NCBI RefSeq assembly: GCF_000237995.1
Contig: NC_016605.1
Coordinates: forward strand, 558,001-622,000
Length of the DNA: 64,000 nucleotides
Direction of reading: 5' to 3'
Origin: Pediococcus claussenii ATCC BAA-344
GTDB lineage: Bacteria; Bacillota; Bacilli; Lactobacillales; Lactobacillaceae
In this document: in pieces, positions 1 to 64,000 of the stretch
Layout of the letters: each line of letters starts with the position of its first letter
Numbering within the stretch: position 1 is the first letter of the stretch
Program-made: the position numbers and the translations under genes
Notes under the pieces: model-generated
The model's input: the letters and a program-made list of their open reading frames with translations, nothing else
What the model was told of the DNA's origin: nothing
The model's database searches: none

Positions 1-978
<978 letters not shown>

Positions 979-995
979 TTATTATTTGTAATTTG

Positions 996-1026
996 AAAGT
1001 CGAATCTTATTGATTCGACTTTTTTT
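996..1026 (+). terminator. Rho-independent terminator of eno
   Basis: An 11-bp perfect stem (aaagtcgaatc with gattcgacttt), a 5-nt loop and a T run sit 17 nt after the eno stop codon. Confidence 0.9.
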
Positions 1027-1037
1027 GTTGATTTAAA

Positions 1038-1066
1038 TTGACACAAACTATTTAACGTATTAATAT
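1038..1066 (+). promoter_or_regulatory. Sigma-A promoter for the unknown gene at 1105
   Basis: TTGACA (1038-1043), a 17-nt spacer and TAATAT (1061-1066) form a near-consensus housekeeping promoter. A cre-like sequence, TTGTAAACGAAAGCGT (1071-1086), lies at the expected transcription start. It matches the CcpA consensus except for one position in the terminal CA, so carbon control is possible but unproven. Confidence 0.7.
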
Positions 1067-1104
1067 ATATTTGTAAACGAAAGCGTTAAATAGAGGGTGA
1101 TATA

Positions 1105-1722
1105 ATGCATGATGTTGATACAGGAATTTTTAATACACAAAATCCAGTTATTTTTTCAATTACAAAAGTTAATTATCAAAGATATATGACACGCGCTCAG
1201 ATTAAGGTTAACGATATGTCATTTCCTGAAAATGATGTTCGTCCTAAGTTGCTTATTGAAGGAGCAATAAAATTGGGAAGAATGGTTCAACGTGGTGGAA
1301 TGAATAACGGACAAGTTAACTTTAATGCAGATAATTTTACATTAGCAGATGATGCGGGTGAAGGATTAGCCGAGTATAAATATACTGATGTTGATTGGAT
1401 TCAAGTTGGAGCTGTAATTTCAGAGGAGTTGAGTGGTTATCCTTTTGGATATTTATGGATGTTAATTACAGTTAAAGCAGGTGACGGGGAATTTCACATA
1501 TTGAATTCTGATTTTAAAGTGTTGGATCAGTTGTTGCCACTTTGGAAAGATAAGCAAATAGTAGTTGAAGATCCACTAAGTGTAGTTCAAGAATGGCAGA
1601 ATTATAACGAAAACGTTGATACTTTTAAAAAGTATTTTACAAATAAATATGAAAATCTACGTAAAAATACAAATTATCCAGTTGTAATTAAAGGAGAAAA
1701 CCCAGTTTGGGGAGAAGACTAA
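1105..1722 (+). CDS. Conserved hypothetical protein, 205 aa
   Basis: I do not recognise this protein. It has no signal peptide or membrane segment and reads as a soluble protein with mixed alpha/beta composition; the C-terminal ~40 residues are rich in Asn, Lys and Tyr. The ATG at 1105 is preceded by a GAGGGTGAT ribosome binding site. It is a single transcription unit: its own strong promoter lies upstream and secG has its own leader 85 nt downstream. A cre-like site at its transcription start hints at catabolite control. The function is unknown. Confidence 0.75.
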   Translation: MHDVDTGIFNTQNPVIFSITKVNYQRYMTRAQIKVNDMSFPENDVRPKLLIEGAIKLGRMVQRGGMNNGQVNFNADNFTLADDAGEGLAEYKYTDVDWIQVGAVISEELSGYPFGYLWMLITVKAGDGEFHILNSDFKVLDQLLPLWKDKQIVVEDPLSVVQEWQNYNENVDTFKKYFTNKYENLRKNTNYPVVIKGENPVWGED

Positions 1723-1807
1723 TCTTTACTGAATCATAGTGGCATTTATAGCCAAAATATGGTAAATTATAAAGTATGTAATACTACCGCACGAAGGAGA
1801 TTATCCT

Positions 1808-2044
1808 ATGTATTCAACGTTGATGACAGCTTTATTAATTCTTTCAGTAATTATTATCATTGCTGTTTTGATGCAACCTTCAAAGAATGAGAGTTCTCTA
1901 GCTTCACTTTCAGGTGGTGCTAGCGAATTGTTTAGTCAACAAAAAGCCCGTGGCTTTGAGGCTTTTATGCAAAAAGTTACAGCTATTTTGCTTGTGTTGT
2001 TCTTTGTAGTTGCAATCGCTATGGTATATGTATCAGCACATTAG
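1808..2044 (+). CDS. secG: Preprotein translocase subunit SecG
   Basis: SecG is the small auxiliary subunit of the SecYEG translocon in the membrane. The 78-residue length, the two hydrophobic helices (about residues 3-21 and 55-75) and the polar connecting loop with GGASELF and ARGFEAF fit Gram-positive SecG. A strong GAAGGAG site precedes the ATG. The order secG-rnr-smpB is standard in Lactobacillales and Bacillales, which supports the call. Confidence 0.93.
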   Translation: MYSTLMTALLILSVIIIIAVLMQPSKNESSLASLSGGASELFSQQKARGFEAFMQKVTAILLVLFFVVAIAMVYVSAH

Positions 2045-2059
2045 AGAGAATATTCTGAA

Positions 2060-2090
2060 AAAGCGGGGCAAATTGACTTTGTCTCGCTTT
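2060..2090 (+). terminator. Hairpin between secG and rnr
   Basis: A 13-bp stem (2060-2072 with 2078-2090, two G-U pairs) with a 5-nt loop is followed by an interrupted T-rich stretch. It could be a leaky terminator that sets the level of rnr relative to secG. Confidence 0.6.
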
Positions 2091-2113
2091 ATTTTATATA
2101 AATGGAGTAAACA

Positions 2114-4477
2114 ATGGAAAGTAATAAACTACAAGCATCGATTTTAAACTTTTTACAAAAGTTTCCAAAGCGTTCGTTTACGGCTGAAGAAATTTTTAAG
2201 GGATTAGAATTGGAAGGTGCTAGCGTTTTTAATTTATTAGTAAAAGAACTAGCAAAAATGGAGCGTTCTGAGAAAGTCGCTATCACTAGGGAGGACAAGT
2301 TTAAGTTGGCAACGCCAAAGAATCAGTTGCTAGTTGAAGGAGTCTTTCATGGTAATGATCGTGGATTTGGCTTTGTATCGGTTGAAGATGATGATATTGA
2401 CGATATCTACATCAATGAGGATCATACCGCTTACGCCTTAAATAACGATATCGTTGAAGCTAAGATCATTCGTCCATCAAAGAAGGGTGACGATCGTGGA
2501 CCTGAAGGAATTGTCAAAAAAATTGTCGAGCGTAACTTTACGCAGGCAGTAGGTACTTTTGAATATGCACCTGAACCAGATAAAAACGTTTTGGGGCATA
2601 TTGCGATTCGCGACAAAAAACTTTCAAGTTATCAGTTTGACGTCTTAGATGGTGGAATTCATCCTGAAAATGGAGCTGTAATAACTGTTAGTGTTACCCA
2701 ATATCCTAAACCTAATTCACCTAAATTAATTGCGGGTATTGCAGTGGAAACAATCGGGTATAAAGACGATCCTGGGGTCGATATTTTACAGATTATTTAC
2801 CAACACGATGTTCCAGTTGATTTTCCCGAAGATGTTTTGGAAGAAATCAAAGATATTCCGGATTATGTTACGGAAGATGAAAAAGTTGGCCGCGTTGATT
2901 TAACTGATGAAGTTTTGGTTACAATTGATGGTGATGATTCCAAAGATTTTGATGACGCTGTTGCGGTTACAAAACTTGATAATGGTAATTATCGTTTATT
3001 AGTTAGCATTGCGGACGTTTCACATTATGTTAAAGAGGGATCGCCACTGGATAAAGAAGCCTATCGTCGTAGTACGAGTGTATATCTGACTGATCGGGTT
3101 GTTCCAATGTTACCACGCAAGTTATCAAATGGAATTTGTTCTTTAAATCCTGATGTCGAACGTCTTTCAATGACCAGTGAAATGGAAATAAATCCAGAAG
3201 GTAAAACTGTTAAACACCGAATTTACCCGAGCGTTATGCGGTCACATGCTCGCTTAACATATAATAATGTGAATAAAATCTTAGAGTCGGACGACGAAAA
3301 GACACGTGAACGTTATGCAGATCTAGTTCCAATGTTAGAATTGATGGCAGAACTTCATAAGATTCTTTTAAAGAAGCGTAAACATCGTGGGGCTATTGAG
3401 TTTGATGATAATGAGGCTCAAATCATCGTTGACGAAACTGGTCATCCAACTGATATTAAGATTAGAGTACGTGGAACTTCCGAACGAATGATTGAATCAT
3501 TTATGTTGGAAGCAAATGAAACAGTTGCGGAACATTATTATTCTGAGCATGTTCCTTTCTTATATCGTGTGCATGAAACTCCAGATGGAGAAAGAATGTT
3601 GTCATTTTTTGAATTTTTGACAAATTTTGGTCATGTTGTAAAGGGAAGCCCTAAGGATTTAAAGCCCAAAATGCTGCAAGGAGTTTTGAAGCAGGTTGCT
3701 GGTACACCGGAAGAAGCAATGATTTCGGTAATGATGTTACGAAGTATGAAACAAGCCAAGTATGATGCACAATCGCTAGGACATTTTGGATTAGCTGCTA
3801 AGTATTATACTCATTTCACTTCGCCGATTCGACGTTATCCTGATTTATTTGTTCATCGGTTGATTCGCCATTATCGTGATGATGGAATATCAGAGGAATC
3901 TCAAAGTAAGTATATTGCGGTACTGCCTGAAATTGCTGAACATACCTCTAAACTAGAAAGACGAGCTGTTGATACTGAACGTGATGTTGACGCCATGAAG
4001 AAGGCTGAATTTATGGGTGATCATGTTGGCGAACAATTCCATGCGGTTGTTAGCTCTGTAATGAAGTTTGGTTTATTCGTTGAACTGGAAAACACAGTTG
4101 AAGGGCTAATCCATATTAGTACCATGAAAGATGACTATTATGAATACGTTGAAAGTCAATTGGCACTGGTGGGGCGTAATACTCGAAGAACGTTCCAGAT
4201 TGGGCAAGAGATTGATATTCAATTAATGCGGGTTGATAAAGATCAAGCAGAGGTAGACTTTGAGTTACTTCACCCTGAAAATACTCCAACCAGTGATATT
4301 CAATTACCACCACGTCAACAACGACCACGTAATGGTGGTAACAGAGGGAATCATAGTAATGGGAATCGTAATTTTAATAAAAACAATGGTTCCAAAAATG
4401 GTAATCATAAACCATTTTATAAAGATAAGAATTTAAAGAATAGACAACAAAGTGGGAATTCTAAAGCAACACACTAA
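2114..4477 (+). CDS. rnr: Ribonuclease R (3'-5' exoribonuclease)
   Basis: RNase R degrades structured RNA from the 3' end and takes part in tmRNA-linked decay of mRNAs from stalled ribosomes. Domains in order: an N-terminal winged helix (about 8-65), a cold-shock OB fold (NDRGFGFVSV, about 81-90), the RNB catalytic domain with its acidic cluster DGDDSKDFDDAV (about 272-283), and an S1 domain (about 640-720, FHAVVSSVMKFGLFVEL). The last ~60 residues are a basic tail rich in Asn, Gly, Arg and Lys, as expected for RNA binding. The full length of 787 aa is normal. smpB follows after 20 nt, a functional pairing with tmRNA. Confidence 0.97.
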   Translation: MESNKLQASILNFLQKFPKRSFTAEEIFKGLELEGASVFNLLVKELAKMERSEKVAITREDKFKLATPKNQLLVEGVFHGNDRGFGFVSVEDDDIDDIYINEDHTAYALNNDIVEAKIIRPSKKGDDRGPEGIVKKIVERNFTQAVGTFEYAPEPDKNVLGHIAIRDKKLSSYQFDVLDGGIHPENGAVITVSVTQYPKPNSPKLIAGIAVETIGYKDDPGVDILQIIYQHDVPVDFPEDVLEEIKDIPDYVTEDEKVGRVDLTDEVLVTIDGDDSKDFDDAVAVTKLDNGNYRLLVSIADVSHYVKEGSPLDKEAYRRSTSVYLTDRVVPMLPRKLSNGICSLNPDVERLSMTSEMEINPEGKTVKHRIYPSVMRSHARLTYNNVNKILESDDEKTRERYADLVPMLELMAELHKILLKKRKHRGAIEFDDNEAQIIVDETGHPTDIKIRVRGTSERMIESFMLEANETVAEHYYSEHVPFLYRVHETPDGERMLSFFEFLTNFGHVVKGSPKDLKPKMLQGVLKQVAGTPEEAMISVMMLRSMKQAKYDAQSLGHFGLAAKYYTHFTSPIRRYPDLFVHRLIRHYRDDGISEESQSKYIAVLPEIAEHTSKLERRAVDTERDVDAMKKAEFMGDHVGEQFHAVVSSVMKFGLFVELENTVEGLIHISTMKDDYYEYVESQLALVGRNTRRTFQIGQEIDIQLMRVDKDQAEVDFELLHPENTPTSDIQLPPRQQRPRNGGNRGNHSNGNRNFNKNNGSKNGNHKPFYKDKNLKNRQQSGNSKATH

Positions 4478-4497
4478 TCTATTTTTGGAGGTGACTT

Positions 4498-4971
4498 ATG
4501 GCCAAAAAGATTAAAGCCAAAGACGACTCTCTGGCACAAAATAAAAAGGCGCGTCATGATTATGCTATTTCAGATACGGTTGAAGCGGGTATTGCATTAA
4601 CTGGAACTGAGATTAAGTCGGTTAGGGAGCGTAGAATTACGCTACGTGACGGATTTGTTCAAGTTAGAAATGACGAAGCATATTTGATGAATGTTAACAT
4701 TAGCGAATATGCTGAGGGTAATCAGTTTAATCATGATCCATTGCGAAATCGAAAGCTACTTTTGCATAAAAAGCAGATATTAGCGTTAGAAGAACAAACT
4801 AAGAATAAGGGAATTACAATTGTCCCCTTGAAGGTTTATTTAAAAAAAGGTTTTGCAAAGGTTTTGATTGGAGTAGCCAAAGGTAAGCGTGAATACGATA
4901 AACGACAGGATATCAAGAAACGCGATCAACAAAGAGAAATTGAGCGGACTCTGAGAAGACGGGCTAAATAA
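4498..4971 (+). CDS. smpB: SsrA-binding protein SmpB
   Basis: SmpB binds tmRNA and positions it on stalled ribosomes for trans-translation. The 157-residue protein shows family features: the N-terminal [10 protein letters not shown], the [20 protein letters not shown] core, and a basic C-terminal tail ending in RRRAK that enters the ribosomal mRNA channel. A GGAGGTGA site precedes the ATG, and the gene lies 20 nt after rnr in the same operon. Its RNA partner, ssrA, is 27 kb downstream at 32129. Confidence 0.97.
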
Positions 4972-4986
4972 TGTGAAAAATAAAAA

Positions 4987-5022
4987 AGATCCAGAGCATA
5001 TAATCAGCTCTGGATCTTTTTT
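4987..5022. terminator. Bidirectional terminator between smpB and gntP
   Basis: An 11-bp perfect stem (agatccagagc with gctctggatct) is flanked by an A run on the left and a T run on the right, so it can end both the rightward smpB and the leftward gluconate transcripts. Confidence 0.9.
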
Positions 5023-5023
5023 A

Positions 5024-6379
5024 TTAGTGAAATACCATATTAAGCATTAATACACCTACAAGTCCACAGAATGCGATGATCGTTTCAAGAACTGTCCAGG
5101 TTAGTAATGTTTGCTTAATAGATAGGTTGAAGTATTCTTTAAACATCCAAAAGCCTGCATCATTTACATGAGAAGCTGCAACACTTCCAGAACCAATTGC
5201 AATAACCATTAAGGCAGGATCGACTCCGGTTTGAGTCATTAGTGGAGCAACTAACCCTGCTGCAGTTAACGCGGCCACTGTGGCCGAGCCAAGGGATACA
5301 CGTAGTAGTACAGCTACTAACCATCCGAGTAGGAGGGGGGAAATACTACTTCCAACAAACATTTTAGCAACGGCAGCACCCACACCACCATCGATTAATA
5401 TTTGTTTAAAAGCACCACCACCACCAATGATTAGCAAAAGCATAGCGATGGAACGGACAGCTTCTTCAATTGTTTCAGTAATTTGTGCATTATTTTTATG
5501 CTGATGAGCGCCCATTGCCCAAAGTGCAAACAATAGTGAAATTAGCATTGCGATACCAGGCGAACCAATCAATTGAACAATTTGGTCAACTATATCTGGA
5601 TGTTTTGGAGTAACCCCCTTGTTGATAACCAGTTCATAAACTGTGGTGATTGTCATAAGGATTACTGGAAACAGGGATGTTAAAACGCTTAGTCCAAAGC
5701 TTGGTGCTTCCGAAATATTAAATCGGCGTTGTTTACCAACTTTAGATAAATCAGGTTTGCCTGTGAACGCATCTGGAACAAATTTTTGAGCAACTTTTGA
5801 GAAGAGGGGACCAGCTATATAAACCGTTGGAATCGCAATAATTATTCCAAAAAGTAATACATGCCCAACATTAGCACCTAATGTAGTTGCAATTGCAGTT
5901 GGTGCTGGATGTGGTGGCAGAAAGCCATGTGTTACCGAGAGGGCAGCACCCATTGGAATACCTAAATAAAGAATTGGAACCTGAGCTTCGATTGCGATAG
6001 CGAATACAATTGGAATCAGAAGTACGATTCCAACCTCAAAAAACAATGCAAGACCAATAATGAACGAAGCAATCACAATTGCGATTTGCAGTCTTTTGCG
6101 TCCGAAAAAGTCAATTAAGGTAGTTGAAATCGTATAAGCGCCACCGGCATCAGCAACTAAACGACCTAGAATCGCACCAAAACCGAAAACAAGAGCTAAT
6201 TCTCCGAGCTGTCCGCCAATACCATTTTGAATACTGGTAGCAATCTTTTCTAAGGGCATGCCCAGCCCTATTCCTACTAGTACAGCTGTAAGGATTAGTG
6301 CAATATAAGTATTAAATTTGAATTTTATTATTAATAGTAATAGGAAAATAATCCCAATTGTAAGAACGATAAATGGCAT
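5024..6379 (-). CDS. gntP: Gluconate:H+ symporter, GntP family
   Basis: This 451-residue, highly hydrophobic protein with about 12 membrane helices belongs to the GntP permease family, which imports gluconate with protons. Family-typical segments include the HGFLPPHPAP region and the SLGSATVAALTAAG stretch. It starts 1 nt after the kinase stop codon, so transport and phosphorylation are co-expressed. It is the last gene of the operon and ends at a bidirectional terminator. The substrate is supported by the two enzymes upstream. Confidence 0.93.
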   Translation of the reverse strand: MPFIVLTIGIIFLLLLIIKFKFNTYIALILTAVLVGIGLGMPLEKIATSIQNGIGGQLGELALVFGFGAILGRLVADAGGAYTISTTLIDFFGRKRLQIAIVIASFIIGLALFFEVGIVLLIPIVFAIAIEAQVPILYLGIPMGAALSVTHGFLPPHPAPTAIATTLGANVGHVLLFGIIIAIPTVYIAGPLFSKVAQKFVPDAFTGKPDLSKVGKQRRFNISEAPSFGLSVLTSLFPVILMTITTVYELVINKGVTPKHPDIVDQIVQLIGSPGIAMLISLLFALWAMGAHQHKNNAQITETIEEAVRSIAMLLLIIGGGGAFKQILIDGGVGAAVAKMFVGSSISPLLLGWLVAVLLRVSLGSATVAALTAAGLVAPLMTQTGVDPALMVIAIGSGSVAASHVNDAGFWMFKEYFNLSIKQTLLTWTVLETIIAFCGLVGVLMLNMVFH

Positions 6380-6380
6380 T

Positions 6381-7916
6381 TTAATCCATCTCCTGACTTA
6401 GATTCCGTTGGTAATGAGCCAAATCATGGTAGATGGGCTCAAGTTGCTTCCCTACAAGTTCGTATATTTTATTAACCTGTACATATTGTTTATGATTTTC
6501 GCTGATAGGTGCATATTCTTTTGTATTACCGATCATGTCATGAACTTTATCAATGCTGTTTATTTCACCATGAGCCTTTAATCCCAGTACAGCAGCAGCA
6601 AGACAGGAGCTTTCAAAGCTTTCTGGAATGGTAATCGGAATACCAATTACGTCAGTTAAAATTTGGCGCCAGAGGGTAGAGCGGGCAAAGCCTCCAGTGG
6701 CCCTAATCTCGTTTACTTTAGTTGCTGATTCAGTGAGTTTTAATACCTGATTTAGGTTAAGGACGATGCCTTCTAATACCGCGCGGGCAATGTCGGCTCG
6801 GGTGTGGGAAGTTGTTAGGCCAATCATTGAACCACGAGCGTCTGTGTTCCAAAGAGGCGCACGTTCACCACTAAAATAAGGATGAAAAATAATTCCATGG
6901 GAACCAATTGGAACGTTAGCTGCATCTTTAGTGATACGATCATATGGATCTCGTTTGTTTTGGATTTCTTCGTTGCTTTCATTATCATAAATATAATCAC
7001 GAACCCAGCGGAACACTTGTCCGCCATTATTAACGGGTCCACCGATGATCCAATGATCTTTTGCAACGTAGTAACAGAATAAACGCCCTTCTGGATCAAG
7101 ATATGGTTTGTTAGACATAACGCGAACAGCACCAGAGGTTCCGATTGTGATTGCTGCAACTCCTGTTCTATCGGCTCCTACCCCTAAGTTTGAAAGGGCC
7201 CCATCACTTGCTCCCATTGTTACAGCAGCATTTTGGTTTAAATTGATCTTTTTGGCTGCTTCAGATGTTAAGTGATCAATGGTGTAATCAGTATCAACTA
7301 ATTCAGGAAGCTGATCACGGGTGGCCTTTGTCAGGCTGAGAGCCTGATCGTCCCAATCGAATGTATGCAGGTTGAAGTATCCGGTTGCATTTGCAATTGA
7401 ATATTCCATTTTCATTTCGCCAGTTAAACGGTAAATAATATACTCTTTAATACCAATAATCCAACGAGATTTAACTAACAAATCTGCATTTTCTTCTGAT
7501 AGCCAAATCAGTTTGGAAAGGGGACTCATCGGATGAATTGGTGTGCCAGTTGCTTCGTAAATTTTTTGACCAAGTTCAGAATTTTTTAGTTTAGTCGCAT
7601 ACTTAACAGCACGATTATCTGCCCATGTAATCACTCGAGTTAATGGTATGTTATTTTCATCTAATAACAACAAGCTGTGCATGGCAGACGAGAAGGAGAT
7701 TCCAATAATTTGATCCTTATCAACCTCTTCTCCTACAGATTTAATGGTCTTTACAACGGCATTCCAAATTTCCTCAGGATTTTCCTCGGCCATATCTGGT
7801 TTGTCATGGTAAAGGGGATATTCAACGTTCGAATATGCAACAACTTTTCCATCAGTACTGTACAATATTGACTTTGTACTAGTTGTGCCTAAATCGGTTC
7901 CAATTATATATTTCAT
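6381..7916 (-). CDS. gntK: Gluconokinase, FGGY family
   Basis: This kinase phosphorylates gluconate to 6-phosphogluconate. The 511-residue length and motifs are those of FGGY sugar kinases: IGTDLGTTSTKS at the N terminus (phosphate-binding), AVTMGASDGALSNLGVGA and the ITIGTSGA ATP-binding segment in the middle, and ATGGFARSTLWRQILTDVIG with the adenosine motif in the C-terminal lobe. It lies between the permease and a 6-phosphogluconate dehydrogenase, which makes gluconate rather than another polyol the likely substrate. Confidence 0.94.
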   Translation of the reverse strand: MKYIIGTDLGTTSTKSILYSTDGKVVAYSNVEYPLYHDKPDMAEENPEEIWNAVVKTIKSVGEEVDKDQIIGISFSSAMHSLLLLDENNIPLTRVITWADNRAVKYATKLKNSELGQKIYEATGTPIHPMSPLSKLIWLSEENADLLVKSRWIIGIKEYIIYRLTGEMKMEYSIANATGYFNLHTFDWDDQALSLTKATRDQLPELVDTDYTIDHLTSEAAKKINLNQNAAVTMGASDGALSNLGVGADRTGVAAITIGTSGAVRVMSNKPYLDPEGRLFCYYVAKDHWIIGGPVNNGGQVFRWVRDYIYDNESNEEIQNKRDPYDRITKDAANVPIGSHGIIFHPYFSGERAPLWNTDARGSMIGLTTSHTRADIARAVLEGIVLNLNQVLKLTESATKVNEIRATGGFARSTLWRQILTDVIGIPITIPESFESSCLAAAVLGLKAHGEINSIDKVHDMIGNTKEYAPISENHKQYVQVNKIYELVGKQLEPIYHDLAHYQRNLSQEMD

Positions 7917-7921
7917 AATTT

Positions 7922-8818
7922 TTACTCCTTATCAGTTGCATGTCCGCCAAAACCATTCCGGAGAGCCGAAACAACTTTTCCAGAAAATGTATCGTTTTCA
8001 AGTGATCGGTAACGCATTAAGAGTGCCATGGCAATTACAGGAGTGGCAATCTCCTGATTAAGAGCCTCATCCAAGGTCCAACGACCTTCACCAGAAGAAT
8101 GCATGGTTCCCTTAATGTTATCAAGGTTTCCGTCTTCTTTAAAAGCATCTTCTGCAAGCTCCATTAGCCAGCTGCGGATAACAGAGCCGTTATTCCACAC
8201 GCGAGCAACAGCTTCGTTATCGTATTCAAAGGGACTATGTTCCAAAACATCGAACCCTTCTCCAATGGAGGCCATCATGCCGTATTCCACACCGTTATGT
8301 ACCATTTTTAGATAATGACCACTACCGGCTTTTCCTGTGTATAAGTATCCATTTTTGGCAGCAATTGCCTTGAAAAGAGGTTCGATGATCTTAAATGCTT
8401 CTGCATCTCCACCTATCATAAAGTTTCCGTCGTTACGTGCGCCACTCATTCCACCTGAAGTACCGACATCAAAGAAATGAATTCCTTTTTCAGTAAATAG
8501 TTCATTATGTTTGATACTATCTTTGTAAAAGGAATTTCCGCCATCAATTATAATATCGTTTTTGGAAAGTTTTTCAGATAATTCGGTTAAAACGCTATCA
8601 GTTGGTTTGCCTGATGGTACCATTGCCCAAACAATCTTTTGCTCATCAAGTTGTGATAAAAGGTTGTCCATGTTTGAGGCTGTCATAATGTCTAGATTTT
8701 GCGCCTCTTTTAGATTTTTAGAATCCAAATCAAATCCAATAGGCTGATGTTTATTTTCTTTCATGTTTAAAGCCAGATTCATACCCATTTTTCCTAAACC
8801 AATTACTCCAACTTTCAT
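7922..8818 (-). CDS. gnd: 6-phosphogluconate dehydrogenase, short (NAD-type) form
   Basis: The enzyme oxidatively decarboxylates 6-phosphogluconate to ribulose 5-phosphate. At 298 aa it belongs to the short class (about 300 aa) rather than the ~470-aa classical enzyme; short forms generally favour NAD. Evidence: the N-terminal Rossmann motif GVIGLGKMGMNLA, the substrate signature with DGGNSFYKDS and GTSGGMSGARNG-like GTSGGMSGARND, and the catalytic lysine segment GSGHYLKMVHNGVEYGMM. It is the first gene of the operon, 5 nt before gntK. The promoter lies at 8857-8885. Confidence 0.93.
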   Translation of the reverse strand: MKVGVIGLGKMGMNLALNMKENKHQPIGFDLDSKNLKEAQNLDIMTASNMDNLLSQLDEQKIVWAMVPSGKPTDSVLTELSEKLSKNDIIIDGGNSFYKDSIKHNELFTEKGIHFFDVGTSGGMSGARNDGNFMIGGDAEAFKIIEPLFKAIAAKNGYLYTGKAGSGHYLKMVHNGVEYGMMASIGEGFDVLEHSPFEYDNEAVARVWNNGSVIRSWLMELAEDAFKEDGNLDNIKGTMHSSGEGRWTLDEALNQEIATPVIAMALLMRYRSLENDTFSGKVVSALRNGFGGHATDKE

Positions 8819-8856
8819 ATTTAAAATCCCCTTATATCAATTTTGTATCCGCTATC

Positions 8857-8885
8857 ATTATATTAAAATTATTTTCATAATTCAA
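8857..8885 (-). promoter_or_regulatory. Promoter of the gluconate operon with candidate RpiR operator
   Basis: On the minus strand, TTGAAT (8885-8880), a 17-nt spacer and TATAAT (8862-8857) make a good sigma-A promoter. An inverted pair ATTTTC (8871-8876) and GAAAAT (8886-8891) overlaps the -35 box. It is a plausible binding site for the divergent RpiR regulator; that role is inferred from position only. Confidence 0.7.
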
Positions 8886-8931
8886 GAAAATTTGCTAAAA
8901 TAAGTTTAAGAAATAAAAGAGGTAAAAAATA

Positions 8932-9780
8932 ATGGCCGAAAATGTAAATGTTTCTTCACTAATCAATGCGTATTACTCCCGTTTGAATTTAAAAGAACAG
9001 AGTGTGGCAGATCATATTAGACAGGATCCAATTAAGGTAGTTGAGGGCACAATTTCAGATTTAGCAAAGGAAACTGAAGTTTCGCCTGCAACCATTACAC
9101 GGCTAATCCATCATCTTGATTTTGACAGCTATAGGGATTTCAGAAGTGAGCTAACAAGATTGGTTAACCAAAAGGCTGGTTCTACGATTGATTTTCCTGA
9201 GACATTTGAATCAAGTATGCAAGCAGTCGCACGACGAACCTTTGATGAGGCTAGTATTGCATTTGAGCAAACCGTTAATTTATTAAACGAAGAAACGCTT
9301 ACCGAAATTGTTAATAAGATATCAAATGCTGGTCAAATCGGATTTTATGGTTTGGGTGGTTCTTCTGTAGTAGCTCTTAGTGCGTACCATAAGTTTTTGC
9401 GGACGGGAATTCCTTGTCAACATAACATTGATTTTGATATTCAATTAATGCAAGCTTCACAGATGAAGAAGGGTGACGTGGCGATTATTATTTCTCATAC
9501 TGGACGTAATACGCAGACGGAATTGATTGAAGATGTGCTAGTGGAGCAGGGCGTGACTATTATTGCAATTTCAAGTTTTGCTAATTCACCGATTGCGCAA
9601 AAGGCACGTTATAAATTGATTTCTGTCTCTGAGGAAACAAAAATGCGAATTGAAGGAATTACCTCAGAGCTAGTACAAATTGGACTAATTCAATCTTTGT
9701 TTTTGATGGTGATGATCCAGGATAATACGGGCATTGAGGGAGTTAGAAGGGTAATCAAACGGACCAGAACAAAGAAATAA
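8932..9780 (+). CDS. RpiR-family transcriptional regulator (HTH + SIS)
   Basis: This 282-residue regulator has the RpiR architecture. The N-terminal HTH_6 domain (about 1-80) contains TISDLAKETEVSPATITRLI, and the C-terminal SIS sugar-phosphate sensor domain (about 125-260) contains GFYGLGGSSVVALSAYHKFLR and IIISHTGRNTQTELIE. It is divergent from the gluconate operon with 113 nt between start codons, so it most likely senses 6-phosphogluconate or gluconate and controls that operon. Whether it activates or represses cannot be told from sequence. Confidence 0.92.
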   Translation: MAENVNVSSLINAYYSRLNLKEQSVADHIRQDPIKVVEGTISDLAKETEVSPATITRLIHHLDFDSYRDFRSELTRLVNQKAGSTIDFPETFESSMQAVARRTFDEASIAFEQTVNLLNEETLTEIVNKISNAGQIGFYGLGGSSVVALSAYHKFLRTGIPCQHNIDFDIQLMQASQMKKGDVAIIISHTGRNTQTELIEDVLVEQGVTIIAISSFANSPIAQKARYKLISVSEETKMRIEGITSELVQIGLIQSLFLMVMIQDNTGIEGVRRVIKRTRTKK

Positions 9781-9848
9781 TTTGGGTAAGAAAAAGTATA
9801 AGTGTTATAACCTTTTTAACTTGGGTGCTAAAAAGGATTACGAAAAAC

Positions 9849-9891
9849 TATACCCCAGAAGTTAGTATTTTACTTTAACTTCTGGGGTATA
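9849..9891 (-). terminator. Terminator of the amino acid permease gene
   Basis: A 16-bp perfect stem (tataccccagaagtta with its complement) is followed, in the minus direction, by a T run (complement of cgaaaaa). It may also stop the rightward regulator transcript. Confidence 0.85.
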
Positions 9892-9911
9892 CATTAAACT
9901 TCCATATTTTT

Positions 9912-11339
9912 TTAATTATCATTTTGCCACCGCGCAATTAACGGTAGTATCCAGCCTAGGGCGAGCATGATTGCCGGAGTAATGATGTTAAGAATTAGTT
10001 CATGCCAGTAGGTTCCACTACCAAACGGTACATCCTGTGGAAAGACACCAAAAGTAGCCGCAATAAATGTAACAGCGAAACACCAGAATCCAACCCAATA
10101 AGCAACTTTGTCATTTTTAATGAAGACGTAGGCTGAATTAAATTCACTGGATCTTTTACGGATTTGCATGAAAGCAAAGAAAATCCAGCACGTTACATAT
10201 GGTGAAACAATTCCGTTTAGGTTAAGTAGCCAGTTGAATATTTCGTTCATGTTTGGTAAGAAAACGCCTAACAATAAAATTCCGGCACTTAAAGCTGAGG
10301 TTAATATATAACCGTTGATTGGAATTCCATTTTTATTTATTTTCAGTAGCTGTTTTGGCATAAAATGGGGGCTTGTGTCAGAAACAAGCATTCGCGTCAT
10401 TGCGTCAAGTAGTAGTGCTAAGAGTGCAAACATGTATAAAAGCTGGGTGATTGTAAAAGCAAAAAGCATGGAATGCCCTAACCCAAGTTGTTGTCCAACA
10501 ATGTCGAACGCATAATACGAGCCGTTCATTTTTAGATCAACTGGTAAATGATTATGATTGAAGAAGACACCAAGTGAAAACGATCCAAAAATAGTCAAAA
10601 AGCCAGCCATTGCGGTCAGTAGAATGATTGATTTAGGAAAGTCACGGCGAGGATTTTTCATCCGAGTTACGTAGGGTGCAACAATCTCTGATCCACTAGT
10701 TGCGTATATTAAAAGTCCTAAAGTAGATAAAAAATGTAAATTAAACTTAGGGACAAACATACCAACGTTTAAAGGCGCAGAGGCAATCTTGGCGCCTCCA
10801 ACTAGGTCAACTGCAGTAAGGATAACAAATAAAACCGTCATTAAAAACATTGCTCCACCGCCGACAATGCTTAGAATTTGAAGTGAATGTCGAAGTCGGG
10901 ACTGCAATAAGATAAAAACAATAAATACTAGGAACGTAAGAAGGGCAAACATCTGATTTGACATATTTCGTTCCATAGAATTATCACCGTTGATTAGCCA
11001 TCCAATAGCGACAACAACTGAATTGGCAGTATCAACGACATAGGGGATCGAAGCCACCCAATAGGTCCAAGCGGTGAAAAAGCCAAGAGTTTCGCCGCTA
11101 GTTTCACGAATCCAAGTAGTTAAACCGCCACCCTCACTACTAAATGTAGATCCTAGCTGACCGACCATTAAGCCATATGGAATAATATACAAAGAAAACA
11201 GGATTATCCAGGACGTGATAACTCCTAAACCTTGATTCTTAAAATTATAAATTATGTCATCAAACCCAATTACATTTACAAATGCCATTAGGGCCAAGAC
11301 TGGCCAGCTGATATACTGTAAGCTTGTCATTTTTTTCAT
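9912..11339 (-). CDS. Amino acid permease, APC superfamily
   Basis: This 475-residue protein has about 12 membrane helices and resembles APC amino acid or amino acid/amine antiporters. The first helix carries the unwound FVNVIGFDDIIYNF segment, and GSTFSSEGGGLTTWIRETSGETLGF matches the conserved helix 2-3 loop of the family. Helix 6 contains ATSGSEIVAPYVTRMKNPRRDFP. The glutamate/GABA-type transporters are the closest group I can suggest; the substrate is uncertain. It is monocistronic, with its own terminator and a structured repeat array behind it. Confidence 0.85.
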   Translation of the reverse strand: MKKMTSLQYISWPVLALMAFVNVIGFDDIIYNFKNQGLGVITSWIILFSLYIIPYGLMVGQLGSTFSSEGGGLTTWIRETSGETLGFFTAWTYWVASIPYVVDTANSVVVAIGWLINGDNSMERNMSNQMFALLTFLVFIVFILLQSRLRHSLQILSIVGGGAMFLMTVLFVILTAVDLVGGAKIASAPLNVGMFVPKFNLHFLSTLGLLIYATSGSEIVAPYVTRMKNPRRDFPKSIILLTAMAGFLTIFGSFSLGVFFNHNHLPVDLKMNGSYYAFDIVGQQLGLGHSMLFAFTITQLLYMFALLALLLDAMTRMLVSDTSPHFMPKQLLKINKNGIPINGYILTSALSAGILLLGVFLPNMNEIFNWLLNLNGIVSPYVTCWIFFAFMQIRKRSSEFNSAYVFIKNDKVAYWVGFWCFAVTFIAATFGVFPQDVPFGSGTYWHELILNIITPAIMLALGWILPLIARWQNDN

Positions 11340-11425
11340 AATTTTTAGTCCAATCTATTTAAAATTGTGCCAAAAAGTATTATACAGGAATTTAAGTTGA
11401 AGAAACAGAGAGTGGAACAAATCGG

Positions 11426-11705
11426 TAGCTTGTGAGGATGCTTTGTTTAACACAAAGCCAAGATACTCGGACGCTGTCCATTCCTATGGGCGAGGAACGC
11501 CGCATAGGAAGTGGCACTAGCTCATCAAATAAGGGTGCTTTGTTTCACAAAGCTTTAATATTCGTACGTTGTCCATTCCTATGGGCGAAGAGCGCCGCAT
11601 AGGAAGTGGCACTAGCTCATCAAGTAAGGGTGCTTTGTTTCACAAAGCTTTAATATTCGTACGTTGTCCATTCCTATGGGCGAGAAACGCCTCATAGGAA
11701 GTGGC
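11426..11705. repeat. Three-unit 95-bp intergenic repeat array with alternating hairpins
   Basis: The marker gtccattcctatggg recurs at 11476, 11571 and 11666, an exact 95-bp period. Each unit holds hairpin A (ttcctatg-g-ggcg, variable 5-nt loop, cgcc-g-cataggaa) and hairpin B (gctttg...caaagc). Units two and three are almost identical; the first hairpin-B half is diverged and the last unit stops after hairpin A. Loop bases of hairpin A differ between units (AGGAA, AAGAG, AGAAA) while the stem is kept. There is no open reading frame. It lies between the divergently ended permease leader and an acetyltransferase. Confidence 0.9.
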
Positions 11706-11713
11706 AACATAAA

Positions 11714-11748
11714 AACGGAGCTTTGACGTTTTTGGCCAAGGCTCCGTT
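11714..11748 (-). terminator. Terminator of the acetyltransferase/LOR/HAD gene group
   Basis: aacggagc (11714-11721) pairs with gctccgtt (11741-11748), and the inner bases pair partly. In the minus direction it is followed by TTTTTAT. Confidence 0.7.
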
Positions 11749-11821
11749 CTTAGTTAACCGGAAGAAGTTGATTTGTGGAATTCACTTCAGATTATCCCTA
11801 TTAATTATAGATGCTAGTAAG

Positions 11822-12385
11822 TTAAATATTTTTTTGGAGATGCCGGTATTGATGAGTACCAATAGATTGATCTTGCCAATATCTGAAACCATTTCTTTGG
11901 TACAGCTTTTCGGCCTGTGGATTCTCGAAATCAACTAATAACCCAAGTTTAGAAACACCACGTTTGTGAGCATAACCATTAAGCGATTGTAATAATTGGG
12001 AACCGATTCCCTGATGTTGAGCGTTAGGAGAAACTACGAGTGAATTCAAATACCATTCATCTGCAGACGCTTCAGGCTCATCGAAAACAGTTTGTGGAGC
12101 TAAACCAACCTCACTGAAGTGTTGATTAAATTCTTGAAAAAGAATCGCTTCCTCAGTACCGCGATAGCCAAGCGCAGTGCCTAAAATTTGATCGTCCTTT
12201 TTTGCTACAATGATGTCGGCAGCATTACCTAAGTAAAGCGAAGAGTTGAAAGTGGCTTCGAATAATTCTAAAACTTTAGAACGATCGTTTTGCAGCAGGA
12301 TCGGAAGTTCCATATCATCCAGAATGATACTAATTAGCTGGACAACCTCGGGGATATCATTTTTTGTAGCACGAATTATTTGCAA
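11822..12385 (-). CDS. GNAT-family N-acetyltransferase
   Basis: This 187-residue protein has the GNAT fold. The acetyl-CoA-binding motif A is visible as WYLNSLVVSPNAQHQGIGSQ (about 112-131), with the Q/R-x-x-G-x-G/A core QHQGIGS, and motif B follows as KLGLLVDFENPQAEKLYQRN. The acceptor substrate is unknown. The start codon follows the upstream LOR-family gene after 2 nt, so the two are co-transcribed, probably with the HAD phosphatase. Confidence 0.88.
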   Translation of the reverse strand: MQIIRATKNDIPEVVQLISIILDDMELPILLQNDRSKVLELFEATFNSSLYLGNAADIIVAKKDDQILGTALGYRGTEEAILFQEFNQHFSEVGLAPQTVFDEPEASADEWYLNSLVVSPNAQHQGIGSQLLQSLNGYAHKRGVSKLGLLVDFENPQAEKLYQRNGFRYWQDQSIGTHQYRHLQKNI

Positions 12386-12387
12386 GT

Positions 12388-12942
12388 CTAATTCTCCTTT
12401 GAAATATTGTTATATGAGGTAGTTCCTTGTTCTAAATTCCATGATCGAACAATTCGTGGCTCTTGGACGGGAGGACGTCGCTGAACCCAGCGATCTAGAA
12501 TTGCTGCCAAACAGATGTAGACAGGAATATAGTGGTCATCGAAAACGTTTAGTTCGATGTAGGGACTACTATTGATTTGAACACGGTTGACTTCAAGTTT
12601 GTGCTTAAATCCTTGGCGAACATTGAAATGACAAGTTACAGTATCACCCATAATAATCCATCTTAGATTTTTAACGAACAAAAATCCCTTTATGAAGCCA
12701 ACTGGGGTTGTGACGGTTCCAATTTCGTTGCCATTTTGAAAAATTTTGAAGGTTGGCGTATTTCCGTCGGTGATTTGTTTGAGCTCAGCTAATAGCGTTC
12801 CACCGACATCATAAACGGATAGAGCATCATTTTTAATGCCCCATTTGCCAACTAACATGTATTTTGAGTTATGTTTAGCATCGCGGATTATCGTTGCACC
12901 TTTATTTTCAAGGCCCTGACTTTTTAAATAATATCTTTGCAT
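12388..12942 (-). CDS. LURP-one-related (YxjI/tubby-like) protein
   Basis: About 184 residues. The beta-rich pattern KYMLVGKWGIKNDALSVYDV, followed by repeated basic strands, resembles the LOR/YxjI fold, which is a tubby-like barrel of unknown role in bacteria. A longer frame to 13011 exists but would overlap the next gene by 50 nt. I chose the ATG at 12942, which has an AGAGGT site at proper spacing. It is followed after 2 nt by the acetyltransferase. Family assignment is moderate and no function is claimed. Confidence 0.6.
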   Translation of the reverse strand: MQRYYLKSQGLENKGATIIRDAKHNSKYMLVGKWGIKNDALSVYDVGGTLLAELKQITDGNTPTFKIFQNGNEIGTVTTPVGFIKGFLFVKNLRWIIMGDTVTCHFNVRQGFKHKLEVNRVQINSSPYIELNVFDDHYIPVYICLAAILDRWVQRRPPVQEPRIVRSWNLEQGTTSYNNISKEN

Positions 12943-12961
12943 ATTGGTAAACCTCTGAAAA

Positions 12962-13834
12962 CTACTGTTTGTTTTGTGCAAGCTGTTCCAAAATTGCCTT
13001 TGCAACTCCATTTTCGTTATTTGTGACCGTCAGATGGTTTGTGATTTGTTTGATTTCTGGTGTTGCATTACCCATTGCATAACTAATACCAGCAATTTTA
13101 AGCATTGATGCATCGTTAAGATTATCGCCGATGGCCATAACTTGGGACATTGGAATGTTTAATTCGTCAGCATAGTGCTGAAGCGCAATTCCTTTTTGAG
13201 CACGAGGACTGTTGATTTCAATGTTGTTTTCAAATGATGAAGAAATTGTAATATCAATCTCAGACTCAATTGCTTCTTTAATTGGTTGAAGTTCTTTTTG
13301 ACCACCATTTGCAAAAGCAACGATTTTTAAAATCTTTAAACGGTTGTCATCTAAAACTTCTTGGTAATCGTCAACGTAGCGAATGTTGACCAATTCAACT
13401 CGTGCAGAGGCCATTGCAACGGCTAATTTATATGGAGTTTCTGGATTAAGGTGTTCTAAAAGCTGTGATAATGTTTCAATTCGTCGAGTACGACTATTAG
13501 AAATAACACCTTCATTTGTAGTGATTTCGAAATATAGTCCGGCTCGATTCAGTTTATGCATCATTAAGCGGGTACTAGTACGGGTGATTGGAACCATATC
13601 CAATGGTTTACCATCAACATCAAAAATAGCAGCACCATTTAAGGTGATCATTGGAACTTCAATACCATAAGTTTCCACAAGCGGATGAGCTTCTTTATAT
13701 TCACGACCAGTTGCAACTACAAAATGAACGCCGGCATTTTGGGCTTGTTTAATGGCAGCAGCATTTTCTGGTGAAATTTGCATCTGTTCATTTAAGAGTG
13801 TTCCATCCATATCTGAAGCTATAATTGAAATCAT
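12962..13834 (-). CDS. Cof-type HAD-IIB phosphatase
   Basis: A haloacid dehalogenase-type phosphatase of the Cof/YidA group, 290 aa, that probably dephosphorylates sugar phosphates or similar metabolites. Motif I is DMDGTLL (about residues 8-14). Motif II lies in VVATGREY, and the C-terminal motif VMAIGDNLNDASMLKIAG contains the Mg-binding aspartates. The large cap between them is HAD-IIB type. The ATG at 13834 has a TAGGGATG site 7 nt upstream; a GTG three codons earlier is also in frame. Its role is not defined further. Confidence 0.88.
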   Translation of the reverse strand: MISIIASDMDGTLLNEQMQISPENAAAIKQAQNAGVHFVVATGREYKEAHPLVETYGIEVPMITLNGAAIFDVDGKPLDMVPITRTSTRLMMHKLNRAGLYFEITTNEGVISNSRTRRIETLSQLLEHLNPETPYKLAVAMASARVELVNIRYVDDYQEVLDDNRLKILKIVAFANGGQKELQPIKEAIESEIDITISSSFENNIEINSPRAQKGIALQHYADELNIPMSQVMAIGDNLNDASMLKIAGISYAMGNATPEIKQITNHLTVTNNENGVAKAILEQLAQNKQ

Positions 13835-13945
13835 AATTGACACATCCCTATTTAGATTTATACATGTCTAATTCTAACATGAATATAGCCCTTTTTTTAG
13901 TAAATCGGTTAGAATAGGAATAGCAACTAAAATGGAAGTGATGAT

Positions 13946-14635
13946 TTGAAGAAAATTATTAATAATGACTGGCAAGAAATTTTAGAGCCAGAGTTTGAAA
14001 AAGAATATTACAAGCGACTCCATCTTTTTTTAAAACAAGAATATGCGAAGCAAAATATTCACCCTGGAATGTATCAAATTTTTCAGGCTTTTGATTGGAC
14101 ACCATATAATAAAGTAAAAGTTGTTATCTTAGGTCAGGATCCGTACCATGGACCAAATCAAGCACATGGATTAAGCTTTTCAGTTCAACCAGGTGTTGCG
14201 GTTCCTCCTTCACTGCAAAACATTTATAAAGAATTGCAAGATGATCTAGGATTTGTTCCTGTGAAGCATGGTTATTTAAAAAAATGGGCTGATCAGGGAG
14301 TGTTACTTCTGAATTCTGTTTTGACAGTCCGAGACGGACAAGCTTTTTCACACCAAGGACATGGATGGGAAACATTGACTGATCGCGTAATTGAGTTATT
14401 ATCTGAACGTGATCAACCGGTGGTGTTTATTTTGTGGGGAAAGGCGGCACGCAATAAAATCAAGTTAATAGATCAAAGTCGTAACGTCATAATTCAGTCG
14501 GCTCATCCGAGCCCACTATCAGCTTATAGAGGCTTTTTTGGTTCTAAGCCTTTTTCAAAGACAAATGCAGCACTGGTTGCGATGGGAGAGAAACCAATTG
14601 ACTGGCAACTGCCAGATAATCCAAATGAGGAGTAA
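13946..14635 (+). CDS. ung: Uracil-DNA glycosylase
   Basis: Removes uracil from DNA to start base-excision repair. The 229-residue protein carries the family-1 UDG motifs: [16 protein letters not shown] (catalytic Asp, about 65-80), [10 protein letters not shown], and the DNA-intercalating loop [14 protein letters not shown]. It starts with TTG at 13946; GGAAGTG lies just upstream and no ATG fits. tsaE follows after 4 nt, so the genes form an operon. Confidence 0.96.
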
Positions 14636-14639
14636 CTAA

Positions 14640-15110
14640 ATGGAAATAGTTCAATTAAAAAATGAAGATGAAACACTGCAATTTGGTGAAAAACTGGGTA
14701 AAAAGCTCGAGGCAGATGATGTTTTAATCCTAAACGGAGATTTAGGAGCTGGCAAAACGACTTTAACAAAGGGAATTGCCAAGGGATTAGGAATTAAACG
14801 TTATGTTAAAAGTCCAACATACACAATTATTCATGAGTATCATGATGGTAGGTTGCCACTATATCATATGGATGCATATCGTTTAGAGGACGGTGGCGCA
14901 GATGATTTAGGCTTAGATGATTATTTTATGGGCGGCGGAGTAACTGTTATCGAGTGGCCACAGTTTGTTGAAGACTTTTTGCCTGATGAATATATGATTA
15001 TTAATATCGATCGCAGTAGTGATAATCGTCAACGCTTTGTGACAATGGAAAGCCACGGGGAACATTTTGCTCAGATAATTAAAGAAATGGGTAATTGGAA
15101 TTTTGAGTGA
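14640..15110 (+). CDS. tsaE: tRNA t6A biosynthesis ATPase TsaE
   Basis: TsaE is the ATPase that works with TsaB and TsaD to make the N6-threonylcarbamoyl modification on A37 of ANN-decoding tRNAs. The 156-residue protein has a Walker A motif, LNGDLGAGKTTLTKGIAKGL (about 31-50), the SPTYTIIHEY switch-like segment, and HMDAYRL with the following acidic VIEWPQ motif. Length and motifs are typical. It sits between ung and an acetyltransferase gene that overlaps its end by 8 nt. Confidence 0.95.
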   Translation: MEIVQLKNEDETLQFGEKLGKKLEADDVLILNGDLGAGKTTLTKGIAKGLGIKRYVKSPTYTIIHEYHDGRLPLYHMDAYRLEDGGADDLGLDDYFMGGGVTVIEWPQFVEDFLPDEYMIINIDRSSDNRQRFVTMESHGEHFAQIIKEMGNWNFE

Positions 15111-15594
15111 TGAAGTAGGACTTAGAGAAGCATCTTTTGGGGATGGGGAACAGATTTTTACGTTGTTTTCCGAGTTAAACTTAGAATCGGACAGCTTACA
15201 AATGGACGATCTTAGTGATAGGTCAATTTCTAAAATTAATAAACAACTCGCGTTTATTCAATCAAGTTCAACTAACTTGATTTTAGTTGCGACACTTGGG
15301 GATGAATTGATTGGAGTTATCACAATTATTCAAAGTAATAGTGTCGAAGAAAGGACTGCTGAATTAGGTGTGGGTGTTTTGAAAGAATACTGGCACCAGG
15401 GAATTGGCAGCATGTTGGTTGACGAAGCACTGTATTGGGCACAAAATTTTAGCGACTTGAATTCTATCTGGTTAGACGTTTTTGCTGATAATCAGTACGC
15501 ATACCGTATTTATCAATCGATGGGATTCACGCTAACAAAAAAAGCCGTCCAGAATGGACGACGAGTGATTCATATGGAGCTTGAGTTTAACTAA
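15103..15594 (+). CDS. GNAT-family acetyltransferase
   Basis: A 163-residue GNAT protein. Motif A is AELGVGVLKEYWHQGIGSML (about 87-106, core HQGIGS) and motif B is WLDVFADNQYAYRIYQSMGF. It starts with TTG at 15103, inside the end of tsaE, so translational coupling is likely. An acetyltransferase next to tsaE recalls the RimI/tsa neighbourhood of other Firmicutes, but the sequence reads more like a general YhhY/phosphinothricin-type acetyltransferase, so I do not call it rimI. Its 3' end overlaps the convergent exonuclease gene by 8 nt. Confidence 0.85.
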   Translation: MSDEVGLREASFGDGEQIFTLFSELNLESDSLQMDDLSDRSISKINKQLAFIQSSSTNLILVATLGDELIGVITIIQSNSVEERTAELGVGVLKEYWHQGIGSMLVDEALYWAQNFSDLNSIWLDVFADNQYAYRIYQSMGFTLTKKAVQNGRRVIHMELEFN

Positions 15595-16123
15595 TATTGC
15601 GAACAAATGGTTGAATTGATTCTGGTCCGAATTCTTCAGTTTCCTTAAGAAGAATATTTGCGCATGCCTTGCTATCATCAAGAGCGTTATGGTGATGATC
15701 AAGCTCAATTCCTAGGCTGCTGCAAAGAGTATTCAGCTTGTGGTTGGGGAGGAATGGATAAAATTGCTTAGAAGTTTTTAGAGTATCAATTGATAGATAT
15801 GGTAGACGACCAATTTGGTAACGTTCCAGAGTTTTCTTAAGAACGCTATTATCAAAGGAAGCATTGTGAGCCACAACAATCTGATCTGGTGTGAAAAATT
15901 CACTGATGTATGGCCAAAGTTCTGGAAAAGTGGGAGCGTCTACAACATCTTCTTCATGAATGCCATGAACCTGTATATTACGCCAGTTGAATTCAACTTC
16001 GGGATTGATGAGGGAATAGAGTTCATCTGTTATCTGATTGTTTTGAATAATGGTAAGCGCGATTGAGCAAGCACTATCACGGTTTGGTGCAGCGGTTTCG
16101 AAATCCATTGCTATAAAATTCAT
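15587..16123 (-). CDS. DEDDh-type 3'-5' exonuclease (DnaQ-like)
   Basis: This 178-residue stand-alone exonuclease has the three Exo motifs: AMDFETA (Exo I, about 5-11), VVAHNASFDNSVLKKTL (Exo II) and HNALDDSKACANILL (Exo III, with H and D five residues apart, the DEDDh type). It resembles the epsilon-like exonucleases of lactobacilli that lack a polymerase domain. Its role in DNA or RNA trimming is inferred from the fold only. Confidence 0.88.
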   Translation of the reverse strand: MNFIAMDFETAAPNRDSACSIALTIIQNNQITDELYSLINPEVEFNWRNIQVHGIHEEDVVDAPTFPELWPYISEFFTPDQIVVAHNASFDNSVLKKTLERYQIGRLPYLSIDTLKTSKQFYPFLPNHKLNTLCSSLGIELDHHHNALDDSKACANILLKETEEFGPESIQPFVRNIS

Positions 16124-16200
16124 TTGTTATCCTCTATTATTAGTGTAGTAAATATATTCATTTTATCCAATAAGAAAAGAACAGTAAAGGAGTATGAACT

Positions 16201-17112
16201 GTGAAAAAAATTGGAGTAATTGGACTTGGGACAATCGCACAAAAAGCATATCTCCCAGTTTTTGCAGATTTACGAGAAAATTATGATTGGGTACTAACAA
16301 CTCGTGACGGAGAAAAGTTGAGTAGCTTGGCTCTTAAATATGGATTTAAGAAGGGCTTTCAATCTATTGGTGAGCTTCTTAAATCAGGGATTGATGCGAT
16401 ATTCATTCATACGCCAACAGCGACACATTACGATATTATAAAAAAATGTTTGAATGCAGGAATTGATGTTTATGTTGATAAACCAATCTCAGAAAATTTA
16501 GACGAGGTTACAGAAATGTATAATTTAGCTGAATCAAAGGGGCTGTTATTAACTTGTGGGTTCAATCGTAGATTTATCCCATTTAATAAACAAATTAGGC
16601 TAGACACTAATCGGCGTGTTGAGGTTGTTAAGAACAGGATCGGGGAACAACAGGACGTTAATTATGCTATTTTTGATCTCCTATTACACTGTGTTGATAC
16701 AGCAATTTTTGAAATGGGTACTTCAAAAGCAATTTATGAGTCAGGATTAATTCAGGCAAAAGATCAAAAACTAGTCTCGGCCGAAGTAGTAATGAGAGAC
16801 GGTTTTAAAGTTGGACGAGCTGTGATTGATATGCAGGCCGGGGCTAACCGCGAAACGGTTCAAGTTGTTAATGAAAAGGGCATTATGCAAGTTAAAGATT
16901 GTCGACAATTAGATATTATAGCTGACGCAAGTGACCAAACTTTTATGGCGCCAGATTGGGAAAGTAATTTGATTACAAGAGGGTTTCAACCATTAATTTT
17001 AGATTTTTTGAAGGCATTGGATACTCGTAATAATCCAGTTCCACCTGAGACAGCAATCTTAAGTCATAAGATTTGCACGGATTTAATAAGCCGTGCGAAA
17101 GTGCTAAAATAA
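16201..17112 (+). CDS. Gfo/Idh/MocA-family oxidoreductase
   Basis: A 303-residue NAD(P)-dependent oxidoreductase. The N-terminal Rossmann motif is [16 protein letters not shown], and the family lysine motif EKP appears as [12 protein letters not shown] (about 91-102), followed by [10 protein letters not shown]. It starts with GTG at 16201 after an AAAGGAG site. The substrate, probably a sugar or cyclitol, is not identifiable. murB follows after 32 nt on the same strand. Confidence 0.88.
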
Positions 17113-17144
17113 CTAAATGTTTAATTCGAAAAAGGGGAAAAGAA

Positions 17145-18044
17145 ATGAGAACTTCCATTGATGAGGCATTTCCAGAAATGCGTATTTTAAGTGATGAACC
17201 ATTGTCAAAATATACCAATACTAAAACGGGTGGACCGGCCGATGTACTCGTTTTCCCTGAATCGGTCACTGAAACTAAACGATTAGTATTATGGGCCAAA
17301 GAAACTCAAACTCCTTTAACGGTGATTGGAAATGCAAGTAATTTAATTGTTAGAGATGGTGGAATTCGAGGGTTAACCCTGATTTTAACCAAACTAAATC
17401 ATGTAACCGTTGATAATAATGAAGTGTTGGCAGAAGCTGGAGCAGCCTTGATTCAAACTACGGAAGTTGCATACGAAAATGGTTTGACAGGAATTGAATT
17501 TGCTGCAGGAATTCCTGGTTCAATTGGGGGTGCTGTGTTCATGAATGCTGGCGCCTATGGTGGCGAAATTAGCGAAGTGGTTTCAGAAGCTGAAGTTCTT
17601 ACCAGAGATGGTGAAATCAAGCGACTTACTAATCGTGAACTTGATTTCGGATATCGTCATAGTAGTGTGCAGGATTATGACGATATTGTTCTTTCAGCAA
17701 CGTTCAAGTTGCGAAGTGGTGATAAAACAAAGATTCGTAGTCGGATGGACGAGTTGAACTTCTTGCGGGCGTCAAAACAGCCATTAGAGTATCCTTCCTG
17801 TGGTAGTGTTTTTAAACGTCCGACTGGATATTTTACTGGCAAATTAATTCATGAAGCAGGATTGCAGGGCTTCACAATTGGTGGCGCGCAAGTTTCAAAA
17901 AAACATGCTGGGTTCATTATTAACGTTGGCGGTGCGACAGCAACTGACTATCTCGACGTTATTCACTATGTTCAAGAAAAAGTTAACGAACAATTTGGTG
18001 TACCTTTGGAAACTGAAGTACGAATTATTGGTGAAGAAAAATAG
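17145..18044 (+). CDS. murB: UDP-N-acetylenolpyruvoylglucosamine reductase
   Basis: MurB reduces the enolpyruvyl group to form UDP-MurNAc in peptidoglycan synthesis. The 299-residue FAD protein shows [14 protein letters not shown] and [14 protein letters not shown] (FAD domain), [20 protein letters not shown], then [10 protein letters not shown] with the catalytic serine and a C-terminal E in [10 protein letters not shown]. Type II (Gram-positive) length. I start it at the ATG at 17145, which follows an AAAGGGGA site; an in-frame ATG at 17073 lies inside the preceding gene and lacks a site. Confidence 0.96.
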
Positions 18045-18088
18045 TTTACGAGAGAACTAGTTTTTAGCTGATCAAAGCTAAATAAAAA

Positions 18089-18180
18089 TAAAATCCTATT
18101 TGATGGTATGAGTATATTTTCTAAACCTCAGTGATGCTGGTTTCAATAATTATTCAGGCTATAAAATGGATTTTTTTTGT
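18089..18180 (+). terminator. Probable murB terminator
   Basis: aaaatcc-t-attt (18089 onward) can pair with aaatggattttttttg (to 18180) around a long loop, and a T run follows. It is weaker than the other terminators because of the loop length. Confidence 0.45.
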
Positions 18181-18243
18181 TAGGGAAATACTTACTAATT
18201 TAAATGAATTTATTTATTAAGAATTCATTTGATTTTATTGAAA

Positions 18244-18252
18244 TGGTATAAT
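18244..18252 (+). promoter_or_regulatory. Extended -10 promoter of the cdaA operon
   Basis: TGGTATAAT matches the extended -10 consensus 37 nt before the cdaA start. The -35 region is poor, as usual for extended -10 promoters. Confidence 0.65.
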
Positions 18253-18288
18253 TCTTGTGAAACGCAAATTTGAAGGAGGGACGTATTT

Positions 18289-19140
18289 ATGGACATTGAT
18301 TGGTCCCAACTATTAACGTGGAGTAATCTGATTAACTTGGTAGACATTGTAGTTGTTTGGTTTGTTATCTATGAGTTAATTATGTTGTTGAGGGGTACTA
18401 AAGCAGTTCAATTATTTAGGGGTATCATGGTTATTATCGTGATAATGCTAATTAGTTGGTACTTGGGACTTGGAACTGTATTTTGGATCATGAATCAGGT
18501 GATTAACTGGGGTGTAATTGCTATGGTTGTAATCTTTCAACCTGAAATTCGACGTGGCCTGGAGCATCTTGGACGTGGCTCAATCTTTGCAAGAAATCGT
18601 TCGCAAAATGAAGCGGAAGAGAAGATGATCGAAGCATTGGATAAGGCAATTCAATATATGGCCAAGCGGCGAATTGGAGCACTAATCTCAATTCAAATGG
18701 AGACCGGATTAGAAGATTATATCGAGACAGGTATCCCCCTTGACGCTGACATATCCGGGGAATTATTGATCAACATTTTTATTCCAAATACACCATTACA
18801 TGACGGTGCTGTTATCATTCGTAATCATAAAATTGCTGTTGCGGCTGCTTATCTACCGCTTTCCCAAAGTAATTTAATTCCTAAAGAATTAGGGACTCGT
18901 CATAGGGCGGCTGTTGGAATGAGTGAAGTGACCGACGCCTTAACCGTTGTTGTTTCGGAAGAAACTGGTGAGGTTTCCATCATGAAGGATGGCGAGCTAT
19001 TACGTGATATGGATCAGGAAAGTTATTTACGTTATTTCCGAGCACATTTAATTAGTGATGATGAAGTCGACGCACATCCTTTCTTTACTTCGATTGGGGA
19101 AAATATTGCAGGCTTCTTTAAAGGAGGTAATCGCAAATGA
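18289..19140 (+). CDS. cdaA: Diadenylate cyclase CdaA
   Basis: CdaA makes the second messenger c-di-AMP from two ATP at the membrane; c-di-AMP controls potassium and osmolyte balance in Firmicutes. The protein has three N-terminal membrane helices (about 12-82) followed by the DAC domain with the LHDGAVII (about 168-175) and GTRHRAAVG (about 200-208) catalytic motifs. The full length of 283 aa is normal. cdaR overlaps its stop codon and glmM follows, the conserved cdaA-cdaR-glmM arrangement. Confidence 0.96.
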   Translation: MDIDWSQLLTWSNLINLVDIVVVWFVIYELIMLLRGTKAVQLFRGIMVIIVIMLISWYLGLGTVFWIMNQVINWGVIAMVVIFQPEIRRGLEHLGRGSIFARNRSQNEAEEKMIEALDKAIQYMAKRRIGALISIQMETGLEDYIETGIPLDADISGELLINIFIPNTPLHDGAVIIRNHKIAVAAAYLPLSQSNLIPKELGTRHRAAVGMSEVTDALTVVVSEETGEVSIMKDGELLRDMDQESYLRYFRAHLISDDEVDAHPFFTSIGENIAGFFKGGNRK

Positions 19141-19934
19141 AAAACTTCCTTACAAAGAATTGGATGTACCGTATTTTAGCATTATTGTTAGCAATTGCCT
19201 TATTTACTTATGTAAAAACTGAGCGCCTTTCTTCAACTAGGTTCACTGGGGTGCACTCTAATAATAATTCAATTTTAATGTCAAATAAAACTAGCACAAT
19301 TACGATGCCAGTTGACTTGGATATAAATAATTCTCAGTATATAGTGACGGGATATCCTGCAAAAGTTAAGATAGAGTTGTCTGGGCCAAGTGCTTTAGTG
19401 GCCACAACCGTGAACACACAAAACTTTAAAGTTTATCTTGGGTTGAGGGGACTATCAACTGGAACTCACAAGGTTAGTTTTAAGACAAGCGGTTTGAATA
19501 AGGATCTATCGGCTAAAGTGAATCCTGGTACGACCAAGGTGACTATTGCGGAACGTAAAACAGAGTCATTCGATATTCAGACGAGATTTGATAAGAACTT
19601 AGTGAAAAAGGGGTATGTTGTTGGAACGCCGCAACTTAGTACCTTAGCAACAACGGCGACTGGATCAGTTTCTGATATTGAAAAAATATCACAAGTTGTT
19701 GCGGATGTTTCGATTCCAAAAGATACGAAGTCTGATTTACATGCACAAGTAATGTTGCAGGCCCTTGATTCTAGAGGATATATTGTTAATGTTATTTTAA
19801 GTCCGCAGACGATCAACGTAACGTTACCAATCAGTAAGCAGTCAGATAAACAAAAGAACGACGATAAACAGTCTGAAGCTTCTTCGACTTCGTCCGGTCA
19901 AACCAGTTCAAGCTCAACAAATCAATCGAATTAA
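19137..19934 (+). CDS. cdaR: CdaA regulatory protein CdaR (YbbR domains)
   Basis: CdaR is a membrane-anchored extracytoplasmic protein that binds and modulates CdaA. It has one N-terminal membrane segment (about 9-25), then YbbR-type repeats, each with the beta-strand pattern seen in VPVDLDI-like TMPVDLDINNSQYIVTGYP and later in ETESF-like KTESFDIQTRFD. The C-terminal 30 residues are a low-complexity Ser/Thr/Gln/Lys tail. It overlaps cdaA by 4 nt (ATGA), implying coupled translation. Confidence 0.93.
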   Translation: MKNFLTKNWMYRILALLLAIALFTYVKTERLSSTRFTGVHSNNNSILMSNKTSTITMPVDLDINNSQYIVTGYPAKVKIELSGPSALVATTVNTQNFKVYLGLRGLSTGTHKVSFKTSGLNKDLSAKVNPGTTKVTIAERKTESFDIQTRFDKNLVKKGYVVGTPQLSTLATTATGSVSDIEKISQVVADVSIPKDTKSDLHAQVMLQALDSRGYIVNVILSPQTINVTLPISKQSDKQKNDDKQSEASSTSSGQTSSSSTNQSN

Positions 19935-19962
19935 ATATAGATAAAAAGGAGAATTACTAATT

Positions 19963-21324
19963 ATGAAGTTAAAATATTTTGGAACAGATGGTGTTCGTGG
20001 AATTGCTAATGAAACCTTAACACCTGAGTTAGCATTTCGATTAGGTCGAACCGGTGGGTATATATTAACCCAACACGCTAAGGATGGGAAGACTCAACCA
20101 CGTGTGCTTGTTTCACGAGATACTCGTATTTCTGGGCAACTGTTGATGCAGGCTCTAATCTCAGGATTATTATCTGTTGGAATTGAAGTTATGGATATGG
20201 GTGTAGTAACAACTCCTGGTGTAGCATATTTGGTTCGTCGACAAGAGGCTGATGCAGGTGTTATGATCACCGCCTCACATAATCCAGTTCAAGATAACGG
20301 AATTAAGTTTTTTGGATCTGATGGTTACAAGCTTTCAGATGAATTAGAAGCCGAAATTGAAGAATTGTTAGATGCTGAGAAAGATGAACTGCCTCGTCCA
20401 TCCGCAAAAGGATTGGGAACAGTTACTGATTATCCAGAGGGAGCACTTAATTACATTTCCTTTTTAGAGCAAACTATTCCCGATGATCTAGGTGGGTTGA
20501 ACATAGCAATTGATGCTGCCAATGGAGCAACAAGTAATTTTGTGTCTCAGATTTTTGCTGATTTAAATACGGACTTTGTAACAATGGGAACTAAACCAGA
20601 CGGATTAAATATTAACGATGGAGTTGGTTCGACCCATCCTGAGGCACTTGCTAAGTTTGTGATTGAAAAAGGTGCTGACATGGGAGTCGCATTTGATGGT
20701 GACGGGGATCGATGTATTGCGGTTGATGAAAAAGGAAATATCGTTGATGGCGACAAGATTATGTTTATTTGTGGTAAGTATTTAAGTGAACGTGGTCGCT
20801 TGAAAAAAGACACGGTGGTTACGACGGTTATGAGCAATCTTGGTCTGTACAAGGCGTTAGAGGCTAATAATTTAACTTCTGTGAAAACACAAGTTGGTGA
20901 TCGCTACGTTGTTGAAGAAATGTTGAAGAGTGGTTATAACTTGGGTGGAGAGCAATCTGGTCATATTGTATTCCTCGATCACAATACAACTGGCGATGGA
21001 ATGTTGACCGCTATTCAACTTATGTACGTTGTGAAGCAATCCGGTAAGAAGTTATCTGAGTTAGCGGAAGAAGTCCATACTTATCCGCAAAAGCTGATTA
21101 ATGTAAAGGTCCAAGATAAGAAGATGGCGCTTGAAAACCAAGCTATTAAAGATGTAATTGAACAGGTTGAAAAAGAAATGAATGGTGATGGGCGTGTACT
21201 TGTACGACCATCCGGTACAGAAGATTTGCTAAGAATTATGGCTGAGGCTGCTACTCCTGAAGCAGTTGACATGTATGTGGATCGTATCGTCGCCGTTGTT
21301 AAGAGCGAGGTTGGTCGTAACTAA
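19963..21324 (+). CDS. glmM: Phosphoglucosamine mutase
   Basis: GlmM interconverts glucosamine 6- and 1-phosphate on the way to UDP-GlcNAc. The 453-residue protein has the phosphoserine loop TASHNP (about 102-107), the Mg-binding DGDGDR (about 244-249), the sugar loop GGEQSGHI and the phosphate-binding [10 protein letters not shown]. GlmM is known to bind and inhibit CdaA in other Firmicutes, so co-transcription with cdaA-cdaR links wall precursor flux with c-di-AMP. Confidence 0.97.
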
Positions 21325-21350
21325 ATTTATATTTTTTAATGCTTTTTGTA

Positions 21351-21397
21351 AGATCCTCGAATGATGACTGCTTAGTCATTATTAGGGGTCTTTTTTT
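21351..21397 (+). terminator. Terminator of the cdaA-cdaR-glmM operon
   Basis: agatcc...ggggtct plus an inner arm pair (aatgatgact with agtcattatt) with a GCTT loop form a long hairpin followed by seven T residues. Confidence 0.88.
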
Positions 21398-21460
21398 GTT
21401 GAATCAAGCAACATTAATGAATGTACCATTTTTGGAAACACATATATACCAATAAAAATA

Positions 21461-21489
21461 TTGACAATTAAAACTATTAGTAATATAGT
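21461..21489 (+). promoter_or_regulatory. Promoter of glmS
   Basis: TTGACA (21461-21466), a 17-nt spacer and TATAGT (21484-21489). The leader from the expected start to the ATG at 21533 is only about 37 nt, too short for the glmS ribozyme found in Bacillus. Confidence 0.85.
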
Positions 21490-21532
21490 ATTTACATGAA
21501 TAAACCAATTAAATAAAAAGAGGTATATTAAT

Positions 21533-23347
21533 ATGTGTGGAATTGTTGGCGTTGTTGGTGATCCAGATGCATTAAACATTTTGGTTAGTGGACTAAAAAA
21601 GCTTGAGTATCGTGGATACGATTCGGCCGGAGTGTATGTTACGGGTGAAAATCAATCTGATTATCTTGTAAAGGCTCAGGGAAAGATTGCTAATCTAGAG
21701 AAAAAAATCACAGATGATGTGCATGGAACAACTGGGATTGGACATACTCGTTGGGCTACACATGGTGAACCAAGTGTTGATAACGCGCACCCTCATTTTT
21801 CAAATGACCATCGTTTCTACCTAGTTCACAATGGAGTTATTGATAATTTTAATGAGTTAAAGCAACGGTATTTAGCTGATATTGACTTTAAGAGTGAGAC
21901 TGATACTGAAGTTGTTGTACAGCTAGTTTCTAAGTTTGCTAATGAAGGTTTAGACACAAAAGAAGCATTTAAAAAATCACTTAGTTTGTTGAATAATTCC
22001 TCCTATGCATTTTTATTGATGGATCAGAAGGACCCTAATACAATTTACGTTGCAAAAAATAAAAGTCCAATGTTAATTGGCTTGGGAGACGGTTTTAATG
22101 TTATTTGTAGTGATGCACTAGCAATGTTACAACGGACAAACCGCTTTATGGAAATTCACGATGGTGAAATGGCAACTATTTCTGCCAAGGATGTCAAGAT
22201 TGAAGACAAAGATGGCAATCAGATTACACGAGAGCCATTTGAAGTTGATGTGGATGCTGCTGACATAAATAAGGGTGCGTACCCGTATTACATGTTAAAA
22301 GAAATTGACGAACAGCCAGCTGTTATTCATCGCATTCAGAGTGCTTACCTTAACAAAAATGAGGTTCAACTTAATTCGAATTTGATGGATAAGCTTACCA
22401 ATGCTTCACGTATTTATATTGTTGGGGCCGGGACAAGTTATCATGCCGGTCTGGTCGGCAAACACTTATTCGAAAAGATTGCCCAGATTCCTACTGAAGT
22501 TGTTGTATCATCGGAGTTTGCGTACGATGATCCTTTGATTGAACAGGATGCATTCTTCATTTTCTTGAGTCAAAGTGGGGAGACGGCAGATAGCCGGCAA
22601 GTTTTGGTACGAGTAAACGATGAATGGAAGAAACCTAGTTTGACGATCACAAACGTTGCTAATTCTACACTAGCACGGGAGGCAGAATTTTCCGTGACAT
22701 TAGAAGCAGGACCTGAGATTGCGGTTGCATCTACCAAAGCATATACAGCTCAGATTGCGTTAGAAGCTATTATTGCAACAGCGATTGGGCGTACCAAGAA
22801 TTTCGAAATGGCGCAAAACTTAGATATTGATTTAGAACTAAGCAAGGTTGCTAATGCCATGCAAGCAGTTGTTGATGAGAAAGGTCGAATTGAACAAGTG
22901 GCCGTTGATAATTTATCTGATACACGAAATGCTTTTTATATAGGACGTGGTTTGGATTACTTTGTAGCACTTGAAGCATCACTTAAGTTAAAAGAAATTT
23001 CGTATATTCAGGCGGAAGGTTTTGCGTCTGGCGAGCTCAAGCATGGGACAATTGCTTTAATTGAAAAGGGAACACCAGTACTTGGGATCATTACTCAACC
23101 GCAAACGGCTGATAACACGCGAAGTAATTTACAGGAAACTAAAGCGCGGGGAGCTAACGTCATCACCATTGTTAGTGAAAGCTTAGCGCAAACGGAAGAT
23201 ACGCTGATTATTCCAGATGTAAACCCAGATTTTGCGCCGTTAGTTAGTGTAGTAGTTGGACAGTTAATGGCCTACTATGCAACGTTACAACGGGGTTATA
23301 ATGTTGACCAACCTAGAAATTTAGCTAAAAGTGTAACAGTTGAATAA
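21533..23347 (+). CDS. glmS: Glutamine-fructose-6-phosphate aminotransferase (isomerizing)
   Basis: GlmS makes glucosamine 6-phosphate from fructose 6-phosphate and glutamine, the first step to UDP-GlcNAc. The 604-residue protein begins MCGIVGVVG with Cys2 as the N-terminal nucleophile of the glutaminase domain, with GHTRWATHG and HNGVIDNF nearby. Two SIS domains follow (about 285-420 and 455-590); IFLSQSGETADSRQ and CSTK-like VASTKAYTAQ are visible. It has its own promoter and terminator and so is not in the glmM operon. Confidence 0.97.
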   Translation: MCGIVGVVGDPDALNILVSGLKKLEYRGYDSAGVYVTGENQSDYLVKAQGKIANLEKKITDDVHGTTGIGHTRWATHGEPSVDNAHPHFSNDHRFYLVHNGVIDNFNELKQRYLADIDFKSETDTEVVVQLVSKFANEGLDTKEAFKKSLSLLNNSSYAFLLMDQKDPNTIYVAKNKSPMLIGLGDGFNVICSDALAMLQRTNRFMEIHDGEMATISAKDVKIEDKDGNQITREPFEVDVDAADINKGAYPYYMLKEIDEQPAVIHRIQSAYLNKNEVQLNSNLMDKLTNASRIYIVGAGTSYHAGLVGKHLFEKIAQIPTEVVVSSEFAYDDPLIEQDAFFIFLSQSGETADSRQVLVRVNDEWKKPSLTITNVANSTLAREAEFSVTLEAGPEIAVASTKAYTAQIALEAIIATAIGRTKNFEMAQNLDIDLELSKVANAMQAVVDEKGRIEQVAVDNLSDTRNAFYIGRGLDYFVALEASLKLKEISYIQAEGFASGELKHGTIALIEKGTPVLGIITQPQTADNTRSNLQETKARGANVITIVSESLAQTEDTLIIPDVNPDFAPLVSVVVGQLMAYYATLQRGYNVDQPRNLAKSVTVE

Positions 23348-23444
23348 AAAAAAGGTTGACCAAAAAGAGTGTAAGCGCTATCATAAATGTTGTTAGGTAG
23401 TTGCGCATCTCCTACCTACAATCAATTCTCTTTCTCTCTTATGC

Positions 23445-23473
23445 GGAATCCAACATGGTTGGGTTCCTTTTTT
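23445..23473 (+). terminator. glmS terminator
   Basis: ggaatccaac and gttgggttcc form a 10-bp stem with an ATG loop, followed by six T residues. A second inverted pair (ttaggtag with ctacctac) lies just upstream. Confidence 0.9.
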
Positions 23474-23606
23474 GTTGCACAATTCTAGTTACAACCGTTA
23501 AAAAATTAGATAAGGACTAAATTAAAAAAATAGGCATTAAATAATTGCATCGTTCTTTCTGAATTTTGATATATAATTAATTCAGATAAAAAAATAGGAG
23601 ATTGTA

Positions 23607-23921
23607 ATGAAGAGCAATGAAACTTTTACGTTAATACAAGAGATTACCCGTTTGGATGGTACAAAATACATTGAAATCGGTAATATGATGATGAATGGGA
23701 GGGCCGAGCTTGCAGCTGAGCGTGGGTACATAAAATCAGTCCGTATTTTACAATTAAATATTTCACATTCGCAACACGTGATTAACTATGAAAAATACAT
23801 TGGAGAACGTTATGAGATGCCTGATGAAGATATGGATCATTGGGAAGAGTGGGTGCGTGACCAAAAGGCACAGGATGATTTTGATGCAATAATGCACGAA
23901 AATCATATTGTAGTTGATTAG
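23607..23921 (+). CDS. Hypothetical protein, 104 aa
   Basis: A small acidic soluble protein I do not recognise. There is no signal peptide or membrane segment; the C-terminal third is very acidic with Trp residues (DMDHWEEWVRDQKAQDDF). The ATG at 23607 has a TAGGAG site. Another short unknown gene follows 77 nt later on the same strand; the two may belong together, but nothing in either indicates a function. Confidence 0.7.
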   Translation: MKSNETFTLIQEITRLDGTKYIEIGNMMMNGRAELAAERGYIKSVRILQLNISHSQHVINYEKYIGERYEMPDEDMDHWEEWVRDQKAQDDFDAIMHENHIVVD

Positions 23922-23998
23922 GCATATTTCTTGTGAATGATTTGTAGGCTACGTATCATTAAATGGTACATAACACTACGAAGAATAGGAGAATTACT

Positions 23999-24379
23999 AT
24001 GAGTGAAGTCGGCGCATATCTTGCCAATCTTTCAGCAGTTATGAACAGAAAACCTACGAGTGATGAGGTTGGACAATTTGTTGAGCACCCTGAATTGGTT
24101 CAGCAGGTAGACGAGCAAGCCTGGGCAGTTCCTTTTTATAACCCGTTAGATATTTATTTAGTTTGTTTTGTTAATCCAGATGGTAACGTTATAATTGCCG
24201 CAAGTGAGGGGTATATCAGTCATTCAACTAAATCTGTAGTGTTGATGTCACCGATTCCATTGGGGATGGCTCTTCAAAAAATTGGAAATAAGGATGCAGA
24301 GTTTGCCCATAGACAATTACATTTGTTTGAGGAATTTGTAACAAGTGGAATTCTCACATGGTGTAAAGTGGATTTTTGA
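23999..24379 (+). CDS. Hypothetical protein, 126 aa
   Basis: An unrecognised soluble protein. A longer frame starts at 23963, but the ATG at 23999 has an AGGAGAATTACT leader and is preferred. The mid-region NPLDIYLVCFVNPDGNVIIA looks like a beta-hairpin-rich domain, and the end is helical. No partner or pathway can be named. It lies between the 104-aa gene and the ArsR-oleate hydratase pair. Confidence 0.65.
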   Translation: MSEVGAYLANLSAVMNRKPTSDEVGQFVEHPELVQQVDEQAWAVPFYNPLDIYLVCFVNPDGNVIIAASEGYISHSTKSVVLMSPIPLGMALQKIGNKDAEFAHRQLHLFEEFVTSGILTWCKVDF

Positions 24380-24485
24380 TGCAAATAATAGAGAATCGTA
24401 AAGTTAGATTATTAGGAGATGGCAGAGTTAAACTTGCGTTGTCTCTTATTTTTGATTATATGGTTTTAACTTTATATAAAGTTAA

Positions 24486-24499
24486 TGGAAACGGTTGCA
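24486..24499 (+). promoter_or_regulatory. cre-like sequence upstream of the arsR-ohyA pair
   Basis: TGGAAACGGTTGCA fits the CcpA site pattern TGWNANCGNTNWCA except at its two W positions. It lies 76 nt before the regulator start. Weak evidence. Confidence 0.35.
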
Positions 24500-24561
24500 A
24501 AAAATCGCTAAATAAGTTAATATATTTATAGATTTAAATATATAAATAAGAGGTGGTGCGT

Positions 24562-24906
24562 TTGAGCTTTGATGAGATGACGGCTTCACAAAGAGAGGCT
24601 TTAGCACTGTTTGTAGATGATATCGAAGTACTGAACGCGTTGGCTGACAGTAATAGACAACGAATTATCATTTTACTTGGATCTCATCTGAGGACGGGAA
24701 TGACGGTTACTGAGATTACGGGGCAGATGAATTTATCCCAACCAGCTGTTTCGCACCATTTAAAGATTTTAAAGCAAGTCAAAATCGTTGGATCCAAAAA
24801 GAATGGATTACAGAATATCTATTCTTTAACGTTGGATAATACTTTATTAAAACTTGAGAAACTAGTGGCATCAATTCGGGCTTCTCTACAAGATATTGAA
24901 GAATAG
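24562..24906 (+). CDS. ArsR/SmtB-family transcriptional regulator
   Basis: A 114-residue winged-helix repressor. The recognition region is MNLSQPAVSHHLKILKQVKI (about 59-78), followed by the wing with KKNGLQNIYSL. There is no CxC or other metal-binding cysteine set, so it is probably not a metal sensor. The TTG at 24562 follows an AGAGGTGG site. The stop codon lies 11 nt before the oleate hydratase start, so it probably regulates that gene in response to a fatty acid or related stress; this is inference from position. Confidence 0.85.
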   Translation: MSFDEMTASQREALALFVDDIEVLNALADSNRQRIIILLGSHLRTGMTVTEITGQMNLSQPAVSHHLKILKQVKIVGSKKNGLQNIYSLTLDNTLLKLEKLVASIRASLQDIEE

Positions 24907-24917
24907 GAGTGGTTTTA

Positions 24918-26594
24918 ATGGCAAAAGCATACATGATTGGAACAGGAATTGGAAACTTAGCAGCTGGAATTTATTTAATTCGTGATGGTGGCTGGAGTGG
25001 TAGCCAAATTACGATGTTTGGTTTGGAAACCCACGGTGCAAACGATGGTGCGGCTGTAGCAGACTATGAGAATGAATATTCAAATACACAACTCTCTAAC
25101 GATAAGGGGTTTCTTGCTAAGGGTGGACGGATGCTCAACGAAGAAACCTACGAAAATTTTTGGGATTTACTTCGAAGCGTGCCTTCTTTAGACAATCCTG
25201 GGCAGTCGGTTACTGATGATATTTTGAACTTTGATCACGCACACCCAACACATGATGTTGCTCGATTGATGGATAAGGAAAATGGCATACGCAACAACGG
25301 TGGAAAAGATGATTATTCACACATGAAGTTTAACAATAAAGACCGTATGTTACTAACTAAGTTAATAATGATGCCTGAAAGCAAGGAAGAAAAATTAAAC
25401 GACATCAGTATTAAAGAATGGTTTAAAGACAGTCCACATATGTTTACAACTAACTTCTGGTATATGTGGGAAACAACTTTCGCTTTCAAAAAAGAAAGTT
25501 CTGCAATGGAATTACGTCGTTATATGAACCGAATGATTCTAGAATTCAGTCGTATTAATACGCTGGAGGGTGTCACGCGTACACCATATAATCAATACGA
25601 AAGTGTCATTTTACCAATGCGCAAATACCTTGAAGATCAAGGAGTTACATTTGTGAATAATCGTAAAGTCACAGCGTTCCAATTTAAGGACACCGCATTA
25701 CGAGACGATATTGTAGTTACAGGGCTAGAGTATGAAGATGTTGCAGGTGAAAAGCAATCGGGTGTGATTTCGGTTGATGAAAATGATTTAGTATTTGATA
25801 CAAATGGTTCTGTTACCGATAGTTCATCAATGGGTGATTTAGATACACCAATTAAAGAGAACATGGAATATGCGCCTAGTGCAAAACTATGGAAACAAGC
25901 AACTGAACATTTTTATAATTTAGGTAACCCAGATAAGTTCTTCAATGATCGATCCCAAAGTGAGTGGTTGAGTTTCACAATTACAACGAATAATCATTAT
26001 CTACTTAATCAAATTCGTCGTATAACGCAACAAGAACCAGGCAATGCTTTAAATACATGGATTGATAGCAATAATTTATTATCAATTGTTGTCCATCATC
26101 AGCCTCATTTTCATGCTCAAAAAGAGAATGAAACTGTTTTCTGGGGTTACGCAATGTTCCCACGTAAGAAGGGGGACTATGTAGATAAAGCGGTTATTGA
26201 CATGACAGGTCGTGAAATCTTACAAGAGTTATTAGGACATCTTGCAGAGGTTGATCCAGCTGCTGACAATATTCGTAACCATGAAGAAGAGATTATGAAG
26301 AGCGTGGTTAACGTTGTACCAGTCTTTATGCCGTACGCAAGTGCATTGTTCAATCAGCGAGCATTAGGGGATCGCCCTGACGTTGTACCAAAGAATTCAA
26401 AGAACCTAGCTTTCATTAGCCAATTTGCTGAAATGCCTTTTGATATGGTATTTACGGAACAATATTCTTTTAGGGCAGCACAGATTGCGGTTTATCATTT
26501 TATGGGAATACCAGATTCAGAATTAACACCAGTACACCATTATGAAAAAGATCCTAAGGTACTGGCTAAAGCTACAAAAACAATGTTTAGATAA
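24918..26594 (+). CDS. ohyA: Oleate hydratase (FAD-dependent, MCRA family)
   Basis: Hydrates the cis-9 double bond of oleate and linoleate to 10-hydroxy fatty acids, a detoxification step in lactobacilli. The 558-residue protein begins KAYMIGTGIGNLAAGIYLIR, the dinucleotide-binding motif of the family (formerly myosin-cross-reactive antigen). Further family segments are FGLETHGANDGA, KGGRMLNEETYENFWDL and the C-terminal PFDMVFTEQYSFRAAQ. The ATG at 24918 has an AGGAGTGG site. It is paired with an ArsR-type regulator and ends at a long hairpin. Confidence 0.95.
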   Translation: MAKAYMIGTGIGNLAAGIYLIRDGGWSGSQITMFGLETHGANDGAAVADYENEYSNTQLSNDKGFLAKGGRMLNEETYENFWDLLRSVPSLDNPGQSVTDDILNFDHAHPTHDVARLMDKENGIRNNGGKDDYSHMKFNNKDRMLLTKLIMMPESKEEKLNDISIKEWFKDSPHMFTTNFWYMWETTFAFKKESSAMELRRYMNRMILEFSRINTLEGVTRTPYNQYESVILPMRKYLEDQGVTFVNNRKVTAFQFKDTALRDDIVVTGLEYEDVAGEKQSGVISVDENDLVFDTNGSVTDSSSMGDLDTPIKENMEYAPSAKLWKQATEHFYNLGNPDKFFNDRSQSEWLSFTITTNNHYLLNQIRRITQQEPGNALNTWIDSNNLLSIVVHHQPHFHAQKENETVFWGYAMFPRKKGDYVDKAVIDMTGREILQELLGHLAEVDPAADNIRNHEEEIMKSVVNVVPVFMPYASALFNQRALGDRPDVVPKNSKNLAFISQFAEMPFDMVFTEQYSFRAAQIAVYHFMGIPDSELTPVHHYEKDPKVLAKATKTMFR

Positions 26595-26605
26595 GATTGT
26601 AAACA

Positions 26606-26697
26606 AAAAGAACAAATGATAAGGAAATTATCTCATAGTTGCTAGAGCAACGGTTTAGCTTGGATGAGAATATTTCAAAAATCATTTGTTCTTTTTT
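26606..26697. terminator. Bidirectional terminator between ohyA and the deacetylase
   Basis: aaaagaacaaatgat (from 26606) pairs with atcatttgttctttt (to 26697) around a structured 60-nt loop, with A and T runs on either side, so both converging genes may end here. Confidence 0.75.
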
Positions 26698-26725
26698 GTG
26701 GGCGCTAAATTGCTCATAAGTTTAA

Positions 26726-27559
26726 CTATTTACCAGTTTGAATCAATTTAAAGAACGCGGAGTGGCTTAGTTTTGGAACTATCCGAATCCTTTTTAGGTT
26801 GAATTGTCCTTGATTAATATTAGCTAAACCGGGTTGCGTTGTAATGCCAAGAGTGTATCCGGCTCTTTTTGCAATCGAGGCGGTTTCATCATTAATACGA
26901 CCAGCAGGGTAGCAAATAACACTCGTATCTTGGTTGAAGGTTTTATCTAACCATTTTTTTGATTGAACCATTTCATTAGTCTGTTGCTCACCTCCCAATA
27001 TGTCCAAATCTTGGTGTGTAACTGTATGACTTTCAATATTAATGTTACCAGATGCGATCATTTTTTTTGCTTGGCCGATCGTTAAGTGATTTTTTCGTTT
27101 GGCAAATGAAGTTATGAAGTTAATTGTTGCATGTAATTTGTATTTTTGGATGACAGGAAATGCTTTTCGATAGTTATTCTCATAGCCATCATCAAGAGTA
27201 ATCCAAATAAAAGGACGATTAGGGACCTCATGTTTCATAATGACTCGTGCCGCTTCTCTAGGTGTCAAGGTGTAATAGTTTTTTTCTTTAAGCCACTTCA
27301 TCTGCTGATTAAACTGATCTGAAGGTATTCTTAGTGTGTTTGTACTTGGTGAAATACTATGATACATCAAAATTGGAAGATTGGGATTTCCCTTTATATG
27401 TTTCCATTTGATTGGTGATGGATTTCTTTGTGGTACGTGTTTATGAATCGAATTAGTTTGAGTGCTTACTTTTTTTGAGTGAGTATTGGAACATCCAGAC
27501 AAAATAAATATAAAAAGTACCATTAAAAGAGGTGCCAGTTTATTTTTTGAAATTTTCAT
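26726..27559 (-). CDS. Polysaccharide deacetylase lipoprotein (NodB domain)
   Basis: An extracytoplasmic carbohydrate esterase-4-type enzyme that probably removes N-acetyl groups from a surface polysaccharide or peptidoglycan. The N terminus has a lipoprotein signal with lipobox LSGC (about residues 20-23). The NodB domain shows WITLDDGYENNYRKAFPVI (motif 1, with the DD pair) and IESHTVTHQDLDIL (motif 2, H-x3-H metal ligands); the C-terminal part has VICYPAGRINDE (motif 3). The ATG at 27559 has a GGGGA site; a 4-codon longer start lacks one. The c-di-GMP genes start 330 nt upstream on the other strand, which may connect it to exopolysaccharide control. Confidence 0.88.
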   Translation of the reverse strand: MKISKNKLAPLLMVLFIFILSGCSNTHSKKVSTQTNSIHKHVPQRNPSPIKWKHIKGNPNLPILMYHSISPSTNTLRIPSDQFNQQMKWLKEKNYYTLTPREAARVIMKHEVPNRPFIWITLDDGYENNYRKAFPVIQKYKLHATINFITSFAKRKNHLTIGQAKKMIASGNINIESHTVTHQDLDILGGEQQTNEMVQSKKWLDKTFNQDTSVICYPAGRINDETASIAKRAGYTLGITTQPGLANINQGQFNLKRIRIVPKLSHSAFFKLIQTGK

Positions 27560-27571
27560 GTTATTCCCCAT

Positions 27572-27887
27572 AAGTGATTTTTAAGAAATTATTCCTTAAA
27601 CTCAGTATGGAATAATCATAATTTAAATTCAAGGTGAGCTGTGAATAACGTTATTGGATAAATATCCTGAAAATAATACATATTTTTTCAAACTTGTATG
27701 GAATAATAAAACAAGCAAACTGTATGGTAAACACTTATAGATAGTTTGAAATAAAACTAGATAATAAATTCCATTTTAATTGGTTACAGTGGAAATACGA
27801 AAAATAGGTTAAGTTATTCCGTTTAAAAGTGAGACACAAACAATGAGAATAACATCGTTGAGATCTGTAGAAAGAAAGTGAGTTTGT
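27572..27887. other. 316-nt intergenic region with a repeated GTATGGAATAAT motif
   Basis: The region separates the divergent deacetylase and GGDEF genes. GTATGGAATAAT occurs at 27605-27616 and 27696-27707 in the same orientation, and its reverse ATTATTCC occurs at about 27586, with a further TTATTCC near 27813. These could be binding sites for a shared regulator. No gene is seen. Confidence 0.5.
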
Positions 27888-29084
27888 TTGGCGAATATAA
27901 TTAAAGTACATGAGTTTATAAAGTTTGTAATTGACTTTTTCACCTTTAATAGTGCTGTTATGGGTGTTTTCACGGTAGGTGTTCTGTTTCTGTTAGTATT
28001 TTTTGCGTATCTGATTGAAAACTTTACGAAAAAGATTGGCAGATTTCAAGAAATAATTAGTTGGGGAATATGGATATTACTTCTCGGTGCATGTATGTTA
28101 TTTCTGCAAGGATCATTCAGTATTTTAGACGTTAATAGCAGTGCAGGTTGGGAGCATAGTAATTTACAATTGGCAGTATTGTTTTATTGTATCTATAACA
28201 TTCGTAATAAGGGCATTCTGATTTTCAATTTAATTATGCCAATTGTGGTATACGGATCGCAGAGTGGCAACGGATCGCTTTCGAACCAAGTAATGTTTTT
28301 AATCTGTTATTTTATTTTGGCAGTAGTGGTAATTATGATTGATCGCTTTGCAGATCGGCTAATCGATTCTGGGTTTTTATACTGGCTTTCAATGATCATA
28401 TTTGCGATTAGTTGGTGGATAATCATTTGGGGGTTATACCGGTTTAATGTTGAAATAATGCTTGTTAGAATTGCAGATTTTATTGTGGGTATGGGTATTA
28501 TTCATTTCTTCAATAGATTTGTTCGGAATATTTTTCAACAATATGTTGGGCTTAAACATGATGTTCAATTTGATGAGTTAACAGGTGCCAAAAATAGGGC
28601 TAGTTTTGATCAAGTTGCTGAGGAAGTTTATCAAGTATATAAAAAGGAAAGCGTGCCACTTTCAATGGCCATGTTTGATATCGATAATTTTAAAAATTTT
28701 AATGATACATATGGACATTTAATTGGGGATGAAATTCTTAAAAAAGTTGTTAAACACTTTCAGAAAGAATTATTTCAGAAAAGAACTGGCGGTGAAATTT
28801 TTAGAATTGGGGGTGAAGAGTTCTTTGTTATATTGCGTGGATATGATAGTAAAAAAGCAAGTAAAGTAATAACGGATATTAGAGATGATCTATTCGGAGA
28901 GCCCATTATGATTGGGGACAGGCAGGTTAGAATAACGATTTCATGTGGTATCACTATGGTAAATGGTAATGATACGAATTTTAAAAAAATTTTTGAGCGT
29001 TTAGATAGTTATCTCTATGCTTCTAAGAACAGTGGAAAGAATCGAATGACTGTTGAGGGAACTATTTATGATTTTTCATCGTAA
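27888..29084 (+). CDS. Membrane diguanylate cyclase (GGDEF domain)
   Basis: This protein should make c-di-GMP at the membrane. The N-terminal ~210 residues form about six hydrophobic helices of an unrecognised sensor. The GGDEF domain (about 225-390) has FDELTGAKNRASFDQV, MAMFDIDNFKNFNDTYGHLIGDEIL and the active-site GGEEF (about 308-312). No RxxD inhibitory site is visible at the usual place before GGEEF. It starts with TTG at 27888, with a GAAAGTGAG leader; the start is not certain. An EAL gene follows after 25 nt. Confidence 0.9.
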   Translation: MANIIKVHEFIKFVIDFFTFNSAVMGVFTVGVLFLLVFFAYLIENFTKKIGRFQEIISWGIWILLLGACMLFLQGSFSILDVNSSAGWEHSNLQLAVLFYCIYNIRNKGILIFNLIMPIVVYGSQSGNGSLSNQVMFLICYFILAVVVIMIDRFADRLIDSGFLYWLSMIIFAISWWIIIWGLYRFNVEIMLVRIADFIVGMGIIHFFNRFVRNIFQQYVGLKHDVQFDELTGAKNRASFDQVAEEVYQVYKKESVPLSMAMFDIDNFKNFNDTYGHLIGDEILKKVVKHFQKELFQKRTGGEIFRIGGEEFFVILRGYDSKKASKVITDIRDDLFGEPIMIGDRQVRITISCGITMVNGNDTNFKKIFERLDSYLYASKNSGKNRMTVEGTIYDFSS

Positions 29085-29109
29085 AGTGGCAAATGGTTGG
29101 GGGGCTAAT

Positions 29110-29832
29110 ATGGAAGATACTGAAAAAATAAATAGTTTATGCACGTTTAGACAACCGATTTTTGATGTGGGTGATGGCAGACCAGACAATTTTAGAATTA
29201 ACGGATATGAAATATTATTAAGAAAACTTGACGAAGAAACGAGTTTTCCAACAGATTTATTCAAAAGAGTTATTAAAGATGATCAAAGTAATGCACTTTT
29301 TTTAAAATGGCTTGGTGAGAGACTTGAACAGATATTTAAGGTGGACACTTATTTTGAGTATTCAATTAACCTTGATCCCCAACAATTAACTTACGAAAGT
29401 ACTTTTGATTTCTTAAATAAAATGAAGGTGTTTAGTAGTCAGCTTACAATTGAGATTACGGAAGCAATTCCCTTAAAACGGGAGGTAGATGGTTATTTTG
29501 ACTATTCTTTGGTTCCATTTTTAAAACGAATAAAATTGCTGGGATTTAAATTGGCACTTGATGACGTTTCATCTGGTATTAATAGTTTAAATATGGTTTG
29601 GCGTTGCACGAAGTATATCTCACGTATTAAACTGTCAGTTTTGCATATTGAATTTAACGATGTTTCTTTAGCTAAAAAAATAATAAATTTGTGGGATAAC
29701 CTTTCCAAAGTGATGAATGTTGAATTAGTAATCGAGGGAATTGAATCAAGAGAGTTTAGGGATTGGATTTCTAAAAATACGGACGGATTTCAGCAGGGGT
29801 ATATTCTGGCGTATCCCAGTAAGTTGGGATAA
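29110..29832 (+). CDS. EAL-domain protein, probable c-di-GMP phosphodiesterase
   Basis: A stand-alone 240-residue EAL domain. Motif positions are GYEILLR (EIL for EAL, about 31-37), INLDPQQL (Asn metal ligand), IEITE (Glu), LALDDVSSG (DDFGxG replaced by DDVSSG), ISRIKLS (the Lys is retained), VIEGIES and QQGYILAYP. The two adjacent Asp and other ligands are present, so hydrolysis remains possible, but loop 6 is altered, and it may instead act as a binding protein. The ATG at 29110 has a GGGGGG site; a longer frame from 29053 overlaps the GGDEF gene. Confidence 0.85.
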   Translation: MEDTEKINSLCTFRQPIFDVGDGRPDNFRINGYEILLRKLDEETSFPTDLFKRVIKDDQSNALFLKWLGERLEQIFKVDTYFEYSINLDPQQLTYESTFDFLNKMKVFSSQLTIEITEAIPLKREVDGYFDYSLVPFLKRIKLLGFKLALDDVSSGINSLNMVWRCTKYISRIKLSVLHIEFNDVSLAKKIINLWDNLSKVMNVELVIEGIESREFRDWISKNTDGFQQGYILAYPSKLG

Positions 29833-29898
29833 CGCATTTGTTTGTTATTGAACTAAAAAAGTTTTACGATAAGCATAAATGAATATTGGAGGATGGCT

Positions 29899-30849
29899 AT
29901 GAGTGATAAAGCAGTGGTTTTAAACGCGGGAGTTGTTAATTTTGATAAAAGAATTGACTACTCAAAGATTGCATCAAATGTGGTTATATATGATGAAACA
30001 CCAGAAGATAAAATAATTGAAAGGGTTAGTGGATGTACTGTTGTTGTTACTAAAGAGATGACGCTGAGTGGGGATATCATTAAGAAATTTCCAGCAAGTG
30101 TCAAAATGATTTGTGAATCGGGAACAGGCTTTAACAATATTGATTTAAAAGCAGCAACAGAAAAGAAAATTGTAGTTTGCAATATTCCTGATTATAGTAG
30201 TAAACGAGTTGCTCAGACAGCGATTATGTTTATTCTTAACTTAGCAAGTTCGATGCAAAAGCAAATTAGTATGTTAACAAACGGTAATCATGATAATTTT
30301 CAAAAACATCTAATGGTTGATCATGTTGAGGTTAACAATAAGGTTCTAGGTGTATTCGGATTTGGGCATGTTGCAAAACAAATCATCCAAATTGCCCAAG
30401 CAATGGACATGAAGGTCATAGTTGCAACGCGAACTAAACGAGATGATTTTAACGGTATTCATTTCACAACGAATGAGGAAGTGTTGAAAAATAGTGATTT
30501 CATCTCACTTAATGTACCATTAAATAACGCAACTAAGCATATGATCAATGAGCAAGCTCTAAAGTTAATGAAGAAATCTGCCTTCATTGTTAATACTGCG
30601 CGAGGAGGTTTGATTGATGAACCTGCTCTAATTGATGCTCTTCAAAACGGAGAGATTGCGGGCGCAGGTTTAGATGTTCAAGAAGTTGAACCTCTTCCTG
30701 ATGATAGCCCATTATATAATATGGACAACGTGATTATTACGCCGCATATGGGATGGAAGGGGCTTGAAACTAGGGAGCGATTAGTAACAATGATTGGTGA
30801 AAATATTACGGCTTTTGTTGAGGGAAATACTATTAATCAAGTTAACTAG
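29899..30849 (+). CDS. D-isomer-specific 2-hydroxyacid dehydrogenase
   Basis: A 316-residue NAD(P)-dependent enzyme of the D-2-hydroxyacid dehydrogenase family, close in pattern to hydroxypyruvate/glycerate-type reductases. Visible are the Rossmann motif LGVFGFGHVAKQIIQIAQ, the SLNVPLNNATKHMI segment, the catalytic arginine in NTARGGLIDEPAL, the glutamate in GAGLDVQEVEPLP and the histidine in VIITPHMGWKG. I prefer the ATG at 29899, which has GGAGG six nt upstream, over the ATG inside that site at 29893. The substrate is unknown. Confidence 0.88.
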   Translation: MSDKAVVLNAGVVNFDKRIDYSKIASNVVIYDETPEDKIIERVSGCTVVVTKEMTLSGDIIKKFPASVKMICESGTGFNNIDLKAATEKKIVVCNIPDYSSKRVAQTAIMFILNLASSMQKQISMLTNGNHDNFQKHLMVDHVEVNNKVLGVFGFGHVAKQIIQIAQAMDMKVIVATRTKRDDFNGIHFTTNEEVLKNSDFISLNVPLNNATKHMINEQALKLMKKSAFIVNTARGGLIDEPALIDALQNGEIAGAGLDVQEVEPLPDDSPLYNMDNVIITPHMGWKGLETRERLVTMIGENITAFVEGNTINQVN

Positions 30850-30939
30850 AAAAAATATAACAAAGTTAGCTGAGTTATGAATTAATGGCGTTTTATGTGA
30901 AAGCAATCAAAGCTGAAGACGGGTAATGTATTAAAAACG

Positions 30940-30993
30940 GACGCTCAATAAAAAATAGTTCATAATTATGTAAACTATTTTTTATTGAGCGTC
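30940..30993. terminator. Strong bidirectional terminator
   Basis: A 21-bp perfect inverted repeat (30940-30960 with 30973-30993) around a 12-nt loop separates the convergent dehydrogenase and licD genes. Confidence 0.88.
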
Positions 30994-31004
30994 CCATTTC
31001 TTAT

Positions 31005-31817
31005 TTATTCTATCTGTTTTCCATTAATTTTTAACATATCAATGTGCTTGGCAACTTGATCTTTTACTGGTGGAAGCTCCATATATGAACCGTACATTCT
31101 AGTTAAGATTTGATCATATAGAAGGGGGATACTAACTTCAATTGATTCAAAATCATGTGTGGTTAGTTTGGTGAGTTCCGCAAGACTCAAAACTTCTTTA
31201 TCATATGCATACTGGGATGCATAGTTTTTTAGATGATGAAAAGGTTCATTGTCATATAAGCGCATAATGTTTTCCCGTCGTTCCTTCATCTTTGCAACAT
31301 TCATAAAGAGATCGAGGGATTTATTTTCCGCGTCTCTACGAAATGGTGTTTTGATTATGTTATATCCCAGACGAACAAGAATGGCTGTATCATAAAATTG
31401 GAAACGACTATAAACAGATTGACGTACTTCGGGTTGGTTTGGAACCATATCAAACGGAAATATGTCAACAAAAACCCCCTTACGAGCGTCATTAACATTG
31501 TACTTTTCTTCTATATAGGTATTGGTATCCAGTATTTTCATATAGCTAAATGCAAAATTGGGGTCCGTATCGGCGGTCTGCATGAAATAATGATTATGTT
31601 GAAATTCAAGTGGAGCAACTCGCGCAAATTTATCGTAATTTCTCCGCGTCATTCCTAAATCAACGTCGTCATCCCAGGGTATAAAACCGTTATGTCTAAT
31701 TGTGCCTAAAAGTGAACCGCCAATCATCATATATTGTATGTCATGGCGTTTACAAATATCGATAATGACTTTTAATGTTTCTAATTCAACGGCATGTAAT
31801 TCGTCAATCTGTGTCAT
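31005..31817 (-). CDS. LicD-family phosphotransferase
   Basis: LicD proteins attach phosphocholine or similar groups to wall teichoic acid or surface glycans. The 270-residue protein has the family signature MIGGSLLGTIRHNGFIPWDD (about 36-55) followed by DVDLGMTRRNYDKF, which is the nucleotidyltransferase-like catalytic core. It is a monocistronic gene with a bidirectional terminator. The donor group and acceptor cannot be told from sequence. Confidence 0.9.
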   Translation of the reverse strand: MTQIDELHAVELETLKVIIDICKRHDIQYMMIGGSLLGTIRHNGFIPWDDDVDLGMTRRNYDKFARVAPLEFQHNHYFMQTADTDPNFAFSYMKILDTNTYIEEKYNVNDARKGVFVDIFPFDMVPNQPEVRQSVYSRFQFYDTAILVRLGYNIIKTPFRRDAENKSLDLFMNVAKMKERRENIMRLYDNEPFHHLKNYASQYAYDKEVLSLAELTKLTTHDFESIEVSIPLLYDQILTRMYGSYMELPPVKDQVAKHIDMLKINGKQIE

Positions 31818-31946
31818 AACTGAGTCTCCTTTGGTATACTTAAATTGTTACATTTTAAGATAGTTTAAGCAATAGTTTAAGTTAGTTGACATTCGATTCA
31901 ATAATTATTAGTATATCGGTAAGATTCATTTAAGGAGGGGTTTACA

Positions 31947-32096
31947 ATGCGTAAAACAAAGAATGCTTTGCTCGATTATCTTTTAAAGAATTTAGAAAAT
32001 TCTGAGTTAGTTGATAGATTGTTAGGACGGTTACAAGCTCAGGGGCAGCTTGCTTTAAAACCAATTCCAATTGAAAACCCACGTAATAGACGATAA
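31947..32096 (+). CDS. Small basic protein, 49 aa, directly upstream of ssrA
   Basis: A short frame starting at ATG 31947 behind a very strong AAGGAGGGG site. The product is mostly helical and Leu-rich in the middle (LVDRLLGRLQAQGQLALKP) with a basic end (NPRNRR). It has no signal or membrane segment and I do not recognise it. The stop codon is 33 nt before the mature tmRNA 5' end, and the ssrA promoter lies just after it. The excellent ribosome binding site is the main argument that it is real. Confidence 0.6.
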   Translation: MRKTKNALLDYLLKNLENSELVDRLLGRLQAQGQLALKPIPIENPRNRR

Positions 32097-32101
32097 TCCT
32101 G

Positions 32102-32110
32102 TGATATAAT
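32102..32110 (+). promoter_or_regulatory. Extended -10 promoter of ssrA
   Basis: TGATATAAT matches TGnTATAAT, about 7 nt before the likely start and 19 nt before the mature tmRNA 5' end. Confidence 0.7.
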
Positions 32111-32128
32111 GGTTGTTGTAAGTGTTTT

Positions 32129-32496
32129 GGGGTCGTTAAGGATTCGACAGGTGTGGGTTGAACCGTGATTGCACTTCGTAGGTTGCGACTACGTTAAAAC
32201 GCTCAGTTTAAATTATAACTGCAAAAAATAATAACAATTCTTACGCTTTAGCTGCTTAATACCAGCTTAGTGTAGATCCAGCTAACTTTGTTCGCGGGTT
32301 TGATCTGGGTCCTAAATTAGCGGACTTGCGCTTAGTCATTTCGTTTGGATGATTAAGAAGAGGATTTTCAGACTAGTGGTTCATGGGTGCCCTGTCATAC
32401 GGCGTTTTGAATCATGAAACTTAAATAGTATGAATATAAGTGTAGAGGTTGCGGTGGCAACATGCTTGGACGCGGGTTCGACTCCCGCCGACTCCA
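32129..32496 (+). ncRNA. ssrA: Transfer-messenger RNA (tmRNA)
   Basis: tmRNA rescues stalled ribosomes and tags the unfinished protein for degradation, with SmpB (4498). The 5' end GGGGTCGTTAAGGATTCGAC and 3' end with T arm GCGGGTTCGACTCCCGC and acceptor CGACTCCA are canonical. The tag frame begins with gca at 32221 and reads AKNNNNSYALAA followed by a stop at 32257. CCA is not encoded. The 3' end, from the second half of the T stem, is the integration site of the mobile element; integration rebuilds an identical 3' end, so the gene stays functional. Confidence 0.96.
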
Positions 32497-32554
32497 TTTT
32501 TAATAATTTATCCCGTTGTATACAGCGTAAAAACGTTGATATGACGGGATTTTT
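32484..32554. repeat. attL (71-bp direct repeat)
   Basis: This copy lies within the 3' end of ssrA and its terminator. It matches 46483-46553 at 70 of 71 positions; the single difference is A versus T in the terminator loop. The crossover core must lie within it. Confidence 0.95.
32510..32554 (+). terminator. tmRNA terminator, duplicated by integration
   Basis: atcccgt pairs with acgggat and further inner bases pair; a short T run follows. It lies inside the att repeat, so both element ends carry one copy. Confidence 0.75.
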
Positions 32555-32582
32555 ATTTTTTGAGATTTTGCTAAATTCAATT

Positions 32583-32616
32583 TGACTAAGTTCAAACTTA
32601 GTCAAAAACTTAGTCA
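32583..32616. repeat. Arm-type integrase site candidate, left end
   Basis: Two copies of acttagtcaaa in tandem (32596-32616), preceded by an inverted copy (tgactaagtt, 32584 onward). The same tandem pair occurs at 46401-46421 in the same orientation beside attR. In the circular form the two would flank the attP core. Confidence 0.7.
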
Positions 32617-32633
32617 TTTTTACCCGAATAGGG

Positions 32634-33785
32634 TTATTCTAGAAATTTTTCTAGTTTGCTCAATGCCAAAATATTTTGTTCCTGTGTTGTATGAGTATAA
32701 ACATCTAAAGTTGTCGAACTGTCAGCACGAGAGTGACCTAATCTGGCTTGTGTCTCTTTGAGACCTACACCAGCTTGGTAAAGCATAGTGGCATGTGTAT
32801 GGCGAAACCCGTGAACGCTAATGTGTGGCAAGTCAGTATTTTCAATCAACTGTTTAAGCCACTTACTAGGGGTGTTCATTGATTTAAAATGGTTTTTGTT
32901 ACTAGCAAATACTAATTGTTCTTGGCTGTTAACATTGAACCCCAAACGAATGTATAGCGTCCTTTGAGCTAGTTTCCAGCGTTTAAGTGTATTTACTGTA
33001 TAGTCATCTAAATCAATTGTACGGCGTCCTGCGTTACTCTTGGGGGCTTGTATAATCAATTTACCACCTAAGCCTTGAGTTAAAGTTTTATTCACTCGTA
33101 AAGTCTTTTGAGTAAAGTTAATATCTTCCCAAGTTAACGCTAATAATTCGCCTTTGCGAACTCCTGTGTAAGCGAGTGTTCTAAACATGGTAAACTTTTC
33201 TAGCTCTTCCTTAGGGTCTAGTAGCGTAAAGAACATGTGTAATTGTTCTCTTGTCCAAAAGTTGGCAGGCTTATCGCCTCTACTGTCCATGAGCTTAGAC
33301 ATTGTGACCATTTTAGTGGGGTCACGCTTGATTAATTCTTGCTTAAAAGCATAGTCAAAAACCATTGCCGTATAGTTAAACCACTTTTTATAACTCTTTG
33401 CTTCCTTGTACCATTTGTTTAATATTTTTTGGCACATGTTAACAGTAATTTTTGATATAATAAAGTTACCGAAAGCGGGAAGCACGTGTACTTTAAAAAT
33501 ACGTCTAGTTTTTTCGTCCGTACTTTCTCGTACTGTATTTATATATTGGTCATGCCATTCAGAGTAAACTTCTGAAAATAGCATGTCCTTTTTTGTTTCT
33601 AAGCCATCTTGTTCATCTACCTCAATTTTTAGCCGAGATAGTGCAAGCGTGGCTTCTTTTTTTGTCTTGAAACCTCTCCGAGTGGTTGTTTTTTGCTTGC
33701 CAGTTGTTGGGTCAATACCTGTGTAGACTTGAAATTTGTATCTGTTCTGACCGTTCTTTAATGCATATTTGATAATTTGTGTCAT
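32634..33785 (-). CDS. int: Site-specific tyrosine integrase
   Basis: Integrates and excises the element at ssrA. The 383-residue protein has an N-terminal arm-binding domain (GIDPTTGKQKTTTRRGFKTK), a core-binding domain (about 70-170) and the catalytic domain. Catalytic residues are visible: Arg in YTGVRKGELLAL (about 209), HGFRHTHATML (His and Arg about 323-326), His in LGHSRAD (about 351) and the Tyr nucleophile in LDVYTHTTQ (about 363). It reads toward attL, the usual arrangement. A GGAGG site precedes the ATG. Full length, so presumably active. Confidence 0.96.
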   Translation of the reverse strand: MTQIIKYALKNGQNRYKFQVYTGIDPTTGKQKTTTRRGFKTKKEATLALSRLKIEVDEQDGLETKKDMLFSEVYSEWHDQYINTVRESTDEKTRRIFKVHVLPAFGNFIISKITVNMCQKILNKWYKEAKSYKKWFNYTAMVFDYAFKQELIKRDPTKMVTMSKLMDSRGDKPANFWTREQLHMFFTLLDPKEELEKFTMFRTLAYTGVRKGELLALTWEDINFTQKTLRVNKTLTQGLGGKLIIQAPKSNAGRRTIDLDDYTVNTLKRWKLAQRTLYIRLGFNVNSQEQLVFASNKNHFKSMNTPSKWLKQLIENTDLPHISVHGFRHTHATMLYQAGVGLKETQARLGHSRADSSTTLDVYTHTTQEQNILALSKLEKFLE

Positions 33786-33810
33786 GATTTTTCCTCCGTA
33801 TAACCGTACG

Positions 33811-33824
33811 CTTACAGGGCAATA
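33811..33824 (+). repeat. 14-bp motif inverted at the far end of the element
   Basis: cttacagggcaata here is exactly inverted at 46346-46359; a partial copy (cttacaggg) lies at 35416. It may be a binding site for the integrase, a directionality factor or a regulator. Confidence 0.6.
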
Positions 33825-33840
33825 TAGTTTAAGAGGTAAA

Positions 33841-33865
33841 GCCCACTAGTGGAATCGAACCACTA
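33841..33865 (-). other. tRNA T-arm-like sequence in the integrase leader
   Basis: On the minus strand, AGTGGTTCGATTCCACTAG is a canonical T arm with TTCGATT loop, followed by GTGGGC as an acceptor-like 3' strand. No matching 5' acceptor (GCCCAC) or full D/anticodon arms are found upstream, so it is not a complete tRNA. It lies 56 nt upstream of the int start on the same strand. Confidence 0.55.
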
Positions 33866-33984
33866 TATTAATCGCCAGATGTGGGGTGTGATGTCACTGA
33901 GCGGAATTTTCCGCTGTACTAATATATGATATGGGATTTTGTTTCAGATAATTGAATAAGGCAACGTTTTATAATGTTATGAGT

Positions 33985-34803
33985 TTAGTTTAATTTTACA
34001 AATTCAAATGAAATGTTTTGATTGAATTTTTTGTATTTAGAGCGGTCTCTATTTGGAATATCAAATTCGAATTTTGGCATAGACGATTCCCCATCAATTT
34101 TAACAACTGCACGCATGAATTCACCTTTTTTACCAACTGTCCGCAAGCTAATAATTATAAATTTATTTAAAAATAACTTTGCTAAATTAGAATCACCAAT
34201 AAAAACATTCCACCAATTAGTAATTATCAGAGATAACATTTTCTTAAGGTTTTTTGTATTGAGTTTTTCAACAAAATCAATAATTGGACTCATGTCCTCA
34301 TTTTCATCCTTTTTATAAAATGTAAATAAAATGAGACTAATATTAAAGCTTATGCTTTTTACATCCTTGGGCTTGGGGTCTAAAGGCATTAAACCAAACT
34401 GAAAATCAAAAGGCTCGAGATTACCAGTTTTTAATCTACCAACAAAAATAGCAACTTCGTCAGGTACCTGTGGAGGAGCTACTTTATTGTGCTTGCTGTC
34501 CTTTGCTGTGTGTGAAATGTTGGCTTCGAATGGAACATTTTCTTCGTTTTCAACATATACATTGTCAAAAGGGTACATGTATCTAAAGGAAAAGGTCGTA
34601 GTATCTTGTTGTTCAGTTAGAAGATCGCCCAAAGACACATTGAAGTAGTTCATTAACTTTTCCAAAGTGTCAAACTGTATTCCTTTGCTCTCGCCGTTAA
34701 CCATTGAAGTTAAGGTTGGCCTTGAAATACCAGTTTCGGTTGAAAGCTTATTTATGCTCAATTTTTTTGAATGCATAAGTTCCTTTAGTTTTAGCTGTAA
34801 CAT
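33985..34803 (-). CDS. Master repressor, Cro/CI-type HTH, no visible S24 domain
   Basis: The 272-residue protein has an N-terminal XRE HTH (about 1-66; GISRPTLTSMVNGESKGI is the recognition region). The remaining ~200 residues are a domain I do not recognise. I see no Ala-Gly cleavage site with the Ser-Lys dyad that marks LexA/CI self-cleaving repressors. That fits a satellite repressor released by a helper-phage protein, as with Stl of SaPIs, rather than by RecA; this is inference. It is divergent from the early rightward operon, with candidate operators between. Confidence 0.82.
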   Translation of the reverse strand: MLQLKLKELMHSKKLSINKLSTETGISRPTLTSMVNGESKGIQFDTLEKLMNYFNVSLGDLLTEQQDTTTFSFRYMYPFDNVYVENEENVPFEANISHTAKDSKHNKVAPPQVPDEVAIFVGRLKTGNLEPFDFQFGLMPLDPKPKDVKSISFNISLILFTFYKKDENEDMSPIIDFVEKLNTKNLKKMLSLIITNWWNVFIGDSNLAKLFLNKFIIISLRTVGKKGEFMRAVVKIDGESSMPKFEFDIPNRDRSKYKKFNQNISFEFVKLN

Positions 34804-34823
34804 TTAAATCACCTCATTGGAAT

Positions 34824-34904
34824 TGTACATAATTATTAGCAACTATTCAAATTTATTTGCATTTATTATTGACAACCAAGTGAAAAGGCAATATGCTGTA
34901 CATA
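34824..34904. promoter_or_regulatory. Early promoter and repressor operator candidates
   Basis: TTGACA (34869-34874), a 17-nt spacer and TATGCT (34892-34897) form the rightward early promoter. TGTACATA occurs on both sides of it, at 34824-34831 and 34897-34904; TGTACA is itself palindromic. These are good operator candidates for the divergent repressor. Confidence 0.65.
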
Positions 34905-34964
34905 CGAATTACAATAAATTGAATTTTTTTGTAATTTAAATGTGCATGAAAGGAGGACCAATTT

Positions 34965-35171
34965 TTGAATAATAATATTTATTTTAATCTCAAACAAGCT
35001 ATGGAATATATCAATGTTAATAGTTATCACACTTTACATAACTTGATTGACGATGGTCTTAAGGTCTCGGTTATAAATGGTGTTAAAAGGATTAGCAAAA
35101 AAGACATTGATAATTATATGAAATCCTTGACGGAGGTGAGAGTACATGAACATACCACTCAAGCTAGATGA
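34965..35171 (+). CDS. Small HTH protein, excisionase-like
   Basis: A 68-residue protein with MerR/excisionase-type HTH features: LKQAMEYINVNSYHTLHNLI and a basic wing (VSVINGVKRISKKDIDNYM). It starts with TTG at 34965 after a strong AAAGGAGG site. It is the first gene of the early operon, the position of regulators or xis in satellites. The next gene overlaps its end by 26 nt. It could be an excisionase or an early activator; sequence alone cannot decide. Confidence 0.75.
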   Translation: MNNNIYFNLKQAMEYINVNSYHTLHNLIDDGLKVSVINGVKRISKKDIDNYMKSLTEVRVHEHTTQAR

Positions 35172-35415
35172 AGAGGGACTAGCACAAATTAAAGCAGTAA
35201 TGTTTGAAACTGCACAAGAGGCATTTAAAGAGGCTGGTAAGAAACAAAACTTTCCTCGTTATATGAGTAAGAAAGTGGCTAGTCAGTATTTAGATGTTTC
35301 ATTTGTTACATTGCAGAAGTTTATAGAATCAGGTTTGCCAGTTATCCAAATTGGAGGAATTTCCAAGATTGATAAGGCAGACGCAGACGAGTTTTTGAAC
35401 ACACATAAAATTTAG
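35146..35415 (+). CDS. Small HTH protein (excisionase/DNA-binding)
   Basis: An 89-residue protein with an N-terminal helical region (about 1-35) and a C-terminal MerR/Xis-like HTH: YMSKKVASQYLDVSFVTLQK followed by FIESGLPVIQIGGISKIDKADADEFL. The ATG at 35146 has GGAGGTGAGAG. It resembles the previous gene in the HTH part, so the pair may have arisen by duplication and divided roles (integration control and transcription). Confidence 0.78.
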   Translation: MNIPLKLDEEGLAQIKAVMFETAQEAFKEAGKKQNFPRYMSKKVASQYLDVSFVTLQKFIESGLPVIQIGGISKIDKADADEFLNTHKI

Positions 35416-35445
35416 CTTACAGGGTAAATAGTGGAGGTAATTAAT

Positions 35446-35520
35446 ATGTTTTTACAAGTTGCGTTAATGATGGGGTTCTTATTTTACTTAGGTCGCCATT
35501 ATGATGATTTCTTTGAATAG
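35446..35520 (+). CDS. Small membrane peptide, 24 aa
   Basis: A short frame behind a good GTGGAGG site. The product has one hydrophobic segment (ALMMGFLFYL) and an acidic end (DDFFE). It lies in the early operon of the element between the HTH genes and a basic small protein. The function is unknown; the site and spacing are the main evidence. Confidence 0.45.
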   Translation: MFLQVALMMGFLFYLGRHYDDFFE

Positions 35521-35530
35521 AGGTACAGAC

Positions 35531-35665
35531 ATGAAAAAGAGGACAAAAAAACCACTAAGCATTGCAGTGCAAAGTGGCATAAATAAAGATATTAGCAAAT
35601 ATTTTTATGTCCCTAGTTTAACATTTTTAGACCTATTAGTGAAAGGGGATATATATGACAGCTAG
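35531..35665 (+). CDS. Small basic protein, 44 aa
   Basis: A short frame from ATG 35531 with a GAGGT site 8 nt upstream. The N terminus is very basic (MKKRTKKPLS) and the rest mixed. Its end overlaps the next gene by 11 nt, as in densely packed phage operons. Not recognised. Confidence 0.45.
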   Translation: MKKRTKKPLSIAVQSGINKDISKYFYVPSLTFLDLLVKGDIYDS

Positions 35666-35891
35666 ATTTGAATTGAATCATAACATTACATTAGAACAGC
35701 TGAAAGGGTTAAGCGATAATGCTTTGCAACTATTATTAATTCTTTTAGATGGCAGGATTCATCAAGATAAGGCTACAGCTAAGAAGCTCAAAATTACTCT
35801 TGATGAACTTGGACAATGCTTTTTAGAGTTATCTAAGCATAATATTATCAAATTAAAGAATGGCAGTGAGGCACAAGCTAATGGAAAGTAA
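35655..35891 (+). CDS. Small winged-helix-like protein, 78 aa
   Basis: A 78-residue soluble protein; the pattern LSDNALQLLLILLDGR followed by ATAKKLKITLDELGQCFLEL looks like a winged helix, as in replication-initiation or regulatory proteins of phages. An AAAGGGG site precedes the ATG. The prim-pol gene starts inside its 3' end. The function is inferred only weakly. Confidence 0.6.
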   Translation: MTARFELNHNITLEQLKGLSDNALQLLLILLDGRIHQDKATAKKLKITLDELGQCFLELSKHNIIKLKNGSEAQANGK

Positions 35892-36723
35892 ACCATTTAA
35901 TCGTGCTAAGTATCTGGCCACAACGTTTGGCGTGAAGAGTTATGTGACTAACCCACAAACACGGGCACCATATGAAGAGGGCTACCCTGCCAATGCCACT
36001 AATGATATTGATAAGTTGGAAAAGATGTTTAGTGAGCACCTGAATGCCAATGTGAATATTAATTTGAAAGCCAGTGATTTACTAGTTTTAGATGTTGATA
36101 GACACGAAGAGAACAAAAACGGTGTTCATGCTCTATCAGAGTTGACCACTAAACATGGAGAGTTACCAGATACTTACTGGGAATCAACCCCGCATGACGG
36201 CATTCATTTCTTCTTTAAAGTTCCAGCTGGGGAAGAATTAAAAGCTAAGGTTAATTTTAAAAATGGGTTGGAATTAATTAACGACCAAATAATTATTGCG
36301 CCCTCTGCAGGCTACAAACCTACCAAAGATAGGGATTGGACAGATATAGCCGTGGCACCTCCGTGGTTGATTGAAATGGCTAGAGTGAAGAGAACGACCA
36401 CCATTTCAGACAATGTAAAGCCATTTAGGAAGAAAGCACTGGCTTACTTCATTCATGATGTTGTGACGGCACCACAAGGCAATAAATCAGGGCGAAATAG
36501 TTATCTAGCCAAAATGATTGGCAAACTGTTAGCAACTGGAACCGACCCACAAGAAGCCTATGATTTTACATTTAATGTGCTAAACCAGAGTTTTGGCGGT
36601 TATCCGTTGCAAGATAAAGAAGTGAACAGAATATTTAAATCGATATTAAAAGAAGAAGCTAAGAGAAGAGGCGTAATGAGTGGAAAACAAAATACCTCAA
36701 GAAATGAAAGACCTAACGAATAG
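35881..36723 (+). CDS. Bifunctional primase-polymerase (prim-pol) domain protein
   Basis: A 280-residue protein with an AEP-type prim-pol domain: the catalytic acidic pair is in DLLVLDVDRH (about 66-75) and the histidine motif in STPHDGIHFFFKVP. A C-terminal helical domain (about 180-280) is typical of primase C-terminal regions. It should make primers for replication of the element. I start it at ATG 35881, after a GTGAGG site; a longer frame begins at 35860. It overlaps the next gene by 44 nt. Confidence 0.88.
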   Translation: MESKPFNRAKYLATTFGVKSYVTNPQTRAPYEEGYPANATNDIDKLEKMFSEHLNANVNINLKASDLLVLDVDRHEENKNGVHALSELTTKHGELPDTYWESTPHDGIHFFFKVPAGEELKAKVNFKNGLELINDQIIIAPSAGYKPTKDRDWTDIAVAPPWLIEMARVKRTTTISDNVKPFRKKALAYFIHDVVTAPQGNKSGRNSYLAKMIGKLLATGTDPQEAYDFTFNVLNQSFGGYPLQDKEVNRIFKSILKEEAKRRGVMSGKQNTSRNERPNE

Positions 36724-38242
36724 CCTCACAGTTGCGCCTGATGATTTTAGGCAACTTTCATTTGATGAACATGCTGAAAAAGGAGCAAATACATCTGCCG
36801 AGTGGGAAGCTATAGGGCGTAGTTATGTTGAATATTTAAATAATAGTTCCCCTGAATGGCTAATTTTTAAATTGAGTAGTCCATCTAAACGTAGCCAAGA
36901 CATTAAGCATATTATTTTGTATGACAAATTAGGCGATGAGATTATTCAAGAAAATATGATTCAAAGATATTCAGCGTTACCAGAGGGAGCATATTATCAG
37001 AAAGAATACGGAACGTGGAAAACATTCCATCGCAACGAACTTCAAGCACTCGTTAAAAATGAAGTGATAAAAAAGCTAAAAGAAGTTGGTGTGTCATGGA
37101 GCTATAACGATAGTCGTTCAACAACCGAGTACGTAATTGGTGCCACTTATCAGCCTAATATACGAGGTAACCCATTTGAAAGTGCTAACCCTGAACTTGT
37201 AGCATTCAAGAATGGCACATACAACATCAACAGCGGGAAATTACAAGATAATTCCCCTGATAACATGTTGGTTAATGCTCACGATTACGAACTTAATATC
37301 AGTGGTAAACCGACCCCAGCCACTAATAAATTACTTGAGGGAATGATTACAGAACCAGCGGTTAACTTGTTTAAACAATTCGTCGGTTACATGTTTTATC
37401 ATTCCCATGCTCCAATGCAAGACGCCATTTTTTTACACGGTAATGGTGGCGAGGGTAAAAGTACGTTGTTGAATTACATTAGTAAAGAAGTATTAGGGAT
37501 TGATAATGTTTCAGCCGTTAAACCCCAAGACCTTACAGGCGAAAATAGGTTCAAGTTAATTCAATTATATTTGAAAGAAGCAAATATAGTACCTGATATA
37601 AAAAAGGGCTATTTACAAAACACTGATGTGCTTAAAACGCTGACAGGTGGCGACACCATGGACGCCGAAGAAAAAGGTGTGCAAGGCATTAATTTTACTA
37701 GTTATGCAAAACTGCTTTTTAGTGCCAATGATTTACCAACTTTCAGTGATAACTCAACCGGTTTTAAAGATAGATTGATGGTAATTGACCTAGTTAATGG
37801 CGATACACGTAAGCCTGATAACCACTTTTGGGATAGTCAAGACATGGATAAGGTAAGAGAAGAACGTAGTAGTTTTGTATTTGATTGTTTGACCAGGTTC
37901 AAAGAAGCGTTAGACAAACATAGATTTGATAAGCCTAGAAGTGTGATTGAAGCCACAGAAGCATGGCATAAAGATAATGACCACTTTGGAGAGTTTTTAG
38001 ATGAATGGTGTGAGATTGATTTGACTAGTGGTAAGGGCGAAAAAGCAAGTTACGTAGTTAGTGCTTATAAGGAATTTTGCCAGATGAATAACTATTCAGA
38101 CAAGACGACCGCACAAACCATTACCAGTAATCTGGCTAAATTGGGAGTGAAAAAGGATAAGTCAACTAAAGGCTGGAATAACAGCGACTATCAAGCGTGG
38201 CGATTTATAGGGCTGCGTTTGTTAAAAGAAAATTATCCATAA
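36680..38242 (+). CDS. P4-family SF3 primase/helicase (D5_N type)
   Basis: A 520-residue replication initiator. The N-terminal ~200 residues resemble the D5_N/primase-linked domain. The SF3 helicase has Walker A GNGGEGKSTLLNYI (about 253-266), the Walker B-like region ending LKEANIVPD and sensor segment AKLLFSANDLP. The C-terminal winged-helix-like region may bind the origin. It starts with GTG at 36680. Satellite replicons usually pair such a protein with an adjacent iteron origin, and one is visible directly downstream. Confidence 0.9.
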   Translation: MENKIPQEMKDLTNSLTVAPDDFRQLSFDEHAEKGANTSAEWEAIGRSYVEYLNNSSPEWLIFKLSSPSKRSQDIKHIILYDKLGDEIIQENMIQRYSALPEGAYYQKEYGTWKTFHRNELQALVKNEVIKKLKEVGVSWSYNDSRSTTEYVIGATYQPNIRGNPFESANPELVAFKNGTYNINSGKLQDNSPDNMLVNAHDYELNISGKPTPATNKLLEGMITEPAVNLFKQFVGYMFYHSHAPMQDAIFLHGNGGEGKSTLLNYISKEVLGIDNVSAVKPQDLTGENRFKLIQLYLKEANIVPDIKKGYLQNTDVLKTLTGGDTMDAEEKGVQGINFTSYAKLLFSANDLPTFSDNSTGFKDRLMVIDLVNGDTRKPDNHFWDSQDMDKVREERSSFVFDCLTRFKEALDKHRFDKPRSVIEATEAWHKDNDHFGEFLDEWCEIDLTSGKGEKASYVVSAYKEFCQMNNYSDKTTAQTITSNLAKLGVKKDKSTKGWNNSDYQAWRFIGLRLLKENYP

Positions 38243-38506
38243 TATCCAAACGTTATCCAGAATTTTATCCATAAATAATACTACTCTAACAAGGGATTAT
38301 CCATAATATCCATAAAATATCTATAAATTGAATATATAGAAAAAATAAACACATATGATGAATTATTCATATACATTTGTTTTTCTATATAAAAGGATTG
38401 AAAGTTAAAAATTATGGATTTTATGGCTAAATCGTTGTGGCTCTAAAGAAAAGTATGGATATTTTTGTGGATATTGAATAATATTTTATGGATAATTTTG
38501 GATAAA
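38233..38506. other. Candidate replication origin with inverted iteron sets
   Basis: At least six TATCC iterons (TTATCC or ATATCC at about 38233, 38242, 38253, 38265, 38297, 38306) lie left of an AT-rich centre (about 38312-38410). Five copies in the opposite orientation (GGATT, GGATAT or GGATAA at about 38416, 38457, 38468, 38490, 38500) lie to the right. The region follows the helicase gene and has no open frame. Two opposed iteron sets around an AT-rich core is the layout of PICI origins. Confidence 0.7.
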
Positions 38507-38755
38507 TTTCAATCCCCTATCAAGAATTAAAAGAGTACACAACCTATAAACCACACAACCATGATTGCCCCGACCAAAATTACTACTATAGTTCAACATG
38601 GTTACTACTAAGAAGTAGTCTCAAACGGTAAAAAGGTGGCTGAAAATTGAACCACTGAATAAAAAAAGACATAGCTATTAGGGCTATGTCCGCTTGTAAA
38701 ACACCACATGTTCATTCAATCGATAACTAATTATACCATGATTGGCGGGTGTTTT
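38507..38755. other. Non-coding stretch before the late regulator
   Basis: No gene is seen. It holds a minus-strand terminator-like hairpin (38661-38690: poly-A, then gacatagc paired with gctatgtc) and the leader of the ArpU-like gene. Confidence 0.55.
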
Positions 38756-39118
38756 ATGGCTAAGTATGACGAAGTAGCAAGAGTTTTAAAACAAGTACCA
38801 AGGTTAAAACGTATTGCAGGTAAAAGACTTACTGATTTGCGTTCGCCTAGTCCTGATGGTATGCCACACGGCAATGGTGTTGAAGTTGATGAACGTATTA
38901 TCGGTAGGTTGGACGCACAAAAAGAGTTAGAAAATATTATGTTTTGTTTATCGTTCTTACGAGACGATTACCAACAAATTTTGTTAAAGAAGTATATGAC
39001 CGCTGATAAGCAGACAGATATAGCAATAGCGATGGATTTAGGAATTAGTGACGGAACATTATACCGATGGCAAAGTAAAGCACTACAAGAATTTAAAGAA
39101 GCCTATTACGGCTATTAG
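38756..39118 (+). CDS. ArpU/RinA-like late transcription regulator
   Basis: A 120-residue protein with a C-terminal sigma-region-4-like HTH: FLRDDYQQILLKKYMTADKQ then TDIAIAMDLGISDGTLYRWQ. ArpU-family proteins activate late packaging and head operons in Gram-positive phages. It stands between the replication genes and the packaging genes, which is the expected place. The ATG at 38756 has a GGCGGGTG site; a longer frame from 38708 lacks one. Confidence 0.82.
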   Translation: MAKYDEVARVLKQVPRLKRIAGKRLTDLRSPSPDGMPHGNGVEVDERIIGRLDAQKELENIMFCLSFLRDDYQQILLKKYMTADKQTDIAIAMDLGISDGTLYRWQSKALQEFKEAYYGY

Positions 39119-39133
39119 GAGGAATTATATATT

Positions 39134-39343
39134 ATGAATGAATATGATAACGTGCGTGAAGCACTCAAGGACGCAATCGAATATACAGAAGTTGAATTTG
39201 GCAAGGATACTAAAGAGGGCAACGTAACACGCCCAACCACAATCAAAGATGTACAAGAACTCATACAAGAGCCATTGTATTCAATTGCTGATTTACTTGG
39301 TATGAGTGATATTTACTTGGAGGGCAAAACCAATGAAGAATAA
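39134..39343 (+). CDS. Hypothetical element protein, 69 aa
   Basis: A small acidic, probably helical protein with a TRPTTIKDVQELIQEPLYSI segment. An AGGAGG site precedes the ATG at 39134. It lies 15 nt after the ArpU-like gene and overlaps the next by 11 nt. Not recognised. Confidence 0.65.
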   Translation: MNEYDNVREALKDAIEYTEVEFGKDTKEGNVTRPTTIKDVQELIQEPLYSIADLLGMSDIYLEGKTNEE

Positions 39344-39545
39344 ACATACAGATAAGATGACAGAGTTATTTAAGATTAGGAATCGTGAAAGTTATCACAT
39401 GCAAGAGTTAATCAAAGAGTACAAAGACAACGAGAGCAACGTTATATACATGGAGATATTGACGATTGAGGAACATCAAAAGATATTAGATGAAGAGATT
39501 CAAGAAGAAATGAATGAGCTTCAAAAGACGGAGAGTGATAGCTAA
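39333..39545 (+). CDS. Hypothetical element protein, 70 aa, coiled-coil-like
   Basis: A charged, Glu/Lys-rich helical protein (RNRESYHMQELIKEYKDNES) without known motif. The ATG at 39333 is 9 nt after a GGAGGG site; a frame extending to 39306 has no site. The stop codon overlaps the next start (TAATG). Confidence 0.65.
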   Translation: MKNKHTDKMTELFKIRNRESYHMQELIKEYKDNESNVIYMEILTIEEHQKILDEEIQEEMNELQKTESDS

Positions 39546-39889
39546 TGAAGAAGTACGACATCTCACGCATGAAGCAACGGGTAGAGTTTGGGAGCTATAC
39601 ATCTGGCGAAAGGAACCCCAACACTGGTATGGCGAAACAAGTGTACACACCTAGCTTCTCAATGTGGTGTGGCGATTACTCAATGACAGTTAACCAATCT
39701 GTTAATGTTACAGGTCGACTAGTAGAAGCTGAACGCATGATAGTGATTCGACATAACAAACAAGTTAATGACCAGTTACTTGCCAACCTTGATGGTAAGT
39801 TATACACAATCATCTCTATCAATTCAGATGATGACTTGAATGCGTTTGATGTGCTGGCATTGAAGAACTATCGAGGCATCAAAGTCTAA
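39545..39889 (+). CDS. Head-tail adaptor (head closure) protein
   Basis: A 114-residue protein of the phage head-closure family (SPP1 gp16/HK97 gp10-like): MKQRVEFGSYTSGE..NTGMAKQVY, WCGDYSMTVNQSVNVTGR and the C-terminal LDGKLYTIISINSDDDLNAF are characteristic. Such proteins cap the connector and provide the surface for tail docking. Here the gene lies before HNH and terS, away from the other connector at 45409, which is unusual for a phage. Confidence 0.85.
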   Translation: MKKYDISRMKQRVEFGSYTSGERNPNTGMAKQVYTPSFSMWCGDYSMTVNQSVNVTGRLVEAERMIVIRHNKQVNDQLLANLDGKLYTIISINSDDDLNAFDVLALKNYRGIKV

Positions 39890-40266
39890 TGGCAAAGAAG
39901 TTTTGTAATCATGCTGGTTGCCGTGCGCTGGTGGCATTGAACGTTAAATACTGCGAGAAACATCAGAAACAAGCTAATTCAGATACTTACCATCACAGAC
40001 GCTACGAGCAGGGTAGAGACCAGTTTGAAGCATTCTACCGTACTAGTGCTTGGAAAAAGATGAGCAGACAAATGTTAATAAGAAGTCCAATTTGTAAGCT
40101 TTGTTATCAAGAGGGAGTAATCAGAAAGGCGGATATCGTTGACCACATTACTCCAATTCGTGAAGATTGGTCTAGGCGGTTAGATTGGGACAATATGCAA
40201 ACTTTATGCATATATCATCATAACCAAAAGACGAACATTGAAAATCAACGAAGAATTAAAAAATAA
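39889..40266 (+). CDS. HNH endonuclease of the packaging module
   Basis: A 125-residue HNH nuclease. Cys pairs CNHAGC..C and CKLC bind zinc; the active-site motif is IVDHITPIREDW and the following N-x8-H-x3 is DNMQTLCIYHHNQKT. HNH proteins next to terS are needed for cos-type DNA cutting and packaging in many Gram-positive phages. It overlaps the adaptor by 1 nt. This supports cos rather than pac packaging. Confidence 0.92.
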   Translation: MAKKFCNHAGCRALVALNVKYCEKHQKQANSDTYHHRRYEQGRDQFEAFYRTSAWKKMSRQMLIRSPICKLCYQEGVIRKADIVDHITPIREDWSRRLDWDNMQTLCIYHHNQKTNIENQRRIKK

Positions 40267-40485
40267 AATCTAATCGTTCATGAATGCTGTTAAATTAACA
40301 ATGGGGGCGCATAAAATTTAAGTGAAGACCGACACAAAACTTTTCGCTGAATTGAAATCCGAAGTATAAAGCAGTTATTTTATACACAAAGTCCGCTATA
40401 TTAATGTATAATTATGCAAAAGATGAATAAATAAATGAAAGGAGTGTATAGCTGTTTTGATGGAACTTGATAAAGATAAAATTAA
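40267..40485. other. Intergenic region with candidate cos site
   Basis: This is the only sizeable gap in the packaging operon. atgggggcgc (40301-40310) is a G-rich island in otherwise AT-rich DNA, the kind of sequence found at cos ends between HNH and terS. A TATAAT at about 40406 and a strong AAAGGAG at 40438 follow. The cos assignment is a guess from position and composition. Confidence 0.35.
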
Positions 40486-40926
40486 TTGTTCATGCCACAC
40501 ATTGACGTGTTAAATGATCGGTCAGACGCAAAAGAAGCGCTAGAAAACTATCCAAAGCTCACTACGAAGCCACCTAAAAACATGACAGGAACGGCATCAC
40601 ACAACTGCAATAGAATAGTGCCACTTTTGAAAAAGAACACTAGCGTTAGTGAATTAGATTTCAGAACGATTGAAATTTATTGCAACGCTGTCGCCATGTA
40701 TGAAAAATCACAGAACCTCATTACTACCCGTGGCTTAGTCATTACCACTAAGACAGGAGTTCAGAAAGCTAATCCGTATTTAGCAACTCAAAATGAATCA
40801 GTTGACCGCATTAATAAATGTGCGAAAGAGTTAGGCTTAACCATTTCATCACGTGCCAGGATTGAAGTGGCTAGGGCAAAGAAGAAACACAAATTAAATG
40901 ATAAATTTGAGGCGATTCTTGAATGA
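40486..40926 (+). CDS. terS: Terminase small subunit, P27 family
   Basis: TerS recognises the packaging site on the DNA and loads TerL. The 146-residue protein fits the P27 family: PPKNMTGTASHNCNRIVPLL, then LDFRTIEIYCNAVAMYEKSQ and the C-terminal LGLTISSRARIEVARAKKK. The frame opens at TTG 40486 or ATG 40492, neither with a good site, whereas a strong AAAGGAG lies upstream of an ATG at 40461 in another frame, so the start is uncertain. The stop overlaps terL (ATGA). Confidence 0.86.
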   Translation: MFMPHIDVLNDRSDAKEALENYPKLTTKPPKNMTGTASHNCNRIVPLLKKNTSVSELDFRTIEIYCNAVAMYEKSQNLITTRGLVITTKTGVQKANPYLATQNESVDRINKCAKELGLTISSRARIEVARAKKKHKLNDKFEAILE

Positions 40927-42632
40927 TTGATTCAGTTAAAGAGTATTGCCTTGATGTATTAGCTAATAAGATTGTGGCTGGTCAAAAGATTAAACAAGCT
41001 TGCCAAAGACATTTAGACGATTTGGAAAAACAAAGTAGTAAAGAATTTCCATACTATTTTGATATTGGACAAGCCGAAAAAGCTATTAAATTAATTGAGA
41101 TGTTACCAAAAACCGATGGCACAAGTTTAAAAATGCTTCCGTTTCAAAAGTTTATTGTTGGCTCCCTTTACGGGTGGCGAGAAGACGGAACGGGTTACCG
41201 AAGATTTAGACAGGCTTATATTTCAATGGCACGTAAGAACGGTAAGACGTTTTTAGCTAGTGGTATGGCAGTTAATACATTACTTGGCGAAAAGTTACCA
41301 GCAAAAAACCGGCAAATTATGTTTGTCGCCAACTCATCAGGGCAGGCACATTTAGGCTATGACATGTTGTCTAGCTCACTTAATCAGATTAGAAAACAAT
41401 CTAAGTACATTCGCGACCGAGTGAAAGTTCAGAAACAGGCGATTACTGATTTGAATAGTGATAGTAAGGCGGTTGTGTTGGCTTCCGATACCAAGTCGCT
41501 AGATGGTATGGCTGGTACATTGATTGTCTATGATGAATTTCACAAGAGCAAAACTAGAGAAGTTTACAATGTCATGAAATCAGGGCAAGTTAAAGAACCT
41601 AATGCGTTGCTTACTATTATTTCTACCTCTGGTTTAGATTTAAATGTACCAATGTATCAAGAATATCAAACGCTATCAAAAGTGTTAGCGGGCAAAAGCA
41701 AAGCCGACCAGTATTTTGTAGCAATTTGGGAGTTAGATGATAAAGAAGAAGTTTTTGAACAATCAAAATGGGAGAAAGCTAACCCACTATTTGGTGATGA
41801 AGATGTTAGAAAACAAATGACTACTAGCATTCAAAGCGATGTAGATTTAGCCGTTGAACAAGGCAATTTAACGCCTGTTCTGGTTAAAAATTTTAATATG
41901 TGGGAACAAGCTAGGTCAGATAGCTATATCGCTGTGGAAGATTGGAACAAAGGACTTAGTAGTGAGTTGGATATTCATAACCGTGATGTGTATTTTGGGG
42001 TTGATTTGTCTAAGAGTTCAGACTTGACGGCGGTTAGTTGGTTGATTCCTACACAAAATGGCAGATTCTACGTTGATTCACATGCCTTTGTAGCCACCAA
42101 ATATGGCTTAGACCATAAGATAAAGACTGATGGCATAGATTACCGTTCACTAGAACGCAAGGGCGAATGTTCAATTACCAAGCTTGAAAGTGGTGTGATT
42201 GATTACGATGATGTGTTTAACTTCATGCGGGAAATGGTCGGTAAATATAACTTGGTTGTAAAAGGCGTTTGCTATGACCCCTGGTCTTTTGATTATTTAT
42301 TACCCGACTTTGAAAAAGCAGGTTACCCATTAATTGAAATTAGACAAGGCGTTAAAACTTTGGGGATTCCTACCAAGCGATTTAAGGAAGAACTTATTAA
42401 GGGTAATATCAAACATTCAGATAACAAGCTGTTAGCGTTTAACGTTAACAATGCCATTTTAAAATATGACATTAATAACAACCCCATGATTGATAAGGCG
42501 AAAGCTTCAAACAAGATTGATGAAGTAGGTGCCTTGATGAATGCTTATACAGCGGGTATGAACTATTTTGACGAACAGGAGGCAAGTAAGGCAAACAATG
42601 AATTTTATGAAAGTGAAGAATTTTCTTTCTAA
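40923..42632 (+). CDS. terL: Terminase large subunit
   Basis: TerL is the ATP-driven packaging motor and nuclease. The 569-residue protein has a Walker A-type ARKNGKTFLASGMAV (about 103-117), Walker B LIVYDEFHKS (about 200-209) and the RNase H-like nuclease with YFGVDLSKSSDLTAVSW (about 355-371, first Asp) and VCYDPWSFDYLLPDFE (about 449-464). It belongs to the Terminase_1 family and is full length. It overlaps terS by 4 nt. Confidence 0.95.
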   Translation: MIDSVKEYCLDVLANKIVAGQKIKQACQRHLDDLEKQSSKEFPYYFDIGQAEKAIKLIEMLPKTDGTSLKMLPFQKFIVGSLYGWREDGTGYRRFRQAYISMARKNGKTFLASGMAVNTLLGEKLPAKNRQIMFVANSSGQAHLGYDMLSSSLNQIRKQSKYIRDRVKVQKQAITDLNSDSKAVVLASDTKSLDGMAGTLIVYDEFHKSKTREVYNVMKSGQVKEPNALLTIISTSGLDLNVPMYQEYQTLSKVLAGKSKADQYFVAIWELDDKEEVFEQSKWEKANPLFGDEDVRKQMTTSIQSDVDLAVEQGNLTPVLVKNFNMWEQARSDSYIAVEDWNKGLSSELDIHNRDVYFGVDLSKSSDLTAVSWLIPTQNGRFYVDSHAFVATKYGLDHKIKTDGIDYRSLERKGECSITKLESGVIDYDDVFNFMREMVGKYNLVVKGVCYDPWSFDYLLPDFEKAGYPLIEIRQGVKTLGIPTKRFKEELIKGNIKHSDNKLLAFNVNNAILKYDINNNPMIDKAKASNKIDEVGALMNAYTAGMNYFDEQEASKANNEFYESEEFSF

Positions 42633-42783
42633 ATATATTCAAACGCTTCTGCTGTTGATAGGGCTAATAGCAACTACGGCGGGTGTGTGGCTAATATTTA
42701 GTTATAAAGTTGGCATAATCATGATTGGAATAGTGTTTGTTTTACTGGCATTCATGATTAATCAAGAAAAGAAGGGAGGTTAA
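42598..42783 (+). CDS. Small two-helix membrane protein
   Basis: A 61-residue protein with two hydrophobic segments (IQTLLLLIGLIATTAGVWLI and VGIIMIGIVFVLLAFMI) and a short polar hairpin between. It overlaps the 3' end of terL and ends 3 nt before the portal gene; a GGAGG lies 14 nt upstream of ATG 42598. Small proteins of this kind between terL and portal are common in lactobacillus phages, with no known role. Not a holin by context, since no lysin is present. Confidence 0.6.
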   Translation: MNFMKVKNFLSKYIQTLLLLIGLIATTAGVWLIFSYKVGIIMIGIVFVLLAFMINQEKKGG

Positions 42784-42786
42784 TAA

Positions 42787-43923
42787 ATGGCATTTTTTAT
42801 AGGAAATAGCAATACAAGTCCTGAACCAGATAGTGACACCGCATTTTTGGACGCTTTAGTGAGTTATTCTAGTGACAATGATAGTAATTATGTTGGTGCT
42901 GGTGCTTTGCGTAACGCTGATGTGTTCACAGCAATTAAAATCATTGCCAGTGACATAGCTAGTAACCCACTGGAAAACAATGACCCTACCCGTGTAAATA
43001 TTTTGAATGTGAAACCTAATTCAGTTATGAATGGTTTTAATTTCAAGTTTGCCCTGGCATGTAACTTGCTTTTGAATGGGAATGCGTTCGCAGAAGTTGT
43101 GATGAATGGTAATCGGTTGAGAAGTTTGGAATTTCTACCAAACAATAAAGTGACCGTAACTCAAGATGATGTGAGTGGTCGAGTAGCTTATTACTACCAA
43201 CAAACTAATGTGAAACGGCGTCAGATTGCGTCTAGTAACATATTGCATTTTAAATATTTTACGCAAGACGGCGTAACTGGCATTAGTCCGCTGTTTGCAC
43301 TAAAAGACCAGTTACAAATTCAGAAGTCGGGTAATGGAATGTTGAGAGGCTTCTTTCAAAGTGGTGTAAATGGTACTTCGATATTGAAAGTACACAAAAG
43401 TGATTTATCTAAGGAAGCAAAAGATAATATCAGAAACAAGTTTGAAGAAAGTAACAGCGGAAACAATGCATTAAGAACGGTTGTTCTTGATGATTCAATG
43501 GACTTATCAAATTTGACTGTCAACACTGATGTATTGAAACTTGTGAACGGTAATGACTGGAGCACACGCCAAATTGCGGAAGTATTTGGGATACCACCAG
43601 AACGGTTAGGCGTGGAGAATGAACATTCTAGTAACGAACAATCTAACATACTTTATTTACAAAATTCATTAGGTCACTACTTCGATGTATTTACTAGTGA
43701 ATTAAATAATAAGTTGGCTGGTGTATATACATTCAATACTGATAGGCTATTCAGTTCAGACCCTAAGACTAACCAAGATTTAGCTGTAGAGGCTTACCAG
43801 GGTGGAGTACTTACCAGAAATGAAGCAAGAACACGTTTAGGAATGAATACAGTCGCAGACGGCGACACATTTTATACAAAGGAGAGTGATTTGAATAATG
43901 GAAGACCGCAGATTAACGATTGA
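42787..43923 (+). CDS. Phage portal protein, HK97 type
   Basis: Forms the dodecameric DNA gate at one capsid vertex. The 378-residue protein has the portal pattern: RNADVFTAIKIIASDIASNP, LLNGNAFAEVVMNG, HFKYFTQDGVTGISPLFALK and WSTRQIAEVFGIPPERLGVE. A GGGAGG site precedes the ATG. The capsid-protease gene overlaps its end by 26 nt, in the normal portal-protease-capsid order. Confidence 0.94.
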   Translation: MAFFIGNSNTSPEPDSDTAFLDALVSYSSDNDSNYVGAGALRNADVFTAIKIIASDIASNPLENNDPTRVNILNVKPNSVMNGFNFKFALACNLLLNGNAFAEVVMNGNRLRSLEFLPNNKVTVTQDDVSGRVAYYYQQTNVKRRQIASSNILHFKYFTQDGVTGISPLFALKDQLQIQKSGNGMLRGFFQSGVNGTSILKVHKSDLSKEAKDNIRNKFEESNSGNNALRTVVLDDSMDLSNLTVNTDVLKLVNGNDWSTRQIAEVFGIPPERLGVENEHSSNEQSNILYLQNSLGHYFDVFTSELNNKLAGVYTFNTDRLFSSDPKTNQDLAVEAYQGGVLTRNEARTRLGMNTVADGDTFYTKESDLNNGRPQIND

Positions 43924-45409
43924 AGCGGAGTTAAGGGCTGATGAACCAGAGGCAGAAACTCCCGAAGATAATACAGACACACAAGAAAATTCAGATACAA
44001 CTAATAATAAAGATGATAGCAAGGACGGTAAGACCGTCTCCGGCTATGCTATGGTTTGGAATACACCAAGTAAACCTCTGAAAGACGGGGACACTTCATT
44101 TACTGAAATTATCACGCCAGAGGCATTAAGTGGCACAGATTTAAGTAACGTTATTTTGCTATCTAATCATGATTACAGCGAGCCTCTAGCAAGTGTTAAG
44201 GCGGGTACTTTGAAACTAGAAACTGATGATAAAGGGCTTCACTTTGAAGCTACTTTACCTAATACCACTGCTGCTAATGATACCTATGAAAATATCAAGG
44301 CTGGTAATATTGATTCAGCAAGTTTCAGGTTTAGTAATGTTGATGACAGTTGGGAAAAAGATGACGCAGGCAATATCACAAGAACGATTAATCAGATTAG
44401 AGATTTATTTGAAATTTCGACTGTAACAGTTCCTGCTTATGATGATACAAATGTGGCAGTTGATACCCGTAGCTATGAAAAATTTATGAATAAAGAAAAT
44501 GAGGAAAGTAAACATATGGAAAATACAATTATTGAAAACACAGAAGAAGCAACAGAAACACGTTCATTTGAAGATTATATTAGAAGCAATGGGGAAACTC
44601 GTGACGGTTTAACCACTGATGGTAATAAACCAATTATCCCAAGTGAAGTTATTACACCGATTTTTGAATATAAACAAAATAAGGCTAATTTAGGTCAGTA
44701 CGTAACAGTTAAGACGGTTTCAACTGGAGCAGGTATTTACCCAATTTCAGTTAATAATAACGCTACATTGGCTACTAAGGCAGAGCTTGCACAGATTGCT
44801 GATGTTGATAGTGGTATCACAGGGGTAGAGTTCAAAGTAGTAACCCGTGCTGGTAAAATCTTCTTATCACAAGAAATTATTGATGATTCAGCCATTCCAA
44901 TCGTTTCAGAAGTTCAAGCACAGTTGCAGAAATTAGTTAACAATACCGACAACACTAACATTGTGGCATTACTTAAAAAGGCAACTAAGAAAGCAGTAAC
45001 CAGCTTGGACGATGTTAAGACTACATTTAATGTTGATTTAGACCCCGCTTTGAATAAGTCAGTGGTTACTAACCAAGGTGGTTTCAATTATCTTGACCAA
45101 CTCAAGGACAACGAGGGGCGTTATATGTTACAAGCTGACCCTACAAGCCCTACAGGTAAATCATTATTCGGTGCTCCAATTATTGTGGTTCCAAGTGTTC
45201 TATTACCAGATGAAACAGCAGGCTCATCATTCCCAATGTTTGTAGGGGACTTAGAACAATACATTGCCTTGTTCAAACGTAATCAAGTATCTGTAAACTG
45301 GCAACAATTCGACAGCTATTCAAGTGGTCTTGCGGTAGTTGTTCGTAACGATTATGAAGTGATTGACGCTAATGCCATGGTTTACTTAACTATTGGGGCT
45401 GGTAAGTAA
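43898..45409 (+). CDS. Prohead protease-major capsid protein fusion
   Basis: One 503-residue polypeptide carries both functions. Residues ~1-200 are an HK97-type (U35) protease with its His in LLSNHDYSEPLASV (about 90) and Ser in DSASFRFSNV (about 140); ~205-250 is a short acidic linker in place of a scaffold; ~250-503 is an HK97-fold capsid (PIIPSEVITPIFEYKQ, LGQYVTVKTVSTGAGIYPI, LFGAPIIVVP, YSSGLAVVVRNDYEVID). An internal ATG (44472 or 44517) could give capsid alone. There is no stop or frameshift between the domains. Confidence 0.9.
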   Translation: MEDRRLTIEAELRADEPEAETPEDNTDTQENSDTTNNKDDSKDGKTVSGYAMVWNTPSKPLKDGDTSFTEIITPEALSGTDLSNVILLSNHDYSEPLASVKAGTLKLETDDKGLHFEATLPNTTAANDTYENIKAGNIDSASFRFSNVDDSWEKDDAGNITRTINQIRDLFEISTVTVPAYDDTNVAVDTRSYEKFMNKENEESKHMENTIIENTEEATETRSFEDYIRSNGETRDGLTTDGNKPIIPSEVITPIFEYKQNKANLGQYVTVKTVSTGAGIYPISVNNNATLATKAELAQIADVDSGITGVEFKVVTRAGKIFLSQEIIDDSAIPIVSEVQAQLQKLVNNTDNTNIVALLKKATKKAVTSLDDVKTTFNVDLDPALNKSVVTNQGGFNYLDQLKDNEGRYMLQADPTSPTGKSLFGAPIIVVPSVLLPDETAGSSFPMFVGDLEQYIALFKRNQVSVNWQQFDSYSSGLAVVVRNDYEVIDANAMVYLTIGAGK

Positions 45410-45678
45410 TGAGTGTTACCGTAGACGACATTAAACGTAGTCTAAGAATTGATTTAACTGATGATGATGAGATGATTCAGACCTACATTAATACAGCAAA
45501 TCAATATGTATTAGACGCTGTGGGCGGTCAAACAGATATTACCAAGTTTGAACAATATGACTTTGCGGTTAGTCTATTAACACAATTCTGGTATGCAAAT
45601 CGTAATATAGATATGAAAGAAACTCCCTATCAAGTTGTATCAATGATTCAACAATTACGAGGGAAAACGTTACTTTAA
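45409..45678 (+). CDS. Head-tail connector protein (gp6-like)
   Basis: An 89-residue helical protein of the phage connector family: MSVTVDDIKRSLRIDLTDDD, QTYINTANQYVLDAVG and YDFAVSLLTQFWYANRN are characteristic of HK97 gp6/QLRG-type adaptors that bind below the portal. Its start overlaps the capsid stop by 1 nt. It is the last long gene of the element; no tail gene follows. Confidence 0.88.
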   Translation: MSVTVDDIKRSLRIDLTDDDEMIQTYINTANQYVLDAVGGQTDITKFEQYDFAVSLLTQFWYANRNIDMKETPYQVVSMIQQLRGKTLL

Positions 45679-45737
45679 TCGAAAAAAATATATACATTTG
45701 ATATATAATATAGACATAAATAAATTTATATTTATTT

Positions 45738-45793
45738 GTCCTCGGTTCAGGTATTTATAAAGTGGACACCTGATTAATTCGATTGTAGAGGAC
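45738..45793 (+). other. Nested inverted repeats after the head operon
   Basis: GTCCTC (45738) pairs with GAGGAC (ending 45793), and TCAGGT inside it pairs with ACCTGA. No gene. It may be a structured 3' RNA element or regulatory site. Confidence 0.4.
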
Positions 45794-45857
45794 ATTGCTT
45801 TTTGCCCTGATGGTAACTAGCGTTGTAATTCATTTAACATGTTAATATCTTAGTCAT

Positions 45858-45899
45858 AACTCCAGGACAAAGCACATTACGCTACCCCTGGAGTTTTTT
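45858..45899 (+). terminator. Terminator of the late head operon
   Basis: aactccagg pairs with cctggagtt around a 24-nt loop, and a run of T follows. Confidence 0.85.
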
Positions 45900-45915
45900 G
45901 TTATAATGAGAGTAC

Positions 45916-45953
45916 AAAAAAAGGAGTTGCCCCGCTTGCTGGGTCTCCTTTTT
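45916..45953 (-). terminator. Terminator of the toxin transcript
   Basis: aaaaaggag-accc...gggg-caactccttttt in the minus direction: a 9-bp outer stem with an inner CCC/GGG stem, ending in a long T run, 18 nt after the toxin stop. Confidence 0.8.
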
Positions 45954-45970
45954 AAGTGTTTTGTGTATGA

Positions 45971-46075
45971 TTACTTGCTAAGTAAAGTCAGTAAGGTATA
46001 CCATACTAATGAAGACAATAGGTTAATGCACACTGGCAAAGCTATCACTTCAAAAAAACGTTTGATGTGTTTCAT
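45971..46075 (-). CDS. Candidate type I toxin peptide, 34 aa
   Basis: A short frame too small for routine gene finding. The peptide has a basic N terminus (MKHIKRFFEVI), a long hydrophobic stretch with LPVCINLLSSLVWYTLLTLL and a final Lys: one membrane helix, as in Fst, TxpA and similar type I toxins, though I see no clear family match. The strong site AAAGGAGG is locked in a hairpin (AGGAG-GTAA-CTCCT, with a GNRA loop) directly before the ATG. A -10 TATAAT lies at 46144-46139 (minus) and a terminator at 45953-45916, giving a ~210-nt mRNA. The start region is duplicated in a divergent small RNA. Confidence 0.65.
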   Translation of the reverse strand: MKHIKRFFEVIALPVCINLLSSLVWYTLLTLLSK

Positions 46076-46231
46076 GGAGGAGTTACCTCCTTTCAGTAAC
46101 CATTCCTTTGGGGTAAAGGTATCATGTTACTGTTTTATATTATACAGGTAAATTTAACAATTAATATAGATTGTATAATGCTACAAATTGTTGTACCATA
46201 ATTGTAGATGTGTTTCGGAGGAATTGCCTCC
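46063..46231. repeat. Direct-repeat pair linking toxin mRNA and antisense RNA
   Basis: Copy 1 (46065-46090) is gatgtgtttc-at-ggagg-agtta-cctcc; copy 2 (46207-46231) is gatgtgtttc-ggagg-aattg-cctcc. Because the toxin is read leftward and the small RNA rightward, the copies are complementary as RNA. Copy 1 covers the toxin ribosome binding site, start codon and first codons. Confidence 0.8.
46139..46179. promoter_or_regulatory. Divergent -10 boxes for toxin and antitoxin RNAs
   Basis: TGTATAAT occurs leftward (TATAAT at 46144-46139) and rightward (TATAAT at 46174-46179), 29 nt apart. Neither has a good -35. Confidence 0.5.
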
Positions 46232-46307
46232 ATAGTGCTAAATAGGGGTATTTAGTACGTAGTTGTGTCGTTGGGTGTTGTCGGGGTCGTTGACAACACT
46301 TTTTTTG
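46186..46307 (+). ncRNA. Candidate antisense antitoxin RNA
   Basis: From the predicted start near 46186 to the terminator at 46307, about 120 nt with three hairpins: GGAGG-AATTG-CCTCC, CTAAATA-GGGG-TATTTAG and the terminator GTGTTGTC...GACAACAC plus T run. The first hairpin and the ten bases before it are complementary to the toxin translation start region. No coding frame with a ribosome binding site is seen. Confidence 0.6.
46275..46307 (+). terminator. Terminator of the antisense RNA
   Basis: gtgttgtc pairs perfectly with gacaacac around GGGGTCGTT, followed by eight T residues. Confidence 0.9.
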
Positions 46308-46345
46308 TACATAAAAACCACTAACGGTTATGCCAGTGGTCTAAT

Positions 46346-46421
46346 TATTGCCCTGTAAGATGGTTAAAAATAAAACTGAAAAAGAATTGAAAGTTAAGTG
46401 ACTTAGTCAAAAACTTAGTCA
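46346..46421. repeat. Arm-type sites at the right end
   Basis: tattgccctgtaag (46346-46359) is the inverse of the motif at 33811. The tandem acttagtcaaa pair (46401-46421) repeats the one at 32596 beside attL. Both lie 60-140 bp from attR and are probably integrase or excisionase binding sites. Confidence 0.7.
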
Positions 46422-46482
46422 AAGTGATTTATAGGTTCGCCAATGCCTACGTAACAGCGGTTGTAGGGTGTAAAATACAAAC

Positions 46483-46553
46483 CCCGCCGACTCCATTTTT
46501 AATAATTTATCCCGTTGTATACAGCGTTAAAACGTTGATATGACGGGATTTTT
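46483..46553. repeat. attR (71-bp direct repeat)
   Basis: Second copy of the ssrA 3' end and terminator, 13,999 bp from attL; 70 of 71 bases match. Chromosomal sequence resumes to the right. Confidence 0.95.
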
Positions 46554-46844
46554 TATTCTTATTGAATAGCTAAAATGGCCTGTAATTCGATAACCATATT
46601 TGTAGTTAGCCCTGTCTTGAGCCACGTTATGATTCGTTATTGCTACCAAAAAAGCAACCAATCTCCGAATAAGAGAAGGTTGCTTTTTTTGACATATATT
46701 AGCAGGTAACCAGCAAGTGCCTGTTTTTAATAATTCTAACCAGTATAAAGGATGATTTACTCAGTTAAAAAATTTATTTTAACTGAGCATTAAACACTAC
46801 AAATATGATTCGTGTTTTTTTCAACTAACTAATCTAATTGGTGG
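46554..46844. other. Chromosomal gap after attR with two hairpins
   Basis: No gene. A strong bidirectional terminator lies at 46648-46690 (aaaaaagcaacc paired with ggttgctttttt). A second hairpin at 46760-46787 (ctcagttaaaa paired with ttttaactgag) lies just beyond the end of the leftward membrane-protein gene. Confidence 0.75.
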
Positions 46845-48956
46845 TTATAACTCAATTGTGTTAGTTAATCGTGATTTCGTTCTGCGTGGTGCTGGGTCCC
46901 ACCAAATGAACAACAGAATTATCAATAAAAACAAGGATAAATTACGGACCACTGTAGACGTTGAAGTCAGTGTAAAGGACATTGCCTGATTTGAAAAATA
47001 GGCGGTTCGATGAAAAATATTATAAACATACCAACAGATAATTGGCTCTCTACGAGGGAGTATTTTCCCTGTCTTTAGAGAATAATTAGCTGAACCGCTC
47101 GCATATTTAACCGGATGTTTACTATTGTTTTTGATAGTTACATCGAGAGCCTTTACACGCGTATTTTGATAGTGGATGTTTTTAATCAGATTAGCTTTAT
47201 TTTTAATTTTGTTAAGTACAAATCCATTAGATTTAACGGTAATCGTAACTGGTTCCTTTGATCTTGAATTTAAAACTAGTTTATTAGTCTCCAGTTCAGG
47301 CAATGGAACTATAAATTTATAGGTACTATTAGGTTTTATGGTTATACTTTGGGGAGAAAAGTATTGTCCATCTCCTTGCTGTGCGATTAGTTTGGATCCA
47401 ATTATAGTTTGCGAATTTGTTTGAAGAATATACATGCCACTTATAAACATACCAAATATTATCAAACTACTAAGAACTAGGCGTTTTTTAGCGTTACGCA
47501 AATGAAGCTTTGCCATGTTTGTCCATCCTGCACAGCCAAGTACCATTAGTATTGGTAGCAGGGGAAGTGAATAACGTGGCTCAACTTCCCATATAAAAAC
47601 GTGAAAAGTAGTTAAACCAAGTACCATTAGACTGAACAGAGACGTCGAAATCAAGTGCTTTTTTTGCTTGAAAAGTTGCCAAACACAGCCGACTAACAGG
47701 GCTATGTACCAGCACTGAGCGAGTAAAAGTAGCCAGAACTTATAACTTTGTTGTTGGTTTAAGTACCAATTGGGCGCTTTAATCCATTGGGGAATTAAGT
47801 TAATGGCATCAAAATCACCATGACTTAAAAATACACCAAGTTTTTTAGAGAAATGGAAGGCTAAACCGAATGGTCCCATGTCAGTGACACGGTTTTTGAT
47901 CAATGTCTTGGTAAATTCTTTTTTTTGAGCCTGCGTTTTGAGTCGTCGAACGGCGTCAAAATCAACGCCGGCATATTGACCTTGTTTTTGGGGATTAAGA
48001 CTCATGGCGATCCAACTTGTGACGGGTGTTGCTTCATTGATGTTAGGAGAATACCCTCTATTTGTGGCCCCAATGGATGTCAACTTAAAGCATAGTAATA
48101 ACATTATGATACAGCCCAATAACCATTTTAAAGCTAATTTCCAGTTAATTCTTTTGATACAAATAGCTCCAATTAAGGCCATTACGACAGCAATAAAAAA
48201 TGTTATCATGTTACTTTTCATCACGATGGAAAAGCCAAGTAATACCCAAGTTCCAAGGCCAGCTAACCAACGGACAGAACCCTGCCTTTTAATAAATAGA
48301 TAGGCTAAAGCTACCAAGTTTAAGCCTATTGGCATTATAAGTGGGTCGTTGTAATCAAAAAGTCCGTAAGCGTATATTGGTATACTAAACAGCCAGGTTA
48401 ACATAAGAAATAGAGCACCCGGACGCCAACGCCTCCATTGTTTTAAAATGAAAAGTCCGGACACCAATCCGGTATCGATCCAGATAAATCTTAGAATATT
48501 TAATAAAACCCATGGATTGGGAATACCTAATTTTAAAGTGGTTTTTAGGATCATTGCCTCAAATAAAGCCGAATTAACATTATTTGGATAGATTCTAAAG
48601 TAGCTTGGCCAACTGTGACTTCCTGTAGCTAACGCAATGGCTTGGTTACGTACAAATGAAACATCGGCCCTAGCAACTGCAACAAAATGAAACGATGTCC
48701 ATAATTGAGCTCCAATGATTAATACCCCAATAATATATAGTAAATATTTATATATGGATTGATGTCCTATTGTGGTTATTTTATGTATACCGTTTATTAT
48801 TATTAATAATCCAATTGTAAAAATTATGACTGCGATTGGTTTTGCCCAGTCTTCTGTGTCAAAAAAACTAGCTGGCATTAAACTGGCTAGTAACATAACT
48901 GATAGCAACAAGACAGCTGTTATCCAGTTAAACCCGATCAATATTCTTTTCCCCAT
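46845..48956 (-). CDS. Large polytopic membrane protein, GT-C glycosyltransferase-like
   Basis: A 703-residue protein with about 13 hydrophobic helices over its first ~530 residues, followed by a ~130-residue external beta-rich domain (TYKFIVPLPELETNKLVLNS) and a last helix near the C terminus. This outline fits GT-C-type membrane glycosyltransferases that use lipid-linked sugars, with an early extracellular loop containing charged residues (VARADVSFVRNQAIALATG). I find no decisive motif, so substrate and reaction are open. A GGGGGA site precedes the ATG at 48956. Single gene. Confidence 0.65.
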   Translation of the reverse strand: MGKRILIGFNWITAVLLLSVMLLASLMPASFFDTEDWAKPIAVIIFTIGLLIIINGIHKITTIGHQSIYKYLLYIIGVLIIGAQLWTSFHFVAVARADVSFVRNQAIALATGSHSWPSYFRIYPNNVNSALFEAMILKTTLKLGIPNPWVLLNILRFIWIDTGLVSGLFILKQWRRWRPGALFLMLTWLFSIPIYAYGLFDYNDPLIMPIGLNLVALAYLFIKRQGSVRWLAGLGTWVLLGFSIVMKSNMITFFIAVVMALIGAICIKRINWKLALKWLLGCIIMLLLCFKLTSIGATNRGYSPNINEATPVTSWIAMSLNPQKQGQYAGVDFDAVRRLKTQAQKKEFTKTLIKNRVTDMGPFGLAFHFSKKLGVFLSHGDFDAINLIPQWIKAPNWYLNQQQSYKFWLLLLAQCWYIALLVGCVWQLFKQKKHLISTSLFSLMVLGLTTFHVFIWEVEPRYSLPLLPILMVLGCAGWTNMAKLHLRNAKKRLVLSSLIIFGMFISGMYILQTNSQTIIGSKLIAQQGDGQYFSPQSITIKPNSTYKFIVPLPELETNKLVLNSRSKEPVTITVKSNGFVLNKIKNKANLIKNIHYQNTRVKALDVTIKNNSKHPVKYASGSANYSLKTGKILPRREPIICWYVYNIFHRTAYFSNQAMSFTLTSTSTVVRNLSLFLLIILLFIWWDPAPRRTKSRLTNTIEL

Positions 48957-49291
48957 AGTTCCCCCGTGATATTTATGTAGTAATAACTTTTATATATTTA
49001 TTTTAAAACACTAAAAAATTGAAAAAAAGTATGGATAAATGAAAGAAAAATGAGCTTTTTTCAGAATTTTGTGATGTAAAAATCGTTATAAAAGGTTTGC
49101 AAAGCACATAATAATATTTTAACGTAATACAGTGTAAAATCCTAAAGTGTTTTTTAGAAAATTGGCAAATAATTGTTCGAGACGTTTGACCACCAAAATA
49201 GTATGTCCAAATCACCCAATTTAATATGGCAATAAGCGTTTGAATTGAACAACCAAAGCAATTATTAATTGTATAGAAAGGAACTTTGAAT
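48957..49291. other. Intergenic region before the MerR remnant
   Basis: AT-rich sequence of 335 nt without a supported gene. It contains the leader of the leftward membrane protein and, at its right end, a GAAAGGAAC site for the MerR remnant. Confidence 0.5.
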
Positions 49292-49432
49292 ATGAAAAGC
49301 AGTGAAGTTTCTAAACTCCTTAATATTTCAATTGATACTTTGAGATATTATGAAAAAATTGGTATTATTCCAACTGTTTCACGAGATAAAAATGGATATC
49401 GTGACTATCAAACCACTGATTACTTCAACTAA
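49292..49432 (+). pseudogene. MerR-family regulator, N-terminal remnant
   Basis: A 46-codon frame encodes the MerR DNA-binding half (SSEVSKLLNISIDTLRYYEK and GIIPTVSRDKNGYRDY) and then stops after TTDYFN. The effector-binding part is missing. It runs directly into the tail of an aldo/keto reductase in another frame, so a deletion joined two formerly adjacent genes. The ribosome binding site and the start are intact, so a truncated DNA-binding peptide could still be made. Confidence 0.8.
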
Positions 49433-49701
49433 ATATTATTGTTTTATCAAAATCGACTAGTCCAGTTCGCATGCAACAAAATTTGAATGTTTTTGATTTT
49501 GAACTCTCTGGCGATGATATGGAAACTATCACTGGCTTGGAAAATGGGACACAAATAATGAATTTTGATGATGAAAAAATAGTGAAGCGTTGGACTAGAC
49601 TGATTCCGTTATTGAATGGGGCAATTAATATTGCTTCTTCACGAATTACGCGGCCTTTATTTTTATCGTCGTTAAGATTATTTAATCGTAATCAGCACTG
49701 A
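49433..49701 (+). pseudogene. Aldo/keto reductase, C-terminal remnant
   Basis: The frame reads IIVLSKSTSPVRMQQNLNVF then DFELSGDDMETITGLENG, which is the cofactor-binding C-terminal end of aldo/keto reductases (compare the usual IPKS-x3-R-x5-N pattern). The catalytic N-terminal ~230 residues are absent. It lies out of frame with the MerR remnant just upstream. MerR regulators beside aldo/keto reductases are a common pair in lactobacilli, which explains the scar. Confidence 0.8.
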
Positions 49702-49886
49702 TTTAAAAAATAGGATGTAACCACTTAATAGTTAAATCAAAAAATTACGATTTTGAAGGATGCTATGTTGCTATTCAAACTAACTAAATAATATTTTTCT
49801 TGCTAAGCGTTTCAACCCTGTATACAATCAAAGAGAAGCTGTGAGTTATTACAACGGCACAATATACATAAAAGGGAAGAGATACA

Positions 49887-50807
49887 ATGGTTTCAAAGTG
49901 GTTAAAATGGCCAGTTTTTGTTGAACTGACTGAAATTTATACTGCACCTTTGAATGTTTTATGGTTCATTTTAGGTGCTGCAACATCACAATTTTTATAT
50001 AAGACATACGATTTTTGGAATGTATTATTATGTCTTATATGCGTTTTTATTTTCGATCTTGCTGTAAATGTTGCGGATAATTATTTTGATTATTTACACG
50101 CAAATGATGAGGAATTTAAACAAACTGTTAACCCATTGGGAAGGTTGAAGTTGCCAATTGCAGGTGTACGTAATTTAACAATTGTATTATTTGTAATTTC
50201 GGTTATTCCTGGAGCGTTATTGTTATGGCGGGTAGGTCCAACTCTAATAGTCTTTGGATTGATTGGCTATTTGATTGGAATATTTTATACAGCGGGATCC
50301 AAGCCGATTAATGCAACACCATTTGCCGAGTTAATTGTTGCGTTATCCATTTCGTTTTTTATTCAATTAACATGTGTTTTTATTAGTATTCACGGTGTTG
50401 TTCCGTTCACACTTGGTGTCATTGGGAAAACATTTCTGATAGCATTACCGCAAACATTAATTTTTTATAGTTTGCAATTAGCAAATAATACCGTTGATTT
50501 GGATGAAGATATAAAAAACGATCGTCATACCTTACCTTACTTTATTGGTAAGAAACATTCTTTTCAGTTGATTAAAGTTTTAATCGCAATTGGAATTGTT
50601 TGGCCAATTATTAATATTTTATTGGGACTTTCTCCATTGGTTGTGATTTTAAGTTGTCTATCGTTTTTCCCCATTCGGAAGGGTTCACATCCTTTCTTTA
50701 CAAATCCAGACAAAAAAACAACTTACTTACCATTCATCAAAAGTAATTCACTGTTCTTTATTTTGTACACGTTACTTTATGCAATTGGAACATGGTTGCA
50801 CTTATAA
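49887..50807 (+). CDS. menA: UbiA-family prenyltransferase, MenA-like
   Basis: A 306-residue membrane prenyltransferase with about nine helices. The two Asp-rich motifs are NVADNYFDYLHANDEE (about 59-74) and NNTVDLDEDIKNDRHTLPYF (about 200-219). MenA attaches a polyprenyl chain to 1,4-dihydroxy-2-naphthoate; many lactobacilli keep menA without the full menaquinone pathway and use it for imported precursors. No other men gene is in the window, so the symbol rests on family resemblance. A GGGAAGAG site precedes the ATG. Confidence 0.8.
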   Translation: MVSKWLKWPVFVELTEIYTAPLNVLWFILGAATSQFLYKTYDFWNVLLCLICVFIFDLAVNVADNYFDYLHANDEEFKQTVNPLGRLKLPIAGVRNLTIVLFVISVIPGALLLWRVGPTLIVFGLIGYLIGIFYTAGSKPINATPFAELIVALSISFFIQLTCVFISIHGVVPFTLGVIGKTFLIALPQTLIFYSLQLANNTVDLDEDIKNDRHTLPYFIGKKHSFQLIKVLIAIGIVWPIINILLGLSPLVVILSCLSFFPIRKGSHPFFTNPDKKTTYLPFIKSNSLFFILYTLLYAIGTWLHL

Positions 50808-50814
50808 TTTTCCA

Positions 50815-50851
50815 CAAAAAAAGGCTGAGATAATTAATTCTCAGCCTTTTT
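50815..50851. terminator. Bidirectional terminator
   Basis: aaaaaaggctgaga pairs with tctcagccttttt around TAATTAAT, between convergent menA-like and alcohol dehydrogenase genes. Confidence 0.88.
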
Positions 50852-50867
50852 TGTATATTTGTGTTAA

Positions 50868-52049
50868 TTACATTGATGCGCGGTAAATTGAAATTGCGTC
50901 TTCTTTATGAACTGGAACGTAAGCGACTTTATCAAGTGCACTGCTTTTAATGGCACCTTCGGCCATTGCTTCAAAGTTTGTTTCGTCTTTAATGTCTACG
51001 CCAGGAAGGGTCATCGGGAATCCAAGTGAACTAATCCAATCGTAAGTAGTCTTAATTGCTGCTTGTGCAACCTCGGTGTCGTCCTTTCCCTGAATGTTCC
51101 ATACTTGGCGACCAAACTGTGCGAAGCGTGCAACAGTTTTTGGTTCAGTCGCGATTACCCAGTCCATCCAACGTGGAGTTAAAATTCCGAGACCAACGCC
51201 ATGTGTAATGTCGTAATAAGCAGAAAGCTCATGTTCAAGACCGTGAACGGTCCAGCCACCTTCATTACCTGATCGAACGATGCCATTTAACGCCATAGTA
51301 GCAGTCCACATAAGGTTAGCACGAGCATCATAGTTTTCAGGCTCTTTGAGAGCAACTGGAGCCCATTTAATAACCGAGCGCATTAAACCTTCGATCATAC
51401 CGCTTGATGCATCATTTGTTGTTGTATGGTTAAAGTATTGTTCGATTAAATGACTCATAATATCCATAGAACCAGCTGCCGTTTGCCATTTTGAAACAGT
51501 GTACGTCAGTGTAGGATCTAAAAATGAAATAGCAGGTGAGTTAGGACCTGAAGTTCCAAGCTTTTGATGAGTTTCCGGATTAGAAATTACAGAACCAAAA
51601 TTCATTTCTGTACCAGTGGCTGATAACGTTAAGATATCTACGAGAGGTACTTGATCTAGCTTCATTCGGTCGGCTCCGTTAGCCTGAACTACTAAGTCCC
51701 AAGGATCTGAGTCATAGAATTTAGCAGAAGCAATTACCTTACTAGCATCAATAACGGATCCACCACCAACTGCAAGAATTACATCAATATCGTTTTCTTT
51801 TGCAAGTTTTTGGCCCTCTCGAATAGAGTTAATCTTGGGATTGGGCTCAATCCCTGATAATTCGGTAATTTGAAGGTCAGCGAGTTGGTCAATAACGCGA
51901 TCATATAGACCGGATTTTTTAATTGATTGACCGCCGTATACTAAGAGGACTTTATCTCCAAATTGAGCTACCGCATCGTGAATTTCATTATCGATTCGGT
52001 CAGTACCAAAGCGAATTTCAGTAGAGTTTTTGTAAGTAAAATTTTCCAT
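50868..52049 (-). CDS. Iron-containing alcohol dehydrogenase (BdhA/YqhD type)
   Basis: A 393-residue group III alcohol dehydrogenase, probably NADPH-linked. Motifs: EPNPKINSIREG and DVILAVGGGSVIDASKVIA (nucleotide-binding), TLSATGTEMNFGSVI, then metal ligands in MDIMSHLIEQYFNH (D and H) and HGLEHELSAYYDITHGVGLG (two His). The pattern is closest to butanol dehydrogenase/YqhD aldehyde reductases. Monocistronic. The substrate is unknown, probably an aldehyde from fermentation or stress. Confidence 0.88.
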   Translation of the reverse strand: MENFTYKNSTEIRFGTDRIDNEIHDAVAQFGDKVLLVYGGQSIKKSGLYDRVIDQLADLQITELSGIEPNPKINSIREGQKLAKENDIDVILAVGGGSVIDASKVIASAKFYDSDPWDLVVQANGADRMKLDQVPLVDILTLSATGTEMNFGSVISNPETHQKLGTSGPNSPAISFLDPTLTYTVSKWQTAAGSMDIMSHLIEQYFNHTTTNDASSGMIEGLMRSVIKWAPVALKEPENYDARANLMWTATMALNGIVRSGNEGGWTVHGLEHELSAYYDITHGVGLGILTPRWMDWVIATEPKTVARFAQFGRQVWNIQGKDDTEVAQAAIKTTYDWISSLGFPMTLPGVDIKDETNFEAMAEGAIKSSALDKVAYVPVHKEDAISIYRASM

Positions 52050-52846
52050 ATTAATTCCTCCATTTTTTATGTCATTAATTGGTGACCAAGTTAATTAAAT
52101 CACAAAGAAAACTAATAGCAACTACTTTAGTTTAATTATTTAGATTCACAGTGAATATGACAATTTATTTATAAACCAGAACAAATGCTAATCAAGTAAA
52201 TAAGTGTTGCGGTTTGTACATATTAGATAAGCACAAGTAAAGGCGACATTTTACTAAGTAAGGACGGGGCATGATAAGTATTACTAACTAGTAAACAACA
52301 GATGTTTTTTACATAAAACTTAGGTTATCTATTCCTATAGGCAATTTTATCGTTCAGTTTCTGCATTTAATTTCTTATATCTCAGTCCCGATACAAATGA
52401 CATGTTGTAGTTGACCAAATCCAGAATTAGTAATAGTGGGGTTTTAAAAGTTCATTTTAATGCAATTCGGTCGGAACTAAATTGAGCTAAGTACATGCGC
52501 ATATACTATAGATAGTTTTTGATTGCTAATGCCAGATGATTTATGTATTAAGTTGCCATAGAATCCACTTATTACAGGAATTACGGAGTAGGTTGTTCTT
52601 TAATCGGAAAATTAAATCCAATTTTTAAACTGAACCGCTAGTGATTCCAATATATGGGCCCTGCTCATTGTCAAAAATATTAGTTCGTGTTTGTGATCAA
52701 CCTGCCTTTGAAATGGTGATTACAAAATAAAATTTTACGAAAAATAGACTTCAATATATATTTTTAACAAGGTCAAATAGTTTTTATTTGAATATTGAAT
52801 AGTTTACAATTGATCTAAACAAGAAATAATAAATGGAGAGATTAAC
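52050..52846. other. 797-nt intergenic region, no gene seen
   Basis: I see no frame with a supported start and no tandem or inverted repeat of note. The left end carries the leader of the alcohol dehydrogenase (GGAGGAATTAAT) and the right end the leader of the ABC transporter. The middle, somewhat less AT-rich part may be a decayed gene, but no family is recognisable. Confidence 0.5.
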
Positions 52847-53503
52847 ATGAATACGATCTTAGAATTAAAAAAGGTTGGATACCAGATCCACAATAAACAA
52901 ATACTTAATAATATAAATATGAATATTAAAGAAGGGGAGCATTGGACCTTGGTTGGCCCGTCAGGAGCAGGTAAAACAACTATTTTGATGTTGATGGCAC
53001 AAATGATTTCTCCAACGGCTGGTGAAATTATGTTTAAGAGTCAAGATATAAAAACTTTTCCTCCGACAGATTATCGAAGAAGCGTTTCGTATTGTTTTCA
53101 ACAACCAACACTATTTGGCAAGACAGTTCGCGATAATCTTGAATTTCCTTTTCAAATTAGAAAGCAAGATGTTGATGTAGCACGAATGGAAGAATTACTG
53201 GAACTTGTAAACTTGCCAAAGTCTTATCTTGAAAATACTGTGAATGAGCTTTCAGGTGGGGAAAAACAGCGTATTGCTCTCATCAGAAACTTGATGATTA
53301 GACCTGATATTATTTTATTAGATGAAGTAACAACAGGATTAGATGCGGAAAATAAAGAAATTGTTCATAATTTAATTGAATCTTTTCATCATAATAATGG
53401 AACAATTGTGCAAATAACACATGATGAAGGAGAGATTAAGGGTGCTTCTAAAATTTTTGAATTAAAAAAAATTACTGATAAAGCGGGTGACAAACATGAA
53501 TAA
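52847..53503 (+). CDS. fetA: ABC transporter ATP-binding protein, FetA (YbbL)-like
   Basis: A 218-residue ATPase with Walker A GPSGAGKTT (about 38-46), the Q loop in YCFQQPTLFGKTV, the signature NELSGGEKQRIAL and Walker B IILLDEVTTGLD. Its partner membrane protein follows with an overlapping start. FetAB (YbbLM) systems export iron or relieve metal and oxidative stress in enterobacteria; the same role here is inferred from family. The domain order is normal and no substrate-binding protein is nearby, consistent with an exporter. Confidence 0.85.
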   Translation: MNTILELKKVGYQIHNKQILNNINMNIKEGEHWTLVGPSGAGKTTILMLMAQMISPTAGEIMFKSQDIKTFPPTDYRRSVSYCFQQPTLFGKTVRDNLEFPFQIRKQDVDVARMEELLELVNLPKSYLENTVNELSGGEKQRIALIRNLMIRPDIILLDEVTTGLDAENKEIVHNLIESFHHNNGTIVQITHDEGEIKGASKIFELKKITDKAGDKHE

Positions 53504-54266
53504 TGCGGTAAATGTTAACAATATTAGTTTGATTTTTGCAGGGATGTTAGTGGTTATTGCACTGATAATTGGATGGCATCAAAAACTTGGTATTAATAAA
53601 GACATGATTATTGGTGTAATAAGAGCATGTGTTCAGTTAACAATTGTAGGGTTTGTACTTAAATATATATTTAGCGTCAATAATACTTTTCTTACTATTG
53701 CAATGATATTAGTGATTATTTTCAATGCTGCCTATAACGCAACTAAGCGTGGAAGCGGAATTCCTAAGATTTTTTGGTCATCGTTCTGGGCAATACTACT
53801 GAGTACCTCTGTCACTTTAAGTGGGTTGGTTCTTTCCGGAGCAATCAAGTTCATTCCATCTCAAATGATTCCGATTTCTGGGATGATTGCAAGCAATTCG
53901 ATGGTGGCTGTTGGATTATGTTACAGAAATATGCTGACCCTTTTTAGAGATCAGAGGCAGCAAGTGCTTGAGAGACTTGCCTTAGGTGCAAGTGCACATG
54001 ATTCAGCTATCTCAATTGTTAGGGAGTGTGTAAAAACTGGGATGCAACCAACAATTGATGCATCAAAAACATATGGGATTGTAAGTCTACCTGGGATGAT
54101 GACGGGATTGATTTTTGCTGGAGTCGATCCAGTATATGCGATTAAATACCAAATTATGGTAGTTTTCATGTTATTATCTGCAACATCTTTGGCCTCAGTA
54201 AGTGCAAGTTATATTGCATATCGGCGTTTTTTCAACGCCAGATTGCAGCTTCAAGAGGCAAAATAG
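53496..54266 (+). CDS. fetB: ABC exporter permease, FetB (YbbM)-like
   Basis: A 256-residue protein with about seven membrane helices. The family signature is clear: IPISGMIASNSMVAVGLCYRN, then LERLALGASAHDSAISIVRE (cytoplasmic coupling region) and GIVSLPGMMTGLIFAGVDP. It belongs to UPF0014/FetB. The ATG at 53496 overlaps the ATPase stop codon; a GTG three codons earlier is less likely, because GGGTGA serves the ATG. Confidence 0.87.
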   Translation: MNNAVNVNNISLIFAGMLVVIALIIGWHQKLGINKDMIIGVIRACVQLTIVGFVLKYIFSVNNTFLTIAMILVIIFNAAYNATKRGSGIPKIFWSSFWAILLSTSVTLSGLVLSGAIKFIPSQMIPISGMIASNSMVAVGLCYRNMLTLFRDQRQQVLERLALGASAHDSAISIVRECVKTGMQPTIDASKTYGIVSLPGMMTGLIFAGVDPVYAIKYQIMVVFMLLSATSLASVSASYIAYRRFFNARLQLQEAK

Positions 54267-54493
54267 GTCATTTTTAAATTTAAATATTTCAATTTAAAAA
54301 AAATGCTAAAAAAATAAATTCCCAGTGTAGCACTACTTTAGGAGGAGTTTATTACAAAATATTACACATTTTTACACAAAATTCGCTTTTTTTGGAGAAT
54401 CCAAAATATCTCTGTAACATGCGGGGTGTAAAGTTTATCCCTGTTAAGAAATATAAGATATTGTTTTTACAAAAAAAGGAGATATTTTTAAAT

Positions 54494-55210
54494 ATGACAA
54501 TTAAGAGTAAATTTTCAAAACTTTCTATCGCATTACTTTCAACTGCTACAATGGGTGCTGCACTTATCGCTAACACAGGTAATGCCAATGCGGACGAAAT
54601 TTACACTGTTAAGTCAGGTGATACACTTTCAGCTATCAGTGCAAAGTTTGGCTTAGACGGTTATCAAGGTCTTGCCACAGCTAACAAAATTAAAGATGTT
54701 AATGTAATTTACGTAGGTCAAAAATTAGTTGTAACCGATAACGGAAGCATCAAGCAAGCTACTTCATCAGAAGTTAAGTCACTTCCAGAAGTAAGCAAGA
54801 ATGCTAATGCTGAAGGTACAACAACAAACGCTACTGCTACTCAAAGCAATGCTACAAGTAGCTCAGCAACTTCAACAAATACAACAACAAACGCTGCTCC
54901 TGCACCAAAGGCAGCTACAACAAACACTTCAGCTTCAACAAGTAACGCTTCAACAAGTAACGTTGGCGGTTCAGTATCATCTGTAGCTGCTGCAATGGCT
55001 GCTAAGACTGGTACATCTGCTGCTACATGGCAACGTATTATCATGCGTGAATCTGGTGGTAACGCTAATATTGCTAACTCATCATCAGGTGCATATGGTT
55101 ACTTCCAATTATTAGGTCATGGTGAACATTCTGGTATGTCAGCTGCTGAACAAGTAAATATGGCTGCTCAAGTATACAATGCTCAAGGTATGGCTGCTTG
55201 GGGTGAATAA
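54494..55210 (+). CDS. Secreted LysM protein with aggregation-promoting-factor-type C-terminal domain
   Basis: A 238-residue exported wall-associated protein. The signal peptide (about 1-34, ending NANADE) is followed by one LysM domain ([20 protein letters not shown], about 36-80), a Ser/Thr/Ala/Asn-rich linker (about 90-160) and a C-terminal domain with [20 protein letters not shown] and [13 protein letters not shown], as in Apf/resuscitation-type muralytic proteins; the Glu of MRESGG is the putative catalytic residue. ATG 54494 lies 13 nt after AAAGGAG. Likely abundant: codons are biased and a strong terminator follows. Confidence 0.9.
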
Positions 55211-55228
55211 TCTCTTAGCTTAATTCTA

Positions 55229-55259
55229 AAAAGTCTCGGTTAATCCGAGGCTTTTTTTG
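55229..55259 (+). terminator. Terminator of the LysM protein gene
   Basis: aagtctcgg pairs with ccgaggctt, followed by seven T residues. Confidence 0.88.
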
Positions 55260-55430
55260 TCTCTTAAAAAGCATTTTAAAATAAAAAAATTGCGATGTGG
55301 ATCGTTTGGTGCTCATTGATTAGTTGATCCCAATAAAAATCTGCCAATATTATTAGTGAAAACTATTTTATAAAGTAAATTAGAGGTAAATGCTATATAA
55401 TTAATATTGGGGGAAGCACGGAGGGATACT

Positions 55431-56156
55431 ATGAAAATATTAATGATCGAAGATAATAAATCAGTGTCAGATATGATGGCAATGTTTTTTAAAAAAGAAA
55501 AATGGGCTGCAACTTTTGCCTACGATGGGAATTCGGGGGTGGACATTTTCAAGGAGGATCCCGACGGATGGGATATTGTTACTTTGGATTTGAATCTTCC
55601 TGGTAAAGATGGGATGGAAGTTAGTGCTGAATTAAGACGTATTTCACAAACGGTTCCGATTATAATGCTGACGGCGCGTGACTCTGAAAGTGACCAAGTT
55701 CTCGGATTAGAAATGGGGGCCGATGATTATGTGACAAAGCCTTTTAGTCCAATTACATTAATTGCTCGTATTAAAGCCTTACATCGTCGTGTTCAAATGG
55801 GACAAAAGTCTATGAACGATGAGACCGTTGAAGGCAATAAATATGATGTAAGAACTGATCATTTTCGTTTGAGTTCTTCAACACGCGAGGCATATTTGAA
55901 TGATAAACTAATTCCAGATTTGACACCAAAGGAATTTGATTTATTGAAAGTTATAGCACAGAAGCCACGACAAGTATTTTCACGTGAGCAACTGTTACAA
56001 ATGGTTTGGGATTACGAATATTATGGAGATGAACGAACTGTTGATGCACATATTAAAAAATTACGTCAAAAAATTGAAGCTGTTGGACCTCAGATTGTGC
56101 AAACAGTTTGGGGAGTCGGCTATAAATTTGATGATAGTAAGGCAAATGAGAGCTAG
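55431..56156 (+). CDS. OmpR-family response regulator
   Basis: A 241-residue regulator. The receiver domain (about 1-120) has the acidic pair in MIEDN, the phosphoacceptor Asp in DIVTLDLNLPGKDG (about 53) and the Lys in DDYVTKPF. The C-terminal winged helix (about 145-235) has LTPKEFDLLKVIAQKPRQVF and VDAHIKKLRQKI. A GGAGGG site supports ATG 55431. The partner histidine kinase follows after 3 nt. The signal and targets are unknown. Confidence 0.92.
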   Translation: MKILMIEDNKSVSDMMAMFFKKEKWAATFAYDGNSGVDIFKEDPDGWDIVTLDLNLPGKDGMEVSAELRRISQTVPIIMLTARDSESDQVLGLEMGADDYVTKPFSPITLIARIKALHRRVQMGQKSMNDETVEGNKYDVRTDHFRLSSSTREAYLNDKLIPDLTPKEFDLLKVIAQKPRQVFSREQLLQMVWDYEYYGDERTVDAHIKKLRQKIEAVGPQIVQTVWGVGYKFDDSKANES

Positions 56157-56159
56157 ACC

Positions 56160-57593
56160 ATGAAGCTTATTTATCAAGAAATGATCGGATTTATGGTTGT
56201 TATTGTATCAACCTTGATTGTGTTGGGTGTCATTTTTATAAATTTCTCCAGTAGTATGGTTTATCGCAATAAGTGGAGTCAGCTAGAGGGCTATGCAAAT
56301 AGTCTTTACCAGCAGACTACAGTATTGGATTCTGCCACTGGAAATATTCAAAATTTTAAAATTTCTGAGTTGCAAAGTAATGAAAAACTATTGCAGCAGC
56401 AACAAGTGCACTTTACAATTATTGGACCTAACAATACAATTGCATATCCTCAACAAAATGTTGCGCCTCACATTGTTAAGGCCCAGTGGGAGCGTTTAAA
56501 AAAAGGAAAAATCATTACAAGTAAATCCGATATAAGAGCGGATGAGGCCGGCGACGAGATTTCGATGACTGATATATTGAAACCCTATTTTAATAAACAA
56601 CACAAATTGATTTGTGTTGTTTCGGTTGGTTCCCCGGTTGCTAATATCAAATCTGATATTCAAGAAATACGAAAAAACTTGTATATTGCATTTGCACTTT
56701 CGTCAATTGTTGCATTGATTACTTCGTTTCTTATTGCAAGGTATATTTCTAATCGAATCAAGCAAATTCAATCTGCTGCTCACAGAGTTGCGGATGGTGA
56801 TTTTGATGTTGAAATTCCTATTCAGGGGACGGATGAAATTGGTGATTTGAGTAATGACTTTAATCGGATGACTAACTCGCTTAAAGAATATGATGATGAA
56901 GTTAAACGTCAGGAGATCCGGCGGCGAGAGTTTATGGCAGATGCCGCTCATGAAATGAGAACGCCGTTGACGACGATTAATGGGATTTTAGAGGGAATTC
57001 AATATGGAGCATTGCCTGAGGATAGTAAGGATGAGAGCCTTGAACTGATGCAAAAAGAAACAAAGCGGTTGATTAGAATTGTAAATGACAATTTGGATTA
57101 TGAGCGAATTCGAACCAATCGAGTAGTATTAGATCGTAAAAGGGTCGATGTGAATGAAATTGTAAGTCGAATTGTTAATCAACTAGATACTAAAGCAAAA
57201 CAGGCTAATGATGTTATTGAAAAAGATTTGAACTCGAATGTGACGGCGTATGCTGATTATGATCGACTTGTTCAAATTATTTTCAACCTTGTTCAAAATG
57301 CCGTTCAATTTACTAGTGATGGGCACATTAAGGTTCATACCGCAATGGCAGATAATCATACGATAATTACAGTTGAAGATGACGGTATTGGAATGTCGGA
57401 AGAACAAATTAAGAACATTTGGGAACGTTACTACAAGGCTGATGCATCACGTATCCAAACTAAAGGTGAGTCAGGATTAGGGATGGCAATAACTCACCAA
57501 TTAGTTTTGGCACATGGTGGTAGTATCGATGTTAAAAGCAGGCTAAATAAGGGAACCAAATTCATCATCACCTTACCTAACAAGCCCAAATAG
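56160..57593 (+). CDS. Sensor histidine kinase
   Basis: A 477-residue membrane kinase. Helix 1 (about 8-30), an extracytoplasmic sensor of ~135 residues, helix 2 (about 173-193), a HAMP linker (RIKQIQSAAHRVADGDFDVE), HisKA with the phosphorylated His in MADAAHEMRTPLTTINGILE (about 264) and HATPase_c with IFNLVQNAVQFTSDG (N box), VEDDGIGMSEEQ (G1) and SGLGMAITHQLVLAHGG (G2). Co-transcribed with the response regulator. The ligand is unknown. Confidence 0.92.
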   Translation: MKLIYQEMIGFMVVIVSTLIVLGVIFINFSSSMVYRNKWSQLEGYANSLYQQTTVLDSATGNIQNFKISELQSNEKLLQQQQVHFTIIGPNNTIAYPQQNVAPHIVKAQWERLKKGKIITSKSDIRADEAGDEISMTDILKPYFNKQHKLICVVSVGSPVANIKSDIQEIRKNLYIAFALSSIVALITSFLIARYISNRIKQIQSAAHRVADGDFDVEIPIQGTDEIGDLSNDFNRMTNSLKEYDDEVKRQEIRRREFMADAAHEMRTPLTTINGILEGIQYGALPEDSKDESLELMQKETKRLIRIVNDNLDYERIRTNRVVLDRKRVDVNEIVSRIVNQLDTKAKQANDVIEKDLNSNVTAYADYDRLVQIIFNLVQNAVQFTSDGHIKVHTAMADNHTIITVEDDGIGMSEEQIKNIWERYYKADASRIQTKGESGLGMAITHQLVLAHGGSIDVKSRLNKGTKFIITLPNKPK

Positions 57594-57716
57594 CGTGAGC
57601 AAAGGTAATTGAATTTCTAGAAAATGAATAAACTTAGAATTTAACGAACTGTAACGAGCTACAAGCGTTGCAGTTTTTTGCTATTGTGACTAATTTTCAA
57701 ATATTTTCTTATTTTA

Positions 57717-57729
57717 TGAAAGCGCTTCA
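57717..57729 (+). promoter_or_regulatory. cre-like palindrome before an alcohol dehydrogenase
   Basis: TGAAAGCGCTTCA is one base short of the ideal CcpA site TGAAAGCGCTTTCA and lies 67 nt before the alcohol dehydrogenase start. Confidence 0.5.
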
Positions 57730-57795
57730 AAATTCGATAAAAAAGTATTATACTTAGTTGAATCAAAGAAATATATTTAAGAGGGGAAGATTGTA

Positions 57796-58965
57796 ATGGA
57801 GCGTAGTTATGATTTTTTAATGCCTAGTGTTAACTTTTTTGGGCCTGGAGTTATTAAAAAAGTTGGGGAACGTGCTAAAACACTTGGCATGAAGAAGCCA
57901 ATTATTGTTACCGATAAATTTTTGGAAGGGCTTGATGGCGGTGCTGTTCAGCAAGCTACAGATTCGCTGAAAAAGGCCGGCATTGATTTTGTTATTTATA
58001 ACGGGGTAGAACCAAATCCTAAGGTTAGAAATATTCAGGAAGTTAAAAAACTTTATCAAGAATCCGGAGCCGATTCCTTAATTACAATCGGTGGTGGATC
58101 AGCTCACGATACCGGAAAAGGTGCTGGTATTATTTTAACAAATGGTGATGATATTACTAAATTAGCCGGAATTGAAACACTTGATAATCCATTGCCACCG
58201 TTAATTGCTGTAAATACTACGGCCGGAACAGGGTCCGAATTAACACGACATGCAGTTATTACAAATGAGGAAACACATTTAAAATTTGTTGTAGTTTCTT
58301 GGCGTAATATTCCGCTAGTTTCATTCAACGATCCAACTTTGATGTTGGACGTTCCAAAGTCGCTCACTGCAGCAACTGGAATGGATGCTTTTGTACAAGC
58401 AATTGAACCATATGTTTCGGTGGATCATAACCCAATTACAGATTCACAATGCATTGAAGCAATTAAATTAATTGAAACCTCATTGCGTGAAGCTGTTGCT
58501 AATGGTCATAACTTAGAAGCGCGTACTAAGATGGTTGAAGCGGAGATGTTAGCTGGTATGGCTTTTAATAATGCCAACCTTGGCTACGTTCACGCAATGG
58601 CACATCAATTAGGCGGACAATATGACGCACCGCACGGGGTTTGCTGTGCACTGTTACTCCCATATGTTGAGAAATTTAATTTAATTGCAGATCCACAACG
58701 TTTTGCGGATTTGGCAACGTTTATGGGTGAAAATACTGAAGGACTTTCGACGCGTGATGCGGCAGAATTGTCAATTAAGGCAATGAAGCAAATGTCTGAA
58801 GATGTTGGTATTCCACGTTCGATCAAGGAAATTGGCGCTAAACCAGAAGACTTTGAATTAATGGCTGAAAATGCGCTGAAGGATGGGAATGCATTTTCTA
58901 ATCCTCGTAAGGGAACTAAAGAAGATATTATTAAGATTTTCCAAGCTGCTTATGATGCTGAATAG
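57796..58965 (+). CDS. Iron-containing alcohol dehydrogenase (1,3-propanediol/lactaldehyde type)
   Basis: A 389-residue group III dehydrogenase, distinct from the one at 50868. Motifs: PSVNFFGPGVIKKVGERAK, LITIGGGSAHDTGKGAGIIL (GGGS-x2-D), VNTTAGTGSELTRHAVIT, and metal ligands in TGMDAFVQAIEPY, GYVHAMAHQLGGQYDAPHGV. The pattern is closest to DhaT/FucO-type enzymes that reduce 3-hydroxypropionaldehyde, lactaldehyde or similar. A GAGGGGA site precedes the ATG. A near-cre site upstream suggests carbon control. Confidence 0.88.
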   Translation: MERSYDFLMPSVNFFGPGVIKKVGERAKTLGMKKPIIVTDKFLEGLDGGAVQQATDSLKKAGIDFVIYNGVEPNPKVRNIQEVKKLYQESGADSLITIGGGSAHDTGKGAGIILTNGDDITKLAGIETLDNPLPPLIAVNTTAGTGSELTRHAVITNEETHLKFVVVSWRNIPLVSFNDPTLMLDVPKSLTAATGMDAFVQAIEPYVSVDHNPITDSQCIEAIKLIETSLREAVANGHNLEARTKMVEAEMLAGMAFNNANLGYVHAMAHQLGGQYDAPHGVCCALLLPYVEKFNLIADPQRFADLATFMGENTEGLSTRDAAELSIKAMKQMSEDVGIPRSIKEIGAKPEDFELMAENALKDGNAFSNPRKGTKEDIIKIFQAAYDAE

Positions 58966-59010
58966 TTTATATAAGTGTAGTAAGTTTCCTCTAATGTTTT
59001 ATTAGTGTTT

Positions 59011-59157
59011 AAAAAATAGTTTCGAATATTGCGTGGAACATGGTGCGCACAACTCCGAGCCTCGAAAAACCATCGAGTCGCACAGCTTGGCGTTGTTGTA
59101 ACGACTTTCAGTTGCAACAACAATCTCACCATTGACGCATATTCGAAACTATTTTTT
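59011..59157. repeat. 147-bp inverted-repeat element with internal hairpins
   Basis: The ends form a 23-bp stem with one bulged T (59011-59034 with 59135-59157; aaaaaatagtttcgaatat is the outer part). A second stem ATGGTG/CACCAT lies inside it, then hairpins ctcga...tcgag and gttgttgtaac...gttgcaacaac. The core is clearly richer in GC than the flanks. No gene and no obvious target duplication. It could be a terminator, a structured RNA or a MITE-like element. Confidence 0.8.
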
Positions 59158-59267
59158 GTATCCTTATTTTCTTCTTTGGTACTTGAATTCTTTTGGAACT
59201 ATTTAAAAAGTAGGTATGTAGTGTAGATCTGGAGGGAATAATTTTATTAGCGGGAGAGGGGAAGAAG

Positions 59268-59348
59268 GTGCTCAGAGTTGTACGCATCATGTTCTACGCA
59301 ATATTTAGAACTGCTTCTTCAGAAACAAATAAAGAAATAGAAAGCTAA
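59268..59348 (+). CDS. Possible small peptide, 26 aa
   Basis: A GTG-initiated frame behind AGGGGAAG with product MLRVVRIMFYAIFRTASSET ending NKEIES. The N terminus is basic-amphipathic. It lies in the gap between the inverted-repeat element and fba. Only the ribosome binding site supports it. Confidence 0.25.
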   Translation: MLRVVRIMFYAIFRTASSETNKEIES

Positions 59349-59417
59349 CATAACAGTCAATGTAAAATATTTAGATTCTCCAACAACAGTTAACGAAGAA
59401 CCAATATTTCCAAACAA

Positions 59418-59452
59418 AAAAAGAGTAACGACCGAAGTCATTACTCTTTTCA
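59418..59452 (-). terminator. fba terminator
   Basis: In the minus direction, aaaagagtaatgac-TTCG-gtcgttactctttttttg: a 14-bp stem (one G-U) capped by a UUCG loop, then a T run. Confidence 0.92.
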
Positions 59453-59471
59453 AATTGATAAGCAATTAAGA

Positions 59472-60332
59472 TTATAGTGAAGGTGTACCGAACCATTCGA
59501 TACGTTCCTTAACAGTGTTCTTGATAGCTTCTGTACCTGGTGCAAGAACTTTACGAGGGTCAAATCCCTTGTCTTCTTTGTCCTTGTCGGCTTCGAAGTA
59601 TGCACGAACAGCTTTTGCCCAAGCAATTTGTTGTTCAGTATTAACGTTAACTTTTGAAATACCCATTGAAATAGCCTTAACGATTTGTTCCTTAGGAATA
59701 CCAGAACCACCGTGAAGTACAAGAGGTGTCTTAACAACGTCAGCAATTTCTTGGAGACGATCGAAGTTCAAACCTTTCCAGTTAGCTGGGTAAACACCAT
59801 GGATGTTACCAATACCAACAGCAAGGTAATCAACGCCAGTAGCAGCAAGTGTCTTAGCTTCTTCAACGTCAGCTAATTCACCTTCACCGATAATACCGTC
59901 TTCTTCTCCACCAATTGAACCAACTTCTGCTTCAACTGAAATTCCCTTTGCATGAGCTAAAGCAACAACTTCTTTAGTCTTTTCAAGGTTTTCGTCGAAT
60001 GGAAGATCATGACCATCAAACATAACTGAATTGTATCCAGCAGCGATTGCTTCTTTAGCTGCTTCGTAGTTACCATGGTCTAAATGCATGATAACTGGAA
60101 CTGTGATGTTCATTGATTCGATTTCGTTTTCAACTAAGGTCTTAACAACTTTGTAGCCGCCCATGTACTTAGCAGCACCCATTGATGATTGGATCAATAC
60201 TGGTGTGTTTGTTTCTTGACCTGCAGCCAAGATAGCACGTGTCCATTCAAGATTGTTAGTGTTAAAAGCACCAACAGCGTAATGACCCTTGCGAGCAGCA
60301 GCAAAAGTCTCTGTACCATTAATTAATGTCAT
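59472..60332 (-). CDS. fba: Fructose-bisphosphate aldolase, class II
   Basis: Cleaves fructose 1,6-bisphosphate in glycolysis using zinc. The 286-residue protein has GAFNTNNLEWTRAILAAGQE, the zinc and catalytic segment IMHLDHGNYEAAKEAI, SVMFDGHDLPFDENL, EAEVGSIGGEEDG, and the later His/phosphate loops VGIGNIHGVY and LHGGSGIPKEQI. I start at ATG 60332, which has GGGAGGAACC; an upstream frame to 60368 has no site. Presence of fba points to a glycolytic (homofermentative or facultative) lifestyle. Confidence 0.96.
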   Translation of the reverse strand: MTLINGTETFAAARKGHYAVGAFNTNNLEWTRAILAAGQETNTPVLIQSSMGAAKYMGGYKVVKTLVENEIESMNITVPVIMHLDHGNYEAAKEAIAAGYNSVMFDGHDLPFDENLEKTKEVVALAHAKGISVEAEVGSIGGEEDGIIGEGELADVEEAKTLAATGVDYLAVGIGNIHGVYPANWKGLNFDRLQEIADVVKTPLVLHGGSGIPKEQIVKAISMGISKVNVNTEQQIAWAKAVRAYFEADKDKEDKGFDPRKVLAPGTEAIKNTVKERIEWFGTPSL

Positions 60333-60630
60333 AATTCTGGTTCCTCCCAAAAATATATTGCAATACAAATAGTATTGGTTTTCCGCAACATGTCCATTCT
60401 AACACACATTAATATGTTTTTTACAGAAAATTTGAAAAAGATATAGACCAATTATTTTAAAAGCGCTTAATTAATGAATAATAGGGCGAATTTTAAACGG
60501 TTAATAGCATATATCAATTCTTATTTAATGAATTAGGGTTGTAAAAGCCCTACCATAACTGTTAAAATTACTTTTTGTCTGTAAGAGAGACTAGAATAAT
60601 AAACGTATATTTATAGTAGGAGAATTGATT
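60333..60630. other. Divergent leader between fba and the sugar transporter
   Basis: No gene in 298 nt. A cre-like palindrome (core AAGCGCTT within 60458-60471) lies near the middle and could serve both genes through CcpA. Promoter boxes are not clear. Confidence 0.45.
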
Positions 60631-61500
60631 ATGAGTATTTTAATTGCCTTAGTACCCGCAATTATGTGGGGGAGTATCGGCCTTGTTAGTGGTCGATTAG
60701 GAGGAAGTGCGCCTCAACAAACAATGGGGATGACAATGGGTGCGGTTGTATTTGCTCTTGTCACATTAGTAATTTATCACCCAACTCTGGATGGTAAGAT
60801 TTGGATTGCAGGTTTGATTTCAGGATTGTTTTGGGCCGTTGGTCAGTTTAACCAATTCACTTCTATGAAACATATTGGGGTCTCAAAGACTGTGCCAATC
60901 TCAACTGGACTTCAGTTAGCTGGGAACGCCTTAGCGGGAGTTTTGATTTGGCATGAGTGGACATCCGGTCATATGATCGTTGTTGGAACAATTGCTGTAA
61001 TTGCTTTGATCATTGGTGCGGTATTTACATCATTGAGAGATAAGACCGATACAGCTGCTCAGAATAAAAATGAGAATATGTCAGCAGGAATTAGAGCATT
61101 AGCAATTTCAACTTTTGGTTACATTGGGTATACTTTGGTAGTGCGTTTTGCCAATGTTGACGCTAAAGCTATTATTTTTCCACAGGCGATTGGTATGTTG
61201 ATTGGTGCTTTCTTGTTTGTCCTTGCTTCAAAGGAACAGTCTCAGATTCTAAAACGTCCAACGTTTATGAATATTATTACTGGCTTAATTTGGGGAATTG
61301 GAAATATTTTCATGTTCATGGCGATTCCGGAGGTTGGACTAGCAATTAGTTATTCTCTAGCTCAAGCCGGTATTGTTATCTCAACATTTGGTAGTATTTG
61401 GCTATTAGGGGAGCACAAAACGCATCGTGAAATGCAGTATGTAATTCTCGGATCGGTCCTAATTATTGTTGGATCAACATTGCTAGCAACTTTAAAGTAA
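60631..61500 (+). CDS. GRP-family sugar transporter (GlcU/RbsU type)
   Basis: A 289-residue protein with ten membrane helices, of the glucose/ribose permease (GRP) family: LVPAIMWGSIGLVSGRLGGS, FWAVGQFNQFTSMKHIGVSK, TGLQLAGNALAGVLIWHEW and GLIWGIGNIFMFMAIPEVGL are typical. Members import glucose or ribose with protons. RbsU and GlcU cannot be separated here, and no rbs genes are adjacent. The ATG at 60631 has an AGGAGAATTGATT leader. Confidence 0.87.
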   Translation: MSILIALVPAIMWGSIGLVSGRLGGSAPQQTMGMTMGAVVFALVTLVIYHPTLDGKIWIAGLISGLFWAVGQFNQFTSMKHIGVSKTVPISTGLQLAGNALAGVLIWHEWTSGHMIVVGTIAVIALIIGAVFTSLRDKTDTAAQNKNENMSAGIRALAISTFGYIGYTLVVRFANVDAKAIIFPQAIGMLIGAFLFVLASKEQSQILKRPTFMNIITGLIWGIGNIFMFMAIPEVGLAISYSLAQAGIVISTFGSIWLLGEHKTHREMQYVILGSVLIIVGSTLLATLK

Positions 61501-61582
61501 TTTCAATAAATATTATTAATTAATCGTACCTCGTTGTATATAAAATAGTTGTGTAATAAGTTCTAGAAGATAAATAACAATT

Positions 61583-61619
61583 AAGGTTTTAATCATAAAA
61601 TGATTAAAACCTTTTTTTG
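61583..61619 (+). terminator. Terminator of the sugar transporter
   Basis: aaggttttaatca pairs with tgattaaaacctt around TAAAA, followed by a T run. Confidence 0.9.
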
Positions 61620-62020
61620 AAGCTATAATTGATGAACGTTTTTTTGTATAGGACTATTATTGTACGGATGTGCAGATTACGGCATTTTTCTATATAGGGG
61701 CGCCTAAGAACAGTTTGATCTTGATTTGGCGGGGATATTAAGTACAACTTACTTGTGCTTTTGGAGATGGTTTGCACGGTTTTTAAACATAAGAGGATAG
61801 TTAAACAATTATTTAAAAATAAAACGATATTATATCTTGGTGTAGTTCTGTAAGCAGAAAAAAATTCAGCGTATTGAACTATTTTTCGCTGTTGGATCAG
61901 CTTAGATAAGTTAAATTATTACCGCACTTACTTAGGTTTTGTTATATAATTAGGTCCATCATGGTGTCAACAATTAGCGAGGTGTATAAAGCATAAAACA
62001 GCTCGTGTTATACTAATTTA
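61620..62020. other. 401-nt intergenic region, nothing recognised
   Basis: AT-rich, without a supported frame. No tRNA, riboswitch or repeat was recognised. It may hold a leader for neither neighbour, because both genes that flank it point in or away with their own signals. Confidence 0.45.
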
Positions 62021-62209
62021 TTATTTGAGCAACATACTCGAAATAAGATATATGAGATTAGAGAGCACGATAATAAAGAAGAAAAGCCCGATAATTGTTT
62101 CCAGTGGATGCTTTTTCTTAGGAGCTACCTTTTTAGGCTTGTTTTTTTTCTCTACATCGATTCTCTGTTTGATGTCTTTTTGGAGTGGGTCTTTATCAGC
62201 ATTCTTCAT
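62021..62209 (-). CDS. Small membrane protein, 62 aa
   Basis: A strongly basic N-terminal half (KKNKPKKVAPKKKHP) followed by one hydrophobic segment (LETIIGLFFFIIVLSNLIYL) near the C terminus. It resembles the general form of small single-pass proteins such as SecE, or Asp4/Asp5 of accessory Sec systems, but no motif proves that. It is divergent from secA2, 80 nt between starts. The ribosome binding site is weak, so the gene is probable rather than certain. Confidence 0.55.
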   Translation of the reverse strand: MKNADKDPLQKDIKQRIDVEKKNKPKKVAPKKKHPLETIIGLFFFIIVLSNLIYLISSMLLK

Positions 62210-62289
62210 AATAGCTAATCATATAATGTAGCAATTTAAAATGTCAATTAATGATGACTAATTCATAAAAAAAGTAGGTGTCACATACA

Positions 62290-64000
62290 GTGCAATTTGA
62301 TTTAAACGACTTTAAATTACGAAGATTTCGTAAGATTACCAAGCAAATTATTGATCTAGATGGTGAATATCAAAAGCTTTCAGATAACCAATTGCGTGAT
62401 AAAACGGCATCGTTACGCAAACGATTTGCAGATGGGGAGACGCTAGATAGTTTGCTGGTGGAGGCATATGCTACTGTTCGAGAGGCGGATTTCAGAGTAC
62501 TATCGATGCGCCCCTTTGATGTACAAGTTTTAGGTGCTGTTGTGCTATTCTTTGGAAATGTCGCCGAAATGAAAACTGGCGAAGGTAAAACATTAACTGC
62601 AACGATGCCAATGTATTTGAATGGCCTTCGAGGACCAGGGAATTTTTTGGTGACGGCAAATGAGTATTTGGCGAACCGTGATGCGGATGAAATTGGTAAG
62701 GTGTATGAATGGCTAGGACTTACCGTTGCGTCGGGGGTGCCAGAAGATGATAAAACTGATAAAAAGGCAATTTATAAAAACGATATTGTCTATACAACTA
62801 ACAGCGAACTTGGATTTCAATACTTAATGGATAATCTGGTGGATGAATCAAGCGATAAGGCAATCCAAAGGCTGGATTACGCACTGGTAGATGAGGTTGA
62901 TTCAGTATTGCTAGATTTGGCACAAACCCCCTTAATTATTTCTGGGGCGCCCCGCGTTCAATCTAACTTGTTTACTTCAACTGATCGCATTGTGAAGAAC
63001 CTTGAAGAAGATGTCGACTTTGAAATGAGTGAGGATACTAAAAACGTCTGGTTTACCGAAACCGGAATTAAAAATATTGAACGTTACTTGGGAATTAAAG
63101 GGTTGATTCAGCGGAAATGGAGTGATCTATACCGGCATCTCGTCATCGCTTTAAGGGCGAATCATTTGTTGAAGAAAAATATCGACTATGTAATTGAAAA
63201 TGGCGAAGTACTGCTGCTCGATGCTGAAAATGGTCGTGAATTAACTGGAATGAAACTTGAAGCAGGTATGCACCAGGCTCTTGAAGCTAAGGAAAATGTA
63301 AAAATAACTGCTCAAACCCGTGCAATGGCGTCAGTTACTCTACAAAATTTTTTCAACATGTTCAAAAGAATTTCCGGAATGACTGGGACGGCGACTTCCG
63401 CTACGAGAGAATTTATGGACGTCTACCATTTACCAGTATTAAAGATTCCAACTCATAAACCGAATCAACGGATTGATCATGTCGATGAAGTTTACGTTGA
63501 TATGGAAGAAAAATTAACGGCAACGCTCGATATGATTGAAAAAGCACACAATATTAAACGCCCAGTCTTGATTGAAACTGGTTCAGTTTCGCTATCACGT
63601 TTATTTTCACGAGCATTACTGTCTCGGGGCATTGTGCATAATGTGTTAAATGCACAAAGCGCGTCGAAAGAGGCTTTAATTGTTGCTGATGCGGGACAAC
63701 CGGGTGCCGTGACGGTTGCAACTTCGATGGCGGGCCGGGGAACGGATATTAAGCTGGGTCCGGGTGTTGCCCAAAAGGGTGGATTATTGGTTATTGGCAC
63801 GGAACGAATGGATAATAAACGTGTTGATAACCAGTTACGCGGAAGGGCTGGACGCCAAGGTGATCCTGGCGAAAGCATCTTTTTAGTTTCGCTGGATGAC
63901 AAGGTGGTAATTGAAAATGGCCCTGACTGGGTTGAAAAAGAGCGGTTGCGTCTTGAAGAGGATGAAAAAGAAGGACGCCGAAAGGCTGGATCCACAATTA
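62290..64000 (+). CDS. secA2: Accessory Sec ATPase SecA2, 3'-truncated by window edge
   Basis: The frame starts with GTG 62290 (GTAGGTG site upstream) and runs open to the window end, 570 codons. It is a SecA-type motor: EMKTGEGKTLTATMPMYLNG (Walker A), DYALVDEVDSVLLD (DEVD, Walker B), RISGMTGTATSATREFMDVY, VATSMAGRGTDIKLGPGV and NQLRGRAGRQGDPGES. The N terminus lacks the standard SecA1 start, and GNFLVTANEYLANRDADEIG matches the SecA2 group that exports serine-rich glycoproteins. The other accessory sec genes would lie beyond the window. Confidence 0.92.
   Translation, partial: MQFDLNDFKLRRFRKITKQIIDLDGEYQKLSDNQLRDKTASLRKRFADGETLDSLLVEAYATVREADFRVLSMRPFDVQVLGAVVLFFGNVAEMKTGEGKTLTATMPMYLNGLRGPGNFLVTANEYLANRDADEIGKVYEWLGLTVASGVPEDDKTDKKAIYKNDIVYTTNSELGFQYLMDNLVDESSDKAIQRLDYALVDEVDSVLLDLAQTPLIISGAPRVQSNLFTSTDRIVKNLEEDVDFEMSEDTKNVWFTETGIKNIERYLGIKGLIQRKWSDLYRHLVIALRANHLLKKNIDYVIENGEVLLLDAENGRELTGMKLEAGMHQALEAKENVKITAQTRAMASVTLQNFFNMFKRISGMTGTATSATREFMDVYHLPVLKIPTHKPNQRIDHVDEVYVDMEEKLTATLDMIEKAHNIKRPVLIETGSVSLSRLFSRALLSRGIVHNVLNAQSASKEALIVADAGQPGAVTVATSMAGRGTDIKLGPGVAQKGGLLVIGTERMDNKRVDNQLRGRAGRQGDPGESIFLVSLDDKVVIENGPDWVEKERLRLEEDEKEGRRKAGSTI

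Follow-up and report, generated by a model that had tools for sequence, protein, structure and literature searches.

In Pediococcus claussenii ATCC BAA-344, a stretch dense in short opposed repeats lies between the gene for an SF3 helicase and the gene for an ArpU-family regulator. We asked what this stretch does and which element it serves. The window, meaning the whole stretch of DNA that was analysed, comprises 64,000 nucleotides (NC_016605.1, positions 558,001 to 622,000; coordinates below count from its first letter). Judging from the sequence and from comparison with relatives, we are highly confident that the region serves as the replication origin of a capsid-forming PICI-like satellite of ~14 kb, working in the way proposed below. 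The origin and its neighbouring replication genes are laid out as follows.

35860..36723, plus strand: Prim-Pol primase/polymerase (PF09250 and PriCT_1), the presumed primase for the origin
36680..38242, plus strand: SF3/D5-family initiator helicase, homologue of SaPI5 Rep; C-terminal winged helix at about residues 435-510, wing 496-505, proposed iteron reader
38234..38312, plus strand: left iteron set, six TATCCA units and a degenerate seventh (TATCTATA at 38318); inner doublet 38298/38307, 9 bp apart
38313..38412, no strand: AT-rich centre (85% AT), presumed DNA-unwinding element, a function inferred from PICI origins (PMC6092414)
38413..38504, minus strand: right iteron set, inverted; TATGGATT at 38413, degenerate TATGGCTA at 38422, TATGGATA at 38454, TGTGGATA at 38466, TATGGATA at 38487 and TTTGGATA at 38497

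The left arm holds six TATCCA units in the same orientation (38234, 38243, 38254, 38266, 38298 and 38307) and the right arm five TGGAT motifs in the opposite orientation (38415, 38456, 38468, 38489 and 38499). The right-arm units begin at 38413, 38454, 38466, 38487 and 38497; GGATA is present in four of the five and GGATT in the one at 38413. Degenerate units stand at the inner edges of both arms (38318 on the left, 38422 on the right), and the latter forms with 38413 the right inner doublet, 9 bp apart. TATCC/GGATA was counted 10 times in the region; 5000 dinucleotide-preserving shuffles gave 1.4 on average and never more than 6. For k-mers of 5-8 bases, none of 1000 shuffles reached the repeat number of the observed k-mer, and the region is the densest such repeat cluster of the 64-kb window. 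The host genome assembly contains the doublet TATCCATAATATCCA in exactly two places, both within the origin region. The centre of ~100 bp (~38312-38412) is 85% AT while the window as a whole is 63% AT; 0.02% of the 96-bp stretches in the window are equally AT-rich.

The first iteron shares bases with the stop codon of the helicase gene (38240-38242), and no ORF of at least 50 aa was found within 38243-38707. The sequence-only reading had described six and five opposed iterons about an AT-rich centre, directly after the helicase gene and free of open frames, and all of this was confirmed. It did not contain the mirror symmetry of the spacing: when the degenerate 38422 unit is counted, the inner spacings are 12-32-9 in the left arm and 9-32-12 in the right. 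We also noticed a hairpin resembling an intrinsic terminator on the minus strand (38667-38691), between the origin and the ArpU gene, with no minus-strand gene nearby.

Could the units be DnaA boxes (similar to TTATCCACA), which would make the region an origin driven by DnaA or a site that titrates it? Seven units match the box with one mismatch, but an exact TTATCCACA is absent from the region, and at the same places in relatives we found unrelated units (TGGAACA, CGGTGACA, TGACACA, CATGCAAA). Moreover, the unit class goes with the helicase C-terminus. The DnaA-box reading was rejected because of the missing exact box and the other units in relatives, and we hold it to be very improbable.

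The origin belongs to an element of ~14.0 kb that is bounded by a 70-bp direct repeat at ssrA. Upstream of the helicase gene, the element carries the Prim-Pol, an excisionase-like HTH protein, a CI-like repressor and a tyrosine integrase. Its other features are these.

32484..32554, plus strand: attL-like repeat, 3' end of the tmRNA (ssrA) gene and its terminator
32634..33785, minus strand: tyrosine integrase (PF00589, Arm-DNA-bind_4)
33985..34803, minus strand: CI-like HTH repressor
35146..35415, plus strand: small HTH/excisionase-like protein
38708..39118, plus strand: ArpU-family late-gene regulator
39545..45678, plus strand: head and packaging genes, starting at 39545 (head closure), 39889 (HNH), 40486 (TerS P27), 40923 (TerL), 42787 (portal), 43898 (protease-major capsid fusion) and 45409 (head-tail connector)
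46483..46553, plus strand: attR-like repeat, the same 70 bp with one mismatch; the relative G002 has a single full copy

The element thus has an integrase, att sites at one particular host gene (the 70-bp repeats at ssrA), a divergent repressor and prim-pol/rep module, and its own capsid and packaging genes. Tail genes were not recognised in it, and a few small ORFs are without assignment. Since the att repeat includes the terminator-like hairpin of ssrA, the end of this gene would be restored upon integration. Just inside each att site lies a 21-bp repeat, ACTTAGTCAAAAACTTAGTCA, made of two ACTTAGTCA units (32596-32616 and 46401-46421); these are possible integrase arm sites.

By its genes, the element is a capsid-forming PICI-like satellite. 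Its size of ~14.0 kb and its gene set agree with the capsid-forming PICIs (Alqurainy et al. 2023), as their gene set is summarised in PMC10690885: HNH, TerS, TerL, portal, protease/capsid and connectors are shared, with no tail genes. It differs from the described members in its integration at ssrA and in its Pediococcus host. The element might still be a fossil with a decayed, non-functional origin, as the degenerate units at the inner edges (38318 and 38422) could suggest. However, the genes for the helicase, the prim-pol, the integrase and the head proteins have all kept open reading frames, and the two att repeats differ by a single mismatch and are otherwise intact, so that we consider decay improbable.

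The candidate initiator of the origin is the helicase. Besides D5_N and DUF5906 domains it has a match to TIGR01613 above the cut-off. A helicase-family profile found SaPI5 Rep (7ola) with an E value of 3e-40, and the same structure was the top Foldseek match of the helicase AlphaFold model (mean pLDDT 85). In this model the C-terminus is a winged helix, with helices at 435-443, 456-469 and 478-487, strands at 491-495 and 506-510, and the wing between the strands. According to PMC7581432, the C-termini of SaPI Rep recognise the downstream origin, apparently as two hexamers. We propose from sequence and model that the C-terminal winged helix of the helicase likewise reads the iterons.

The PICI origin lies immediately 3' of rep and "always" has two iteron sets around an AT-rich region, a layout that is common to all PICIs identified and present in no other known bacterial replicon (PMC6092414). 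For several PICIs, autonomous plasmid replication of rep-ori was shown or cited (PMC6092414). The window has the same immediate 3' position, with the first iteron overlapping the rep stop codon, the 6 + 5 opposed units around the 85% AT centre and a SaPI-Rep-type initiator helicase. The satellite origin suggested by the sequence-only reading is therefore supported by the helicase type, by the cf-PICI-like element between att repeats and by the published layout (PMC6092414). Since this layout has already been published for PICIs, the origin type is known and the window origin adds to it. The replicons of SaPIbov1, SaPI1, SaPI5, EfCIV583 and EcCICFT073 resemble the window in the origin 3' of the helicase gene and the two iteron sets around an AT-rich region, in the adjacent primase and in the C-terminal domain as iteron reader (PMC6092414, PMC7581432). 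Unlike in these replicons, the iteron sequence is specific to the window element, and primase and helicase, which are fused in SaPI5 Rep, are separate genes.

The alpha protein of phage P4 is comparable to the window helicase and primase: it is a fused SF3 helicase and primase with a C-terminal winged-helix origin-binding domain. P4 replication requires ori and a distant crr, unlike the window origin. SCCmec Cch2 is also a D5-type helicase with short repeats downstream, and its C-terminal domain binds AAGTG repeats just 3' of its gene; as described in PMC7581432, it has only three repeats and no two-arm layout.

We then compared the locus with its counterparts in several dozen Lactobacillaceae and other Lactobacillales genomes, in IMG/VR and on plasmids. 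In genome and viral contigs, relatives were found by an alignment query; a scan with the single protein gave none, and an exact scan of viral contigs for the doublet gave mostly scattered single matches. The nearest named helicase relative in the collections is that of Pediococcus pentosaceus DSM 20336 (61%). In most relatives opposed repeats stand directly 3' of the helicase gene, and the largest gap between them, usually rich in AT, measures ~80-100 bp; in ~30 relatives the position is kept and the opposed layout mostly kept. The units vary and include TTAGTGAAA, TGGAACA, CTGGAACA, CGGTAACA, CGGTGACA, CTGACACA, CATGCAAA, TGGATA, TGACACA and others. The origins with the closest helicase (L002/L095, 61-64% identical) use TTAGTGAAA, spaced 12-11-44-9 and 9-44-11-12. 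Conservation of the iterons thus failed for their sequence and held for position, opposed orientation, spacing and phasing. The change in iteron sequence tracks the helicase C-terminus, as it should if that domain reads the origin.

The spacings between units of the same orientation are phased at ~10.6-10.7 bp (R = 0.62 in 24 origins), while 500 randomised sets gave a maximum of 0.20. With spacings of at least 28 bp only, R was 0.60. The CGGTRACA class of Lacticaseibacillus (L011, L012) has its doublets in reversed arm order, and we found no clear AT-rich gap in these origins; this origin may be rearranged or shifted.

The comparison also bears on whether a regulator of the downstream late genes (ArpU/head) uses the repeats as operators. 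In favour of this, the repeats stand between rep and ArpU, and promoter-like matches are slightly above chance (8 vs 4.3). However, two opposed arms that hold up to 12 phased units and enclose an AT-rich core are not the layout of an operator. In relatives the gene that follows varies (ArpU, head closure, unknown), yet the repeats remain attached to rep, and the units change together with the rep C-terminus. We regard an operator function as very unlikely.

For the origin reading, the link between the iterons and the helicase end was followed within clades of near-identical helicases. Clade A comprises 19 Lacticaseibacillus-type helicases with three unit classes and 124 variable columns. Every column that separates CTGGAACA from CGGTRACA falls within residues 442-520 of the helicase in the window, and just two columns separate CGGTAACA from CGGTGACA, namely 494 (N/P vs S) and 505 (N vs S), which flank the wing in the AlphaFold model. 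In clade B (10 helicases, TGGATA vs TGGAACA, 155 variable columns), the separating columns are only 458 and 492-520. Although variable columns are distributed along the protein, class-segregating residues in the two clades are confined to the last ~80 and ~60 residues, essentially the winged helix.

The DNA around these genes points to an exchange. L025 and L005 share 98-100% identity across most of the flanks (1.2 kb upstream, 1.1 kb downstream). Around the rep stop, from about -100 to +260, identity drops to 38-63% (72% to +320). L008 and L012 behave in the same way. The exchanged cassette consists of the last ~30-50 codons of rep and the ori, ~420 bp. Some synonymous sites near the rep end segregate with the iteron class too and, since the rep C-terminus adjoins the origin, hitch-hiking alone could link them, so that co-segregation taken alone is no proof of contact. 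Contact is the better reading because both borders coincide in two clades and because of the known roles of the SaPI Rep and Cch2 C-termini in origin binding (PMC7581432). Across all relatives, a partial Mantel test of C-terminus against iteron similarity, allowing for core distance, gave r 0.14 (8 of 2000 permutations were as large). This weak correlation is probably due to saturation of the deep comparisons, and we therefore used the segregation within clades. The chances seem evenly balanced that the rep end (winged helix and wing) and the origin form an exchangeable address cassette of ~420-540 bp between near-identical elements, which would set compatibility groups so that differently addressed copies share a cell, with residues 494 and 505 (Ser vs Asn/Pro) deciding one iteron base (CGGTGACA vs CGGTAACA).

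Some relatives are found outside the chromosome. Plasmid PLA6 of Lactiplantibacillus carotarum (L024, NZ_OX443576.1) is circular, 14,527 bp long, and carries prim-pol, rep, a TATCCA origin and head genes; no integrase was detectable on it. Pediococcus damnosus pL21533-2 carries a GTTCCA version of the module. By analogy, both are natural hints that the prim-pol/rep/ori module may replicate by itself. Two lineages, Loigolactobacillus backii and Lactiplantibacillus xiangfangensis, have two replicons per cell, one of each class; the former case is plasmid pL11992-4 and recurs as two contigs in strain JCM 18665. In L141 (4236-5852 and 20916-22523) and in L098 with L100, closely related satellites or plasmids lie in one cell, with TATCCA vs GTTCCA units. 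Co-residence, known here from just these two lineages, fits compatibility groups.

We propose that the element is de-repressed and then excised at ssrA. Through its C-terminal winged helix, the SF3 initiator helicase would bind the opposed iterons and form one assembly on each arm, and the phased, mirror-symmetric iterons would set two rings face to face across the AT-rich centre. The centre would melt, the rings would load and the neighbouring Prim-Pol would prime synthesis. The iteron sequence would serve as an address, read mainly by residues in or beside the wing; this address appears to differ among relatives and to be swapped as a unit with the last ~30-80 codons of rep. In the literature covered, which lacked the founding SaPI origin paper and the cf-PICI paper, we found no earlier description of the mirror symmetry, the 10.6-bp phasing or the swap of wing and ori.

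The locus adds a new origin for a little-studied group, the capsid-forming satellites of lactic acid bacteria. Its relatives are natural minimal pairs for the choice of origin by a ring helicase initiator: a pair with 98-100% identical flanks differs mainly in the wing and origin block, and a single iteron base varies along with two residues. Such pairs make initiator-origin specificity, satellite incompatibility and the geometry of double-ring loading testable by swaps of a few residues or one base.

Of 41 relatives, 25 also carry a near-palindrome, ACGTTGATATATCAACGT, in the origin region, whatever the iteron class (e.g. L026, L032, L034 and L035). Where inspected, the dyad lies between the inner and outer iterons; equally high scores were reached by 29 of 490 background windows. 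As a part of the origin in our window it was rejected, since it is not clearly present there (best score 4.0). The strongest matches to ACGTTGATATATCAACGT in the window are the ssrA terminator within both att repeats.
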